From Pseudomonas sp. ACM7 (GTDB taxonomy: Bacteria; Pseudomonadota; Gammaproteobacteria; Pseudomonadales; Pseudomonadaceae): DNA of 60,305 bases. Under the pieces are notes generated by a model, which saw nothing but the letters and a program-made list of their open reading frames with translations, was not told where the DNA came from and did not search any database. Numbering within the stretch: position 1 is the stretch's first letter; each line of letters begins with the position of its first letter. The stretch is from the NCBI RefSeq assembly GCF_004136015.1, contig NZ_CP024866.1, positions 3,841,030 through 3,901,334 of the forward strand, read 5' to 3'. Of the stretch, positions 1-60,305 are shown piece by piece. The translations under genes and the position numbers were made by a program.

Positions 1-1
1 T

Positions 2-262
2 CTAGGGATGGACCTTACGGTTGATGACTCCGGGAAGAAGAACGGCCCCCGGCACCTGACCAAAAAAGGGGATCCGGAAGTACGCCGGTTGGCTTACAAC
101 GCCGCAATGGCAGCCTGTCGCTCAGCTAAATGGAAACCGTTTTACGAGTCATATTTGGCAAGAGGCTTCTCGAAAACCCAGGCATTGGTGGCCCTTGCCC
201 GGAAACTCTGCCGGGTGGCATTTGCCCTGATGAAAAATCAGAGCAAATACCAGCCGGCCTGA
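2..262 (+). CDS. IS110-family transposase, C-terminal fragment (cut by window edge)
   Basis: The reading frame is open to the left edge, so the true start lies outside the window and the methionine at position 8 is internal. The visible 86 residues match the C-terminal Transposase_20 (IS116/IS110/IS902) domain: a small basic linker followed by 'LTKKGDPEVRRLAYNAA', then a helical tail ending in 'KNQSKYQPA'. In this family the domain carries the catalytic serine and acts with an N-terminal DEDD RuvC-like domain, which cannot be seen here. Whether the upstream part is intact is unknown. Downstream, the 9-mer GTGTTCACA occurs at 311-319 and again at 326-334 and may belong to the element's right end. 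Confidence 0.8.
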   Translation, partial: LGMDLTVDDSGKKNGPRHLTKKGDPEVRRLAYNAAMAACRSAKWKPFYESYLARGFSKTQALVALARKLCRVAFALMKNQSKYQPA

Positions 263-344
263 AGTTGCGGGGTTGCCCTGCAACATAGAATCTCCCACAT
301 TTGACTTTTAGTGTTCACAAATAATGTGTTCACAGGGAGTCCCT

Positions 345-369
345 TGTGGGAGCGGGCTTGCTCGCGAAG
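345..369 (+). repeat. Single REP element
   Basis: A single copy of the Pseudomonas REP core GTGGGAGCGGGCTTGCTCGC, followed by GAAGG. It lies between the IS110 end and the 3' end of the chemoreceptor gene. The same core recurs as inverted pairs at 3641-3723, 18625-18689 and 30401-30468. Confidence 0.8.
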
Positions 370-380
370 GGGCCCTTTGA

Positions 381-2522
381 TCAGACCTTGAACTGATTGA
401 TCAACCGCCGCTGCTGCTCAGCCAGCTTGGTCAGATCCGCACTGGCCGCACTCGATTCATCCGCCCCGCCAGCCACTTCATTGGCCACTTGCCCGATGTT
501 GATCACATTCCGATTGATGTCGTCAGCCACCGCACTCTGCTCCTCAGCCGCACTGGCAATCTGGGTGTTCATGTCGTTGATCACCGACACCGCCTGCGTA
601 ATCGTCTCCAGCGCCTCGGCCGCTTTCGCCGCGTGCTGCACGCTTTCGTCGGTACGGTTCTGACTGTCCTCCATCACCCGCACCACATCGCGCGTGCCTT
701 GTTGCAGCTGCTGAATCATGCTCTGGATTTCTTCAGTGGCTTTCTGAGTCTTCTGCGCCAGGTTGCGCACTTCATCGGCTACCACCGCAAAACCGCGTCC
801 CTGTTCGCCAGCTCGCGCCGCTTCGATGGCGGCGTTCAAGGCCAGCAGGTTGGTCTGTTCGGCGATCCCGCGAATTGCGGTGAGGATTGCGTTGATGTTC
901 TCGCTGTCCTTGGCCAATGTTTGCACCACGCCAACGGCCTTACCGATTTCTATCGCCAGTACGCCAATCGAGTTCGACGTGTCGCGCACGATTTGCATGC
1001 CCTGCGCTGCTGCTTGATCGGCATGGCTGGCGGCTTGCGCAGCCTGAGTCGCGTTGCGTGCCACATCCTGAGCGGTCGCTGTCATTTCATGCACCGCCGT
1101 GGCCACCTGATCAATCTCGGCCATTTGCTTGTGCACGCCGATGTTGGTGCGGATGGCGATGTCGGCGGTGTGTTCCGACGAATCACTGACGCTCTGCACC
1201 GAAGTCACCACCTGGGTGATCATCACCTGCAACTTGGCCAGGAAGGTGTTGAAGCCTTTGGCGATCGAGCCCAATTCGTCGGCGCGGTCGCTGGTCAGGC
1301 GTCGAGTCAGGTCACCTTCGCCCTGAGCGATGTCGTCGAGCATGGCAACCATCTGCTTCAGCGGCCGGGCAATGCCGTGCCCCACCAGCCAGATCACCAG
1401 CAAGCCGATACCGGCAATCAACAAGCCGACCATGGCCATGCCGAAGGTGTCGGACTTGCGCTGGGCGTCCAGATCACCCTGAAGTTTTTGCAGGTCGGCC
1501 ATCACCGCGTTCAGCGGCAATTGCAGCATGAGGGTCCAGCGAGCGTCGGTCTGGCCAATACCGAACGGCAGGTACAACTCGATCCGGCCCTGGGCTTTGT
1601 CGACGGTGTAGGTGACTTCGCCGCGCTTGAGATTGGCCATGTTGGCGATCTGCTGGCTGTCGAGGATGTCGCTGACCTTCTCGCCGAATTTGCTCGGGTC
1701 CTTGGTGTAGGCAACGATCCGGCTGTTGCCGCCAATCAGGGCCATTTCACCAGCGCCGCTATACAACTTCTGATTCGCGCCGAGGAGCATTTCCTGGATG
1801 AAGTTCACCGAGAGGTCGGCGCCGACGATGCCCTGGAAGGCTCCGTTGAGCATGATCGGTTCTATAAAGGAGGCGAGCATGACGATCTTGTCGCCGACCT
1901 TGTAGGGCGCCGGATCGATCACGCAGGATTTTTTGGTTTCTTTCGAGCACAGGTAGTACTCGCTGGCGCGTACGCCGGTGGACAGGGTTTTCTGGTCGTC
2001 GACGTCCACCAGTTTGTCCAGGCCCAGGCTGCCGTCTTCGTTGCGGAACCACCAAGGCAGGAAGCGGCCGTTGCTGGCGTCGATGCCGACCACCTGGGTG
2101 TCGACGTAGGCCGCGTCGTTGTGATCGAGGGCGTTTTTTTCCCAGCCGATATAGGTGCCGAGAATTTTCGGGTTCTTGACGACGTTTTCCTTGATCAGGC
2201 TGATCAATTGCTCACGGCTCAGGTTCAACTGTGGCTGGCCATCGGCGCCCGGTGTGCCGATCAATGCGTTGACTCGCACCAGTCCGCCGGTAATCAGCAG
2301 TGGCGCTTCTAGCTCGCGCTGGATCTGACTGACCTGGGTTTGCGCCAGTGACGTCAGGCGTTGTTCGATGACTTGCTCGAATTGTGCCTGGGTCCGCTGC
2401 TGGACCATGTCTTGTGTCCGTGCGCCGGAAAACAACGCGTACAGCACCAGGGCTGCCACGACACTAAGAATGATGGCGCCGGCGAGGGCCGCCACAGAAA
2501 ACTGGATCGACTTGAATTTCAT
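381..2522 (-). CDS. Methyl-accepting chemotaxis protein with periplasmic dCache-type sensor
   Basis: Inner-membrane chemoreceptor that passes ligand occupancy to CheA/CheW. I take the start at 2522 (MKFKSIQF, 713 aa): GGAG lies six bases upstream, and the longer frame to 2639 lacks a sensible N-terminus. TM1 is about residues 8-30, followed by a roughly 330-residue periplasmic region of double-Cache size. TM2 is a run beginning '[12 protein letters not shown]', then HAMP ('[20 protein letters not shown]') and the signalling domain with the conserved hairpin tip '[20 protein letters not shown]'. It ends '...INQFKV', with no CheR-tethering pentapeptide. The ligand cannot be predicted; many Pseudomonas relatives sense amino or organic acids. 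Confidence 0.93.
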
Positions 2523-2795
2523 GGGTGCTCCGCACGCAAGAGGACGTCTGCGGTGCTGTATCGGCAGGGGGCTGGATGACCATGAGCGGGCGGTGACGAA
2601 TTGGCTGTTTTGGAGAGGTTGATGTCGCAAATGAGTCATTGCGGGACCGGACCGGCCGTGGCGGATGAGGTTATGTGAATTTTTTCCTGCGGCGACGGGA
2701 GCTTTGTCCGAAATATGCGTCTGAATGTCTGATGTATCTGGCGCCGATACAATTCACCGCCTAGGATACGCGGCATGTTTTCAGAGAGATTTTTG

Positions 2796-3611
2796 ATGAA
2801 CAAGACATTGGTTTTGTGTGCGCTGAGCGCAGGTTTGCTCCTCGCCGGTTGTCAGTCGGTCAACACCACCAGCGGTGGCGCGGTGGGCGTTGAGCGCAAA
2901 CAGTACATGTTCAGCATGCTGTCGACCGACGAGGTCAATCAGATGTACGCCCAGTCTTATCAAAAGACTGTCGGCGAGGCGAACACCAAAGGCGTGCTGG
3001 ACAAGACCAGTAACGAGGCCAGACGTGTCCAGGCGATTGCCGACCGGCTGATTGCCCAGGCGCCGGTTTTTCGTCCGGATTCGGCCCAATGGAAATGGGA
3101 AGTCAACCTGATCAAGAGCGACGAGCTCAACGCCAATTGCGGGCCTGGCGGCAAGATCATTTTCTACACCGGCCTGATCGACAAACTGCAACTGACCGAT
3201 GATGAGATCGCCGCGATCATGGGCCACGAAATCGCCCACGCCCTGCGCGAGCATGGTCGTGAAGCGATGTCCAAGGCTTACGGCATCGAAATGGCCAAAC
3301 AGGGCGCCGGTGCCTTGTTCGGTCTGGGTCAGGACAGCCTGGCGCTGGCGGACACTGTGGCCAACTACGGCATGACCTTGCCCAACAGTCGCGCCAATGA
3401 AAACGAGGCGGACCTGATCGGCCTGGAACTGGCCGCTCGCGCCGGTTACAACCCGAACGCCGCGATCACCCTGTGGAACAAGATGACCAAGGTTTCGGAA
3501 GGTTCGTCGCCGGAGTTCATGAGCACTCACCCGGCGTCGGCGAGTCGTATTGCTTCGTTGCAGGCGGCGATCCCGAAAGTCATGCCGCTGTACGAGAAAG
3601 CCAAGAAATAA
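2796..3611 (+). CDS. M48-family metalloprotease, lipoprotein
   Basis: Zinc metalloprotease of the M48 family, probably tethered to the periplasmic face of the envelope. The start at 2796 is preferred over the ATG at 2775 because AGAGAG lies about seven bases upstream and the signal peptide then begins MNKTLVL. The lipobox is 'LLAGC', so the mature protein starts at Cys19. The HExxH zinc motif 'GHEIAH' has its histidines at 144 and 148, and the third ligand is in 'NENEADLIG' near residue 205. At 271 aa it resembles LoiP/YcaL-type proteases rather than BepA, which has a TPR tail. A REP pair follows the gene. Confidence 0.9.
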   Translation: MNKTLVLCALSAGLLLAGCQSVNTTSGGAVGVERKQYMFSMLSTDEVNQMYAQSYQKTVGEANTKGVLDKTSNEARRVQAIADRLIAQAPVFRPDSAQWKWEVNLIKSDELNANCGPGGKIIFYTGLIDKLQLTDDEIAAIMGHEIAHALREHGREAMSKAYGIEMAKQGAGALFGLGQDSLALADTVANYGMTLPNSRANENEADLIGLELAARAGYNPNAAITLWNKMTKVSEGSSPEFMSTHPASASRIASLQAAIPKVMPLYEKAKK

Positions 3612-3640
3612 TGATAGTCATGTGGTGAGGCCACTGACGC

Positions 3641-3723
3641 CTTCGCGAGCAAGCCCGCTCCCACATTTGACCGAGTTCTTCCAGAGCATGCGGTCGAATG
3701 TGGGAGCGGGCTTGCTCGCGAAG
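3641..3723. repeat. REP inverted pair (REPIN)
   Basis: Two 27-nt arms, 3641-3667 and 3697-3723, are perfect reverse complements, each containing the core GTGGGAGCGGGCTTGCTCGC or its complement, separated by 29 nt. The element lies between the convergent ends of the M48 protease gene and the UPF0016 gene. Confidence 0.9.
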
Positions 3724-3753
3724 AACGATAACGCGGTCTATAGACCTACCGCA

Positions 3754-4338
3754 TCAGACCCAACCGCTGCTCTGGATCGCCTTGTACACCGCGACAATGG
3801 CGAGGATGAAGAATGCCGACGCCGCCAGGCGACGAATTAACGTCAACGGCAATTTATCCGCGGCAAAGTTACCCGCCAAAACCACTGGCACGTTGGCAAT
3901 CAACATGCCGGCGGTAGTGCCGATGATCACCAGCCACAGTTCCGGGTATTGCGCAGCGAGCATCACCGTGGCGACTTGCGTCTTGTCGCCCATCTCCGCA
4001 AGGAAAAACGCGATCAACGTGGTCAGGAACGGTCCGAACTTGCGGGCGGTGCTGGCTTCGTCGTCATCCATCTTGTCCGGCACCAGGGTCCACAATGCGG
4101 TCGCGGTGAAGCTCGCGGCGAGGATCCAGTGCAGCGTCGCATTCGAGAAGAAACTACCGACCCAGGCGCCTACCGCACCGGCTGCCGCGTGGTTGGCCAG
4201 GGTTGCAGCGACGATACCGGCGATGATCGGCCAGGGTTTGCGAAAGCGAGCGGCGAGAATAAGCGCGAGCAGTTGCGTCTTGTCGCCGATTTCGGCCAAG
4301 GCAACGATTGCGGTGGGAACGAGAAGTGAATCCAGCAT
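3754..4338 (-). CDS. UPF0016/GDT1 (TMEM165) family manganese exporter
   Basis: Small polytopic inner-membrane protein, 194 aa, that exports Mn2+ in characterised relatives. Start is MLDSLLVPT at 4338, behind the weak ribosome site TTAGGA. The two family signature motifs E-x-G-D-(K/R)-(T/S) are both present: 'ALAEIGDKTQLLAL' at about residues 13-26 and 'FLAEMGDKTQVATVMLAA' in the second half, the internal duplication typical of the family. The assignment is strengthened by a yybP-ykoY manganese riboswitch in its leader (4409-4545), so expression should rise with intracellular Mn2+. Confidence 0.92.
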   Translation of the reverse strand: MLDSLLVPTAIVALAEIGDKTQLLALILAARFRKPWPIIAGIVAATLANHAAAGAVGAWVGSFFSNATLHWILAASFTATALWTLVPDKMDDDEASTARKFGPFLTTLIAFFLAEMGDKTQVATVMLAAQYPELWLVIIGTTAGMLIANVPVVLAGNFAADKLPLTLIRRLAASAFFILAIVAVYKAIQSSGWV

Positions 4339-4408
4339 CAGGGTTTTCCTAAGGGGCGGGTCGACACGGCTATGACACGTACAGCCTTCCCGCCCCGGGT
4401 AAGGTGTT
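4339..4408 (-). promoter_or_regulatory. Expression platform of the Mn riboswitch
   Basis: On the minus strand this stretch can form competing pairings. CTATGACACG at the aptamer's 3' edge can pair with CGTGTCATAG further down, or GGGGCGGG can pair with CCCGCCCC just before the ribosome site TTAGGA. The second pairing lies next to the Shine-Dalgarno sequence. No poly-U tract is seen, so control of translation start is more likely than termination. This is inference from sequence alone. Confidence 0.5.
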
Positions 4409-4545
4409 CGTGTCATAGGTCTTGTCAAACCCTGCGATCCGTCTGATGCGGACGCTTGGGTCGCATACGCCATGGTCTGTTGACCAAGTATGTTGACGTA
4501 TGCCGGACGAGCATGGCGCTCGTGGGAGACTACTCCCCTAGGACG
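4409..4545 (-). promoter_or_regulatory. yybP-ykoY (manganese) riboswitch aptamer
   Basis: Read on the minus strand, the leader contains the family's conserved blocks in order: GGGGAGTAG (4538 to 4530), CGTCAACATACTT (complement of about 4486-4498), and CAAGACCTATGA (about 4425 to 4414). The closing helix TAGG/CCTA joins the two ends. These match the invariant loops of RF00080, which bind Mn2+. It precedes a predicted Mn exporter, the usual target. The predicted transcription start from the -10 at 4552-4557 falls at the aptamer's 5' end. Confidence 0.88.
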
Positions 4546-4551
4546 GAGCGG

Positions 4552-4580
4552 ATTCTGCCTAGGCAAATCCGATTGGGCAA
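4552..4580 (-). promoter_or_regulatory. Candidate sigma70 promoter of the riboswitch transcript
   Basis: On the minus strand, TTGCCC (4580-4575) and CAGAAT (4557-4552) are separated by 17 bases. Initiation would fall near 4545, exactly where the aptamer begins. Confidence 0.45.
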
Positions 4581-4600
4581 GCCTCTTTTTTAAAAGAGGT
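4581..4600 (-). terminator. Possible weak hairpin after rsmC
   Basis: CCTCTTTT and AAAAGAGG form an 8-bp stem immediately after the rsmC stop. No U-tract follows it on the minus strand, so termination is uncertain. Confidence 0.3.
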
Positions 4601-4601
4601 T

Positions 4602-5600
4602 CTAGCCGCGTTTGGCTCGGTAGATCCTGAAACCCTGTCCTTCAGCCTTGATCGCACACACGCCCAGATGCTCTTCGATCAGCGGCTGGTACTTCAGGAA
4701 GCTGTTTGCCACCAAACGCAGTTCGCCACCATTTTTCAGATGTTTGGCGGCTTTTCGCAGCAAGTTCTCAGTAGCGAAGTAGTCGGTGTGAACGCCGACA
4801 TGGAACGGTGGGTTGCTCAGAATTGCACTCAAGCCCATCGGTGCTGCGTCGATACCGTCACCGGTAATCACGTCAGCTTCCAGACCGTTGGCAGCCAATG
4901 TCAGGCGACTGCTGGCGGCGGCAAACGCATCCACATCAAGCAAGGTGACCTGGTTGTGTGGATAGCGACGTTTCACGGCCGCTCCCAACACACCGGCGCC
5001 GCAACCGAAGTCCAGCAAATGGCCGCTCGGCAATTTGTCCAAATGTTCCAGCAACAGTGCGCTGCCGCGATCCAGCCGACCGTGGCTGAACACGCCCGGC
5101 AGGCTGATGACTTTTAGCGGACCTTCGGCCAGCGGCAACTCATAAGTCTGGGCCAGGCTTTCCAGCGACTTGGCTTCTGGCGCAGTGGCCACGGTCACTT
5201 GCCACAGCTGGCAATGCCGCGCGCTGTCGAGCTTACGCGGTTGGCCGAAGGGGTTCAGTTGTTTGGCCGCGCCTTCGATGCCGCTGCGTTTTTCACCCAC
5301 CAGATACAGTTCACGACCGGCCAGTCTGGAGGCGAGGGCGTTGAGGATGTAGTCGGTCAGGTCCTTGGACTTGGGCAGAAACACCACGGCGGTGTCGAAC
5401 GCGTGCTCCGTTACAGTCACACCGAAATGGCTGCGCTCGGCGAAGCGGGCATCCAGCGCTGCTTGATCGCCGGCATGCCAGCACCAGCCATGAGCGTCGG
5501 GCAGACGGCCCAGGAGGTCATCGGCGGGCAAACCGGCCAGCAGCACCGAACCCTGGAATAACTCGGCCTGACGAAGCAGTACTTCACTGCGCGGATCCAT
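4602..5600 (-). CDS. rsmC: 16S rRNA m2G1207 methyltransferase RsmC
   Basis: S-adenosylmethionine-dependent N2-methylation of G1207 in 16S rRNA of the 30S subunit. The start at 5600 ([15 protein letters not shown], 332 aa) has AGGAG six bases upstream; the frame extends further but without support. The N-terminal half is the degenerate methyltransferase-like domain of RsmC. The C-terminal half holds the SAM-binding motif '[14 protein letters not shown]' and the base-methylating motif 'LSNPPFHVG'. Its length equals that of the E. coli enzyme (about 343 aa) to within a few residues. RlmG is the nearest paralogue but is longer. Confidence 0.92.
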
Positions 5601-5634
5601 ACTCTGCTCCTGTGAAAAAAAGTGCCGCAGTCTA

Positions 5635-6603
5635 TCAACTGACGACCCGCAGCGCTTTACCACTGAAGTATCCCTGCGCGTTTTCGGTCAACTGGCCCAC
5701 GATCCGCTGGCGTGCCTCGCGACTGCCCCAAGCGTTGTGCGGGGTGACAATCAACCGTGGAATGTCTTGGGCCAGCAGCGGATTGCCGGTGGTCGGTGGC
5801 TCGACGCTCAACACATCGGTGGCCGCCCCCCCGAGGTGACCGTTACGCAAGGCATCGGCCAACGCCTGTTCGTCAATCAGGCCACCGCGTGCGGTGTTGA
5901 CCACGAACGCACCGGGCTTCATCGAGGCCAGCTCACGGGCTCCGATGAAGTGGCGCGTGTGTTCGTTGAGCGGACAGTGCAGGGTCAGCGCGTCGATCTG
6001 CGGCAGCAGCTCATCCAGTGGCAAACGATCCGGTCGGGCAGGGCGCCCGGGAATCTGACCGAGCAGCACGCGCATGCCAAAAGCTTCGGCCAGTCGTGCG
6101 ACCGCGCCGCCCAGTTCGCCGTGACCGAGCAGGCCGAGGGTTTTGCCTTCCAGTTCGACAATCGGGTAATCCAGCAGGCAGAACTGTTTCGCCTGCTGCC
6201 AGCGACCTTCGCCAACAGCCTTTTGATAATCGGCCAGGCGCGTTGCCAGATTGAGCAGCAACATGATCGTGTGCTGCGCCACCGACGGCGTGCCGTAACC
6301 CTGGCAGTTGCAGACGGTAATCCCGTGGGCGCGGGCGGCGGCGAGGTCAACGTTGTTGGTGCCGGTGGCGGTGATCAGTATCAGCTTCAGCTCGGGGCTG
6401 GCGGCGATGGCGGCGGCGTCGATCAGGATTTTGTTGCTGATGGCAACGGTGGCGCCCTTGAGGCGTTCGATCACCTGGTCCGGCGTGGTCTGGGCGAAAA
6501 GCTGTAAGTCGCTGAAACACTCTTGCAGCGGGCTGAGGTCGAGGTCGCCCAGGTCCAGGGACGGGTGGTCGAGGAAAACGGCGCGGTGAGTGTTCGTCAT
6601 CAA
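5635..6603 (-). CDS. D-isomer-specific 2-hydroxyacid dehydrogenase (HprA/glycerate dehydrogenase-like)
   Basis: NAD(P)-dependent reductase/dehydrogenase of 2-hydroxyacids, cytosolic, 322 aa. The nucleotide-binding loop is 'GHGELG' at 160-165, and the catalytic triad is visible: Arg239 in 'VNTARGGL', Glu268 in 'SVEPP' and His289 in 'TPHNAWGS'. The closest functional group by motif and length is glycerate/hydroxypyruvate reductase. The start is one of two adjacent ATGs (6603 or 6600); AAGG is eight bases ahead of the first. The gene lies 34 bp upstream of rsmC on the same strand and diverges from the LysE gene. Confidence 0.85.
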
Positions 6604-6691
6604 CTGTACCTTTTGTGCAATGAACTGAAGGCGTAATCTGCCGAGCCTACCAGATGAAACAAACAGTTACGCTTGGCCAAAAGGATCCCCC

Positions 6692-7321
6692 ATGTACTGG
6701 ACAGAGTTTTTGACCGTTGCCCTGATTCACTTGCTGGCCGTGGCCAGCCCCGGCCCGGACTTTGCCGTGGTGGTGCGTGAGAGCGTGACCCATGGTCGTC
6801 GCGCTGGCACCTGGACGGCGCTGGGTGTCGGCACGGCGATTTTCCTGCACGTCGGCTATTCGTTGCTCGGCATTGGCCTGATCGTGTCCCAATCGATCGT
6901 GCTGTTTAATGCCCTGAAATGGGCCGCCGCCGCGTACCTGCTGTACATCGGCTTCAAGGCCCTGCGAGCACAGCCGGCCCAACCTGCGGCTGACGATCTG
7001 CACAAGGAAGCGGGCGAGCGCACTGCTCGCGGCGCTTTCACTTCGGGTTTCGTGACCAACGGTCTGAACCCGAAAGCGACGCTGTTCTTCCTCTCACTGT
7101 TCACCGTGGTGATCAATCCGCACACGCCGCTGGCGGTACAGGCGGGCTACGGCCTCTACCTCGCGGTGGCCACCGCTGTGTGGTTCTGCCTGGTGGCGAT
7201 GCTGTTCAGCCAGCAGCGCGTGCGCGCAGGTTTTGCCCGGATGGGCCACTGGTTCGATCGGACCATGGGCGCGGTACTGATCGCCATCGGTGTGAAACTC
7301 GCGTTTACCGAGATGCATTGA
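6692..7321 (+). CDS. LysE/RhtB-family amino-acid or metabolite exporter
   Basis: Inner-membrane exporter, 209 aa, the usual size for the family. The N-terminus carries the family signature: first helix 'FLTVALIHLLAVASPGPDFA' with the conserved 'SPGPD', then 'VGTAIFLHVGYSLLGIG' and the central 'GFVTNGLNPKATLFFLSLF'. Six hydrophobic helices can be drawn. The start at 6692 follows AAAAGGATCCCCC. The substrate is unknown. It is divergent from the hydroxyacid dehydrogenase with an 88-bp shared upstream region. A 9-bp stem (7358-7378) lies after the stop but lacks a U-tract. Confidence 0.88.
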   Translation: MYWTEFLTVALIHLLAVASPGPDFAVVVRESVTHGRRAGTWTALGVGTAIFLHVGYSLLGIGLIVSQSIVLFNALKWAAAAYLLYIGFKALRAQPAQPAADDLHKEAGERTARGAFTSGFVTNGLNPKATLFFLSLFTVVINPHTPLAVQAGYGLYLAVATAVWFCLVAMLFSQQRVRAGFARMGHWFDRTMGAVLIAIGVKLAFTEMH

Positions 7322-7482
7322 TCGCGTTACGAGTCATGGATTAAGAAATACCCGCAGATGCTGGCGCAACGCTAGCATTTGCACGACTTTGCAAATCATT
7401 CCTTTGGCTGATTTGGCTGGCGTCCAAGGGCACTAAAGTGCTTACTTTCAGCCACGACCGTGCAGTCAGAAAAGGGACTCTT

Positions 7483-9165
7483 ATGTTGCAGACTCGCGTT
7501 ATCCCCCCAGCCGAAGGCGCTTACCAGTATCCGCTGCTGATTAAACGGCTGCTGATGTCCGGCGCTCGTTATGAGAAAACCCGCGAGATCATTTACCGCG
7601 ACCAGTTGCGCTACAGCTATCCGACCCTGATCGAACGGGTCGCAAGGCTGGCCAACGTGCTGACGGCGGCCGGCGTCAAGGCCGGGGATACCGTGGCGGT
7701 GATGGACTGGGACAGCCATCGTTATCTGGAATGCATGTTCGCCATCCCGATGATCGGCGCGGTGATCCACACCATTAACGTGCGCCTGTCACCGGAACAG
7801 ATCCTCTACACCATGAACCACGCCGAGGACCGCTTCGTGCTGGTCTACAGCGAGTTCGTCGGGTTGTACCAGGCCATTGCCGGGCACCTGACCACGGTGG
7901 AGAAAACCCTGCTGCTGACCGATCTGCCGGAAAAAACCGCCGACTTGCCGAACCTCATCGGCGAGTATGAGCAGTTGCTGGCGGCGGCGAGCACTCAGTA
8001 CGACTTCCAGGACTTCGACGAAAACTCGGTCGCGACCACGTTCTACACCACCGGCACCACCGGCAATCCCAAAGGCGTGTATTTCACCCATCGGCAACTG
8101 GTGCTGCACACCATGGGCGTGTCGACCATCATGGGCGCCATCGACAGCGTGCGTTTGCTGGGCACCAACGACGTTTACATGCCGATCACCCCGATGTTCC
8201 ATGTGCACGCCTGGGGCCTGCCGTATGTGGCGACCATGCTCGGGCTCAAGCAGGTCTATCCCGGTCGCTATGACCCTGAGTACCTGGTGGAGCTGTGGCG
8301 TAAGGAGAAGGTCACCTTTTCCCATTGCGTGCCGACCATTCTGCAAATGCTCCTTAATTCCAAGGCCGCGCAAGGTACCGACTTTGGTGGCTGGAAAATT
8401 GTGATCGGCGGCAGTGCGTTGAACCGCACGCTGTACGAAGCCGCCAAGGCCAATGGCATTCAGCTGACCGCCGCTTACGGCATGTCGGAAACCGGACCGC
8501 TGATCTCGTGCGCGCACCTCAACGACGAGCTGATGGCCGGCACCGAAGACGAACGCACTACGTACCGGATCAAGGCCGGTGTGCCGGGGCCATTGGTGGA
8601 GGCGGCGATCGTCGACACCGACGGCAACTTCCTGCCCGCCGATGGCGAGACCCAAGGCGAACTGGTGCTGCGTGCGCCGTGGCTCACCGAGGGTTATTTC
8701 AACGAACCGCAAAAGGGCGCCGAGCTCTGGGCCGGGGGCTGGCTGCACACCGGTGACGTAGCGACCCTGGACAGCATGGGTGTGATCGACATTCGCGACC
8801 GGATCAAAGACGTGATCAAGACCGGCGGCGAGTGGATCTCCTCCCTGGACCTGGAAGATCTGATCAGTCGCCACGCGGCGGTACGCGAAGTAGCAGTGGT
8901 GGGGATTGCCGATCCGCAGTGGGGCGAGCGTCCGTTTGCCTTACTGGTGGTCCGCGAAGGCCATGTGATCGGGGCCAAAGAACTGAAGGAACACCTCAAG
9001 CCATTCGTGGAGTTGGGGCACCTGAGCAAGTGGGCCATCCCGAGCCAGATCGCCCTTGTTACTGAAATTCCCAAGACCAGTGTCGGCAAACTCGACAAGA
9101 AACGTATTCGCGTCGACATCACCGAATGGCAAGCCAACAACAGCACCTTCCTCTCGACGCTTTAA
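7483..9165 (+). CDS. Medium/long-chain fatty-acid--CoA ligase (AlkK-like)
   Basis: Adenylate-forming enzyme that activates a fatty acid to its CoA thioester with ATP, 560 aa. Start is MLQTRVIPPAEGAYQ at 7483, seven bases after AAAAGGG. The ATP-binding loop is 'YTTGTTGNPKGVYFTH' near residues 188-203. Later motifs are 'AAYGMSETGP', 'WLHTGDVATLD', 'DRIKDVIKTGGEWIS' and the C-terminal catalytic lysine in 'PKTSVGKLDKK'. Length and motifs fit the AlkK group (about 546 aa), which acts on medium chains, better than FadD. The next three genes in order (DUF1302, DUF1329, LuxR) are its usual neighbours in Pseudomonas. Confidence 0.9.
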   Translation: MLQTRVIPPAEGAYQYPLLIKRLLMSGARYEKTREIIYRDQLRYSYPTLIERVARLANVLTAAGVKAGDTVAVMDWDSHRYLECMFAIPMIGAVIHTINVRLSPEQILYTMNHAEDRFVLVYSEFVGLYQAIAGHLTTVEKTLLLTDLPEKTADLPNLIGEYEQLLAAASTQYDFQDFDENSVATTFYTTGTTGNPKGVYFTHRQLVLHTMGVSTIMGAIDSVRLLGTNDVYMPITPMFHVHAWGLPYVATMLGLKQVYPGRYDPEYLVELWRKEKVTFSHCVPTILQMLLNSKAAQGTDFGGWKIVIGGSALNRTLYEAAKANGIQLTAAYGMSETGPLISCAHLNDELMAGTEDERTTYRIKAGVPGPLVEAAIVDTDGNFLPADGETQGELVLRAPWLTEGYFNEPQKGAELWAGGWLHTGDVATLDSMGVIDIRDRIKDVIKTGGEWISSLDLEDLISRHAAVREVAVVGIADPQWGERPFALLVVREGHVIGAKELKEHLKPFVELGHLSKWAIPSQIALVTEIPKTSVGKLDKKRIRVDITEWQANNSTFLSTL

Positions 9166-9501
9166 GCGTCACTTGGCGTGCCCAAAAGGGCACGCCAGCC
9201 CCACCAAGCAAGCGCTTGGCTTGTCAAATCCGAATTTTCAGCCATCCTAGACGGGCCGACGGGCGTCGGCTTGGCAAAGGACTGTTCCAGAGTGGCTGGC
9301 AGCTGCAAATCACACTTTAGAGGGATCAAGCAGTACTACCTGCTGGCTATAGTCCGCTCAAGGATTTTTAAGAACGGAGCAAACGCACAAAAAGGGGCGA
9401 TGCAACTTTGGAATGACTTAGGGACACCTTGGCTCCCAGTCATCCACAGCGTTTTTAGAAGTGCTCACTGCCATAACAATAATGCACATGGAGTAGCGTC
9501 G
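9166..9501 (+). other. 336-bp gap between acyl-CoA ligase and DUF1302 genes
   Basis: A strong hairpin, GGCGTGCCC-aaaa-GGGCACGCC at 9175-9196, follows the ligase stop by nine bases; it has no U-tract but could end or stabilise the transcript. A second small stem, GCCGAC/GTCGGC, is at 9255-9270. CTATAGT near 9345 could be part of a -10 element. The DUF1302 frame happens to stay open across most of this gap, but nothing in it looks like coding sequence. Confidence 0.5.
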
Positions 9502-11439
9502 ATGACATCAGTAAACCAGTTCTGGCGCCGGGCGAAACTGCCCCTGGCTGTCAGTCTTGCCTCTACGCTCGCCGGGCCAGCATTCGGCGTCAGTTTCAAC
9601 GTTGGTGAAATCGAAGGTCAGTTCGACTCGTCCCTGTCGATCGGTGCCAGTTGGTCTACTGAAAATGCCAACAAGAACATCATCGGCGTCAACAACGGCG
9701 GCCGCGGCCTGTCCCAGACTTCCGACGACGGTCACCTGAACTTCAAGAGCGGCGAAACGTTCTCCAAGATCTTCAAGGGCATCCATGACCTTGAATTGAA
9801 ATACGGCGATACCGGCGTTTTCGTCCGTGGCAAATACTGGTACGACTTTGAACTCAAGGACGAAAGCCGCGAGTTCAAGGACATCAGCGACAGTAACCGC
9901 AAGGAAGGCGCCAAATCCTCCGGCGGTCAGATCCTCGACGCCTTTGTCTACCACAACTATTCCGTTGCCGATCAGCCGGGCTCCGTGCGTCTGGGCAAGC
10001 AAGTAGTGAGTTGGGGTGAAAGTACCTTCATCGGCGGCGGTATCAACTCGATCAACCCGATCGACGTGTCCGCGTTCCGTCGTCCAGGTGCCGAGATCAA
10101 GGAAGGCCTGATCCCGGTCAACATGTTCTACGTGTCCCAGAGCCTCACCGAGAACCTCTCGACCGAAGCCTTCTACCAGCTCGAATGGGACCAGACCGTT
10201 ACCGACAACTGCGGCACTTTCTTCTCGCAGCCGGACGTGATTTCGGATGGCTGCGACAACAACCTGGCCGTACTGCGCACCCGTAACGGACTCAACAGCG
10301 CACTGACGTCTGCAGGGCTGCCGGCTTCGCTGCGTAATGCCACCATCAACACCCTCGCTGCCAGGGGCGTGAACTGGGGTGATCCGGATGAAGGCGTCAT
10401 CGTTCGTCGCGGTCCGGATCGCGATGCCCGTGACAGCGGTCAATTTGGCGTGTCCTTCAAATACATGTTCGATCCGCTGGACACCGAGTTCGGCGCCTAC
10501 TTCATGAACTACCACAGCCGTGCGCCGATTTTCAGCGGCAAAGGTGCTCCAGCGAGCGCTTACAGCGCGGCGGGCTTGGTGGGCTCGCTGGTGGCCAGGG
10601 GTGTTCCTCTCGCTGTCGCGCGTAACCTGGCACCGACCTTGTTGCCATTGAATGTGGCCGGTAACTCCAGCTACTACGTCGAGTACCCTGAAGATATTCG
10701 CCTGTATGGCTTGAGCTTCTCTACCACGTTACCGACAGGTACTGCGTGGAGTGGTGAAGTCAGCTACCGGCCGAATGCTCCGGTTCAGCTCAACACCACC
10801 GACATTCTCTTTTCCGGTCTGACACCTCTGAACCCTAACGTTTCCGTACTCCAAGGTACGCCAGGGGCGGATCAAAAAGGCTATCGCCGCAAGGAAGTGA
10901 CCCAGCTCCAGACGACCCTTACTCACTTCTTCGACCAGGTGATGGGCGCTGAGCGACTGACCCTGGTGGGCGAGGTCGGCTTTACTCACGTAGGTGGTCT
11001 GGAAAGCACTAACAAAGCGCGTTACGGCCGTGACCCGAGCTACGGCCCTGGTCCATTGCCAAGTGGTCAGTGCGTGGCATTGAACACCTCTACCCTGGCA
11101 GGCGGCCCGCAAAACAACGTCAGTCGCTATTGCGAAAACGACGGGTTCACCACCGCAAACTCCTGGGGCTACCGCGGTCGTGCCATCTGGGAATACAACG
11201 ACGTATTCGCCGGTGTGAACCTCAAGCCGAACGTGGCCTGGTCTCATGACGTGGAAGGCTACTCGCCTGGCCCTGGCGGCAACTTCGAGGAGGGTCGCAA
11301 AGCGGTGAGCCTGGGCGTCGATGCCGAGTACCAGAACACCTACACCGCGAGCCTGGCTTACACCAACTTCTTTGATGGCAAGTACACCACCGTCGATGAC
11401 CGCGACTTCGTTGCGCTCAGCTTCGGCGTGAACTTCTAA
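9502..11439 (+). CDS. DUF1302-family outer-membrane protein
   Basis: Exported beta-rich protein, 645 aa, of the DUF1302 family. The start at 9502 (MTSVNQFWRRAKLPLAV) follows GGAG at eight bases and gives a signal peptide cut near 'AGPAFG'. The mature sequence begins 'VSFNVGEIEGQFDSSLSIGA', the family hallmark of a first beta-strand. It continues with alternating polar and aromatic strands and ends '...FVALSFGVNF' with a C-terminal aromatic, consistent with assembly as an outer-membrane barrel. It is paired with DUF1329 28 bp downstream. As I recall, transposon fitness work in P. putida links the syntenic genes to growth on fatty esters; a biochemical role is not settled. Confidence 0.88.
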   Translation: MTSVNQFWRRAKLPLAVSLASTLAGPAFGVSFNVGEIEGQFDSSLSIGASWSTENANKNIIGVNNGGRGLSQTSDDGHLNFKSGETFSKIFKGIHDLELKYGDTGVFVRGKYWYDFELKDESREFKDISDSNRKEGAKSSGGQILDAFVYHNYSVADQPGSVRLGKQVVSWGESTFIGGGINSINPIDVSAFRRPGAEIKEGLIPVNMFYVSQSLTENLSTEAFYQLEWDQTVTDNCGTFFSQPDVISDGCDNNLAVLRTRNGLNSALTSAGLPASLRNATINTLAARGVNWGDPDEGVIVRRGPDRDARDSGQFGVSFKYMFDPLDTEFGAYFMNYHSRAPIFSGKGAPASAYSAAGLVGSLVARGVPLAVARNLAPTLLPLNVAGNSSYYVEYPEDIRLYGLSFSTTLPTGTAWSGEVSYRPNAPVQLNTTDILFSGLTPLNPNVSVLQGTPGADQKGYRRKEVTQLQTTLTHFFDQVMGAERLTLVGEVGFTHVGGLESTNKARYGRDPSYGPGPLPSGQCVALNTSTLAGGPQNNVSRYCENDGFTTANSWGYRGRAIWEYNDVFAGVNLKPNVAWSHDVEGYSPGPGGNFEEGRKAVSLGVDAEYQNTYTASLAYTNFFDGKYTTVDDRDFVALSFGVNF

Positions 11440-11467
11440 GCACTGCATTATCAGGACGAACACACCT

Positions 11468-12832
11468 ATGAAAATAACAAAGAGTCTGTTCCACGTCGGT
11501 GTTCTGGGGCTTTCGCTGCTGGCGACCGGCGTCATGGCGGCGGTTCCTGCGGCCGAAGCGGACAAACTGGGCAAGAGCCTGACCCCGATGGGCGCCGAGA
11601 TGGCGGGCAACGCCGACGGATCGATCCCGGCCTGGAAGCCGATGGCGAAAAACGCCGGTACTGCCGACAGCAAAGGTTTCCTGTCCGACCCGTTCGCCAG
11701 TGAAAAACCACTGTTCACCATCACGGCGCAGAACGTCGACCAGTACAAGGACAAACTCGCACCGGGTCAGTACGCGATGTTCAAGCGCTACCCGGAAACC
11801 TTCAAAATGCCGGTCTACCCGTCCCATCGCGGCGCGACCGTGCCGGATGCCGTGTTTGCCTCCATCAAGAAAAACGCCACCGCCACTAACCTGGTGTCCG
11901 GCGGCAACGGTCTGGAGAACTTCGAAACCGCAGTTCCATTCCCGATTCCGAAGACCGGCGTCGAAGTCATCTGGAACCACATCACCCGCTATCGCGGTGG
12001 CAGCGTGACCCGTCTGGTGACCCAGGCCACGCCGCAGCCGAACGGCTCGTACAGCCTGGTGTACTTCCAGGACCAGTTCGTGTTCCGCGACAAGATGAAG
12101 GATTACGATCCGGCGAACCCGGGCAACATCCTGTTCTACTTCAAGCAGAAAGTGACCGCGCCGGCACGTCTGGCCGGTGGTGTGCTGCTGGTGCACGAAA
12201 CCCTCGACCAGGTGAAAGAGCCACGTTCGGCGTGGGTCTACAACGCCGGTCAGCGTCGTGTGCGTCGCGCACCACAAGTGTCTTATGACGGGCCGGGTAC
12301 CGCAGCCGATGGCCTGCGTACCTCCGACAACCTGGACATGTACAACGGTGCACCGGATCGTTACGACTGGAAACTCGAAGGCAAGAAAGAGATGTACATC
12401 GCCTCCGACGCCTACAAACTCGACTCGCCGCAACTCAAGTACGACGACATCATCAAGGCCGGTCACATCAACCAGGACCTGGCTCGTTACGAGCTGCGCC
12501 GGGTCTGGCATGTGGTGGCTACCTTGAAGGAAGGTCAGCGTCACATCTACGCCAAGCGTGACTTCTACATCGACGAAGACACCTGGCAAGCGGCCGTGAT
12601 CGACCACTACGACGGTCGTAATCAACTGTGGCGTGTGGCGGAAGCTCACTCCCAGAACTACTACAACGTTCAAGTGCCGTGGTACACCCTGGAAACCTTG
12701 TACGACCTGCAATCGGGCCGCTACCTGGCACTGGGCATGAAGAACGAAGAGAAATCGGCGTATGACTTCGGCTTCACCGCCACCACCAGCGACTTCACTC
12801 CGGCCGCTCTGCGCCAGGATGGTGTTCGCTAA
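11468..12832 (+). CDS. DUF1329-family exported protein
   Basis: Exported protein of 454 aa with a Sec signal peptide ('MKITKSLFHVGVLGLSLLAT', cut near 'GVMA-A'). The family resembles LolA/LolB-like lipoprotein-carrier folds, which suggests handling of a lipidic ligand in the periplasm. Distinctive segments are 'ADKLGKSLTPMGAEMAGNAD' near the N-terminus and 'YAKRDFYIDEDTWQAAVIDH' near residue 370. It is 28 bp downstream of the DUF1302 gene and is followed by a clear terminator, so the two form a transcription unit. No catalytic motif is recognisable. Confidence 0.88.
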   Translation: MKITKSLFHVGVLGLSLLATGVMAAVPAAEADKLGKSLTPMGAEMAGNADGSIPAWKPMAKNAGTADSKGFLSDPFASEKPLFTITAQNVDQYKDKLAPGQYAMFKRYPETFKMPVYPSHRGATVPDAVFASIKKNATATNLVSGGNGLENFETAVPFPIPKTGVEVIWNHITRYRGGSVTRLVTQATPQPNGSYSLVYFQDQFVFRDKMKDYDPANPGNILFYFKQKVTAPARLAGGVLLVHETLDQVKEPRSAWVYNAGQRRVRRAPQVSYDGPGTAADGLRTSDNLDMYNGAPDRYDWKLEGKKEMYIASDAYKLDSPQLKYDDIIKAGHINQDLARYELRRVWHVVATLKEGQRHIYAKRDFYIDEDTWQAAVIDHYDGRNQLWRVAEAHSQNYYNVQVPWYTLETLYDLQSGRYLALGMKNEEKSAYDFGFTATTSDFTPAALRQDGVR

Positions 12833-12863
12833 GCTGTCCTGAAAAGAGGCCGCATCCTCGAGA

Positions 12864-12894
12864 AACGCCCCGACTGGTTCGGGGCGTTTTTTTT
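12864..12894 (+). terminator. Rho-independent terminator after DUF1329
   Basis: Stem ACGCCCCGA/TTCGGGGCGT with a short loop, followed by eight T residues. It ends the DUF1302-DUF1329 unit. Confidence 0.92.
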
Positions 12895-12912
12895 AATTTC
12901 ATAACGATCGTT

Positions 12913-13057
12913 GTAGCAGCTGTCGAGCTTGCGAGGCTGCGTTCGAGGACGAAGTCCTCGCAAATTCGGTGCACGCGGTTTGTCTTACAGACCGCGTTTC
13001 ATGGTTTTACGACTGCTGCGCAGCCGAACGCAGCCTCGCAAGCTCGACAGCTGCTAC
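12913..13057. repeat. Large inverted-repeat element, GTAGNAGCTGTCGAG family
   Basis: Two 33-nt arms, 12913-12945 and 13025-13057, are perfect reverse complements beginning GTAGCAGCTGTCGAGCTTGC. The 79-nt centre itself contains two more palindromes: CGAGGAC/GTCCTCG (12944-12960) and a GCGGT/ACCGC stem near 12973-12998. Apart from the DUF1329 terminator (12864-12894), it accounts for most of the 375-bp gap between DUF1329 and the LuxR gene. A related element is at 36703-36796. Confidence 0.88.
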
Positions 13058-13207
13058 GAGGGCGGTGTGACTGTCGGGTTTGCTCGACACTTCTGCTTGT
13101 ATTCTTTTTGTAGCCATTTGTAGCAATAACCTTCATTCCCTCTTCGTTTACCGCTAGGCTGCGGACATCTGCAACGCCGCCAACCGCCATTCAAACAAGA
13201 GCCGGCC

Positions 13208-15946
13208 ATGACTGATCTGTCCCCACACCCGGGCCCTGCAAGCGTTGCCGTCGCGGTACTGGACGGGCGTTTTTTTCGGCCTCCGTTGCCTGACGGCCAT
13301 GTGCTGCGGCCTCGTCTGTGCGAACGCCTGAGTGCGGGCCTCGGTGGCAGGTTGTTGCTGGTCAGCGCGCCGGCGGGGTTTGGCAAGAGTTCGTTGGCGG
13401 TGGAGTTCTGTCAGGGCTTGCCGGCTCACTGGCAAAGTCTGTGGCTGGGGTTGAGTCCGCGAGACAGCGATCCCGGACGTTTTCTTGAGCGGTTGCTCGA
13501 AGGCCTCCAGGACTTTTTTCCGCGACTGGGCAGCCAGTCCCTGGGGCTGCTGAAAATGCGGCAGCGCCACCAGCCGTTTGCCTTTGAAGAATGGCTGGAC
13601 GGTTTGCTCGATGAGTTGGCCGTGCACCTGTCTGCGAGTACGCCTCTGCTGTTGGTGCTGGATGACTACCATCTGGCGCAGGGCCCGGTTCTCGATCGCT
13701 GCCTGCAATTTTTCCTCAATCACCTGCCTGACGGCTTGCTGGTCATGGTCACCAGTCGGCAGCGGCCGGACTGGCATCTGGCGCGCCTGCGCCTGTCGCG
13801 GCAACTGCTCGAGTTGAATGAACAGGACTTGCGCCTGACTCACGATGAAGCCTTGACCCTGCTTGATCGGCACAGCAGCTCCTTGCGCGGCGAAGCGCTG
13901 GAGAGCCTCATCCAGCGCAGCGAAGGTTGGGTCGCCGGACTGCGTTTCTGGCTGCTGGCGGCGTCTGAAGCGGGCTCCCAGGGTGCTTTGCCGCAGGCCT
14001 TGCATGGCGGGGAAGGGCTGATCCGCGATTACCTGCTCGAAGAAGTTATCGATTGTCTGCCCGCCGAGGTGCAGTCATTCCTTTACGACACAGCACCTCA
14101 GGAACGCTTTTGCAGCGAACTGTGCGACGCCGTTCGCGAAGCCCATGACAGTGCCGAGATCCTGCGTTTTCTGCTGGCCCATCAGGTGTTCCTGGTGCCA
14201 CTGGATGAGAACGGTCACTGGTATCGCTACCACCATTTGTTTTCCGACCTGTTGCGCACCCGGCCTACCGCGCAAGCGATGGTGCCGGCGGCCAGCCTGC
14301 ACTTGCGCGCCTGTCGCTGGTTCAATGCCCAGGGACTGCTCGATGAAGCGGTTGAGCAGGCGTTGCGTGCCGGGCACCTGGACGTCGCGGCGAACCTGGT
14401 GCAGAACCTCTCCGAAGAACAACTGCTGGCCGAACAGAACGTCGGCATGTTGCTGCGCTGGAAAATGGACTTGCCCGACAGCCTGCTGATCAGCACGCCA
14501 CGGTTGATCGTGCTGTACAGCTGGGCGTTGGGGCTGGCTTGTCAGCTGGACGCCGCCGAGGAGCTGGCCAGTCATTTGAGCCGCTTCCTGCCGGCCCCGT
14601 CGGCCACTGCGCAGAAATCCATGCTGGCGCAATGGCTGGCCCTGAGCGGGATCATCGCCCGCGGGCGCGGCAATCGCGAGCTGACGCTGCTCTATTGCAC
14701 CGAAGCGCAGGAGAGCCTGCCCGCCAAACGCTACGGGCAACGCCTGATGTGCCTCTCGACCCTGTCCAACCTGGCCATTGCCGACGGCGACTTGTGGCGT
14801 GCCCGCGGGTTGAACCGTGAATCTCTGGAGTTGGCGCAACGGGTCGGCAACCCGCTGTTCGAAGCGCTGGCCCATTACGACCGCGCTCGCGTGCTGCAAG
14901 CGCGAGGGGAAATCCTTCGTTCGCTGGATGAAGTGCGTCAGGGGCTGCAACGCCTGCAACGGTTATCCCCGCAACGGCTGTATGCCGTACGCGCCCGACT
15001 GACTTTGTACGAAGGTTTTTTGCTAGCCCTGCGCTTGCAGCCCCAAACCGCACGGGCACGCTTGCAAGCCGGTTTGAATGAAGCACGCGCCTGTCGTGAT
15101 ATCAGCGTATTGATCGGTCATTGCGTGATCGCCAGGCTTGAGGGCAGCAGTGGCGAATTCGCCAAAGCCTTCGCTGAACTCGCCGAAGCCGAGCGCCTGA
15201 TGCACATCTGGGACGTGCCACCGATCTACTACCTGGCGATGATCACCCTGGTCAAATGCGAACTCTGGCTGGCTCAGGGGCGTACCGATCTGGCCGAAGC
15301 CTGGCTCGCTCGCTTGGGTCAGACCTATAACGGTGAACACGCGGCAGCCCCTCCGGAGTTCCATCCGCATCTGCCGCTGCATATCGAGTTGCAGCAGGCC
15401 TTGCTGGAGGTCATTCAGGGGCAGCCGATGCTGGCCGAAGGACGATTGAATGCGTTGCTTGAGCATGGGCAGCAAACCGGCAGGCAACTGCTCAGCGTGA
15501 TGGCACTGACTCAGAAAGTGACGTTATTGCTGGGGTGCGGACGCGAACCCGAAGCCCGCAAGGCCTTGAGTCAGGCGCTGGAAGCAGCGGCCGGGGGAGT
15601 TCTGCAACCGTTTGACAGGTTGTTGGCTGAACATTCGGACTGGCTGCGTGGACAACTTCAACTCGGTGCGCTGACGCCCGTTTCACAGAGCCTTTCAGAA
15701 CAACTTCCGACAGTGGCAGCCCGTCCCGCAGCGGAGTCATCCGCCGCGGCGGAACAGCTCAGTACGCGGGAAATGGCTGTCCTGCGACTGATCGCCCAAG
15801 GCTGTTCGAATCAGGAGATTAGCGATCAGTTGTTTATCTCGCTGCACACGGTGAAAACCCATGCCAGCCATATCAACAGCAAGCTTGGGGTTGAACGGCG
15901 CACGCAGGCGGTCGCCAGGGCGAAAGAGTTGGGTGTATTGCAGTAA
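13208..15946 (+). CDS. MalT-type LuxR-family transcriptional regulator
   Basis: Large ATP-dependent regulator, 912 aa, of the LAL/MalT class. The N-terminal STAND-type ATPase has Walker A 'APAGFGKS' at 54-61 and Walker B-like 'LLLVLDDYHLA' near residue 150. A long helical TPR-like sensor region follows, and the C-terminal LuxR HTH runs from 'LSTREMAVLRLIAQGCSNQE' to 'HTVKTHASHINSKLGV' near residues 850-905. By position it probably controls the acyl-CoA ligase and DUF1302/DUF1329 genes just upstream, as the conserved order suggests; the inducer is unknown. A palindromic element separates it from its presumed targets. Confidence 0.88.
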   Translation: MTDLSPHPGPASVAVAVLDGRFFRPPLPDGHVLRPRLCERLSAGLGGRLLLVSAPAGFGKSSLAVEFCQGLPAHWQSLWLGLSPRDSDPGRFLERLLEGLQDFFPRLGSQSLGLLKMRQRHQPFAFEEWLDGLLDELAVHLSASTPLLLVLDDYHLAQGPVLDRCLQFFLNHLPDGLLVMVTSRQRPDWHLARLRLSRQLLELNEQDLRLTHDEALTLLDRHSSSLRGEALESLIQRSEGWVAGLRFWLLAASEAGSQGALPQALHGGEGLIRDYLLEEVIDCLPAEVQSFLYDTAPQERFCSELCDAVREAHDSAEILRFLLAHQVFLVPLDENGHWYRYHHLFSDLLRTRPTAQAMVPAASLHLRACRWFNAQGLLDEAVEQALRAGHLDVAANLVQNLSEEQLLAEQNVGMLLRWKMDLPDSLLISTPRLIVLYSWALGLACQLDAAEELASHLSRFLPAPSATAQKSMLAQWLALSGIIARGRGNRELTLLYCTEAQESLPAKRYGQRLMCLSTLSNLAIADGDLWRARGLNRESLELAQRVGNPLFEALAHYDRARVLQARGEILRSLDEVRQGLQRLQRLSPQRLYAVRARLTLYEGFLLALRLQPQTARARLQAGLNEARACRDISVLIGHCVIARLEGSSGEFAKAFAELAEAERLMHIWDVPPIYYLAMITLVKCELWLAQGRTDLAEAWLARLGQTYNGEHAAAPPEFHPHLPLHIELQQALLEVIQGQPMLAEGRLNALLEHGQQTGRQLLSVMALTQKVTLLLGCGREPEARKALSQALEAAAGGVLQPFDRLLAEHSDWLRGQLQLGALTPVSQSLSEQLPTVAARPAAESSAAAEQLSTREMAVLRLIAQGCSNQEISDQLFISLHTVKTHASHINSKLGVERRTQAVARAKELGVLQ

Positions 15947-15959
15947 TCGCCGTTTGAAG

Positions 15960-15996
15960 ACCTCCGAAGCAAGTTGGGCCTTGCGATCAGAGGTTT
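15960..15996. terminator. Possible two-way terminator between the LuxR and PP2C genes
   Basis: Outer stem ACCTC/GAGGT and inner stem GCAAG/CTTGC, followed by TTTT on the plus strand. It lies between the convergent stops of the LuxR regulator and the PP2C gene. The stem is interrupted, so strength is uncertain. Confidence 0.45.
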
Positions 15997-16000
15997 TCGG

Positions 16001-16819
16001 TCATTTCTCCTCTGAGACAGTCACTCCGGATGTCTGCCCCACGTCGATGGAGTGCTTCAGGATCGACAGTAAGCCGATGGAGCAGTCATCTCCGGTTTTA
16101 CTGGCGATGGACTGTTGCAGGTTGTCACGCAACACTTCCCTCATTTTTTTTCTGGGCAACGTTGCATTCCACTCCAGCAGCTCTTGGATCGCCGGGGCGG
16201 GGACGCCGCTGGATTTGTCATAGAGGCTTTCTGCGGTGCCGTCGCTCATGATCGCGAAGCCAGTGGTGGCTTCTATTTGCCCACGGTACAACCTGAGCCG
16301 CGACGCCGCTTTATGGTCAGTCAGAAGCAGGGTGGTATTGGCGATCTCGCCATTTTCTGGATGAGAAAGGGCCAGGAGTTGTCCGTCCGCATCAACGCTT
16401 GCGATAACGCCATCGCCCAAGTGGCCCGCCAGGTAGCGGCCTCGTGAGTAAGCGACGAACGACAAGGTGCAGGCCAGGTCGTTGATATCGCCGCCGAGCT
16501 TTGCAGATTTGCGTCTGAACGCGTCCAGGCAGCGATTGACCAGTCGCTGGGCTGCCTTCACGTTGTGTTTGTCCATGTTTTGCCAGAGGCTTTCAAAGTT
16601 TTTGCAGACAAAGGCCAGGGTGGCCGTGACCGCTACTTGGGCGCCGATGTCGGATCTGGCTCTGGAGTCAGCCCCATCGGCCAATGAAATGCACGTCACT
16701 TCGTTGGACTCTCTGGCCGCGACATAGTCCTGGCAAGGCGTTTGAGTCTTGAGGTGCGAGCGTCCTGCCACAAACGCGCAGGTCGTTTTACAGCTGAAGT
16801 CTTCCGGGATCTCAGGCAT
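16001..16819 (-). CDS. PP2C-family serine/threonine protein phosphatase
   Basis: Metal-dependent protein phosphatase (PPM/PP2C_2), 272 aa, cytosolic with no transmembrane segment. The metal-binding aspartates sit in the expected motifs: 'PCQDYV' (Asp31), 'SLADGADS' (Asp48), 'GHLGDGVIAS' (136-138), 'IMSDGTAES' (192-194) and 'KTGDDCSIGLL' (244-245). It has no fused sensor, kinase or forkhead domain. Two tiny ORFs lie directly upstream on the same strand (16823-16885 and 16911-17012); the nearer one ends three bases before this ATG, so translation may be coupled. No partner kinase is present nearby, and the target protein is unknown. Confidence 0.85.
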   Translation of the reverse strand: MPEIPEDFSCKTTCAFVAGRSHLKTQTPCQDYVAARESNEVTCISLADGADSRARSDIGAQVAVTATLAFVCKNFESLWQNMDKHNVKAAQRLVNRCLDAFRRKSAKLGGDINDLACTLSFVAYSRGRYLAGHLGDGVIASVDADGQLLALSHPENGEIANTTLLLTDHKAASRLRLYRGQIEATTGFAIMSDGTAESLYDKSSGVPAPAIQELLEWNATLPRKKMREVLRDNLQQSIASKTGDDCSIGLLSILKHSIDVGQTSGVTVSEEK

Positions 16820-16822
16820 GGT

Positions 16823-16885
16823 TCAGACCTGTGCCCGGGCTTCAATACCTTTAATGTCCTGACGAAGGAGATAGTCTTCTTGCAT
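16823..16885 (-). CDS. Possible 20-codon leader ORF upstream of PP2C
   Basis: ATG at 16885 with AAGGA at a good distance (AAAAAGGATAATCCC before the ATG). It encodes MQEDYLLRQDIKGIEARAQV and stops three bases before the PP2C start. The close stop-start arrangement suggests translational coupling or a leader peptide. It could instead be the remnant of a lost upstream gene. Not recognised in any family. Confidence 0.4.
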   Translation of the reverse strand: MQEDYLLRQDIKGIEARAQV

Positions 16886-16910
16886 GGGATTATCCTTTTT
16901 AGGCTGAGCG

Positions 16911-17012
16911 TTACAAATACCGCTTCAAGAATCGTTTGAACCAGGCATTGGCTTCCTGCCGTCTTGTTTCAAAATAGGCGCGGCGCGAGGATAACCTATC
17001 AATTTTGCGCAT
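16911..17012 (-). CDS. Possible 33-aa cationic small protein
   Basis: ATG at 17012 to TAA at 16911. The peptide begins MRKIDRLSSRRAYF and ends NAWFKRFLKRYL, so it is strongly basic with an amphipathic aromatic C-terminus. The ribosome site is weak. It lies 25 bp upstream of the 20-codon ORF and in line with PP2C. It may be a real small protein or a remnant; I do not recognise it. Confidence 0.3.
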   Translation of the reverse strand: MRKIDRLSSRRAYFETRRQEANAWFKRFLKRYL

Positions 17013-17052
17013 CACAACCGCAGTACCCAGCCTTGGCACCAGGATTAAACCC

Positions 17053-17697
17053 ATGCAAACCCCGAATACAGCCCTCATCCGCGAAACCTTCCCCGTCGGC
17101 CCATTGCAGTGCAACTGCACGATCATCGGCGACCCGATTACTAAAAAAGCCATCGTGGTCGATCCAGGTGGTAATCACGAACTGATCCTCGCGCGGCTCG
17201 ACGCACTGGGCCTGAAGGTAGTCAGCATCATTCATACCCATGCGCACCTCGATCACTTCCTGGCTTCCGGTCAGTTGAAGGAGAAAACCGGCGCAACCCT
17301 GCACCTGCATAAAGAAGATCAATTTCTGTGGGACAACCTGGAGATGCAGTGCCAGATGTTCGGTGTGCCCTACACTCCGGTGCCGTCGCCGGATCGCTGG
17401 TTGGCCGATGATGAAGAACTGGCCTGCGGTTGCGGCGTGGCGTTGCACACGCCGGGTCATACGCCGGGTTCCATGAGCTTTTGGTTTTCAGAGGCTAAGC
17501 TGCTGATTGCCGGTGACACGTTGTTTCGTCGCGGGGTAGGGCGCACGGATTTGTGGGGGGGCGATCAGGCAACCATCGTGCGGTCGATCAAGCAGCGGCT
17601 GTACACCCTCGATGAAGAGGCGACGGTGGTGACCGGGCATGGTCCGGACACCCGTCTGGGCGATGAAATGCGCGAGAACCCTTTTGTGCGGGCCTGA
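17053..17697 (+). CDS. Metallo-beta-lactamase-fold hydrolase (YcbL/glyoxalase II-like)
   Basis: Cytosolic zinc hydrolase of 214 aa. The start at 17053 (MQTPNTALIRETFPVGP) has AGGA eight bases upstream. Metal ligands are visible: 'HTHAHLDH' (H63, H65, D67, H68), 'HTPGHTPGSM', the bridging Asp in 'IAGDTLFRRGVGRTD' and the last His in 'VVTGHGPDT'. Size and the 'GVGRTDL' segment match the YcbL type II glyoxalase group, which lacks the full glutathione-binding C-terminal domain of GloB. The physiological thioester is not known. Confidence 0.88.
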   Translation: MQTPNTALIRETFPVGPLQCNCTIIGDPITKKAIVVDPGGNHELILARLDALGLKVVSIIHTHAHLDHFLASGQLKEKTGATLHLHKEDQFLWDNLEMQCQMFGVPYTPVPSPDRWLADDEELACGCGVALHTPGHTPGSMSFWFSEAKLLIAGDTLFRRGVGRTDLWGGDQATIVRSIKQRLYTLDEEATVVTGHGPDTRLGDEMRENPFVRA

Positions 17698-17813
17698 TTT
17701 CTAACGTTGTGAGGGGCGTGGCGGAATTATTTTCATCCGCAATGATCCAACGCCCGCAAAGATTTAATGCCTTAGTCCGTTGCACCACAGAATGCAAAAA
17801 GTAGGAGCTCTTC

Positions 17814-18542
17814 ATGTTCACCAAGCAGCGTTTGATTATTGTCGCTACGGCTGTGGCCTTGCTGTCTGGCTGCGCCTCGCCTAACCCTTACGACAACCAG
17901 GGCCAGGCCGACGGTGGTTCCACGGGCATGAGCAAAACCGCTAAATACGGTGGCCTCGGCGCTCTGGCCGGTGCTCTGGCCGGTGCCGCCATCGGTCACG
18001 ATAACCGTGGCAAGGGCGCGCTGATTGGCGCTGCGGTGGTGGGTGCTTCCGCTGCCGGTTACGGTTATTACGCCGACCAGCAAGAGAAAAAGCTGCGCGC
18101 CAGCATGGCCAACACCGGGGTGGAAGTGCAGCGCCAGGGTGATCAGATCAAACTGATCATGCCGGGTAACATCACCTTCGCCACCGATTCGGCGAACATC
18201 GCGTCGGGTTTCTATCAGCCGTTGAACAATCTGGCGGGCTCGCTCAAGGAGTTCAGCCAGAACCAGATCGAGATCGTCGGCTACACCGACAGCACCGGCA
18301 GCCGCCAGCACAACATGGACCTGTCCCAGCGTCGCGCCCAGAGCGTGGCGACTTACCTGACGTCTCAGGGCGTGAGCGGTGCCAACCTGTCGGCTCGCGG
18401 TGCCGGGCCGGATAACCCGATTGCCAGCAACGGTGACGTCAATGGTCGGGCGCAGAACCGCCGGGTCGAGGTCAACCTGAAGGCGATTCCGGGTCAGCAG
18501 TATGGTGGTCAGCAGCAGGGTACGGTTCAGCAGTACCCTTGA
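17814..18542 (+). CDS. OmpA-family lipoprotein with glycine zipper (YiaD-like)
   Basis: Outer-membrane lipoprotein, 242 aa, that should bind peptidoglycan. The signal ends in lipobox 'LLSGC' (Cys20). A glycine-zipper segment follows ('LGALAGALAGAAIGHDNRG' and 'GALIGAAVVGASAAGYGYY', residues about 44-85). The OmpA C-terminal domain starts at 'ITFATDSANI' and includes the peptidoglycan-contacting 'GYTDSTGS' and 'LSQRRAQSV'. The start at 17814 follows AGGAGCTCTTC. It is monocistronic, ending in a strong terminator. Confidence 0.9.
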   Translation: MFTKQRLIIVATAVALLSGCASPNPYDNQGQADGGSTGMSKTAKYGGLGALAGALAGAAIGHDNRGKGALIGAAVVGASAAGYGYYADQQEKKLRASMANTGVEVQRQGDQIKLIMPGNITFATDSANIASGFYQPLNNLAGSLKEFSQNQIEIVGYTDSTGSRQHNMDLSQRRAQSVATYLTSQGVSGANLSARGAGPDNPIASNGDVNGRAQNRRVEVNLKAIPGQQYGGQQQGTVQQYP

Positions 18543-18569
18543 TCGCCTGATTGAACCCCAGGCATAAAA

Positions 18570-18606
18570 AACCGCCCGATCCTCAACAGATCGGGCGGTT
18601 TTTTTG
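18570..18606 (+). terminator. Rho-independent terminator after the OmpA-like gene
   Basis: Stem ACCGCCCGATC/GATCGGGCGGT with a 7-nt loop, a run of T after it and a run of A before it, so it could work on both strands. Confidence 0.93.
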
Positions 18607-18624
18607 TGTCGCCAGTTCTGGCCC

Positions 18625-18689
18625 CTTCGCGAGCAGGCTCGCTCCCGCAGGGGAACGCATTCCAAATGTGGGAGCGAGCTTGCTCCGGG
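18625..18689. repeat. Imperfect REP inverted pair
   Basis: Arms of the GTGGGAGCGAGCTTGCTC type face each other (about 18625-18648 and 18666-18689), with several mismatches, between the OmpA-like gene and zapG. Confidence 0.75.
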
Positions 18690-18740
18690 CGGCGTTCCGA
18701 CGATGGGGCCTGATCAGGCAACAAAAAAACATCAGCAATT

Positions 18741-18779
18741 AAAAAAGCCCCCGGACAATCACTCATCCGGAGGCTTTTT
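18741..18779 (-). terminator. Bidirectional terminator after zapG
   Basis: AAAAAGCC plus CCGGA pairs with TCCGG plus GGCTTTTT around a 10-nt loop. On the minus strand it follows the zapG stop. Confidence 0.85.
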
Positions 18780-18797
18780 GTGTCGCGCGAAACCTGA

Positions 18798-19232
18798 TTA
18801 CTTCTTCAGGCCGTAATGCTCATCGAGCATGCCCGGCGCGTTCGGGGCTTTGGGGGCGTAATCGCGTGGCGGCTCCTGATTGCGCGGTGGCGTCAGGCGT
18901 TCGCGCGGGGCCTGGGCCGCGTCGGCGTGCAGGGAGGCCAGCAGGCGTTGGCGGGTCTGCTCGTCCAGGGCCAGGCGGTTGGCACCCTCGGCGAGATGAT
19001 CCTGCACTTCCTGATAGCTCGCAGTCAGTTTCTTGACCAGCGTTGCAGTGCTGTTGAAGTGGGTGACCACCTCGTTCTGATAACTGTCGAAACGTTCCTG
19101 AACGTCATCCAGCTGACGTTGTGTGCTGCTAGGCGCGGCATTCGGCACCAGGCGAGCGATCAGGAAACCAATGGCGACACCCACAACCAGGGCAAGAGTC
19201 GGCAACAACCAAACTAAGAGCGAGTGTTCCAC
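18798..19232 (-). CDS. zapG: ZapG/YhcB (DUF1043) envelope and division protein
   Basis: Inner-membrane protein of 144 aa linked in E. coli to coordination of cell division and envelope growth. It has one N-terminal membrane helix ('LLVWLLPTLALVVGVAIGFL'), then a cytosolic coiled coil ('STQRQLDDVQERFDSYQNEV' onward) with the conserved 'VVTHFNSTATLVKKLTASY', and a proline-rich tail ending 'DEHYGLKK'. The start is GTG at 19232, five bases after GGAAGGA. It diverges from the alpha/beta hydrolase gene, as in other Pseudomonas. Confidence 0.9.
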   Translation of the reverse strand: MEHSLLVWLLPTLALVVGVAIGFLIARLVPNAAPSSTQRQLDDVQERFDSYQNEVVTHFNSTATLVKKLTASYQEVQDHLAEGANRLALDEQTRQRLLASLHADAAQAPRERLTPPRNQEPPRDYAPKAPNAPGMLDEHYGLKK

Positions 19233-19376
19233 GAGTCCTTCCTCTATAAACGGCTTTGCTTTACGTTAACGGCTCGAACCTGCGCTGTATACCGCGATTC
19301 ACTCGCAATAGATTGGCACAGACAATTTGCTAGACGAGTCGACCCGATTCGAGGTCACGGAGTTCCTTCCTTGCTT

Positions 19377-20006
19377 ATGCGCGAAACCCCTGTAGTGATT
19401 GATGGCCCGGTTGGTCAACTGGAGTCCCTCTACCTGGATAACGAACAGCCCCGCGGCCTGGCGCTGATCTGCCATCCGAACCCGGTGCAGGGCGGCACCA
19501 TGCTCAACAAAGTCGTCTCGACCTTGCAGCGCACCGCGCGTGACGCAGGTTTGATTACTTTGCGCTTCAACTACCGTGGCGTCGGTGCCAGTGAAGGCAC
19601 CCACGATATGGGCACGGGCGAAGTCGATGACGCCCAAGCCGTTGCCGAATGGCTACGAGCCAAGCACCCCGAGTTGCCGCTGACGCTGTTCGGATTCTCC
19701 TTCGGCGGTTTTGTTGCAGCAAGTCTCGGCGGACGTCTGGAAGCCAAGGGTGAGCAGCTCAAGCACCTGTTCATGGTCGCGCCTGCGGTGATGCGTCTGG
19801 GCGATCAGGATCAACTGCCGCAACACGGCGAGCTGACCCTGATTCAGCCAGAAACCGACGAAGTCATTGATCCGCAGCTCGTTTACGAATGGTCCGACAA
19901 GCTCGAACGCCCCCATGAGCTGCTGAAAGTGGCAGAATGCGGACACTTTTTTCATGGCAAGCTGACCGATCTCAAGGATCTGATCCTGCCGCGTCTTTCG
20001 AATTGA
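19377..20006 (+). CDS. Alpha/beta hydrolase (dienelactone hydrolase-like, AB-hydrolase superfamily)
   Basis: Small serine hydrolase of 209 aa. It shows 'ICHPNPVQGGTMLNKVV', 'RFNYRGVGASEGTHD', the nucleophile elbow 'GFSFGGF' with its serine, and the late catalytic histidine in 'AECGHFFHGKL'. The family is close to YfbR/CMBL-type short hydrolases; the substrate is unknown. The start is uncertain: ATG at 19377 is given, but a TTG six bases upstream (19371) sits eight bases from GGAG and is better spaced. trpS follows after 24 bp. Confidence 0.85.
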   Translation: MRETPVVIDGPVGQLESLYLDNEQPRGLALICHPNPVQGGTMLNKVVSTLQRTARDAGLITLRFNYRGVGASEGTHDMGTGEVDDAQAVAEWLRAKHPELPLTLFGFSFGGFVAASLGGRLEAKGEQLKHLFMVAPAVMRLGDQDQLPQHGELTLIQPETDEVIDPQLVYEWSDKLERPHELLKVAECGHFFHGKLTDLKDLILPRLSN

Positions 20007-20030
20007 TTGCAGTCTGACAAGCGATTACCC

Positions 20031-21386
20031 ATGACGACTCGTACCCGTATCCTCACCGGCATCACCACCACCGGCACGCCTCACCTGGGCAACTACGCCG
20101 GCGCCATCCGCCCGGCGATCCTTGCCAGCCGTGACAGCAATGCCGATTCGTTCTACTTCCTGGCCGACTACCACGCCCTGATCAAATGCGATGACCCGCT
20201 GCGCATCCAGCGCTCGCGTCTGGAAATCGCCGCGACCTGGTTGGCCGGTGGCCTGGATGTGGACCGCGTAACCTTCTATCGCCAGTCCGACATCCCGGAA
20301 ATCCCCGAGTTGACCTGGCTGCTGACCTGCGTTGCCGCCAAGGGCCTGCTCAATCGCGCCCACGCCTACAAGGCTTCGGTGGACAAGAACATCGAAACCG
20401 GCGAAGACCCGGACGCCGGCATCACCATGGGCTTGTACAGCTACCCGGTGCTGATGGCCGCGGACATTCTGATGTTCAACGCCCATAAGGTGCCGGTCGG
20501 CCGTGACCAGATCCAGCACGTGGAAATGGCCCGTGACATCGGTCAGCGCTTCAATCACCTGTTCGGTCAGGGCAAAGAATTCTTCACCATGCCCGAGGCG
20601 CTGATCGAAGAAAGCGTCGCCACGCTACCCGGCCTCGACGGTCGCAAGATGTCGAAGAGCTACGACAACACCATTCCGTTGTTCAGCAGCGCCAAGGAAA
20701 TGAAGGACGCGATTTCGCGGATCGTCACCGACTCCCGTGCGCCGGGCGAGGCGAAAGATCCGGACAACTCGCACCTGTTCACCTTGTTCCAGGCCTTCGC
20801 CACCCCGGCGCAGTCCGACGAATTCCGCAGCGAACTGTTGCAGGGCCTGGGGTGGGGGGAGGCGAAGAATCGTCTGTTCCAGCTGCTGGACAACGAATTG
20901 GGCGAGTCCCGCGAGCGTTATCACCAGCTGATCGAACGCCCGGCGGATCTGGAAGACATCCTCCAGATCGGCGCCAAGAAGGCCCGCTCGGTGGCGACAC
21001 CGTTCCTTCACGAACTGCGTGAAGCGGTTGGCCTGCGCTCTTTCGTCGCTCAGACCCAGGTCGCGACCACCACCAAGAAGAAAGCCGCGAAAGCCGCGCG
21101 TTTTGTCAGTTTCCGCGAAGAAGACAGCAGCTTCCGTTTCCGTCTGCTGGCGGCCGATGGCGAGCAGCTGCTGTTGTCGCGCAACTTCGCCGACGGCAAA
21201 ACCGCAGGTCAAGTGACCAAGCAGTTGCAATCGGGTCAACCGTTGGATGTGCGCAGTGAAGACCGCAGCTTCAGCGTCTGGCTGGAAGGCGAGTGCGTGG
21301 CCGACAGCCCGACTTTCGCTGACGACGCCGCTCGCGACGTCGCCATCGACACTTTGCGGGTTGCTCTGACGCCAGTTCAGGAATAA
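20031..21386 (+). CDS. trpS: Tryptophanyl-tRNA synthetase with C-terminal extension
   Basis: Charges tRNA-Trp with tryptophan. Start is MTTRTRILTGITTTG at 20031, 451 aa. The class I signatures are the HIGH variant in 'TPHLGNYAGA' (residues about 16-25) and KMSKS in 'GRKMSKSYDN' (206-210). Canonical bacterial TrpS is near 335 aa. About 100 extra residues follow a lysine-rich linker ('TTKKKAAKAARFVSF'), then 'SFRFRLLAADGEQLLLSRNF', which resembles a DUF1508/YegP-type module. As I recall, TrpS proteins of Pseudomonas share the extra length. A terminator follows. Confidence 0.95.
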   Translation: MTTRTRILTGITTTGTPHLGNYAGAIRPAILASRDSNADSFYFLADYHALIKCDDPLRIQRSRLEIAATWLAGGLDVDRVTFYRQSDIPEIPELTWLLTCVAAKGLLNRAHAYKASVDKNIETGEDPDAGITMGLYSYPVLMAADILMFNAHKVPVGRDQIQHVEMARDIGQRFNHLFGQGKEFFTMPEALIEESVATLPGLDGRKMSKSYDNTIPLFSSAKEMKDAISRIVTDSRAPGEAKDPDNSHLFTLFQAFATPAQSDEFRSELLQGLGWGEAKNRLFQLLDNELGESRERYHQLIERPADLEDILQIGAKKARSVATPFLHELREAVGLRSFVAQTQVATTTKKKAAKAARFVSFREEDSSFRFRLLAADGEQLLLSRNFADGKTAGQVTKQLQSGQPLDVRSEDRSFSVWLEGECVADSPTFADDAARDVAIDTLRVALTPVQE

Positions 21387-21426
21387 ATCAGCGGCTCGGC
21401 CCGACCAAGGGCCGATTGCCATTCCC

Positions 21427-21459
21427 ACGGGCCGTCGCTACAGTGACGGCCCGTTTTTG
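21427..21459 (+). terminator. Rho-independent terminator after trpS
   Basis: Stem ACGGGCCGTC/GACGGCCCGT with an 8-nt loop and five T residues, 18 bp before the zapE start. Confidence 0.88.
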
Positions 21460-21477
21460 TTGCCTTGCTAACGAATT

Positions 21478-22572
21478 ATGACGCCCCTAGAACGATATCA
21501 AGCTGATCTGAAACGCCCGGAATTCTTCCATGACGCCGCGCAGGAAACTGCGGTGCGCCATTTGCAGCGCCTGTACGACGATCTGGTCGCGGCCTCGCAC
21601 AGCAAACCGGGTCTGTTCGGCAAACTGTTTGGCAAGAAAGACGCGGCACCGGTCAAGGGTCTGTACTTCTGGGGCGGCGTCGGCCGTGGCAAGACCTATC
21701 TGGTCGACACCTTCTTCGAAGCGCTGCCGTTCAAGGAAAAGGTCCGCACTCACTTCCACCGCTTCATGAAGCGAGTGCACGAAGAGATGAGGACCCTCGG
21801 CGGCGAGAAAAACCCGCTGACCATCATCGCCAAGCGCTTCTCTGACGAAGCCCGGGTGATTTGTTTCGATGAGTTCTTCGTGTCCGACATCACCGACGCG
21901 ATGATCCTCGGCACGCTGATGGAAGAGCTGTTCAAGAACGGCGTGACCCTGGTCGCGACCTCGAACATCGTGCCGGACGGTCTGTACAAGGACGGCCTGC
22001 AACGTGCGCGCTTCCTGCCGGCCATTGCGCTGATCAAGCAGAACACCGAGATCGTCAACGTCGACAGCGGCGTCGATTATCGTCTGCGTCACCTTGAGCA
22101 AGCGGAGCTGTTCCACTTTCCGCTGGATGATGCGTCCCACGAAAGCCTGCGCAAGAGCTTCCGCGCCCTGACGCCGGAATGCACGGCAGCCATCGAGAAC
22201 GATGTGCTGATGATCGAGAACCGCGAAATTCGCGCCTTGCGTACGTGCGATGACGTGGCCTGGTTCGACTTCCGCGAACTCTGCGACGGCCCGCGCAGCC
22301 AGAACGATTACATCGAACTGGGCAAGATCTTCCACGCTGTGTTGCTCAGCGGTGTCGAGCAGATGAGCGTCACCACCGACGACATCGCCCGACGCTTTAT
22401 CAACATGGTCGACGAGTTCTACGACCGCAACGTGAAGCTGATCATTTCCGCTGAAGTCGAGTTGAAAGACCTCTATACCGGCGGTCGCTTGAACTTCGAG
22501 TTCCAGCGCACCCTCAGCCGTCTGCTGGAAATGCAGTCTCACGAATTCCTGTCCCGGGCGCACAAGCCGTAG
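21478..22572 (+). CDS. zapE: Cell-division ATPase ZapE (AFG1-like)
   Basis: ATPase associated with late constriction that destabilises FtsZ filaments in E. coli; 364 aa, full length. Walker A is 'GGVGRGKT' (66-73) and Walker B 'VICFDEFFVSDITDAM'. The family block 'HFHRFMKRVHEEM' sits between them, and the sensor segment 'TLVATSNIVPDGLYKDGLQR' follows. The C-terminus has 'RFINMVDEFYDRNVKL', also typical. The ATG at 21478 directly follows the trpS terminator, so it needs its own start signals or read-through. Confidence 0.94.
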   Translation: MTPLERYQADLKRPEFFHDAAQETAVRHLQRLYDDLVAASHSKPGLFGKLFGKKDAAPVKGLYFWGGVGRGKTYLVDTFFEALPFKEKVRTHFHRFMKRVHEEMRTLGGEKNPLTIIAKRFSDEARVICFDEFFVSDITDAMILGTLMEELFKNGVTLVATSNIVPDGLYKDGLQRARFLPAIALIKQNTEIVNVDSGVDYRLRHLEQAELFHFPLDDASHESLRKSFRALTPECTAAIENDVLMIENREIRALRTCDDVAWFDFRELCDGPRSQNDYIELGKIFHAVLLSGVEQMSVTTDDIARRFINMVDEFYDRNVKLIISAEVELKDLYTGGRLNFEFQRTLSRLLEMQSHEFLSRAHKP

Positions 22573-22587
22573 GAAATTTCGGATAAC

Positions 22588-22616
22588 AAAAAAGGCCTGC
22601 ATTGCAGGCCTTTTTT
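22588..22616. terminator. Bidirectional terminator between zapE and asparaginase
   Basis: AAAAAAGGCCTGC and GCAGGCCTTTTTT enclose a 3-nt loop. It serves both the plus-strand zapE transcript and the minus-strand catabolic cluster. Confidence 0.93.
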
Positions 22617-22628
22617 GTGCGCTGTGTG

Positions 22629-23609
22629 TCAGTTTTGAACGAGAAAGCGCGCCACTTCATCTTGTCGCTGGCAGCCGACGAGCAGCCACAGCAGGATTCT
22701 GGCTTTGCGTGGACAGAGAAATCCAGCCATCAATGCACCTTTACTGATCAGGTCCATCTCGCTGCCAATAAATCCGTAGGTCGATTGAGCCGTGGAGCCG
22801 GAACCTGTCCGGGTGGCAACGATGACAGGGATTTTTCTGGCGATGGTTTCAATTACATCTGTCCAGCTCGCGCCAACGTGTCCTGCACCGAAACCCGCAA
22901 TCACCAGTCCGTCGTAACCCAGTTCTAGGATGTTCTCGATTAACAGGGTATCGGCGCAAAGTGACGCTTCCAGCAGGGCAATCTTCTGTGTGGTCAGCTG
23001 GGGCAGCGGCAGGACCCTGCGCTGGACTGGCAGGCGCAGATAGTTGACGGTGTTTTCCATCAGCATGCCGACAGGACCAACGATGGGGGAGGAAAACGCC
23101 TGCAATGCTAATGAATCGGTTTTGCGGACGGCGTTCGCTGAATGAATCTGTCCGTTCATCACCACGTGAACGCCTCGATGACGGCTGCTTTCAGCCAGTG
23201 CAACCCGGCAAGCATCCAGCAGATTCGCCGGACCATCGGCCCCTGCCTGGGCTGCCGAACGCATGGCGCCGGTCAGGACCAACGGCTCGTCGTTGTCCCA
23301 CAAATAGTCAAAAAATGTGGCGGTTTCCTCGAGGGTGTCTGTGCCTTGAGTGATGACAACACCCACCGCACCTTGTCTGATTTGAACATTAGCCCAGGAA
23401 AGGACGCTCAGCAAAAAGTCGAAATCCAGTGAGGCACTGGGCAACAGTCCGAGCGTTTCTACGGTGACCTGTGCCAAGGTCGCCAACTCTGGCACCGAGG
23501 CCAGCAGGGTTTCGCCGCTGACGGTCGGGATCACCCCTTCGCCGGTGTTGCTGGCTTGCATGCTCACGGTGCCGCCGAGCGCCGCAATGGCCAGTTTGGG
23601 CAGGTCCAT
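22629..23609 (-). CDS. L-asparaginase/glutaminase-family amidohydrolase
   Basis: Threonine amidohydrolase, 326 aa. Start is MDLPKLAIAALGGTVSM at 23609, with GAGG six bases upstream. The two catalytic threonines are Thr14 in 'LGGTVSM' and Thr90 in 'ITQGTDTLEET'; the third block is 'VLTGAMRSAAQAGADGPANL'. No signal peptide, so a cytosolic enzyme. It is the last gene of the 22.6-29.1 kb cluster, 78 bp after the frameshifted membrane gene. In this setting it may deamidate an amide other than asparagine, but the sequence does not show which. Confidence 0.88.
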   Translation of the reverse strand: MDLPKLAIAALGGTVSMQASNTGEGVIPTVSGETLLASVPELATLAQVTVETLGLLPSASLDFDFLLSVLSWANVQIRQGAVGVVITQGTDTLEETATFFDYLWDNDEPLVLTGAMRSAAQAGADGPANLLDACRVALAESSRHRGVHVVMNGQIHSANAVRKTDSLALQAFSSPIVGPVGMLMENTVNYLRLPVQRRVLPLPQLTTQKIALLEASLCADTLLIENILELGYDGLVIAGFGAGHVGASWTDVIETIARKIPVIVATRTGSGSTAQSTYGFIGSEMDLISKGALMAGFLCPRKARILLWLLVGCQRQDEVARFLVQN

Positions 23610-23687
23610 GTGATACCTCATTAGCTTGTGATGAGAAGTGGCTGTATCCGGAATTGAGTCCGTGATACAGCCCAATCGTGACGTTCG

Positions 23688-24895
23688 TCAGTTGGCTACC
23701 AGCAGTCCGATAAACGGAATGATCAGCAACGTACTAATGGCCATGGCCAGTACATTGCCGATGAAACCGTGCATGTCGGCCGGCAACCGCTTAGCAATCG
23801 CGCACGCCAGCGGTGGCGCAATCAGTGCCCCCAGCAGTGCGCTTGAGGCTATGACCTGCCAGCTGCCACCGTACGTCAGAACGGCCGCGGGAACGACTGA
23901 CACCAATGGAACATAGGTGGGATACCAGCCGCGCAATATCCATTGTCGACGCCAGATCGCTACCCCTAACGCCGAAGTCAACGCCTGCGCGGCGATCAGT
24001 TGGGGCAGCAAGCCCGTGCCATACACTGGGCTCGTCGGGTTCAAGGTGTAAGCCAGCAAGGCTCCCGCGATCAAGCCGAGACTGGCCCATTCATTGCCGA
24101 AGAACGGCGCTTCCGAAAGTCAGCCAACACCCGACGTAGACTCCACACGACACCATAGTCGGGCGTTTTGGTTATGGCGGGTGCGGGCACAGGGGCGGAC
24201 GGCTTCTCGGGTCGATCGGAGTTCACCAGGCTCGGCAGGTAACGGCAGAGCAGAAAAGCGCCGACACTGGCGACCGCCATGCCCGAGACATTGCCAATCA
24301 CGGCTGGTAATCCGAGGGGATTGCAGACGTAATTGACGATCAGCAAGCACATCGGGGTGACGAACACGGCGCCCATGATTGCGCCATTGATCGTGACCTT
24401 CCAGCCGCCACCGAACATCAGCACCATCGCCGCCGGCAACGAAACAAAGGCGGCAAACGTGGGTTGCCAACTGGTGGCCGTGACCGTCCAGCCCCACAGC
24501 AGGTTACTCAGCAACAGCCCAAGCAATGAGCTGGTGACGAGCCACGGCCATAATCCGCTGCCGTAGCAAATGGTAAAGCCTTGCCAGGCTTTTCCCGTTC
24601 GATTCGCCCAGTAGGCCAGATAGGCGCCTGCAAGCAGCCCGATCGAAGCGAACTCATGTTTGTAGAACGCCACCTCGCTGATGTCTCCCAGGACCCAACG
24701 CAGCCAGGCACTCGGTTCCGGGAGGCTCGATACCATGTGACTGTAGTCTGGCCAATGCGCTGACCAGGATGACCGGTAGGTGAATGAAAGCCAGATGATC
24801 AACAGTGCCGCGCCGAGCATCAGCCAGATGACCGCCGTATCCAGCGGCGTCCTGGCGACAAGCCGGTTTTGCGGTTTTTCGTTTGTGGTGTCCAT
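23688..24895 (-). pseudogene. Internally duplicated membrane protein, broken by a one-base frameshift
   Basis: The upstream frame (24895 to 24071, start MDTTNEKPQNRLVART) and downstream frame (to the stop at 23688) are two halves of one protein. Restoring one T in the minus-strand run GACTTTCGG (24118-24116) joins them into a 402-aa product. The halves are homologous: 'SEVAFYKHEFASIGLLAGAY' in the first aligns with 'SEAPFFGNEWASLGLIAGAL' across the repaired joint, and 'MFGGGWKV' with 'TYGGSWQV'. Each half has about four to five membrane helices. Family not recognised; a substrate channel or permease is a guess. It could be a sequencing error rather than a true pseudogene. It starts 16 bp after the amidase stop. 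Confidence 0.7.
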
Positions 24896-24911
24896 CAGTC
24901 ATGCCCCCTTA

Positions 24912-25799
24912 TCAGCGCGGCAGACAAGGGTGCTGGGTGTAGCCGAGCATTTGATCGTAGAGATCGGCTCGACGATCGCGATGCAAATCGTTCAAGTTGT
25001 TCCAGATGGGCGCGCTGCGCGAGCTGGTCAGGTCGATGTCGGCAAACAGGATCTCCTGCTTGTCCGCTGAAGCCACCTGGCCAATCGGCCAGCCATTGGT
25101 GCCCGCGATCAGCGAACAACCCAGGTAACGTGCACCTCGCTCTTCGCCGATCCGGCTCGCCGCCGCAATAAACACATTATTGACGTGAGCCGCCGTCATC
25201 GTCAGGTACGACGCCATGCACTTGCCGGCGTCATCGAACAGGGGTGGCGGGGTCCAGACCCAGTTGTTCAGGCTGCAAATAATGTCGGCGCCTTGCTGGC
25301 TCAAAATGCGCGGTACTTCCGGGAACCAGATATCCCAGCAGATCAACATCCCTATACGACCGATTGGGGTGTCGAAAACCGGGAAGCCTAGATCGCCCGG
25401 CGTGAACCACAATTTTTCCAGATTCCATAAATGTGCTTTTCGGTACTTGCCGATGAAGCCGTCAGGCCCGACAAGAACGCCGGTGTTGAACAGCTGCATG
25501 CCGTCGCGCTCCGTCAAACCGGCGACCAGATAAACCTTGTGCTGGCGGGCAAAGTCCATCCAGCTCTGCACGCTCGGCCCGCTGGGAACGGCCTCCGAAT
25601 GATCGAACGCATCCTGCCGGGTTTTAAAGAAGTAACCTGTGCTTGAAAGCTCGGGCAGGACGATGAGATTCGCACCGTCATTTGCCGCTTCCAACGCTAA
25701 TTCCAGGCTGTTACGCAGATTTGCTTCGCGATTTTGCCTGCCGACTTGTGGATCGAATTGCACGACTGCTACACGAACAGGACTTGTTGGCTCGCTCAT
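24912..25799 (-). CDS. Carbon-nitrogen hydrolase (nitrilase-superfamily amidase)
   Basis: Cytosolic amide hydrolase, 295 aa, with the nitrilase-superfamily triad Glu50 ('VLPELSSTG'), Lys121 ('GKYRKAHLW') and Cys154 ('LICWDIWFPE'). Overall form resembles aliphatic amidases, N-carbamoylputrescine amidases and the 5-aminopentanamidase DavA. The start at 25799 (MSEPTSPVRVAVVQF) follows AGAGG. Because it sits in an operon with an amino-acid 2-monooxygenase-like flavoenzyme, the likely substrate is the amide that enzyme would form, giving acid plus ammonia. Confidence 0.9.
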   Translation of the reverse strand: MSEPTSPVRVAVVQFDPQVGRQNREANLRNSLELALEAANDGANLIVLPELSSTGYFFKTRQDAFDHSEAVPSGPSVQSWMDFARQHKVYLVAGLTERDGMQLFNTGVLVGPDGFIGKYRKAHLWNLEKLWFTPGDLGFPVFDTPIGRIGMLICWDIWFPEVPRILSQQGADIICSLNNWVWTPPPLFDDAGKCMASYLTMTAAHVNNVFIAAASRIGEERGARYLGCSLIAGTNGWPIGQVASADKQEILFADIDLTSSRSAPIWNNLNDLHRDRRADLYDQMLGYTQHPCLPR

Positions 25800-25877
25800 T
25801 CCGATGACCTCTTTTTATTGTTATTCACGCTGTTTAATTGCGTGCTTATGAGAGTCGAATCGGCGAGAACGTGTAAG

Positions 25878-25976
25878 TCAGCTATTTCCGTTTAGGGTGT
25901 AGTCCGTATCCCAAGATGACTGCGCGAGGCGCTTGGCAGGAGGGTCGCCAAAGTAGAGCCAATGCACGTCGTGCAT
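25878..25976 (-). CDS. Possible 32-aa small ORF between oxidase and amidase
   Basis: ATG at 25976, TGA ending at 25878, peptide starting MHDVHWLYFGDPPAKRL and ending DYTLNGNS. Third positions are mostly G or C, as in real genes here. GGAG is only two bases before the ATG, which is too close for a normal ribosome site. A 12-bp hairpin (25956-25981) overlaps the start. It may be a real small protein in the operon or chance. Confidence 0.3.
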   Translation of the reverse strand: MHDVHWLYFGDPPAKRLAQSSWDTDYTLNGNS

Positions 25977-25981
25977 GGCTC
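25956..25981 (-). other. Hairpin after the flavoenzyme gene
   Basis: GAGCCA-TGCACG pairs with CGTGCA-TTGGCTC (12 bp, one bulged base), 18 bp after the flavoenzyme stop on the minus strand. It is not followed by a U-tract; it may be a processing or attenuation stem within the operon. Confidence 0.45.
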
Positions 25982-25998
25982 CAGAGCAAGGAAGCTAA

Positions 25999-27945
25999 TC
26001 AGGTTCTGACGTTATAGTGCGGATAGTCGCTCATGGAAAAACCGCCATGGAAGGCTGCGCCGGTTTTGTTGCAGATATGAATGACCGCATCGACGGCGCC
26101 CCGAAAGCACGGCTCGGTCCAGCCAGCATCGACTGAAAACGACTCCCCGGAAAAATACAGACCTGAAACATGCGCGAAGTCCCGGTTGTACTTCATCAGG
26201 CTGACGGCGTCGTAGTAGGTGCCGGGTCGGTATAACTTTGCACAACCCAGCGCATTTTTATCGGTGATCCAGCGTTGGACCACGGCTTGATCCAGGGCAA
26301 TGTAGGGAGTGATTTTCTCCTGGATATTGGCGGCGTTCATGAGGATCCGGTCCAGCTCTTTGGCGCACTTGTTCACCAGTTCCTTGTCGGTGAATGAGGC
26401 GAGTTTGGTAGCGTCGTCCTCCCATGTGTAACTTAAAAGGATGCAGTCATAACTGTAGCTATCGTTGTAGCGGTAGGTGTAGACGTCGTGGATAAAACTG
26501 TCAGTGACGATGGCTTGCGGGATTTTTCTGTTTTTCGAAAGGAAGGATTTTTTTAACGGTGCGAAGACTTTGCAACTGGTTTCCCAGTGCGCGGTTTTAT
26601 AGGCATTGATCGTCTCGAACGGCAGCATCTGTGGCGTGAAGTTTTCAAGCTTGATGCGAGTTTCGATCAGCCAGGAGGGAAGGGTCATGATGACCGAATC
26701 AAAGTCATCGTAGTGCTCCTGGATTTGCTCGGGTTGACTATGTTTCGAGTTGTAGTAGACGCGTGTTTTCTGGTTCGTCAGTTTTTTAAGTTTTGTAACG
26801 GATGAGTCCATGAGCAAACCGTTGTTTCTTTCCTGGCAGTGTTCGTAGAAGGACTTTCCGGTTTCGTCGGTTTTCATGAACAGCAGGCATTCGTCCAACG
26901 CTGCAAGACCGATGTAGCGGGGCCTGTCGAAACTCAGCCCCGTCGAGTCAAAAACGGCTTCGCTGTGCAGGCAGGGTGAATCCAGCGGATCGCCAATTGA
27001 GTCGACCCGACCATGGATCAATTGCAGTTGGCTGCTGAATCCAAAAATGGCAGTGCGCAGAGGATAAAGGGAGCAGACATCGTAAAAGGCTCCCCAACTA
27101 CCGTCGCCGATGCCAATGGCATAGAAGATCGCGGACTCCTGCGCGGACATTCCCATTCCGCCAAAGTCCCCCGGTGAGCGTTCATCCCAAGCTTGCAGGG
27201 CGGGCATGCTGACCAGATCGCGAAACGAAACGCTCTCGTATTTTTCGACGATAGCAGCCCACATGGCTTCCCATGCCTGACTGGCGTAAACCTCTGCGAC
27301 GTGCCGGGTCATGCGATCGGCAAAGGCCTTCCACTTTGCATAAACCTTTTGCAGTTCTTCACCGGGAGGTGGTGTCTGGCCATCTTCATTTTTCCAGATC
27401 AGCATCTGCGGAGTCGGTCCGCCGCCCATGCTGCCCTCTCGCAGATAGATACCGGTCGAAGTGACCCACTGGCTTCCGGGATTGGCAAAATCTGAAAACG
27501 CCAGGTCGAATGCCTTGGCGTAGTAAGCCATCAGCGACCGGCCCTCTGTCGGTGACTCGTCCGCCCGGTTGAAGAAGGGCATGCGCATGGCCCCCATTTC
27601 AAACGGTGTATGACTCATCGCCGAGTTCGGGCTTCCAGGGACGGTCAGGTGTCTGCCGCCTATGCGTCTGGATTGTTCTATGAGGGTGATATGGGTGAAC
27701 CCGCAACGATAAAGCTCTCTGGCGGCCGTCAGTCCGGTGACGCCGGCGCCAATAATGCAAATTTTATGTTGTGGGTCAGTTGCCTTGGCGATGCCGTTTT
27801 CCTGTTCAACCAATGCGCGATAGTCGAAGCACAAATCTGGCGGGTTGGGGAAACGGGCCTTCCACTTGTTTTCCGCCGAGCGTTTTGGGCGAGCGGCATC
27901 CTTCGTGGCATAGGAGGGGTAGTTGTAGCTTGATCCGATAGTCAC
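25999..27945 (-). CDS. FAD-dependent amine oxidase, amino-acid 2-monooxygenase-like
   Basis: Flavoenzyme of 648 aa. The dinucleotide-binding loop 'IIGAGVTGLTAAREL' (glycines 66, 68, 71) lies after about 60 extra N-terminal residues. The next family block 'FEMGAMRMPFF' has Arg121 where amino-acid oxidases and tryptophan/lysine/phenylalanine 2-monooxygenases bind the substrate carboxylate. The C-terminal FAD block is 'YFSGESFSVDAGWTEPCFRG', with the aromatic cage tryptophan. Such enzymes oxidatively decarboxylate an amino acid to an amide, or simply deaminate it. The start is GTG at 27945, about eight bases after AGGGAAG. Codon use is visibly more AT-rich than in flanking core genes. The substrate is unknown. 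Confidence 0.85.
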   Translation of the reverse strand: MTIGSSYNYPSYATKDAARPKRSAENKWKARFPNPPDLCFDYRALVEQENGIAKATDPQHKICIIGAGVTGLTAARELYRCGFTHITLIEQSRRIGGRHLTVPGSPNSAMSHTPFEMGAMRMPFFNRADESPTEGRSLMAYYAKAFDLAFSDFANPGSQWVTSTGIYLREGSMGGGPTPQMLIWKNEDGQTPPPGEELQKVYAKWKAFADRMTRHVAEVYASQAWEAMWAAIVEKYESVSFRDLVSMPALQAWDERSPGDFGGMGMSAQESAIFYAIGIGDGSWGAFYDVCSLYPLRTAIFGFSSQLQLIHGRVDSIGDPLDSPCLHSEAVFDSTGLSFDRPRYIGLAALDECLLFMKTDETGKSFYEHCQERNNGLLMDSSVTKLKKLTNQKTRVYYNSKHSQPEQIQEHYDDFDSVIMTLPSWLIETRIKLENFTPQMLPFETINAYKTAHWETSCKVFAPLKKSFLSKNRKIPQAIVTDSFIHDVYTYRYNDSYSYDCILLSYTWEDDATKLASFTDKELVNKCAKELDRILMNAANIQEKITPYIALDQAVVQRWITDKNALGCAKLYRPGTYYDAVSLMKYNRDFAHVSGLYFSGESFSVDAGWTEPCFRGAVDAVIHICNKTGAAFHGGFSMSDYPHYNVRT

Positions 27946-28100
27946 TGTTGATCTTCCCTGATGGTGTTTTCAGGGACGATGTTGAGGTTCTGAACGCGCA
28001 GCGTATAGGAGACAAGTAAGGCTCGCAGATACTCTTTATTCGTTTTTTAGCGTGGGAAAAGACCAGCAGGGCTCCGGCTAAGGATCCCTGCGGTATTGGG

Positions 28101-29096
28101 CTACGCCGCCTGCTGGAACTGCTGCCGATACTGGTTCGGCGACAATTCCGTGTGCTGGCGAAACAACCGCGCGAAGAAGCTCGCATCGTCGTAACCGACT
28201 TCATAGCTGATGGTCTTGATGCTCTTGCGGCTGCCGGACAGCAAGCCTTTGGCCGTCTCGATACGCAGTCGTTGCAGGTAATGCAGCGGCTTGTCGCCGG
28301 TGGCGGTCTGGAAGCGCCGCATGAAATTGCGGATGCTCATGCCGTGTTCGCGAGCCACGTCTTCGAAGCGGAATTTGTCGGCAAAGTGTTCTTCGAGCCA
28401 GTGCTGGATCTGCAGGATGATCACATCCTGGTGCAGCTTCTGACCGCCGAAACCGATTCGTCCTGGCGAGTAGCTGCGCTGCACTTCATAAAGAATGTCC
28501 CGCGCCACGGCCTGGGACACGTTGGCGCCGCAGAAGCGTTCGATCAGGTAAATGTAAAGGTCGCAGGCCGAGGTGGTTCCGCCAGCACAGTACAGGTTGT
28601 CGGCATCGGTCAGGTGCTTGTCCTGATTGAGCTGAACCCGTGGGAAGCGTTCGGCAAACGCATTGAAGAAACGCCAGTAAGTGGTCGCTTCCTTGCCGTC
28701 GAGCAGCCCGGCCTCGGCCAGCCAGAACACCCCGGTGGCTTCGCCGCAGAGTACTGCGCCGCGAGCATGTTGCTGGCGCAGCCAGGGCAGGACCTGTGGA
28801 TAACGTTGGCAGAGGGTGTCGAAATCGTCCCAGAACGCTGGAAGGACAATGATGTCGGCGTTTTCCAGGCCGCCGTCCACCGGCATGATTACATCGCTGA
28901 AGCTGTTTACCGGTTTGCCGTCGGGGCTGACCAGGCGGGTTTCGAACGCCGGAGTCAGGCCTTGGCCCAGTTGTTTGCCGTAACGCAGGCTGGCCAGGTG
29001 GAAGAAATCCTTGGCTTGCATGAGGGTGGAAGCGAAAACCCGGTCGATAGCCAGGATGCTGACGCGCCGCAAGGGCGTGGAGACTTGGTTAGACAT
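28101..29096 (-). CDS. GlxA-type AraC-family transcriptional regulator
   Basis: Regulator of 331 aa with an N-terminal DJ-1/PfpI (class I glutamine amidotransferase-like) sensor domain, residues about 10-200, and a C-terminal AraC double HTH. The HTH runs from 'FRFEDVAREHGMSIRNFMRR' to 'ISYEVGYDDASFFARLFRQH'. In the sensor the nucleophile region reads 'GAVLCGEATGVFWLAEAGLL', so a cysteine is present. In Pseudomonas such proteins commonly control catabolism of amino acids or quaternary amines. It lies 155 bp upstream of the flavoenzyme on the same strand and most likely controls that cluster. Confidence 0.9.
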   Translation of the reverse strand: MSNQVSTPLRRVSILAIDRVFASTLMQAKDFFHLASLRYGKQLGQGLTPAFETRLVSPDGKPVNSFSDVIMPVDGGLENADIIVLPAFWDDFDTLCQRYPQVLPWLRQQHARGAVLCGEATGVFWLAEAGLLDGKEATTYWRFFNAFAERFPRVQLNQDKHLTDADNLYCAGGTTSACDLYIYLIERFCGANVSQAVARDILYEVQRSYSPGRIGFGGQKLHQDVIILQIQHWLEEHFADKFRFEDVAREHGMSIRNFMRRFQTATGDKPLHYLQRLRIETAKGLLSGSRKSIKTISYEVGYDDASFFARLFRQHTELSPNQYRQQFQQAA

Positions 29097-29241
29097 AATT
29101 CAACTTTATTCTTATAGGGGAAAGTGGTCACCAGACGGCTGGATCGTCTTATTTTTTGTCGGATGTGTCCAGTGTCCTGTATCGGATGCGAGGCATAGTC
29201 TCTGAAGGTCAATTCCGGCTAACAATAACGACAGGTGCCGC

Positions 29242-30378
29242 ATGATCCCCAGAACCTTGTTCAGCTCCGAGCACGAACTTTTTCGCGACAGCGTGCGAAC
29301 GTTCCTCGAAAAAGAGGCCGTGCCGTTCCATGGGCAATGGGAAAAACAAGGCTATATCGACCGCAAACTCTGGAACAAGGCAGGGGAGGCGGGGATGCTG
29401 TGTTCGCATCTGCCGGAAGAGTACGGCGGCCTGGGGGCGGACTTTCTCTACAGCGCGGTGGTGATCGAAGAGATCGGTCGTCTCGGCCTGACCGGTATCG
29501 GTTTTTCCCTGCATTCGGACATCGTCGCGCCTTACATCCTTCATTACGGCAGTGAAGCGCTGAAACACAAATACCTGCCGAAACTGGTGTCTGGCGAGAT
29601 GGTCACGGCGATTGCCATGACCGAGCCGGGTGCCGGTTCCGACCTGCAAGGGGTGAAAACCACCGCGGTGCTCGATGGCGACGAGTATGTGATCAACGGT
29701 TCGAAGACGTTCATCACCAACGGCTTTCTCGCTGACCTGGTGATTGTCGTGGCCAAGACCGATCCGAAGGCTGGCGCGAAAGGCACCAGCCTGTTTCTGG
29801 TGGAAGCCAACACCCCAGGCTTCGCCAAGGGCAAGCGTCTGGAAAAAGTCGGCATGAAGGCTCAGGACACCTCGGAATTGTTCTTCCAGGACGTGCGAGT
29901 GCCAAAAGAAAACCTGCTGGGGCAAGCGGGGATGGGCTTCGCGTACCTGATGCAGGAATTGCCGCAGGAGCGTCTTACCGTTGCCATCGGCGGGCTTGCT
30001 TCGGCTGAAGCTGCGTTGCAATGGACGCTGGATTACACCCGCGAGCGCAAGGCATTCGGCAAGGCGATCGCCGACTTCCAGAACACCCGCTTCAAACTGG
30101 CGGAGATGGCGACCGAGATTCAGATCGGTCGAGTCTTCGTCGATCGCTGTCTGGAACTGCACCTGCAAGGCAAACTCGACGTGCCGACCGCGGCGATGGC
30201 CAAGTACTGGGGCACTGACTTGCAATGCAAGGTGCTCGACGAGTGCGTGCAGTTGCATGGCGGTTACGGTTTCATGTGGGAATACCCGATCGCCCGGGCG
30301 TGGGCGGATGCGCGGGTGCAGCGGATTTATGCGGGGACCAATGAAATCATGAAGGAGATTATTGCGCGGTCGCTTTGA
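29242..30378 (+). CDS. Acyl-CoA dehydrogenase (long-chain/branched-chain type)
   Basis: FAD enzyme that makes the alpha-beta double bond of an acyl-CoA, 378 aa, passing electrons to ETF. FAD/substrate motifs are 'AIAMTEPGAGSDLQGVKTTA' and 'KTFITNGFLADLVIVVAK', plus the C-terminal 'GGYGFMWEYPIARAWADARV'. The residue before 'GTNEI' is alanine, not glutamate as in medium-chain enzymes. A glutamate in 'ELPQERLTVAIGG' is placed as in isovaleryl- and long-chain dehydrogenases, so that is the probable base. It is transcribed alone and divergently from the GlxA regulator. Confidence 0.9.
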   Translation: MIPRTLFSSEHELFRDSVRTFLEKEAVPFHGQWEKQGYIDRKLWNKAGEAGMLCSHLPEEYGGLGADFLYSAVVIEEIGRLGLTGIGFSLHSDIVAPYILHYGSEALKHKYLPKLVSGEMVTAIAMTEPGAGSDLQGVKTTAVLDGDEYVINGSKTFITNGFLADLVIVVAKTDPKAGAKGTSLFLVEANTPGFAKGKRLEKVGMKAQDTSELFFQDVRVPKENLLGQAGMGFAYLMQELPQERLTVAIGGLASAEAALQWTLDYTRERKAFGKAIADFQNTRFKLAEMATEIQIGRVFVDRCLELHLQGKLDVPTAAMAKYWGTDLQCKVLDECVQLHGGYGFMWEYPIARAWADARVQRIYAGTNEIMKEIIARSL

Positions 30379-30400
30379 CCTTGCGGTGACTGTTAGGCCG

Positions 30401-30468
30401 CCATCGCAAGCAAGCTCGCTCCCACAGGTATTGCGCAAAACCTGTGGGAGCGAGCTTGCTCGCGATGG
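30401..30468. repeat. REP inverted pair (REPIN)
   Basis: 29-nt arms (30401-30429 and 30440-30468) of the GTGGGAGCGAGCTTGCTCGC type with one mismatch and a 10-nt loop. It lies between the convergent acyl-CoA dehydrogenase and tas stops, where it may also act as a transcript end. Confidence 0.9.
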
Positions 30469-30482
30469 GGTCTATGAATCAA

Positions 30483-31523
30483 TCAAGGTGCCGGGTTCGG
30501 GTGATCCTTGTGAATCGCCTCGATCCCCTCCAGTACTTCATCCGACAGTTTCAGCTCGAAGCTCGCTAAATTGCTTTCAAGCTGCTCCATCGTCGTTGCG
30601 CCAATGATGTTGCTGGTCACAAATGGCTGCTGAGTGACAAACGCCAACGCCATTTGCGCCGGGTCCAGGCCGTGTTCACGCGCCAGTGCCACATAACGAC
30701 TGCACGCAGCTTCCGACTGCGGGTTGAAATAGCGGCTGAAGCGGCTGTAGAGGCTCAGGCGGCCTTTAGGCGGACGCGCGCCACCTTCGTACTTGCCTGA
30801 CAGGAAACCGAACGCCAGCGGCGAATAGGCGAGCAGGCCGCACTGTTCGCGGATGGCGATTTCCGCCAGACCGACTTCGAAGCTGCGGTTGAGCAGGTTG
30901 TACGGATTCTGGATCGACACCGCGCGTGGCCAGCCACGGGCTTCGGCCAGGGCGAGGAAGCGCATGGTACCCCATGGCGTTTCATTGGACAGGCCGATGT
31001 GGCGGATCTTGCCGGCCTTGACCTGTTCGTCCAGCGCTTCGAGGGTGTCCTCCAGCGGCGTGAGGTTGGCTTCGATTTGGTGTTTGTAGCCGAGCTGACC
31101 GAAGAAATTGGTGCTGCGCTCCGGCCAATGCAGCTGGTAGAGGTCGATGTAGTCGGTCTGCAAGCGCTTGAGGCTGGCGTCCACGGCTTCGGTGATGTGC
31201 TGGCGGTTGTGCCGCAGGTTTTTGTCGCGGATGTAGTCGATGGTGTTGCCGGGGCCGGCGATCTTGCTGGCCAGGATCCAGTCGGCGCGATCACCGCGGC
31301 TTTTGAAGTAATTGCCGATGTAGCGCTCGGTGGTGGCGTAGGTTTCGGCTTTTGGCGGCACCGGGTACATCTCGGCGGTATCGATGAAATTGATCCCGGC
31401 GCTTTTGGCCCGTTCAATCTGGGCGAAGGCTTCAGCCTCGCTGTTTTGCTCGCCCCAGGTCATGGTTCCGAGGCAGATGGCGCTCACGTTCAGATTGGTT
31501 CGGCCTAGCTGGCGATAGTCCAT
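30483..31523 (-). CDS. tas: NADP(H)-dependent aldo-keto reductase Tas
   Basis: Aldo-keto reductase, 346 aa, exactly the length of E. coli Tas. The start at 31523 (MDYRQLGRTNLNVSAICLG) follows AAGGAG by six bases. Catalytic residues are in 'FIDTAEMYPVPP' (Asp, Tyr), 'ILASKIAGP' (Lys) and 'LYQLHWPERSTNFFG' (His). NADPH-binding segments near the C-terminus are 'LLAYSPLAFGFLSGKYEGGA' and 'NIIGATTMEQLESNL'. Physiological substrate unknown. Confidence 0.92.
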   Translation of the reverse strand: MDYRQLGRTNLNVSAICLGTMTWGEQNSEAEAFAQIERAKSAGINFIDTAEMYPVPPKAETYATTERYIGNYFKSRGDRADWILASKIAGPGNTIDYIRDKNLRHNRQHITEAVDASLKRLQTDYIDLYQLHWPERSTNFFGQLGYKHQIEANLTPLEDTLEALDEQVKAGKIRHIGLSNETPWGTMRFLALAEARGWPRAVSIQNPYNLLNRSFEVGLAEIAIREQCGLLAYSPLAFGFLSGKYEGGARPPKGRLSLYSRFSRYFNPQSEAACSRYVALAREHGLDPAQMALAFVTQQPFVTSNIIGATTMEQLESNLASFELKLSDEVLEGIEAIHKDHPNPAP

Positions 31524-31693
31524 CGGGTGCTCCTTGGGCAAAACAATCATAAAAGCAGGTTGAATTATTTTTCGCAATCTGCATAATTGCGCACCTCTTT
31601 CTGCAGTGGAAGTGATGCGCCGCCGCCGAAGAATCTTGCCGTTGAACGGACGCGCCGACCCGAGCCCCCGAAAGCGTCTGTATCCGGCTGCCT

Positions 31694-31720
31694 TTGACTT
31701 GTCAAAGTACGCACTATTCA
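31694..31720 (+). promoter_or_regulatory. Candidate rplM promoter
   Basis: TTGACT at 31694-31699 and TATTCA at 31715-31720 with a short 15-bp spacer, about 50 bp before the rplM start. The -35 is strong, but the spacer is not ideal. Confidence 0.35.
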
Positions 31721-31768
31721 GTAAGATCCGCCGTCTAATTTACAGGGCGGCCCCTGAGGCTATAAAGA

Positions 31769-32197
31769 ATGAAAACTTTTACTGCTAAACCGGAAACAGT
31801 ACAGCGCGACTGGTTTGTCGTCGACGCTGCAGGTCAGACCCTGGGTCGTCTGGCCACCGAAATCGCGAGCCGTCTGCGTGGCAAGCATAAAGCTGAGTAC
31901 ACTCCTCACGTTGACACCGGCGATTACATCGTCGTTATCAATGCCGAGCAGATTCGTGTAACCGGTGCTAAAACCACCGACAAAATCTACTACTCCCACT
32001 CCGGTTTCCCGGGCGGCATCAAGTCGATCAACTTCGAAAAGCTGATCGCTAAAGCCCCTGAGCGCGTGATCGAGACCGCGGTCAAAGGCATGCTGCCTAA
32101 GAACCCGCTGGGTCGCGACATGTATCGTAAGCTGAAAGTCTATGCGGGCGCTGTACACCCTCATACTGCTCAGCAGCCCCAAGAACTGAAGTTTTAA
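31769..32197 (+). CDS. rplM: 50S ribosomal protein L13
   Basis: Large-subunit ribosomal protein, 142 aa, the standard length. Diagnostic stretches are '[20 protein letters not shown]', '[20 protein letters not shown]', '[13 protein letters not shown]' and '[19 protein letters not shown]'. First gene of the rplM-rpsI pair, with 14 bp between them. Codon use is strongly biased, as expected for a highly expressed gene. Confidence 0.98.
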
Positions 32198-32211
32198 CGG
32201 AATAGTTCATT

Positions 32212-32604
32212 ATGTCGGCGACTCAAAATTACGGCACTGGCCGTCGCAAGACCGCAACCGCACGCGTTTTCCTGCGTCCGGGTACTGGTAACATCTCCAT
32301 CAACAACCGCACCCTGGAAAATTTCTTCGGCCGCGAAACTGCCCGCATGGTAGTTCGTCAGCCGCTGGAACTGACTGAGACTGTCGAGAAATTCGACATC
32401 TACGTCACCGTGATCGGTGGTGGTGTAAGTGGTCAAGCTGGCGCAATCCGCCACGGTATCACTCGCGCACTGATGCAGTACGACGAAACCCTGCGTGGCG
32501 CTCTGCGCAAAGCTGGCTTCGTTACTCGCGATGCACGTGAAGTTGAACGTAAGAAAGTTGGTCTGCGTAAAGCGCGTAAGCGTCCGCAGTACTCGAAGCG
32601 TTAA
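32212..32604 (+). CDS. rpsI: 30S ribosomal protein S9
   Basis: Small-subunit ribosomal protein, 130 aa. Typical '[18 protein letters not shown]' at the N-terminus and the C-terminal tail '[11 protein letters not shown]', whose terminal Lys-Arg reaches the P-site tRNA anticodon loop in ribosome structures. It is followed by a strong terminator, so rplM-rpsI is one unit. Confidence 0.98.
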
Positions 32605-32625
32605 TTCGCTTTTACGTTCAAAAAG

Positions 32626-32662
32626 AACGCCCAGTTTCCTCGCGAAGCTGGGCGTTTTTTTA
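32626..32662 (+). terminator. Rho-independent terminator after rpsI
   Basis: Stem AACGCCCAG/CTGGGCGTT with a 13-nt loop, followed by seven T residues. Confidence 0.9.
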
Positions 32663-32698
32663 TGGGCGCGATTTATCAAAGAATTGCTCTGTGACAAC

Positions 32699-32725
32699 TT
32701 GCCACAGCCGTAGAAGCCCTATACT
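32699..32725 (+). promoter_or_regulatory. Candidate petABC promoter
   Basis: TATACT at 32720-32725 is a good -10; TTGCCA at 32699-32704 is the nearest -35 but only 15 bp away. The start would lie about 140 bp before petA, leaving a leader in which GCCCC and GGGGC (32744-32776) can pair ahead of TTTT. Confidence 0.3.
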
Positions 32726-32871
32726 GCAAGGCTTGGCAGTGGAGCCCCTCGGTAATTACCTTGTCAGAATTGGGGCTTTTCATTACCATTCGGCAAAATT
32801 TTTATAAGTTCAGATTTTTACTTAGTAGACGCCTGATTTAACAGGCCACAAAGCTGATGGGAGAGGACTGA

Positions 32872-33465
32872 ATGAGCAATGACGGCGTGAATGCAGGCCG
32901 GCGTCGCTTCTTGGTAGCAGCCACATCCGTGGTGGGTGCTGCAGGAGCGGTGGGGGCTGCGGTCCCGTTCGTGGGGTCATGGTTTCCCAGTGCCAAGGCG
33001 AAAGCTGCAGGTGCACCGGTGAAGGTGAATGTCAGCAAAATCGAGCCAGGCCAGCAGATGATTGCTGAGTGGCGCGGTCAGCCGGTGTTCATTGTCCGCC
33101 GAACCGCGGAAATCCTGGGGAATCTGAAAAAGATCGAGGGCCAGCTGTCTGACCCGACCTCCAAGAACTCGACACAACCGACCTACGTCGATCCAGAAAC
33201 GCGTTCGATCAAGCCAGAGGTTCTGCTGCTGATCGGTATCTGCACACACCTGGGTTGCTCGCCGACCTTCCGTCCAGAAGTGGCACCTGCGGATCTGGGC
33301 AAGGACTGGGTAGGTGGTTATTTCTGCCCTTGCCACGGCTCCCACTACGATCTGGCTGGCCGCGTCTACAAGTCGCAACCTGCGCCTTTGAACCTGCCAG
33401 TTCCCCCGCATTCCTATGAAACCGATGACGTCATTGTCATTGGCGTCGATACGGAGAAAGCGTGA
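32872..33465 (+). CDS. petA: Cytochrome bc1 complex Rieske iron-sulfur subunit
   Basis: Carries electrons from ubiquinol to cytochrome c1 in complex III, 197 aa. The N-terminus has a twin-arginine-like 'GRRRFLVAATS' followed by the anchoring helix, usual for Rieske proteins. The 2Fe-2S cluster motifs are 'CTHLGC' (124-129) and 'CPCHGS' (152-157). Start at 32872 after GGGAGAGGACTGA. Its stop overlaps the petB start by one base (TGATG). Confidence 0.97.
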   Translation: MSNDGVNAGRRRFLVAATSVVGAAGAVGAAVPFVGSWFPSAKAKAAGAPVKVNVSKIEPGQQMIAEWRGQPVFIVRRTAEILGNLKKIEGQLSDPTSKNSTQPTYVDPETRSIKPEVLLLIGICTHLGCSPTFRPEVAPADLGKDWVGGYFCPCHGSHYDLAGRVYKSQPAPLNLPVPPHSYETDDVIVIGVDTEKA

Positions 33466-34676
33466 TGAGCAAGTTCATGGATTGGGTTGATGCGCGCTTT
33501 CCCGCGACCAAAATGTGGGAAGACCATCTCAGCAAGTACTACGCCCCGAAGAACTTCAACTTCTTCTATTTCTTTGGCTCCCTCGCACTGCTCGTTCTGG
33601 TCAACCAGATCGTTACCGGTGTCTGGCTGACCATGAGCTACACCCCGTCGGCGGAAGAGGCGTTTGCTTCCGTCGAATACATTATGCGCGACGTCGAGTA
33701 CGGCTCGATCCTGCGTCTGCTGCACTCCACCGGCGCCTCGGCGTTCTTCATCGTGGTCTATCTGCACATGTTCCGTGGCTTGCTCTACGGTTCGTACCAG
33801 AAGCCGCGTGAGCTGGTGTGGGTCTTCGGCATGCTGATCTATCTGGCGCTGATGGCTGAAGCCTTCATGGGTTACCTGCTGCCGTGGGGCCAGATGTCCT
33901 ACTGGGGGGCTCAGGTGATCATCTCGCTGTTCGGTGCGATCCCGGTCATCGGCAACGATCTGACTCAGTGGATCCGTGGTGACTACCTGATTTCCGGTAT
34001 CACCCTGAACCGCTTCTTCGCCCTGCACGTTGTTGCGTTGCCGATCGTGATCCTCGGTCTGGTGGTGCTGCACGTTCTGGCGCTGCACGAAGTCGGTTCG
34101 AACAACCCGGACGGCGTGGACATCAAGAAATTCAAAGACGAAAACGGTGTACCGCTGGACGGCATTGCCTTCCACCCGTACTACACCGTGAAAGATATCG
34201 TCGGCGTGGTGGTGTTCCTGTTCATCTTCTGCTCGATCGTGTTCTTCTTCCCGGAAATGGGCGGCTACTTCCTCGAGAAGCCGAACTTTGAAGTGGCGAA
34301 CGCCTTCAAGACGCCAGAGCACATCGCTCCGGTCTGGTACTTCACGCCGTTCTACGCGATTCTGCGGGCGATTCCGGACAAGCTCCTGGGCGTTATCGCC
34401 ATGGGCGCGGCCATTGCTGTGCTGTTCGTCCTGCCATGGCTCGATCGTAGCCCGGTCAAGTCGATGCGCTACAAAGGCTGGCTGAGCAAGATCTGGCTCT
34501 GGGTGTTCTGCATCTCGTTCGTGATCCTGGGCGTGCTGGGCGTACTGGCCCCAACCCCTGAGCGGACGTTGCTGTCGCAGGTATGTACCTTCCTGTACTT
34601 CGCCTACTTCATTCTGATGCCGTTCTACACCAGGCTCGAGAAGACCAAACCGGTTCCGGAAAGGGTGACTGGCTGA
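33465..34676 (+). CDS. petB: Cytochrome b of the bc1 complex
   Basis: Eight-helix membrane subunit holding hemes bL and bH and both quinone sites, 403 aa. Heme ligands by position are His87 and His101 in helix B ('LLHSTGASAFFIVVYLHMF') and His188 and His203 in helix D ('LHVVALPIVILGLVVLH'). The Qo-site motif normally PEWY is 'PVWYFTP' region-shifted here: 'APVWYFTPFYAILRAIP'. The ATG at 33465 overlaps the petA stop; a GTG at 33462 is possible but less likely. Overlaps petC by one base. Confidence 0.96.
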   Translation: MSKFMDWVDARFPATKMWEDHLSKYYAPKNFNFFYFFGSLALLVLVNQIVTGVWLTMSYTPSAEEAFASVEYIMRDVEYGSILRLLHSTGASAFFIVVYLHMFRGLLYGSYQKPRELVWVFGMLIYLALMAEAFMGYLLPWGQMSYWGAQVIISLFGAIPVIGNDLTQWIRGDYLISGITLNRFFALHVVALPIVILGLVVLHVLALHEVGSNNPDGVDIKKFKDENGVPLDGIAFHPYYTVKDIVGVVVFLFIFCSIVFFFPEMGGYFLEKPNFEVANAFKTPEHIAPVWYFTPFYAILRAIPDKLLGVIAMGAAIAVLFVLPWLDRSPVKSMRYKGWLSKIWLWVFCISFVILGVLGVLAPTPERTLLSQVCTFLYFAYFILMPFYTRLEKTKPVPERVTG

Positions 34677-35458
34677 TGAAAAAGCTATTTGCTGTACTGA
34701 TTCTTGCTGCTTTGCCTGTGCTGTCCTTCGCGGCCGAACACGGTGGTCCTGAGCTGGAAAAGGTCGATATCGACGTTTCCGACAAAGCTGCAATGCAAGA
34801 TGGCGCGCGTACATTCGCCAACTACTGCATGGGCTGTCACAGCGCCAAGTTCCAGCGTTACGAGCGTGTCGCCGATGACCTGGGCATCCCGCACGACCTG
34901 ATGCTCTCGAAGGTGGTGTTCACCGGCGCCAAGATCGGCGACCACATGAGCATCGGCATGCAGCCGGCTGACGCCAAGACCTGGTTCGGTGCGGCGCCGC
35001 CCGACCTGACCCTGGTCGCCCGCGTTCGTGGCACTGACTGGCTCTACGGTTACCTGAAATCTTTCTACGAAGACCCATCGCGTCCTTGGGGCGTGAACAA
35101 CAAGGTGTTCCCGAACGTCGGGATGCCTAACGTTCTGGTCGGCCTGCAGGGTCGTCAGGTGGTAGGCTGTAAACAAGTTCAAATCGTCGAAGACGGCAAG
35201 AAGCAATACGATCCGCTGACCGGCACGGCTTTGACTCATGAAGCCTGCGACCAGCTGACCATACTGCCGAAAACCGGCACGCTGAACGAAGAGCAGTTCG
35301 ACGAGAAGGTCAAGAATCTGGTGACCTTCCTGGCCTACTCGGCCAACCCGGTGAAGCTGCAGCATCAGCGCATCGGTACCTATGTGTTGCTGTACCTGGC
35401 GTTCTTCTTCGTATTCGCATACTTGCTCAAGCGTGAATACTGGAAAGACGTCCATTGA
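34676..35458 (+). CDS. petC: Cytochrome c1 of the bc1 complex
   Basis: Membrane-anchored periplasmic c-type cytochrome, 260 aa, that passes electrons to soluble cytochrome c. Signal peptide 'MKKLFAVLILAALPVLSFAA', heme-binding 'CMGCH' (51-55), probable Met ligand in the 'VGMPNVL' region, and a C-terminal membrane anchor 'YVLLYLAFFFVFAYLLKREY'. The ATG at 34676 overlaps the petB stop. A large hairpin follows (35483-35569). Confidence 0.96.
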   Translation: MKKLFAVLILAALPVLSFAAEHGGPELEKVDIDVSDKAAMQDGARTFANYCMGCHSAKFQRYERVADDLGIPHDLMLSKVVFTGAKIGDHMSIGMQPADAKTWFGAAPPDLTLVARVRGTDWLYGYLKSFYEDPSRPWGVNNKVFPNVGMPNVLVGLQGRQVVGCKQVQIVEDGKKQYDPLTGTALTHEACDQLTILPKTGTLNEEQFDEKVKNLVTFLAYSANPVKLQHQRIGTYVLLYLAFFFVFAYLLKREYWKDVH

Positions 35459-35482
35459 TAATGCTGTAAAATTGCTGTCAAT

Positions 35483-35569
35483 CGCGCGCGCCCAAGGGCG
35501 TCTCTGAAGGTGTAACGAGCCTGGTGATCCAGGCGTTACGGGAGGCGCCCTCTGGGCGCGCGCGTTTTT
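35483..35569 (+). terminator. Very long structured hairpin between petC and sspA
   Basis: Outer arms CGCGCGCGCCCA (35483-35494) and TGGGCGCGCGCG (35553-35564) pair perfectly and are followed by TTTTT. They enclose AGGGCG/CGCCCT and CTC/GAG pairs and an apical stem in which GTAAC plus GCCTGG pairs with CCAGGC plus GTTAC. About 80 nt therefore fold into one nearly continuous rod. It most simply ends petABC transcription, but it is far longer than a normal terminator. Confidence 0.8.
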
Positions 35570-35606
35570 CCGTTTCCGATAATTTCAACAAGCGAGGAGT
35601 ACCGCC

Positions 35607-36224
35607 ATGGGCGTGACCAATCGGTTGGCCTGTTACTCCGACCCCGCCGACCACTATTCCCACCGAGTGCGTATCGTACTTGCAGAGAAGGGTGTCAGCG
35701 CCGAGATCATTTACGTGGAAGCTGGTCGCCAGCCGCCTAAACTGATTGAAGTGAACCCTTACGGCAGCTTGCCCACCCTGGTCGATCGTGACCTGGCGTT
35801 GTGGGAGTCGACCGTGGTGATGGAATATCTGGATGAGCGTTACCCGCACCCGCCTTTACTGCCGGTTTATCCAGTGGCGCGTGCCAACAGCCGTCTGCTG
35901 ATTCATCGTATTCAGCGTGACTGGTGTGGTCTGGTGGATCTGATCCTGGATTCCCGGTCCAAGGAAGCAGCCCGTGTCGTGGCTCGTAAAGAGCTGCGCG
36001 AAAGCCTGACCGGCGTGTCGCCGTTGTTCGCCGACAAGCCGTTTTTCCTCAGTGAGGAACAAAGCCTGGTGGATTGCTGCCTATTGCCAATACTCTGGCG
36101 ATTGCCGATTCTGGGTATAGAACTGCCGCGGCCTGCCAAGCCGCTGCTTGATTACATGGAGCGCTCGTTTGCGCGTGAGGCTTTCCAGGCGAGTCTGTCT
36201 GGTGTCGAACGCGATATGCGCTAA
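35607..36224 (+). CDS. sspA: Stringent starvation protein A
   Basis: RNA-polymerase-associated regulator with a glutathione-transferase fold but no GST activity, 205 aa. The thioredoxin-like N-terminal half includes '[20 protein letters not shown]' and '[20 protein letters not shown]', and a helical C-terminal half follows. Start at 35607 after GCGAGGAGTACCGCC. It is paired with sspB 16 bp downstream, as in other gamma-proteobacteria. Confidence 0.96.
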
Positions 36225-36240
36225 GGCTTAAGGAGCCGCT

Positions 36241-36654
36241 ATGAACTCCAGTCGACCTTATCTGGTCCGCGCGCTCTACGAGTGGATTGTGGACAACGAT
36301 TGCACCCCGCACATGCTGGTCAATTCCGAGTATCCGTCGGTACAGGTGCCTCAGGGTTTTGCCAGTGACGGACAGATTGTCCTGAACGTATCGCCGGCAG
36401 CCGTGCGTCATCTGCACATGGACAACGAAGCGGTCAGCTTCGAAGGGCGCTTCGGTGGCGTGCCGCACACCTTGTACGTGCCTATCGCATCGATCCTGGG
36501 CATTTACGCCCGGGAGAACGGTCAGGGCATGGTGTTCGATCTGGAATCGCCTATGGAAGACGAGGAAGAGATCGAGCCGGATGACGACATTCCGCCACCC
36601 GACAGCGAGCCGCCGCGTCCCAGCGGTCGACCGAGTTTGAAGGTGGTGAAATAA
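36241..36654 (+). CDS. sspB: ClpXP protease specificity-enhancing factor SspB
   Basis: Adaptor that delivers ssrA-tagged proteins to ClpXP, 137 aa. The folded substrate-binding domain runs to about residue 105 ('PYLVRALYEWIVDNDCTPHM', 'VSFEGRFGGVPHTLYVPIAS'). An acidic, proline-rich flexible linker leads to the C-terminal ClpX-binding tail 'RPSLKVVK'. It overlaps the upstream half of a terminator by its stop codon. Confidence 0.95.
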   Translation: MNSSRPYLVRALYEWIVDNDCTPHMLVNSEYPSVQVPQGFASDGQIVLNVSPAAVRHLHMDNEAVSFEGRFGGVPHTLYVPIASILGIYARENGQGMVFDLESPMEDEEEIEPDDDIPPPDSEPPRPSGRPSLKVVK

Positions 36655-36688
36655 AAAAAGGGTGATCCGCAAGGATCGCCCTTTTTTT
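36653..36688 (+). terminator. Rho-independent terminator after sspB
   Basis: AAAAAAGGGTGATCC and GGATCGCCCTTTTTTT around a GCAA loop; the A-run lets it also serve the opposite strand. Confidence 0.92.
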
Positions 36689-36702
36689 ATTTCACTTCAA
36701 AC

Positions 36703-36796
36703 GTAGGAGCTGTCGAGTGAAACGAGGCTGCGATCTTTTGATCTTTTAAAAGCAAAATCAAAAGATCGCAGCCTCGTTTCACTCGACAGCTCCTAC
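36703..36796. repeat. Long inverted repeat, GTAGNAGCTGTCGAG family
   Basis: Perfect 40-nt arms (36703-36742 and 36757-36796), outer end GTAGGAGCTGTCGAGTGAAA, with a 14-nt loop. It shares the outer motif and the central CGAGGCTGCG with the element at 12913-13057 but differs between them. It sits between the convergent sspB and dolP stops. Confidence 0.9.
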
Positions 36797-36839
36797 AGGT
36801 CGATGGCGATCCAAGGATGCCATCACCTGCAAGCAAATA

Positions 36840-38474
<1,635 letters not shown>

Positions 38475-38475
<1 letters not shown>

Positions 38476-40286
38476 CAGCGCGGGGTGTCCGGCAGGCGTT
38501 GAACCTGACCGCTCACGAACTGTGCCCATGGCAACTGACGCACGACTCGCTGGTTTGCAGTCATGCCCAGGCTGCCCGATTGGCCTTCGATGCGGCTGTC
38601 CGGCAATGCCTTGAGTTGCCCCAGGCGTGGTGCCAGGCGATAGGCGTCAACGCCCATCGCGTACAGACGACCCAGACTGCCAGCAGCTTGTGGCCATTGA
38701 GCGGTAACCTGTTTGCGCAGTGGATCGTTGGCCTCCAGCAACCATGGGGTTTCGCAGAAGCGAATGCCGTTCATGTCGTTGTACTGATTCACATCGCCGC
38801 TGGCGCTGAACACGTGGGAGGTGGCATAAACCGGCACGTCGCCAGCGTACTGGAAGTTCAGTGTCGGCTTGATCTGCTGGGCTTGCTGAGGCGTTGCGGC
38901 CAGGAAGATGAACTCGATGTCCTGGCGACGCGAAGGCTGGGCGGCTACCTGCCCGCCAACGGTGCTTTGCAGGCTCTTGGCACGACCTTCGCTCTGACGC
39001 AGCTGGAACATGTCGGCAATCTGCTGGGCCAGTTGAACCGGTTGGTCGACACGTTCGGTAGCGACGATGCTGCCACCGTTAGCCTGCCAATCCTGGCTGA
39101 ACGCTCTCAACACGCGATCGCCCCATTCGCCTTTCGGCACCATGATGGCTGCGCGATGCAGGCCATCGGCGCGAGCACGGCGGGACACTTCGCGGGCTTC
39201 GTCTTCAGCCGCAAGACCAAACTGGAACAGCTGGGCCGGACCTTGTTCGCCTTCGCTGTAGTTCAGCGCCAGGGTGGTGATCGGCAGTTGCGGGCGAGCG
39301 CTGAGCTGTTTGACCAGCGGCTTCTCCAGCGGACCGACGACCAACTGCACGCCATCGGCTTGGGCCTTGCGGTAGAACTCGTCCATCGAAGTGAGTTTCG
39401 AGCTGTCATAGAACTCGATGGCTGGCGGCTTCTGCCCGGCTTGTTGGGCCTGGTAGTGAGCAGCCATGAAACCTTCGCGCAGTGCTTTGCCGACCGACGC
39501 CAACGGGCCGTCTTGTGGCAGCAGCAGGGCGATTTTGCTCAGGGGCTGGCTGGCCAGTTCCTTGAGTTTGGTCAGTGGCAACGGCAGTTGAATGGCGGCC
39601 GGGTGCTTTGGATTCTGTGCGCGCCAGTTGTCGATCGCCGCTTGCTGTTGTTCCACGGTGCCGGCACTTTTCACTGCCAGAGCCAGGCCCATCCAGCCGC
39701 CGAGGTCGTCGGAGGTGTTTGGCTGCAATTGGTCGGTCGGCAGCGAAGCGATCAGGGTCCAGATCGCTTCGTGGTTTTTGCTTGCCGCTTCACCTTCGAG
39801 CATTGGCGCAATGAAGATGCGCTCCCGTGCGGCAGCCAGGGTCTGGCCATCGGCTTCAAGGGCGCGGGCATGAACAGTGCCGGTGCGAACCTGTTGCTCA
39901 ACCGGCAGTTCACTCAGGCGTTGCAGGCTCGGATGACTCAAGGCAGTCAGTGCCGCTTTGGGCTGATTGCGAACCATGGCCAGTTCAGCCGCCAGGGTGC
40001 TGGCGAAAACCTGTTGGCCAGGCTTGAGTGTTTCGACGGGGACTTGTTGCAGGATTTGCGCGGACTGGCCGGCATTCCCCTGACGATAGGCCAGGTCTGC
40101 CGCGCTCAGGCGCAACAGGGAGGCTTTTTCCGGGTCTTTGCTTTGAGCGGCCTGTGCGAGCAATTGCTCGATACTGGCATCCGGGGTCCGTGGAAGTTCG
40201 CCAAGGCTGGAGGAGGGCGAGCTGGCGCAAGCCGCCAGCAAGGCAGCGAGGCAGAGGGCAGTGAACAGCCGCAGGCAAGCGATCAT
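38475..40286 (-). CDS. lpoA: Penicillin-binding protein activator LpoA (LppC)
   Basis: Outer-membrane lipoprotein, 603 aa, that reaches through the periplasm to stimulate PBP1a in gamma-proteobacteria. The start at 40286 (MIACLRLFTALCLAALLA) follows AGGAA by six bases. The lipobox is 'LLAACASSP'. A helical TPR-like N-terminal half is followed by a periplasmic-binding-protein-like half ('KIALLLPQDGPLASVGKALR', 'LVVGPLEKPLVKQLSARPQL'). Divergent from rsmI across about 210 bp. Confidence 0.94.
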
Positions 40287-40495
40287 GTAGTGTTCCTGAT
40301 ACTCGATCAAATTAGCGTGGAATTGTACCCAAGCACTGGCCGGGGCGCGATGTTACTGGTGTGAATCGATCAATTTAGCTCGTGCAAATGTTGCGGCACT
40401 GCACAAAAGGCTGCAAAACCGAGGGTTGCTTGCGCGTATCGCGAACGTCGCGACGCGCTACAATGGCGGCTTTTACCGATCATGAGGTGTGCGCT

Positions 40496-41368
40496 TTGAC
40501 TGCTCCAGGTGCTTTGAATTCCGCTGCTGGCTCGCTTTATGTGGTGGCGACGCCCATCGGCAACCTGGACGACATCAGTGCGCGTGCGCTGAAGATCCTG
40601 CGCGAGGTCGCCCTGATCGCCGCCGAAGATACCCGTCACTCTCAGCGATTGATGCAGCATTTCGGCATTCCTACACCGCTGGCGGCCTGTCATGAACACA
40701 ATGAGCGGGATGAAGGTAGCCGCTTTATCACTCGCTTGCTCGCCGGCGACGATGTGGCGCTGATTTCCGATGCCGGCACGCCGTTGATTTCCGATCCGGG
40801 TTATCACCTCGTGCGCCAGGCTCGTGCTGCGGGAATTAATGTTGTGCCGGTTCCGGGCGCCTGCGCTCTGATCGCGGCGTTGTCGGCGGCGGGGCTGCCG
40901 TCGGACCGTTTCATCTTCGAAGGCTTCCTGCCGGCCAAGGCTGTCGGTCGGCGCGCCCGACTTGAGTTGGTAAAGGAAGAACCGCGCACGCTGATTTTTT
41001 ATGAGGCGCCACACCGCATCCTTGAATGTCTGCAAGACATGGAACTGGTGTTCGGTGGGGAACGCCCGGCTTTGCTGGCCCGTGAAATCACTAAAACCTT
41101 TGAAACCCTTAAGGGCTTGCCACTGGCTGAGTTGCGCGAGTTCGTCGAGTCAGACAGCAATCAGCAACGCGGCGAATGCGTGGTGTTGGTGGCGGGTTGG
41201 TCTGCCCCCGAGACCGAGGACGCCGTCAGCAGTGAAGCCATGCGCATTCTGAATCTGTTGCTTGAAGAAATGCCGCTCAAGCGAGCCGCGGCGTTGGCGG
41301 CGCAAATTACCGGCGAGCGCAAGAATGTGCTCTATCAGGTCGCGCTGGATAAACAGAAGGGCGAGTAA
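40496..41368 (+). CDS. rsmI: 16S rRNA 2'-O-methyltransferase RsmI (C1402)
   Basis: SAM-dependent ribose methylation of C1402 in the 30S decoding centre. I choose the TTG at 40496 (290 aa, reading TAPGALNSAAGSLYVVATP after the initiator) because GAGG sits about eight bases upstream and the protein then matches the family length. An ATG at 40463 would add 11 residues and overlap TACAAT (40459-40464), which looks like a -10 box. Motifs: 'YVVATPIGNLDDISARAL', 'IAAEDTRHSQRLMQHFGI', 'PVPGACALIAALSAAGLPSD'. Confidence 0.93.
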   Translation: MTAPGALNSAAGSLYVVATPIGNLDDISARALKILREVALIAAEDTRHSQRLMQHFGIPTPLAACHEHNERDEGSRFITRLLAGDDVALISDAGTPLISDPGYHLVRQARAAGINVVPVPGACALIAALSAAGLPSDRFIFEGFLPAKAVGRRARLELVKEEPRTLIFYEAPHRILECLQDMELVFGGERPALLAREITKTFETLKGLPLAELREFVESDSNQQRGECVVLVAGWSAPETEDAVSSEAMRILNLLLEEMPLKRAAALAAQITGERKNVLYQVALDKQKGE

Positions 41369-41441
41369 AAACCGACGTGCAGGCGCGGCCCAAGGCGTTT
41401 AGCGCTTGTCCTTCGGCCGCTCTGCCGTTAATCTTCGCGGC

Positions 41442-41795
41442 GGAGAGTCGATCGGACAGTCGCTGCCCTCTATGAAAATTAGGGGGGGGAGGAAAGTCCG
41501 GGCTCCATAGGGCGAAGTGCCAGGTAATGCCTGGGAGGCGTGAGCCTACGGAAAGTGCCACAGAAAATAACCGCCTAAGCGCTTCGGCGCCGGTAAGGGT
41601 GAAAAGGTGCGGTAAGAGCGCACCGCACGTCTGGCAACAGTTCGTGGCTAGGTAAACCCCACTTGGAGCAAGACCAAATAGGGTCCCAAGGCGTGGCCCG
41701 CGCTGGGACCGGGTAGGTTGCTAAAGATGTCCAGTGATGGCCATCGTAGACGAATGACTGTTCAAGACAGAACCCGGCTTACAGATCGACTCTCC
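41442..41795 (+). ncRNA. rnpB: RNase P RNA (M1 RNA, bacterial class A)
   Basis: Catalytic RNA that removes the 5' leader from pre-tRNAs. The ends pair: GGAGAGTCGATC at 41442 with GATCGACTCTCC ending at 41795 (P1). Universal blocks are present in order: GAGGAAAGTCCGGGCTCC (about 41489), GCCACAGAAAATAACCGCC (about 41557), GGTAAGGGTGAAAAGGTGCG, and the 3' AGACAGAACCCGGCTTACAG. It is just downstream of rsmI and ahead of the dcw cluster, the common Pseudomonas order. Ends are good to within a few bases. Confidence 0.97.
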
Positions 41796-42049
41796 ACCTT
41801 TTTCCCCCTCCCTGCTTTAATCATTGAGCAGGGCGCCTGTAGTAGCAATTTCCCTCCTTACAGAATCAACAGCAGAAGCACTTTCCTAATACCGAAAAAA
41901 TCTTACTCTTAACAAATTACTTTAACTTTCGAACGCAGCCTTCTGTGCTGATTCAAGTTATTGAGCAGGACGACAGGTCAGATTCTGGCTACCCCTCCTT
42001 TTACACTCCTAAATCTCAGTTCTGTAAGGGTTTTCCTTTAATCCGCGCC

Positions 42050-42079
42050 TTGACGGTGCGGTGGCCGCATTCCTATAGT
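42050..42079 (+). promoter_or_regulatory. Sigma70-type promoter of the dcw cluster
   Basis: TTGACG (42050-42055) and TATAGT (42074-42079) with an 18-bp spacer, about 75 bp before the mraZ start. Confidence 0.7.
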
Positions 42080-42085
42080 GTGCGC

Positions 42086-42111
42086 AAGTGGCGGAAAGTG
42101 GCATGAAGTGG
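42086..42111 (+). promoter_or_regulatory. Probable MraZ operator (three AAGTGG repeats)
   Basis: AAGTGG occurs at 42086, 42096 and 42106, exactly 10 bp apart, just after the transcription start. MraZ is known to bind tandem GTGG-containing repeats with this one-turn spacing at its own promoter in other bacteria, where it represses dcw transcription. Confidence 0.7.
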
Positions 42112-42153
42112 GTTTTTTGAGCTCAAAACGCTAATATTTGGAGAAACGCTGAC

Positions 42154-42609
42154 GTGTTTCGCGGAGCTAACGCTATCAGTCTCGACGCAAAGGGCCGTCT
42201 CGCTATGCCGAGCCGGTACCGTGACGAGCTCGTTTCGCGTAGTTCCGGTCAGTTAATCGTCACAATTGATGCCGTTGATCCGTGTTTGTGTGTTTACCCC
42301 CTCGACGAGTGGGAAATTATTGAAACCAAACTGCGCGCACTGCCTTCGCTTCGCGAAGAGAACCGCCGCCTGCAACGTTTACTGATTGGTAATGCCGTCG
42401 ACCTCGAGCTCGATGGCAGTGGTCGTTTTCTGGTTCCGCCGCGTCTTCGTGAATATGCCAAGTTGGATAAGCGCGCGATGTTGGTAGGCCAACTGAACAA
42501 GTTCCAATTGTGGGACGAGGATGCCTGGGATGCGGTTTCTGCCGCTGACCTGGCTGCCATTCAACAACCGGGCGCCATGCCTGATGAACTGCGTGATTTG
42601 ATCCTGTGA
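42154..42609 (+). CDS. mraZ: Transcriptional regulator MraZ
   Basis: DNA-binding protein, 151 aa, first gene of the dcw cluster. Two SpoVT/AbrB-like repeats each carry the DxxGR motif: '[18 protein letters not shown]' and '[17 protein letters not shown]'. The start is GTG at 42154, eleven bases after GGAG. Probably represses its own promoter through the AAGTGG repeats. Overlaps rsmH by four bases (GTGA). Confidence 0.96.
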
Positions 42610-43549
42610 CTATTGATAGCGGCTTTAACCACATCACCGTACTGCTTGACGAAGCCGTGGAGGCTCTCGCCGTACGTCCTGATGGCTGCTATCTGGACGG
42701 TACGTTCGGGCGCGGCGGACACAGCCGGTTGATCCTCAGCCAGCTCGGCCCCGATGGTCGGGTGCTCGGATTCGATAAAGATCCTCAAGCGATTGCCACC
42801 GGGCAAACGCTAGCGGCCGAAGACGGCCGCTTTGTCGTTGTACAGCGCAGCTTCGCCGAGCTCGGTTCGGAAGTCGCCGAACGTGGTCTGGCCGGCAAGG
42901 TCAGCGGCGTTTTGCTCGACCTCGGCGTATCTTCGCCGCAGCTCGACGACCCTGAGCGCGGCTTCAGTTTCCTCAATGATGGCCCGCTGGACATGCGCAT
43001 GGACCCGTCCCGCGGGATCAGCGCTGCCGAATTCGTCAACACCGCCCCGGTGGAAGAAATCGCCCGGGTGTTCAAGCAATACGGCGAAGAACGTTTCTCC
43101 GGCCGGATGGCCCGTGCCGTGGCCGAGCGTCGCGACATCAAGCCGTTCGAGCGCACTGCCGATCTGGCTGAAGTCCTGAAAGTCGCCAACCCTGCATGGG
43201 AAAAGGGCAAAAACCCGGCGACCCGTGCGTTCCAGGGCTTGCGTATTCACGTCAACAACGAACTGGGTGATCTGGAAGCCGGCCTCGAAGCCGCACTGGA
43301 ATGCCTGGAGGTCGGCGGCCGCCTGGTGGTCATCAGCTTCCACTCGCTGGAAGACCGCATCGTCAAACTGTTCATGCGCAAACTGGTGAAAGGCGAAGCC
43401 GACAACCTGCCGCGCAACCTGCCGGTACGTCACGTCGCCTTCGAACCAATAATCAAAATCCATGGCAAAGCGCAGTCCGCCTCCGAGGCCGAACTCAAAG
43501 CCAACCCACGCTCCCGTAGCGCCGTCATGCGCGTCGCGGAGAAGCTGCG

Positions 43550-43553
<4 letters not shown>
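42606..43553 (+). CDS. rsmH: 16S rRNA m4C1402 methyltransferase RsmH (MraW)
   Basis: N4-methylation of C1402 in 16S rRNA, the partner modification to RsmI, which is also in this window. 315 aa, GTG start. SAM site '[16 protein letters not shown]', then '[20 protein letters not shown]' and '[20 protein letters not shown]'. Overlaps ftsL by four bases. Confidence 0.97.
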
Positions 43554-45581
<2,028 letters not shown>

Positions 45582-45582
<1 letters not shown>

Positions 45583-47045
45583 TGTCTCTGAGTCTGAACA
45601 AGATTTTCGCCCACGCCGGCCGCGATCTGTTGATCCGCGAACTGACCCTGGACAGCCGCAACGTGCGGGCTGGCGATCTGTTTCTCGCCGTTCCTGGCGG
45701 CAAGTTCGACGGTCGCGCGCACATTGCCGACGCTCTGCAACGCGGCGCTGCCGCTGTGGCGTATGAAGTCGAAGGCGCGACCGTGTTGCCGATTACCGAT
45801 GTGCCGCTGATTCCGGTCAAAGGCCTGGCGGCGCAGCTGTCGGACATCGCCGGACGTTTTTACGGTGACCCCAGTCGTCACCTGAACCTGATCGGCGTGA
45901 CCGGCACCAACGGCAAAACCAGCGTGACGCAGCTGGTTGCGCAAGCATTGGATTTGCTCGGCCAGCACTGCGGCATCGTCGGCACGTTGGGCACCGGTTT
46001 TTACGGCGCGCTCGAAAGCGGCTTGCACACCACGCCGAACCCGATCGCCGTGCAGGCAACCCTCGCCGACCTGAAAAAGGCTGGTGCCAAAGCCGTCGCC
46101 ATGGAAGTTTCTTCCCACGGTCTGGATCAGGGCCGCGTTACCGCGCTGGCGTTCGATGTGGCGGTGATGACCAACCTGTCCCGCGATCACCTGGATTACC
46201 ACGGCACCATGCAAGCCTACGGTGAAGCCAAGGCCAAGCTGTTTGCCTGGAACGATTTGAAGTGCCGGGTGGTCAACCTCGACGACGATTTCGGCCGGCA
46301 ACTGGCTGCGGACAAACGTGAATCGCGCCTGATCACCTACAGCCTGGAAGATGCCAGCGCTTATCTTTATTGCCGTGAAGCGCAGTTCGATGACGAAGGC
46401 GTGCGCGCCACGCTGGTCACGCCGCAGGGTGAGCATCACTTGCGCAGCACCTTGCTCGGTCGCTTCAACCTGAGCAACGTACTGGCCGCGGTCGGCGCCT
46501 TGCTGGGTCTGGACTACGCGCTGGATGAAATCCTCAACGTGCTGCCGAAACTCGAAGGCCCGGCCGGACGCATGCAGCGCCTCGGCGGCGGTACTCAGCC
46601 GCTGGTAGTGGTTGATTACGCCCACACACCGGATGCGCTGGAAAAAGTCTTGATGGCCCTGCGTCCTCACGCCAAAGGCCGTTTGCTGTGCCTGTTCGGT
46701 TGCGGTGGTGATCGCGATCGCGGCAAACGTCCGCTCATGGCTGAAGTGGTCGAGCGTCTGGCTGACGGCGTGCTTGTGACCGATGACAACCCGCGCACCG
46801 AAGACCCTGCCGTGATCTTCGACGACATCCGCGCCGGTTTTACCGCTGTGGATAAAGTCACCTTCGTCGCTGGCCGTGGCCGGGCGATTGCCCAATTGAT
46901 CGCCAGCGCTTCGGCAGATGACGTGATTGTCCTGGCCGGTAAAGGTCACGAGGACTATCAGGAAATCAACGGCCAGCGTCACGCTTTCTCCGATCTGGTC
47001 GAGGCCGATCACGCCTTGACCGCGTGGGAGGTGGCCCATGCTTAA
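45582..47045 (+). CDS. murE: UDP-MurNAc-tripeptide synthetase MurE
   Basis: ATP-dependent addition of meso-diaminopimelate to UDP-MurNAc-L-Ala-D-Glu, 487 aa. ATP loop 'GTNGKTS' (108-114). 'DDNPR' (401-405) is the motif that marks DAP rather than lysine specificity. Start overlaps the ftsI stop by one base; it overlaps murF by eight bases. Confidence 0.97.
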
Positions 47046-48405
47046 GGCCTTGAAACTGAGCGAACTGACCGGCGCGCTGAATGCCCGCTTGGTCACTGCC
47101 GATGCCAGCTTCGACGGCGTCAGCATCGACAGCCGCGCGATCAAACCAGGCCAACTCTTTATTGCCCTGACCGGTCCGCGCTTCGATGGGCATGACTATC
47201 TCAATGACGTAGCCGCAAAAGGCGCCGTAGCGGCGCTGGTCGAGCGTGAAGTCGCCGACAGCGCACTGCCGCAATTGCTGGTGAAAGATACTCGTCAGGC
47301 GCTGGGGCAACTCGGCGCGCTGAACCGTGCGGCCTACACCCATCCTGTCGCAGCGATCACCGGTTCCAGCGGCAAGACCACGGTCAAGGAAATGCTCGCC
47401 AGCATCCTGCGCACGCGCGGTCCAGTGTTGGCGACCCGTGGCAACCTGAACAATGACCTCGGCGTTCCGCTGACCCTGCTCGAACTCGCACCGGAACATA
47501 CCGCTGCGGTGATTGAACTGGGTGCTTCGCGGCTCGGCGAAATTGCCTACACCGTCGACATGACCAAGCCTCATGTGGCCGTGCTCAACAACGCCGGGAC
47601 CGCCCACGTCGGCGAGTTCGGCGGGCCGGAAAAAATCGTTGAAGCCAAGGGCGAGATTATTGAAGGGCTGGATGCCGATGGCGTCGCCGTTCTCAATCTT
47701 GACGACAAGGCGTTCGACATCTGGAAGACCCGCGCTGCCGGTCGCAAAGTGCTGACCTTCGCCCTGAGCAATGTCAGTGCCGATTTCTACGCCAGCGATC
47801 TGGACCGCGACGCTCGCGGTTGCCCGGCGTTCAACCTGCACACTCCTGAAGGTATGGAGCGCGTTCAACTGAACCTGCTCGGCACCCATAACGTCGCCAA
47901 TGCCATGGCCGCCGCCGCCGCCGCCCATGCGCTGGGCGTGTCGCTGTTCGGCATCGCCACCGGTCTCGGCGCGGTGCAACCGGTCAAGGGTCGCACCGTC
48001 GCGCAACTGGCCACCAATGGCATGCGCGTAATCGATGACACGTACAACGCGAACCCCACCTCCATGTGCGCCGCCGTTGATATACTCGCCGGCTTTTCCG
48101 GCCGCACCGTTCTGGTGCTCGGAGATATCGGCGAGTTGGGTGATTGGGCGGAGCAGGGGCACCGCGATGTGGGCGAGTACGCCCGCGGCAAGGTTTCCGC
48201 GCTTTACGCTGTCGGGCCAATGATGGCCCACGCCGTGAACGCTTTCGGTCCACAGGCCTTTCACTTCAGCACTCAGGCTGAACTGATCAAGGCCCTGGGC
48301 GCCGAGCAAGACACAAACACCACCATTTTGATCAAGGGCTCGCGCAGCGCTGCGATGGAAAACATCGTCGCCGCTTTGTGCGGGACCAGCCTGGAGAAAC
48401 ATTAA
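47038..48405 (+). CDS. murF: UDP-MurNAc-pentapeptide synthetase MurF
   Basis: Adds D-Ala-D-Ala to the tripeptide to finish the cytoplasmic precursor, 455 aa. ATP loop '[14 protein letters not shown]' near residues 107-120; '[19 protein letters not shown]' is the MurF block that contacts the substrate. The stop overlaps the mraY start by one base (TAATG). Confidence 0.97.
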
Positions 48406-49487
48406 TGCTGCTGCTGCTAGCGGAGTATCTGCAACAGTTCTACAAAGGCTTCGCGGTCTTTCAGTACCTGACCCTGCGCGGGATTCTCGGTGTGCTGACC
48501 GCGTTGGTTTTGTCGCTGTGCTATGGCCCGTGGATGATCCGCACTTTACAGAACCGTCAGATCGGTCAATCCGTTCGTAACGACGGTCCACAATCGCACC
48601 TGTCCAAGTCCGGCACCCCGACCATGGGCGGCGCGCTGATCCTGTCGTCCATCGGCGTCAGCACGTTGCTTTGGGCTGACCTGACCAACCGTTATGTGTG
48701 GACCGTTCTGCTGGTGACCTTGTTGTTTGGCGCGATCGGCTGGGTCGACGATTACCGCAAAGTGATCGAGAAGAACTCCCGTGGCTTGCCGAGCCGCTGG
48801 AAGTACTTCTGGCAATCGGTGTTCGGCCTGGGCGCGGCGATCTTCCTTTATATGACCGCAGCGACACCGGTGGAAACCACCCTGATTTTGCCGATGCTCA
48901 AGGACCACAGCATTCCGCTGGGCATAGGCTTCGTCGTCCTGACCTACTTCGTGATCGTCGGCTCGAGCAACGCGGTCAACCTGACCGACGGCCTCGACGG
49001 TCTGGCGATCATGCCCACCGTAATGGTCGGCGGCGGGTTGGGAATCTTCTGCTACCTGTCGGGTAACGTGAAATTCGCTGAATACCTGCTGATCCCGTAT
49101 GTACCGGGCGCAGGAGAGTTGATCGTGTTCTGCGGCGCCTTGATCGGCGCGGGCCTCGGGTTCCTCTGGTTCAACACCTATCCGGCTCAGGTGTTCATGG
49201 GCGACGTCGGCGCACTGGCGCTGGGCGCGGCACTGGGCACCATCGCGGTGATCGTTCGTCAGGAAATCGTCCTGTTCATCATGGGCGGCGTGTTCGTGAT
49301 GGAGACCCTGTCAGTCGTCATTCAAGTTGCTTCCTTTAAGCTCACCGGTCGCCGTGTGTTCCGCATGGCACCGATTCACCACCACTTTGAACTCAAGGGC
49401 TGGCCCGAGCCACGCGTGATCGTCCGTTTCTGGATCATCACCGTGATTCTCGTGCTGGTTGGCCTTGCCACCCTGAAGCTGAGGTAG
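48405..49487 (+). CDS. mraY: Phospho-MurNAc-pentapeptide translocase MraY
   Basis: Transfers phospho-MurNAc-pentapeptide to undecaprenyl phosphate to make lipid I; polytopic inner-membrane enzyme, 360 aa. Active-site loops are '[11 protein letters not shown]' (catalytic Asp pair), '[17 protein letters not shown]' and '[16 protein letters not shown]'. Start [11 protein letters not shown] at 48405. Confidence 0.97.
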
Positions 49488-49492
49488 AACGA

Positions 49493-50839
49493 GTGTCTCT
49501 GATCGCTTCTGACCACTTCCGCATCGTTGTCGGCCTCGGCAAGAGCGGCATGTCCCTGGTTCGCTTCCTGGCGAACCGGGGCACGTCGTTTGCCGTCGCC
49601 GACACGCGGGAAAATCCACCGGAACTGGCCACGCTCAAGCGTGACTATCCGCACGTGGAAGTGCGTTGTGGCGAGCTGGACGTCGAATTCCTGTGCCGCG
49701 CCGACGAGCTCTACGTGAGCCCCGGCCTGGCGCTGGCGACCCCGGCCCTGCAGGCTGCCGCCGCCCGTGGCGTGAAATTGTCCGGTGACATCGAGCTGTT
49801 CGCGCGTAACGCGAAGGCGCCGATCGTCGCCATCAGCGGTTCCAACGCGAAAAGCACCGTCACCACACTGGTCGGCGAGATGGCTGCGGCGGCCGGCAAG
49901 CGTGTCGCCGTTGGCGGCAACCTTGGCACGCCGGCGCTGGACCTGCTCAGCGACGACGTCGAGCTGTACGTGATGGAACTGTCGAGCTTCCAGCTCGAAA
50001 CCACCGATCAACTCAACGCCGAAGTGGCGACCGTGCTCAACGTCAGCGAAGACCACATGGATCGCTACAGCGGTCTGCCGGCCTATCACCTGGCCAAGCA
50101 CCGGATCTTCCGGGGTGCCAAGCAGTTTGTGGTCAACCGTCAGGATGCCCTGAGCCGTCCGCTGATTGGTGAAGGTCAGCCGTGCTGGACCTTCGGTTTG
50201 AGCAAACCTGATTTCAAGGCATTCGGTATCCGCGAAGAAGATGGCGAGAAGTACCTGGCCTTCGAATTCCAGAACCTGATGCCGGTGCGCGAGTTGAAAA
50301 TTCGCGGCGCCCACAACCAGTCCAACGCCCTGGCGGCATTGGCGCTGGGCCACGCGGTCGGCTTGCCGTTCGACGCCATGCTGTCGAGCCTGCGCACCTT
50401 CGCCGGGCTTGAGCATCGCTGCCAGTGGGTCCGCGACTTGAACGGCGTGAGCTACTACAACGATTCCAAAGCCACCAACGTCGGCGCCGCACTGGCTGCC
50501 ATCGAAGGCCTGGGCGCGGACATCGACGGCAAGGTCGTGCTGATCGCCGGTGGAGATGGCAAGGGCGCCGAGTTCAATGATCTGCGTGCTCCGGTGGCGG
50601 CCAACTGCCGCGCCGTGATCCTGATGGGCCGCGACTCCGACAAGATCGGTGAGGCCATTGGCGATGCCGTGCCGCTGATCCGCGCCGCTTCGCTGATCGA
50701 AGCAGTCGAGCAGTGCCGCGCCGCTGCGCAACCGGGCGACGTCGTGCTGCTGTCGCCCGCCTGCGCCAGTTTCGACATGTTCAAGAATTACGAAGACCGT
50801 GGTCACCAGTTCGTCCGCGCTGTGGAGGATCTGGTATGA
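49493..50839 (+). CDS. murD: UDP-MurNAc-L-Ala:D-Glu ligase MurD
   Basis: Adds D-glutamate to UDP-MurNAc-L-Ala, 448 aa, GTG start at 49493. The ATP loop reads 'ISGSNAKSTVTTL' (116-122), with Ala where most Mur ligases have Gly (GxNGKST). Other motifs are 'NVSEDHMDRY' and 'YYNDSKATNVGAALAAI'. Overlaps ftsW by four bases. Confidence 0.96.
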   Translation: MSLIASDHFRIVVGLGKSGMSLVRFLANRGTSFAVADTRENPPELATLKRDYPHVEVRCGELDVEFLCRADELYVSPGLALATPALQAAAARGVKLSGDIELFARNAKAPIVAISGSNAKSTVTTLVGEMAAAAGKRVAVGGNLGTPALDLLSDDVELYVMELSSFQLETTDQLNAEVATVLNVSEDHMDRYSGLPAYHLAKHRIFRGAKQFVVNRQDALSRPLIGEGQPCWTFGLSKPDFKAFGIREEDGEKYLAFEFQNLMPVRELKIRGAHNQSNALAALALGHAVGLPFDAMLSSLRTFAGLEHRCQWVRDLNGVSYYNDSKATNVGAALAAIEGLGADIDGKVVLIAGGDGKGAEFNDLRAPVAANCRAVILMGRDSDKIGEAIGDAVPLIRAASLIEAVEQCRAAAQPGDVVLLSPACASFDMFKNYEDRGHQFVRAVEDLV

Positions 50840-52053
50840 GCCTGATGAACATCATCAAACCCTATCCGTCGCCGATCATCACCGGACGCGGCATCGACCT
50901 CGACTTCCCGATGCTCGCCGGCTGCCTGGCATTGATCGGCCTCGGGCTGGTCATGATTGCATCGGCATCGACCGAAGTGGCGGCTGTGCAGTCGGGCAGC
51001 GCCCTGTATTACATGATTCGCCACCTTATTTACATCGTGCTGGGCCTGGGTGCCTGCATCGTCACCATGATGATTCCGATCGCCACTTGGCAACGCCTGG
51101 GCTGGCTGATGCTGATTGGTGCGTTCGGTTTGCTGGTGATGGTGATCATCCCGGGGATCGGCCGTGAGGTGAACGGTTCGATGCGCTGGATCGGCTTCAG
51201 TTTCTTCAACGTTCAGCCGTCGGAAATCGCCAAGGTATTTGTCGTTATTTACCTTGCCGGTTACCTGGTGCGTCGCCAGAAAGAAGTGCGTGAAAGCTGG
51301 ATGGGCTTCTTCAAGCCGTTCATCGTTCTGCTGCCAATGGCGGGTCTGTTGCTGATGGAGCCGGACTTCGGTGCCACCGTCGTGATGATGGGGGCTGCTG
51401 CTGCGATGCTGTTCCTCGGCGGGGTCGGGCTGTTCCGTTTTTCCTTGATGGTTGTCCTGGCGGTCGCGGCGGTGGTGTTGTTGATTCAAGTGCAGCCGTA
51501 TCGAATGGCGCGCCTGACCAACTTTGCGGATCCGTGGGCCGACCAGTTCGGTGCCGGTTATCAGTTGTCTCAAGCGTTGATCGCTTTTGGTCGCGGCGAA
51601 TGGCTGGGCGTTGGCCTGGGCAACAGCGTGCAGAAACAGTTCTACCTGCCGGAAGCCCACACCGACTTCGTGTTCTCGGTCCTGGCCGAAGAACTGGGTG
51701 CCGTGGGTTCGTTGTGCACGGTAGCGCTGTTCGTCTTTGTCTGTATTCGTGGCATGTACATCGGTTATTGGGCCGAGAAGGCCAAGCAGTTTTTCGCCGC
51801 CTACATCGCGTACGGCTTGTCGTTCCTGTGGATTGGTCAGTTCCTGATCAATATCGGGGTGAACGTCGGTCTGCTGCCAACCAAAGGTCTGACCCTGCCG
51901 TTCCTCAGTTATGGCGGTAGCTCGTTGGTGATCTGCTGTGCCTGTCTCGGCTTGTTGCTGCGCATTGAATGGGAAAGTCGAACCCACTTGGGCAGCGAAG
52001 AGATGGAGTTCCATGAGAGCGACTTCGCCGAGGAGCCGACCCATGGGCGCTAA
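50836..52053 (+). CDS. ftsW: Septal peptidoglycan polymerase FtsW
   Basis: SEDS glycosyltransferase that polymerises lipid II at the septum with FtsI, 405 aa, ten hydrophobic helices. Motifs include 'GREVNGSMRWIGFSFFNVQP', the catalytic-region 'MEPDFGATVV' and 'PTKGLTLPFLSYGGSSLVIC'. Start MSLMNIIKPYPSPI at 50836. Overlaps murG by eleven bases. Confidence 0.97.
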   Translation: MSLMNIIKPYPSPIITGRGIDLDFPMLAGCLALIGLGLVMIASASTEVAAVQSGSALYYMIRHLIYIVLGLGACIVTMMIPIATWQRLGWLMLIGAFGLLVMVIIPGIGREVNGSMRWIGFSFFNVQPSEIAKVFVVIYLAGYLVRRQKEVRESWMGFFKPFIVLLPMAGLLLMEPDFGATVVMMGAAAAMLFLGGVGLFRFSLMVVLAVAAVVLLIQVQPYRMARLTNFADPWADQFGAGYQLSQALIAFGRGEWLGVGLGNSVQKQFYLPEAHTDFVFSVLAEELGAVGSLCTVALFVFVCIRGMYIGYWAEKAKQFFAAYIAYGLSFLWIGQFLINIGVNVGLLPTKGLTLPFLSYGGSSLVICCACLGLLLRIEWESRTHLGSEEMEFHESDFAEEPTHGR

Positions 52054-53105
52054 CGTATTGATCATGGCGGGCGGCACCGGTGGCCACGTGTTCCCGGCGC
52101 TGGCCTGTGCTCGCGAATTCCAGGTCCGTGGTTACACCGTGCATTGGCTCGGGACCCCGCGTGGCATCGAGAACGATCTGGTTCCGGTGGCCGGCATCGA
52201 ATTGCATCGGATCAATGCCAGCGGTCTGCGTGGCAAGGGCAAGCTGTCCCTGCTCAAGGCTCCGTTCATGTTGCTCAAGTCGATCTGGCAGGCGCGGGCG
52301 ATCATTCGTCAGCTGCGGCCGGTGTGTGTCGTCGGCTTTGGCGGTTATGTGACCGGTCCTGGTGGCGTTGCAGCCAAACTGGCCGGCGTGCCGGTGATCG
52401 TTCATGAACAGAACGCCGTAGCCGGTACCGCCAATCGGTTGCTGGTGCCGTTGGCCGCCCGAGTCTGTGAAGCGTTCCCCGACACCTTTACCCTGTCGGG
52501 CAGCCGTCGTACCACCGGTAACCCGGTGCGCACCGAGCTGTTCCTCGAAACACCGCGACAGGCTCTGGCCGGTCGCAGGGCGCGTTTGCTGATCCTGGGT
52601 GGAAGCCTGGGCGCAGAACCGTTGAACAAGTTGCTGCCTGAAGCCCTGTCGCAAGTCGCCCCCGACCTGCGCCCGGAAGTGTTTCATCAGGCCGGCAAAA
52701 ACCACGATGAAGTGACTGCAGAGCGCTATCGCGCGGCTGGCGTCGAGGCGCAAGTGCAGCCTTTCATCAAAGACATGGCCCAAGCCTATGGCTGGGCCGA
52801 CCTGGTGGTGTGCCGCGCAGGCGCGCTGACCATCAGTGAACTGGCCGCCGCCGGTCTGCCCTCGATGCTGGTGCCTTTGCCCCACGCGATCGACGATCAC
52901 CAGACCCGCAACGCCGATTATTTGGCCCGTGAAGGCGCTGCCTTCCTGATGCCGCAAAGAACGACTGGCGCAGCGGATCTTGCCGCACGCCTGACAGAGG
53001 TCCTGATGCAACCACAACGACTCACCGACATGGCCACCGCGGCACGCCGCCTGGCGAAACCCGATGCAACCCGTAACGTGGTCGACACCTGCCTGGAGGT
53101 GGCCC

Positions 53106-53113
<8 letters not shown>
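52043..53113 (+). CDS. murG: Lipid II synthase MurG
   Basis: GT-B glycosyltransferase that adds GlcNAc to lipid I, 356 aa, bound peripherally to the inner membrane. N-terminal glycine loop '[14 protein letters not shown]', '[11 protein letters not shown]' and '[14 protein letters not shown]', then the donor site '[20 protein letters not shown]'. Overlaps murC by eight bases. Confidence 0.97.
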
Positions 53114-55531
<2,418 letters not shown>

Positions 55532-55535
55532 GACC

Positions 55536-56405
55536 ATGCAAGGCGCACAGCTGAGACATCAGCCCTCCGCACCACCCGGCCGCAAGCCGGTACCGCGGGG
55601 TGCCAGCCGAATGGTGGCCAAAGAGCCGATGTCTGCGCGCCTGCCGAAAGCCAATTTTGGTTTTCTGAAAAGCCTGTTCTGGCCCGTGCTGCTGGTCGCA
55701 CTGGGTTTCGGTACTTACGAAGGCGCACAGCGTTTGCTGCCGTACGCCGACCGGCCGATCACCAAGATCAACGTGCAGGGCGACTTGAGTTACATCAGCC
55801 AGCAAGCGGTGCAGCAGCGGATCGCTCCGTACGTGGCGTCGAGCTTCTTCACCATCGATCTTGCGAGCATGCGTACCGAGCTTGAAACGATGCCATGGAT
55901 TGCCCACGCCGAAGTGCGTCGGGTGTGGCCGGATCAAGTGGTGATCCGCCTGGAAGAACAACTGCCGGTGGCCCGTTGGGGCGATGAGTCGCTGTTGAAC
56001 AACCAGGGTCAGGCGTTCACCCCGCGTGAGTTGGCGAATTACGAACACCTGCCACAGCTGTTCGGCCCACAACGGGCCCAACAGCAAGTTATGCAGCAAT
56101 ACCAGGTGCTGAGCCAGATGCTCAGGCCGTTAGGCTTCTCGATTGCGCGCCTGGAGTTGCGTGACCGAGGCAGCTGGTTCCTGACCACCGGCGCCGGCAG
56201 CGCAGGCCCGGGAATCGAACTGCTGCTGGGACGCGGCAACCTGCTGGAAAAGATGCGCCGGTTCATTGCCATCTATGACAAGACGCTTAAAGAACAGATT
56301 ACGAACATTGCGCGCATCGATCTGCGCTACGCCAACGGCCTCGCTGTTGGCTGGCGGGAACCTGTAGCGCCCACGACAGCCCAACCCGCTGTCGCGAAGA
56401 ATTAA
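55536..56405 (+). CDS. ftsQ: Cell-division protein FtsQ
   Basis: Bitopic divisome scaffold, 289 aa. A basic cytosolic tail of about 45 residues precedes one membrane helix ('[20 protein letters not shown]'). A POTRA domain follows ('[20 protein letters not shown]') and then the beta domain that binds FtsB/FtsL ('[15 protein letters not shown]'-like segment reading '[20 protein letters not shown]'). Start at 55536, eight bases after GAGG. Confidence 0.95.
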
Positions 56406-56419
56406 GAAGAGGCAGGACC

Positions 56420-57679
56420 ATGGCAAACGTGCAAAGCGGCAAAATGATCGTCGGTCTCGATATCGGCACCTCCAAGGTGGTGGCGCTGGTCGGCGAGGTC
56501 TCGGACGACGGCACGCTGGAAATCGTCGGGATCGGTACCCATCCGTCCCGTGGCCTGAAGAAAGGCGTGGTGGTGAACATCGAGTCCACCGTGCAATCGA
56601 TCCAGCGCGCGATCGAAGAGGCGCAACTGATGGCTGGTTGCCGCATTCACTCGGCGTTCGTCGGCGTGGCTGGCAATCATATCCGCAGCCTGAACTCTCA
56701 CGGCATCGTGGCGATTCGTGATCGCGAAGTCAGCTCCGCCGACCTCGAGCGCGTTCTCGACGCCGCCCAGGCTGTAGCGATCCCGGCTGACCAGCGCGTG
56801 CTGCACACCCTGCCGCAGGATTACGTGATCGATAACCAGGAAGGTGTTCGCGAGCCGCTGGGCATGTCGGGCGTACGTCTGGAAGCCAAGGTTCACGTGG
56901 TCACCTGCGCCGTCAACGCCGCACAGAACATTGAAAAATGCGTGCGTCGCTGCGGCCTGGAAATCGACGACATCATTCTCGAGCAACTGGCGTCGGCCTA
57001 CTCGGTCCTGACCGACGACGAGAAAGAGCTGGGCGTGTGCCTGGTGGACATCGGTGGCGGCACCACCGACATCGCGATCTTCACCGAAGGCGCGATCCGT
57101 CACACCGCGGTGATCCCGATTGCGGGCGATCAGGTGACCAACGACATCGCCATGGCGTTGCGCACCCCGACCCAGTACGCCGAAGAAATCAAGATTCGCT
57201 ACGCCTGCGCCCTGGCCAAACTGGCCGGTGCCGGTGAAACCATCAAGGTCCCAAGCGTTGGCGACCGTCCACCGCGCGAGCTCTCCCGCCAGGCCCTGGC
57301 CGAAGTGGTCGAGCCGCGTTACGACGAGCTGTTCACGCTGATCCAGGCCGAACTGCGTCGCAGTGGCTACGAAGACCTGATCCCGGCCGGCATCGTGCTG
57401 ACCGGTGGTACGTCGAAGATGGAAGGCGCGGTCGAATTGGCCGAAGAAATCTTCCACATGCCGGTCCGCCTGGGCGTGCCGCATGGCGTCAAGGGCCTGG
57501 ACGACGTGGTCCGTAATCCGATTTATTCCACTGGCGTTGGCCTGTTGATGTACGGCCTGCAAAAGCAGTCCGACGGGATTTCGTTCTCGGGCATCAGCAG
57601 CCGCGACAGCTACAGCAATGAAGAACCGAAAGTCGCCTTGCTCGATCGCTTCAAGAGCTGGGTACAAGGCAATTTCTAA
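56420..57679 (+). CDS. ftsA: Cell-division protein FtsA
   Basis: Actin-like ATPase that tethers FtsZ to the membrane, 419 aa. Phosphate loops 'IVGLDIGTSKVVALVGEV' and 'CLVDIGGGTTDIAIFTEGAI', adenosine motif 'PAGIVLTGGTSKMEGAVELA'. The C-terminal amphipathic membrane-targeting helix is 'ALLDRFKSWVQGNF'. Start after AGAGGCAGGACC. Confidence 0.97.
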   Translation: MANVQSGKMIVGLDIGTSKVVALVGEVSDDGTLEIVGIGTHPSRGLKKGVVVNIESTVQSIQRAIEEAQLMAGCRIHSAFVGVAGNHIRSLNSHGIVAIRDREVSSADLERVLDAAQAVAIPADQRVLHTLPQDYVIDNQEGVREPLGMSGVRLEAKVHVVTCAVNAAQNIEKCVRRCGLEIDDIILEQLASAYSVLTDDEKELGVCLVDIGGGTTDIAIFTEGAIRHTAVIPIAGDQVTNDIAMALRTPTQYAEEIKIRYACALAKLAGAGETIKVPSVGDRPPRELSRQALAEVVEPRYDELFTLIQAELRRSGYEDLIPAGIVLTGGTSKMEGAVELAEEIFHMPVRLGVPHGVKGLDDVVRNPIYSTGVGLLMYGLQKQSDGISFSGISSRDSYSNEEPKVALLDRFKSWVQGNF

Positions 57680-57747
57680 AGATTTACCGCAGCACCGCAG
57701 CAAAAAGCAGTAGGCGAAAAAACTAGAGAACGTAAAGGAGAGGGAAA

Positions 57748-58941
57748 ATGTTCGAACTCGTAGACAACATCCCCGCAAGCCCGGTTATTAAAGTTATCGG
57801 TGTTGGCGGAGGCGGCGGCAACGCCGTCAACCACATGGTCAAGAGCAACATTGAAGGCGTTGAATTCATCTGCGCCAACACTGATGCCCAAGCGCTGAAA
57901 AGCATCGGCGCACGGACCATCCTGCAACTGGGCACCGGCGTGACCAAAGGTCTCGGCGCTGGCGCCAACCCTGAAGTAGGTCGTCAGGCCGCTCTCGAAG
58001 ATCGTGAGCGCATTGCCGAAGTCCTGCAGGGCACCAATATGGTGTTCATCACCACTGGCATGGGCGGTGGTACCGGTACCGGTGCTGCGCCGATCATTGC
58101 GGAAGTGGCCAAGGAAATGGGGATTCTCACCGTTGCGGTGGTGACTCGTCCGTTCCCGTTTGAAGGCCGCAAGCGCATGCAGATCGCCGATGAAGGCATC
58201 CGTCTGCTGTCTGAAAGCGTCGACTCGTTGATCACCATTCCCAACGAGAAGCTGCTGACCATCCTTGGCAAGGACGCAAGCCTGCTGTCCGCATTCGCCA
58301 AGGCCGACGATGTACTGGCCGGTGCCGTTCGCGGTATCTCCGACATCATCAAGCGTCCGGGCATGATCAACGTCGACTTTGCCGACGTACGGACCGTGAT
58401 GAGCGAAATGGGCATGGCGATGATGGGCACTGGCTGCGCCAGCGGTCCGAACCGTGCACGTGAGGCCACCGAAGCGGCCATTCGCAACCCGTTGCTGGAA
58501 GACGTGAACCTGCAAGGTGCACGCGGCATCCTGGTGAACATCACCGCCGGTCCTGACCTGTCCCTGGGTGAGTACTCCGACGTGGGTAGCATCATCGAAG
58601 CCTTTGCTTCCGAACACGCAATGGTCAAGGTCGGTACCGTTATCGATCCGGACATGCGCGACGAGCTGCACGTGACCGTAGTTGCCACTGGTTTGGGCGC
58701 GAAAATCGAGAAGCCTGTGAAGGTTATCGACAACACCATGCACACGTCCGTGGCATCGCAGCCGCAGCAACAAGCCTCTGCTCGTCAGGATGCGCCTGCG
58801 GTAAACTACCGTGACCTGGACCGTCCGACCGTCATGCGCAACCAGGCTCAGGCCGGTGCTGCGACTGCCGCGAAGATGAATCCGCAAGATGATCTGGACT
58901 ACCTGGACATCCCGGCTTTCCTGCGTCGTCAGGCCGATTAA
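57748..58941 (+). CDS. ftsZ: Cell-division protein FtsZ
   Basis: Tubulin-like GTPase forming the Z-ring, 397 aa. Tubulin signature 'GMGGGTGTGAAP' near residues 105-116 and N-terminal 'IKVIGVGGGGGNAVNHM'. A flexible linker from about residue 320 leads to the conserved tail 'DYLDIPAFLRRQAD', which binds FtsA and ZipA. Excellent ribosome site AAGGAGAGGG. The 68-bp gap after ftsA may hold its own promoter. Confidence 0.98.
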   Translation: MFELVDNIPASPVIKVIGVGGGGGNAVNHMVKSNIEGVEFICANTDAQALKSIGARTILQLGTGVTKGLGAGANPEVGRQAALEDRERIAEVLQGTNMVFITTGMGGGTGTGAAPIIAEVAKEMGILTVAVVTRPFPFEGRKRMQIADEGIRLLSESVDSLITIPNEKLLTILGKDASLLSAFAKADDVLAGAVRGISDIIKRPGMINVDFADVRTVMSEMGMAMMGTGCASGPNRAREATEAAIRNPLLEDVNLQGARGILVNITAGPDLSLGEYSDVGSIIEAFASEHAMVKVGTVIDPDMRDELHVTVVATGLGAKIEKPVKVIDNTMHTSVASQPQQQASARQDAPAVNYRDLDRPTVMRNQAQAGAATAAKMNPQDDLDYLDIPAFLRRQAD

Positions 58942-58995
58942 TGGAATGTATCAGGGCTATGAAGGTGATTGGTGTTCAGCAAAGGTCTGGTCTGC

Positions 58996-59001
58996 TATCA
59001 T
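58996..59001 (+). promoter_or_regulatory. Candidate extended -10 for lpxC
   Basis: TGCTATCAT gives an extended -10 (TATCAT at 58996-59001) about 55 bp before lpxC; no good -35 is seen. Confidence 0.35.
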
Positions 59002-59017
59002 CGCCAGCCTTTGTTGA

Positions 59018-59965
<948 letters not shown>

Positions 59966-59988
59966 GTAAAAAACCTCTCTAGTTTTTT

Positions 59989-60017
59989 AAAGGCTGCCTT
60001 CGGGTGGCCTTTTTTTA
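59989..60017 (+). terminator. Rho-independent terminator after lpxC
   Basis: AAAGGCTGCC-TTCG-GGTGGCCTTT with seven T residues; the stable UUCG tetraloop is notable. A group II intron begins about four bases after the T-run. Confidence 0.92.
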
Positions 60018-60020
60018 TGC

Positions 60021-60305
60021 GTGCGCCAGGCATGGCGCGTTGCGCGCAAGCGCAACCAGCTTGGCTGTGGTGGCCTCGCTGGTGACTTGGAGGTGAAAGT
60101 CCTCTACACACCCGGCAAGGGGAAGTGTTAGCCAGAGGCAAGGGTGTCGCGGGTGACCGCGAATCTGAAGGAAGCCCGAGGCAAAATGCTGGCTTGACGA
60201 ACAGCAAGCGGATAGAGGCGGCGCAGCGGGGTAAAGGGGCGTGTTTCCCTAAAGCCCAATACTTGCACGGGACGCTGCGACGTAGATCCGACAGGCATAA
60301 GCAGG
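60021..60305 (+). mobile_element. Group II intron, 5' portion (runs off the window)
   Basis: Begins GTGCGCCAGGCATGGCGC, matching the conserved GUGYG 5' splice end of group II introns, and continues with highly structured domain I sequence. Examples are TTGGAGGTGAAAGTCCTC (about 60088), CGCGGGTGACCGCG (about 60149) and GTAGATCCGACAGGCATAAG near the edge. No ORF is expected here; a reverse transcriptase/maturase gene should follow beyond the window. The insertion point directly after a terminator is characteristic of group IIC introns, but the class should be judged from the full sequence. Confidence 0.82.

Follow-up and report, generated by a model that had tools for sequence, protein, structure and literature searches.

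Introduction

The closest described relatives of the locus reported here are two enzyme pairs that work through an amide and one pairing of an amidase with a channel. DavB-DavA of Pseudomonas combines lysine 2-monooxygenase, a flavoenzyme, with 5-aminovaleramidase, a nitrilase-type amidase, and IaaM-IaaH combines tryptophan 2-monooxygenase (TMO, structure 4iv9) with IaaH, an amidase-signature enzyme. In Pseudomonas aeruginosa the nitrilase-superfamily amidase AmiE is paired with AmiS, a small-solute channel. A further point of comparison is the urea-transporter (UT) family (SLC14, PF03253), with its two internal repeats; it should be added that PMC10392092 distinguishes UreI/AmiS channels from the UT family. 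Two other reports concern tryptophan 2-monooxygenase genes within Pseudomonas: in strain UW4 an auxin route was assigned to an annotated tryptophan 2-monooxygenase (PMC3596284), and a ten-strain study reported iaaM together with iaaH for P. chlororaphis 30-84 and O6 (PMC3390384).

Here we describe an accessory operon, mao-nit-mem, often extended by asp, located in a 60,305-nucleotide stretch of DNA (the window) from Pseudomonas sp. ACM7, whose 6.6 Mb genome is represented by a single contig. With DavB-DavA the operon shares a flavoenzyme and a nitrilase-type amidase, to which it adds mem and often asp; from IaaM-IaaH, the amide logic of which it recalls, it differs in that the hydrolase is of the nitrilase type. 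Like AmiE-AmiS, it places a nitrilase-superfamily amidase beside a putative small-solute channel, but this channel is of another family, and AmiE-AmiS comes without an amino-acid monooxygenase. All parts belong to known superfamilies, and no paper describing the mao-nit-mem-asp set was found in the open-access literature, searched mostly without full texts. If our reading is true, the operon would provide a further Pseudomonas route from amino acid to amide, beside those for lysine and tryptophan, and its membrane partner would tie the urea-transporter fold to amide metabolism.

Organisation and conservation of the locus

Between zapE and an acyl-CoA dehydrogenase gene (acad), the minus strand carries reg, mao, nit, mem (as two ORFs) and asp (Table 1); zapE, acad, akr, trpS and rplM are named here after their translations. 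Coordinates and domain matches confirmed the asparaginase, nitrilase, flavoenzyme and AraC-type ORFs recognised in the earlier note (domains Asparaginase, CN_hydrolase, Amino_oxidase and AraC/DJ-1, respectively). The five-gene cluster proposed there was retained in part, as mao, nit, mem and often asp are conserved together, but reg is a core gene of the genus and not a member.

Table 1. Features of the mao-nit-mem locus and its borders (positions in the window)
Feature	Position	Strand	Remarks
asp, asparaginase-fold amidohydrolase, accessory	22629..23609	-	326 aa from ATG; PF00710 + PF17763
mem 3' part, carrying repeat two of the membrane protein	23688..24074	-	
mem 5' part, first repeat; out of frame with the 3' part here	24071..24895	-	
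nit, nitrilase-superfamily amidase	24912..25799	-	295 aa; PF00795 182 bits
mao, flavin amino-acid oxidase/monooxygenase-like enzyme	25999..27945	-	648 aa, GTG start; PF01593 98 bits
reg, GlxA-type AraC regulator, genus-core neighbour outside the accessory unit	28101..29096	-	
Bidirectional terminator of the core convergent pair zapE/reg	about 22588..22616	.	Direct reading; palindrome comparison

Conservation was followed in 63 loci selected by scanning named genomes for mao, all titled Pseudomonas, with mao 62-98% identical to that of the window. In all 63 of these mao-selected loci nit and mem follow mao on the same strand, so the gene order anticipated in Pseudomonas was recovered for this trio; asp is present in 52 of the 63 (one locus, L080, ends within mem and leaves asp out of view) and reg lies inside the locus in 49 (five loci, L072, L075, L076, L080 and L088, start less than 450 bases before mao and leave reg out of view). 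The kept order and strand, over this range of mao identity and with median dN/dS values of 0.06-0.16, amount to more than chance.

Insertion site and base composition

Two lines of evidence set the regulator apart from the accessory unit. Firstly, reg was found in 197 of 199 Pseudomonas genomes (E 1e-100); mao or a piece of it was found in 100 of 398 (E 1e-30). Secondly, zapE directly adjoins reg in five sites devoid of the cluster, four of them in genomes without a mao match and the fifth in G135, which carries mao elsewhere in its genome. The two-way terminator is present in the window, where it was read directly and was not among the calls of a consensus terminator scan; a palindrome of like kind occurs between zapE and reg in all four cluster-free sites read, and hence the terminator belongs to the zapE/reg pair and is not a boundary borne by the cluster. 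Since zapE and reg are neighbours with such a terminator in cluster-free sites, about 5.5 kb with asp, mem, nit and mao appears, from this comparison of sequences, to have been inserted between the terminator and reg. In the loci without reg, apart from the five that start too close to mao to show it, mao-nit-mem stands beside other genes, which indicates that the unit has occupied more than one kind of site. Nevertheless, reg may control the operon.

Inverted repeats, which we take to be of the REP kind, were seen in the gap between zapE and reg in two cluster-free loci, L178 and L181, and may mark how the operon arrived. In two other loci (L048 and L082) the space between reg and mao holds an opposite-strand stretch, perhaps a second regulator, that matches reg along almost its whole length at 26-27% identity.

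The codon use of the cluster had also been considered more AT-rich than that of the flanking core genes. Third-position GC of asp, mem, nit and mao (0.645-0.724) is indeed below that of trpS, zapE, reg, acad and akr (0.741-0.800), but the core gene rplM is lower still (0.608).

The flavoenzyme

The Amino_oxidase FAD fold of Mao is evident from both the domain match and the model matches. In profile comparison with the PDB, TMO was the best match (E 2.3e-34), followed by a reconstructed vertebrate-type L-amino-acid oxidase (LAAO; 3e-24) and the DavB-type enzyme (2e-17); the L-phenylalanine oxidase/2-monooxygenase of Pseudomonas sp. P-501 (PAO, 2yr4) was absent among the matches listed (60 of 74, E 1e-3). 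The structural model ranked them differently, with scores of 24.6 for the DavB-type enzyme, 22.2 for TMO, 20.1 for LAAO, 19.1 for PAO and 16.2 for arginine oxidase, DavB-type 3we0 standing first among all matches and TMO 4iv9 fourth. As the model is poor round the active site (mean pLDDT 63), the residue assignments given below were made by aligning sequences that are 23% (DavB) to 27% (TMO) identical to Mao.

Roles of the residues compared were taken from PMC5832979. On that basis R121, Y506, W508 and W609 of Mao correspond to Arg102, Tyr416, Trp418 and Trp516 and are invariant in 35 members, so that the carboxylate-binding Arg and Tyr (R121, Y506) and the cage Trp (W609) are kept, as in DavB. 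The second aromatic residue of the cage is missing, Phe473/476 being replaced by A569 in 35 of 35, and pocket-ceiling Asp238 by F287, likewise in 35 of 35. Trp235 is retained throughout as W284, as in DavB, whereas TMO and PAO have Phe; Ala515 is replaced in all 35 by G608, and Gly is found in TMO and PAO. Gln258 and Cys254 are replaced by L307 and F303, both invariant among the 35 members. Together, the pocket residues suggest a neutral, probably hydrophobic substrate and speak against lysine. The loss of the cage Phe to A569, an unusual change, and of Gln258 to L307 means that the chemistry of Mao might also be plain oxidation or something else.

The phylogenetic tree comprised 15 rows, 12 Mao sequences (of the 35 aligned) and DavB, TMO and L147, a TMO relative. 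The Mao rows stood apart on a long stem and TMO paired with L147 (92/90, not starred); the outside rows being only three and on very long branches, the tree shows the separateness of Mao and not its exact place. Of the tree check the earlier note had called for, this covers DavB and TMO; snake-type LAAO and PAO were compared by profile and model scores.

A DavB-DavA-like route for a basic amino acid (lysine, ornithine or arginine) would share the logic of a flavoenzyme with a nitrilase-type amidase and would agree with 3we0 as the best match of the model. We regard it as highly improbable, since all 35 Mao sequences have Phe at the position where Asp would hold the charged side chain, and since the same genome also has a DavB-type gene, with a nit homologue (31-33% identity to nit) adjoining it at the place of davA. 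For the enzyme itself, a lysine-type identity was rejected on the ceiling residue. The correspondence with DavB-DavA and IaaM-IaaH drawn in the earlier note holds for the linkage of flavoenzyme and amidase (63 of 63 loci), but not for the lysine pocket.

An auxin route through indole-3-acetamide, or a phenylacetamide route, in which Mao would be a diverged tryptophan/phenylalanine 2-monooxygenase and the nitrilase-type enzyme would replace IaaH, is in our view unlikely. The profile rank of TMO and the pocket glycine, Gly608, point in its direction, and several members are labelled tryptophan 2-monooxygenase in databases. However, identity to TMO is 27%, Mao falls outside the pair of TMO and L147 (though the support of that pair is itself limited), the pocket is narrowed by Trp284 where TMO has Phe244, Ala replaces the cage Phe, and the conserved unit has no amidase-signature enzyme. 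On the reading we favour, the label tryptophan 2-monooxygenase alone would not make a genome an auxin producer.

Amidases Nit and Asp

The best PDB matches of Nit were 3ivz, 1j31, 6ypa and 7ovg, which we take to be archaeal or thermophile amidases and nitrilases. Its CN_hydrolase domain is accompanied by E50, K121 and C154, presumably the Glu-Lys-Cys triad, invariant in 64 of 64 sequences. Beyond nit, the genome has ten more nit-like stretches with 28-38% identity, among them the homologue beside the DavB-type gene, and two asp paralogues with 33% and 26% identity.

The start of Asp is most likely the ATG at 23609, because the stretch upstream of it holds stop codons in several relatives and 51 of 52 copies are open from this ATG. 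Both of its domains are present, and T36, T112, D113 and K185 (positions counted in the 348-aa ORF) are invariant in the 44 sequences compared, i.e. the window and 43 of the 52 loci, nine having been left out by a start-codon artefact (TTG start); we assume that the Thr, the Thr-Asp pair and the Lys have their usual roles in the active site.

That mao and nit serve different routes is a further alternative. Mao would then act as an L-amino-acid oxidase that releases H2O2, whereas the two amidases would belong to a neighbouring route, for instance environmental amide scavenging through the channel. The rank of the reconstructed LAAO above the DavB-type enzyme in the profile matches and the missing cage aromatic are in line with this arrangement, and an amidase with a channel makes a sensible scavenging pair on its own. 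We nevertheless give it little credence, as the unbroken linkage suggests that mao and nit act on one compound and the closest matches of the Mao model are amide-forming enzymes.

The membrane protein

The two membrane ORFs of the window were previously taken for a duplicated membrane protein. They are one gene, because a single ORF of about 400 codons spans both parts in 60 of the 63 named relatives (L037 and L046 are broken, and L080 runs off the contig end); two separate membrane genes are thereby ruled out, and the resemblance between the parts reflects two internal repeats, since the halves of the protein from relative L068 align to each other. In the window the reading frame breaks near 24,100, which may be a sequencing error of this genome; as it stands, the transport step has probably been lost in the window strain.

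A model of intact Mem from L068, of middling quality (pLDDT 70), showed a urea-transporter-like fold (best Foldseek E only 1.7e-3). As far as a model can tell, Mem would be a UT-like channel whose pore motif differs. The fold and the two repeats are what it has in common with the UT family. Unlike that family, PF03253 was not among the eight families matched by any of 30 Mem members (E up to 10, HMMER filters on), and comparison with urea transporters gave no profile similarity (hhalign probability 2.9%). The T-x-P-F motif, of which 15 of 18 UTs have at least two copies and the other three a single one, occurs, at any position, in one of the 30 Mem sequences and is absent in 29, whereas N-V-x-x-M-A is present in two copies in all 30 Mem sequences and in none of the 18 UTs. 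The fold does not by itself show that the solute is the same. The name ThrE exporter, given in some databases, was discarded: 24 of the 30 members match PF06738 weakly (best E 8.5e-4; the score displayed for one member, 16.7 bits, lies below the cut-off of 26.3), and no profile similarity to the one ThrE protein compared was detected.

Searches beyond Pseudomonas matched Mem in two of 293 genomes of the order and two of 398 of the phylum, both times the genome studied here and G135, both Pseudomonas. A bolder proposal, which we find doubtful, is that Mem founds a new channel family of UT fold that sequence does not reveal, with a pore tuned to the amide from the partner monooxygenase, and that the substrate is one used by no known 2-monooxygenase.

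Predicted pathway and constraint

The reading we favour, with about half of our confidence, is that of a mobile accessory unit of mao, nit and mem, with or without asp, between zapE and reg, in which a neutral, probably hydrophobic amino acid would pass through an amide to an acid and ammonia with the help of a UT-like channel. Mao would oxidise and decarboxylate the L-amino acid, yielding an amide with one carbon fewer: RCH(NH3+)COO- + O2 -> RCONH2 + CO2 + H2O; we infer amide formation from the partner amidase, and the order of Mao before Nit from the chemistry of the DavB-DavA and IaaM-IaaH families. Nit would hydrolyse the amide from Mao to acid and ammonia. Mem would probably conduct one of the small neutral compounds of this route, either the amide, inwards or outwards, or ammonia. 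Asp, which occurs in most but not all loci, might take off a further amide nitrogen or feed the route.

Median pairwise dN/dS was 0.06-0.16 per gene for mao, nit, mem and asp (8, 36, 33 and 36 usable pairs, respectively, of 60 drawn), and intact copies were counted in 54 of 63 loci for mao, 63 of 63 for nit, 60 of 63 for mem and 51 of 52 for asp. If the genes were a decaying island that no longer has a function, this would account for the broken mem of the window, for mao broken in nine of 63 relatives and for some of the 100 mao-positive genomes carrying mao fragments only. Purifying selection among the intact copies and the integrity of nit and mem make such decay very hard to credit, while the broken copies of mao and mem mark the system as dispensable; a selected but dispensable function fits these sequence data best.

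Distribution beyond Pseudomonas and other features of the window

In a sample of the class, one of 368 genomes besides the genome studied here matched the flavoenzyme. That protein is much closer to TMO than Mao is, and no nitrilase was evident by eye beside it. Plasmid records matching the flavoenzyme numbered 163, all below 60% identity; by label, 121 were Agrobacterium, some of them marked iaaM.

Elsewhere in the window we observed a manganese riboswitch (yybP-ykoY; 4427-4551, minus strand), a bacterial RNase P RNA (41444-41797, plus strand) and, at 60147-60305, a group II intron (RF02001) of which the window end leaves just the start.
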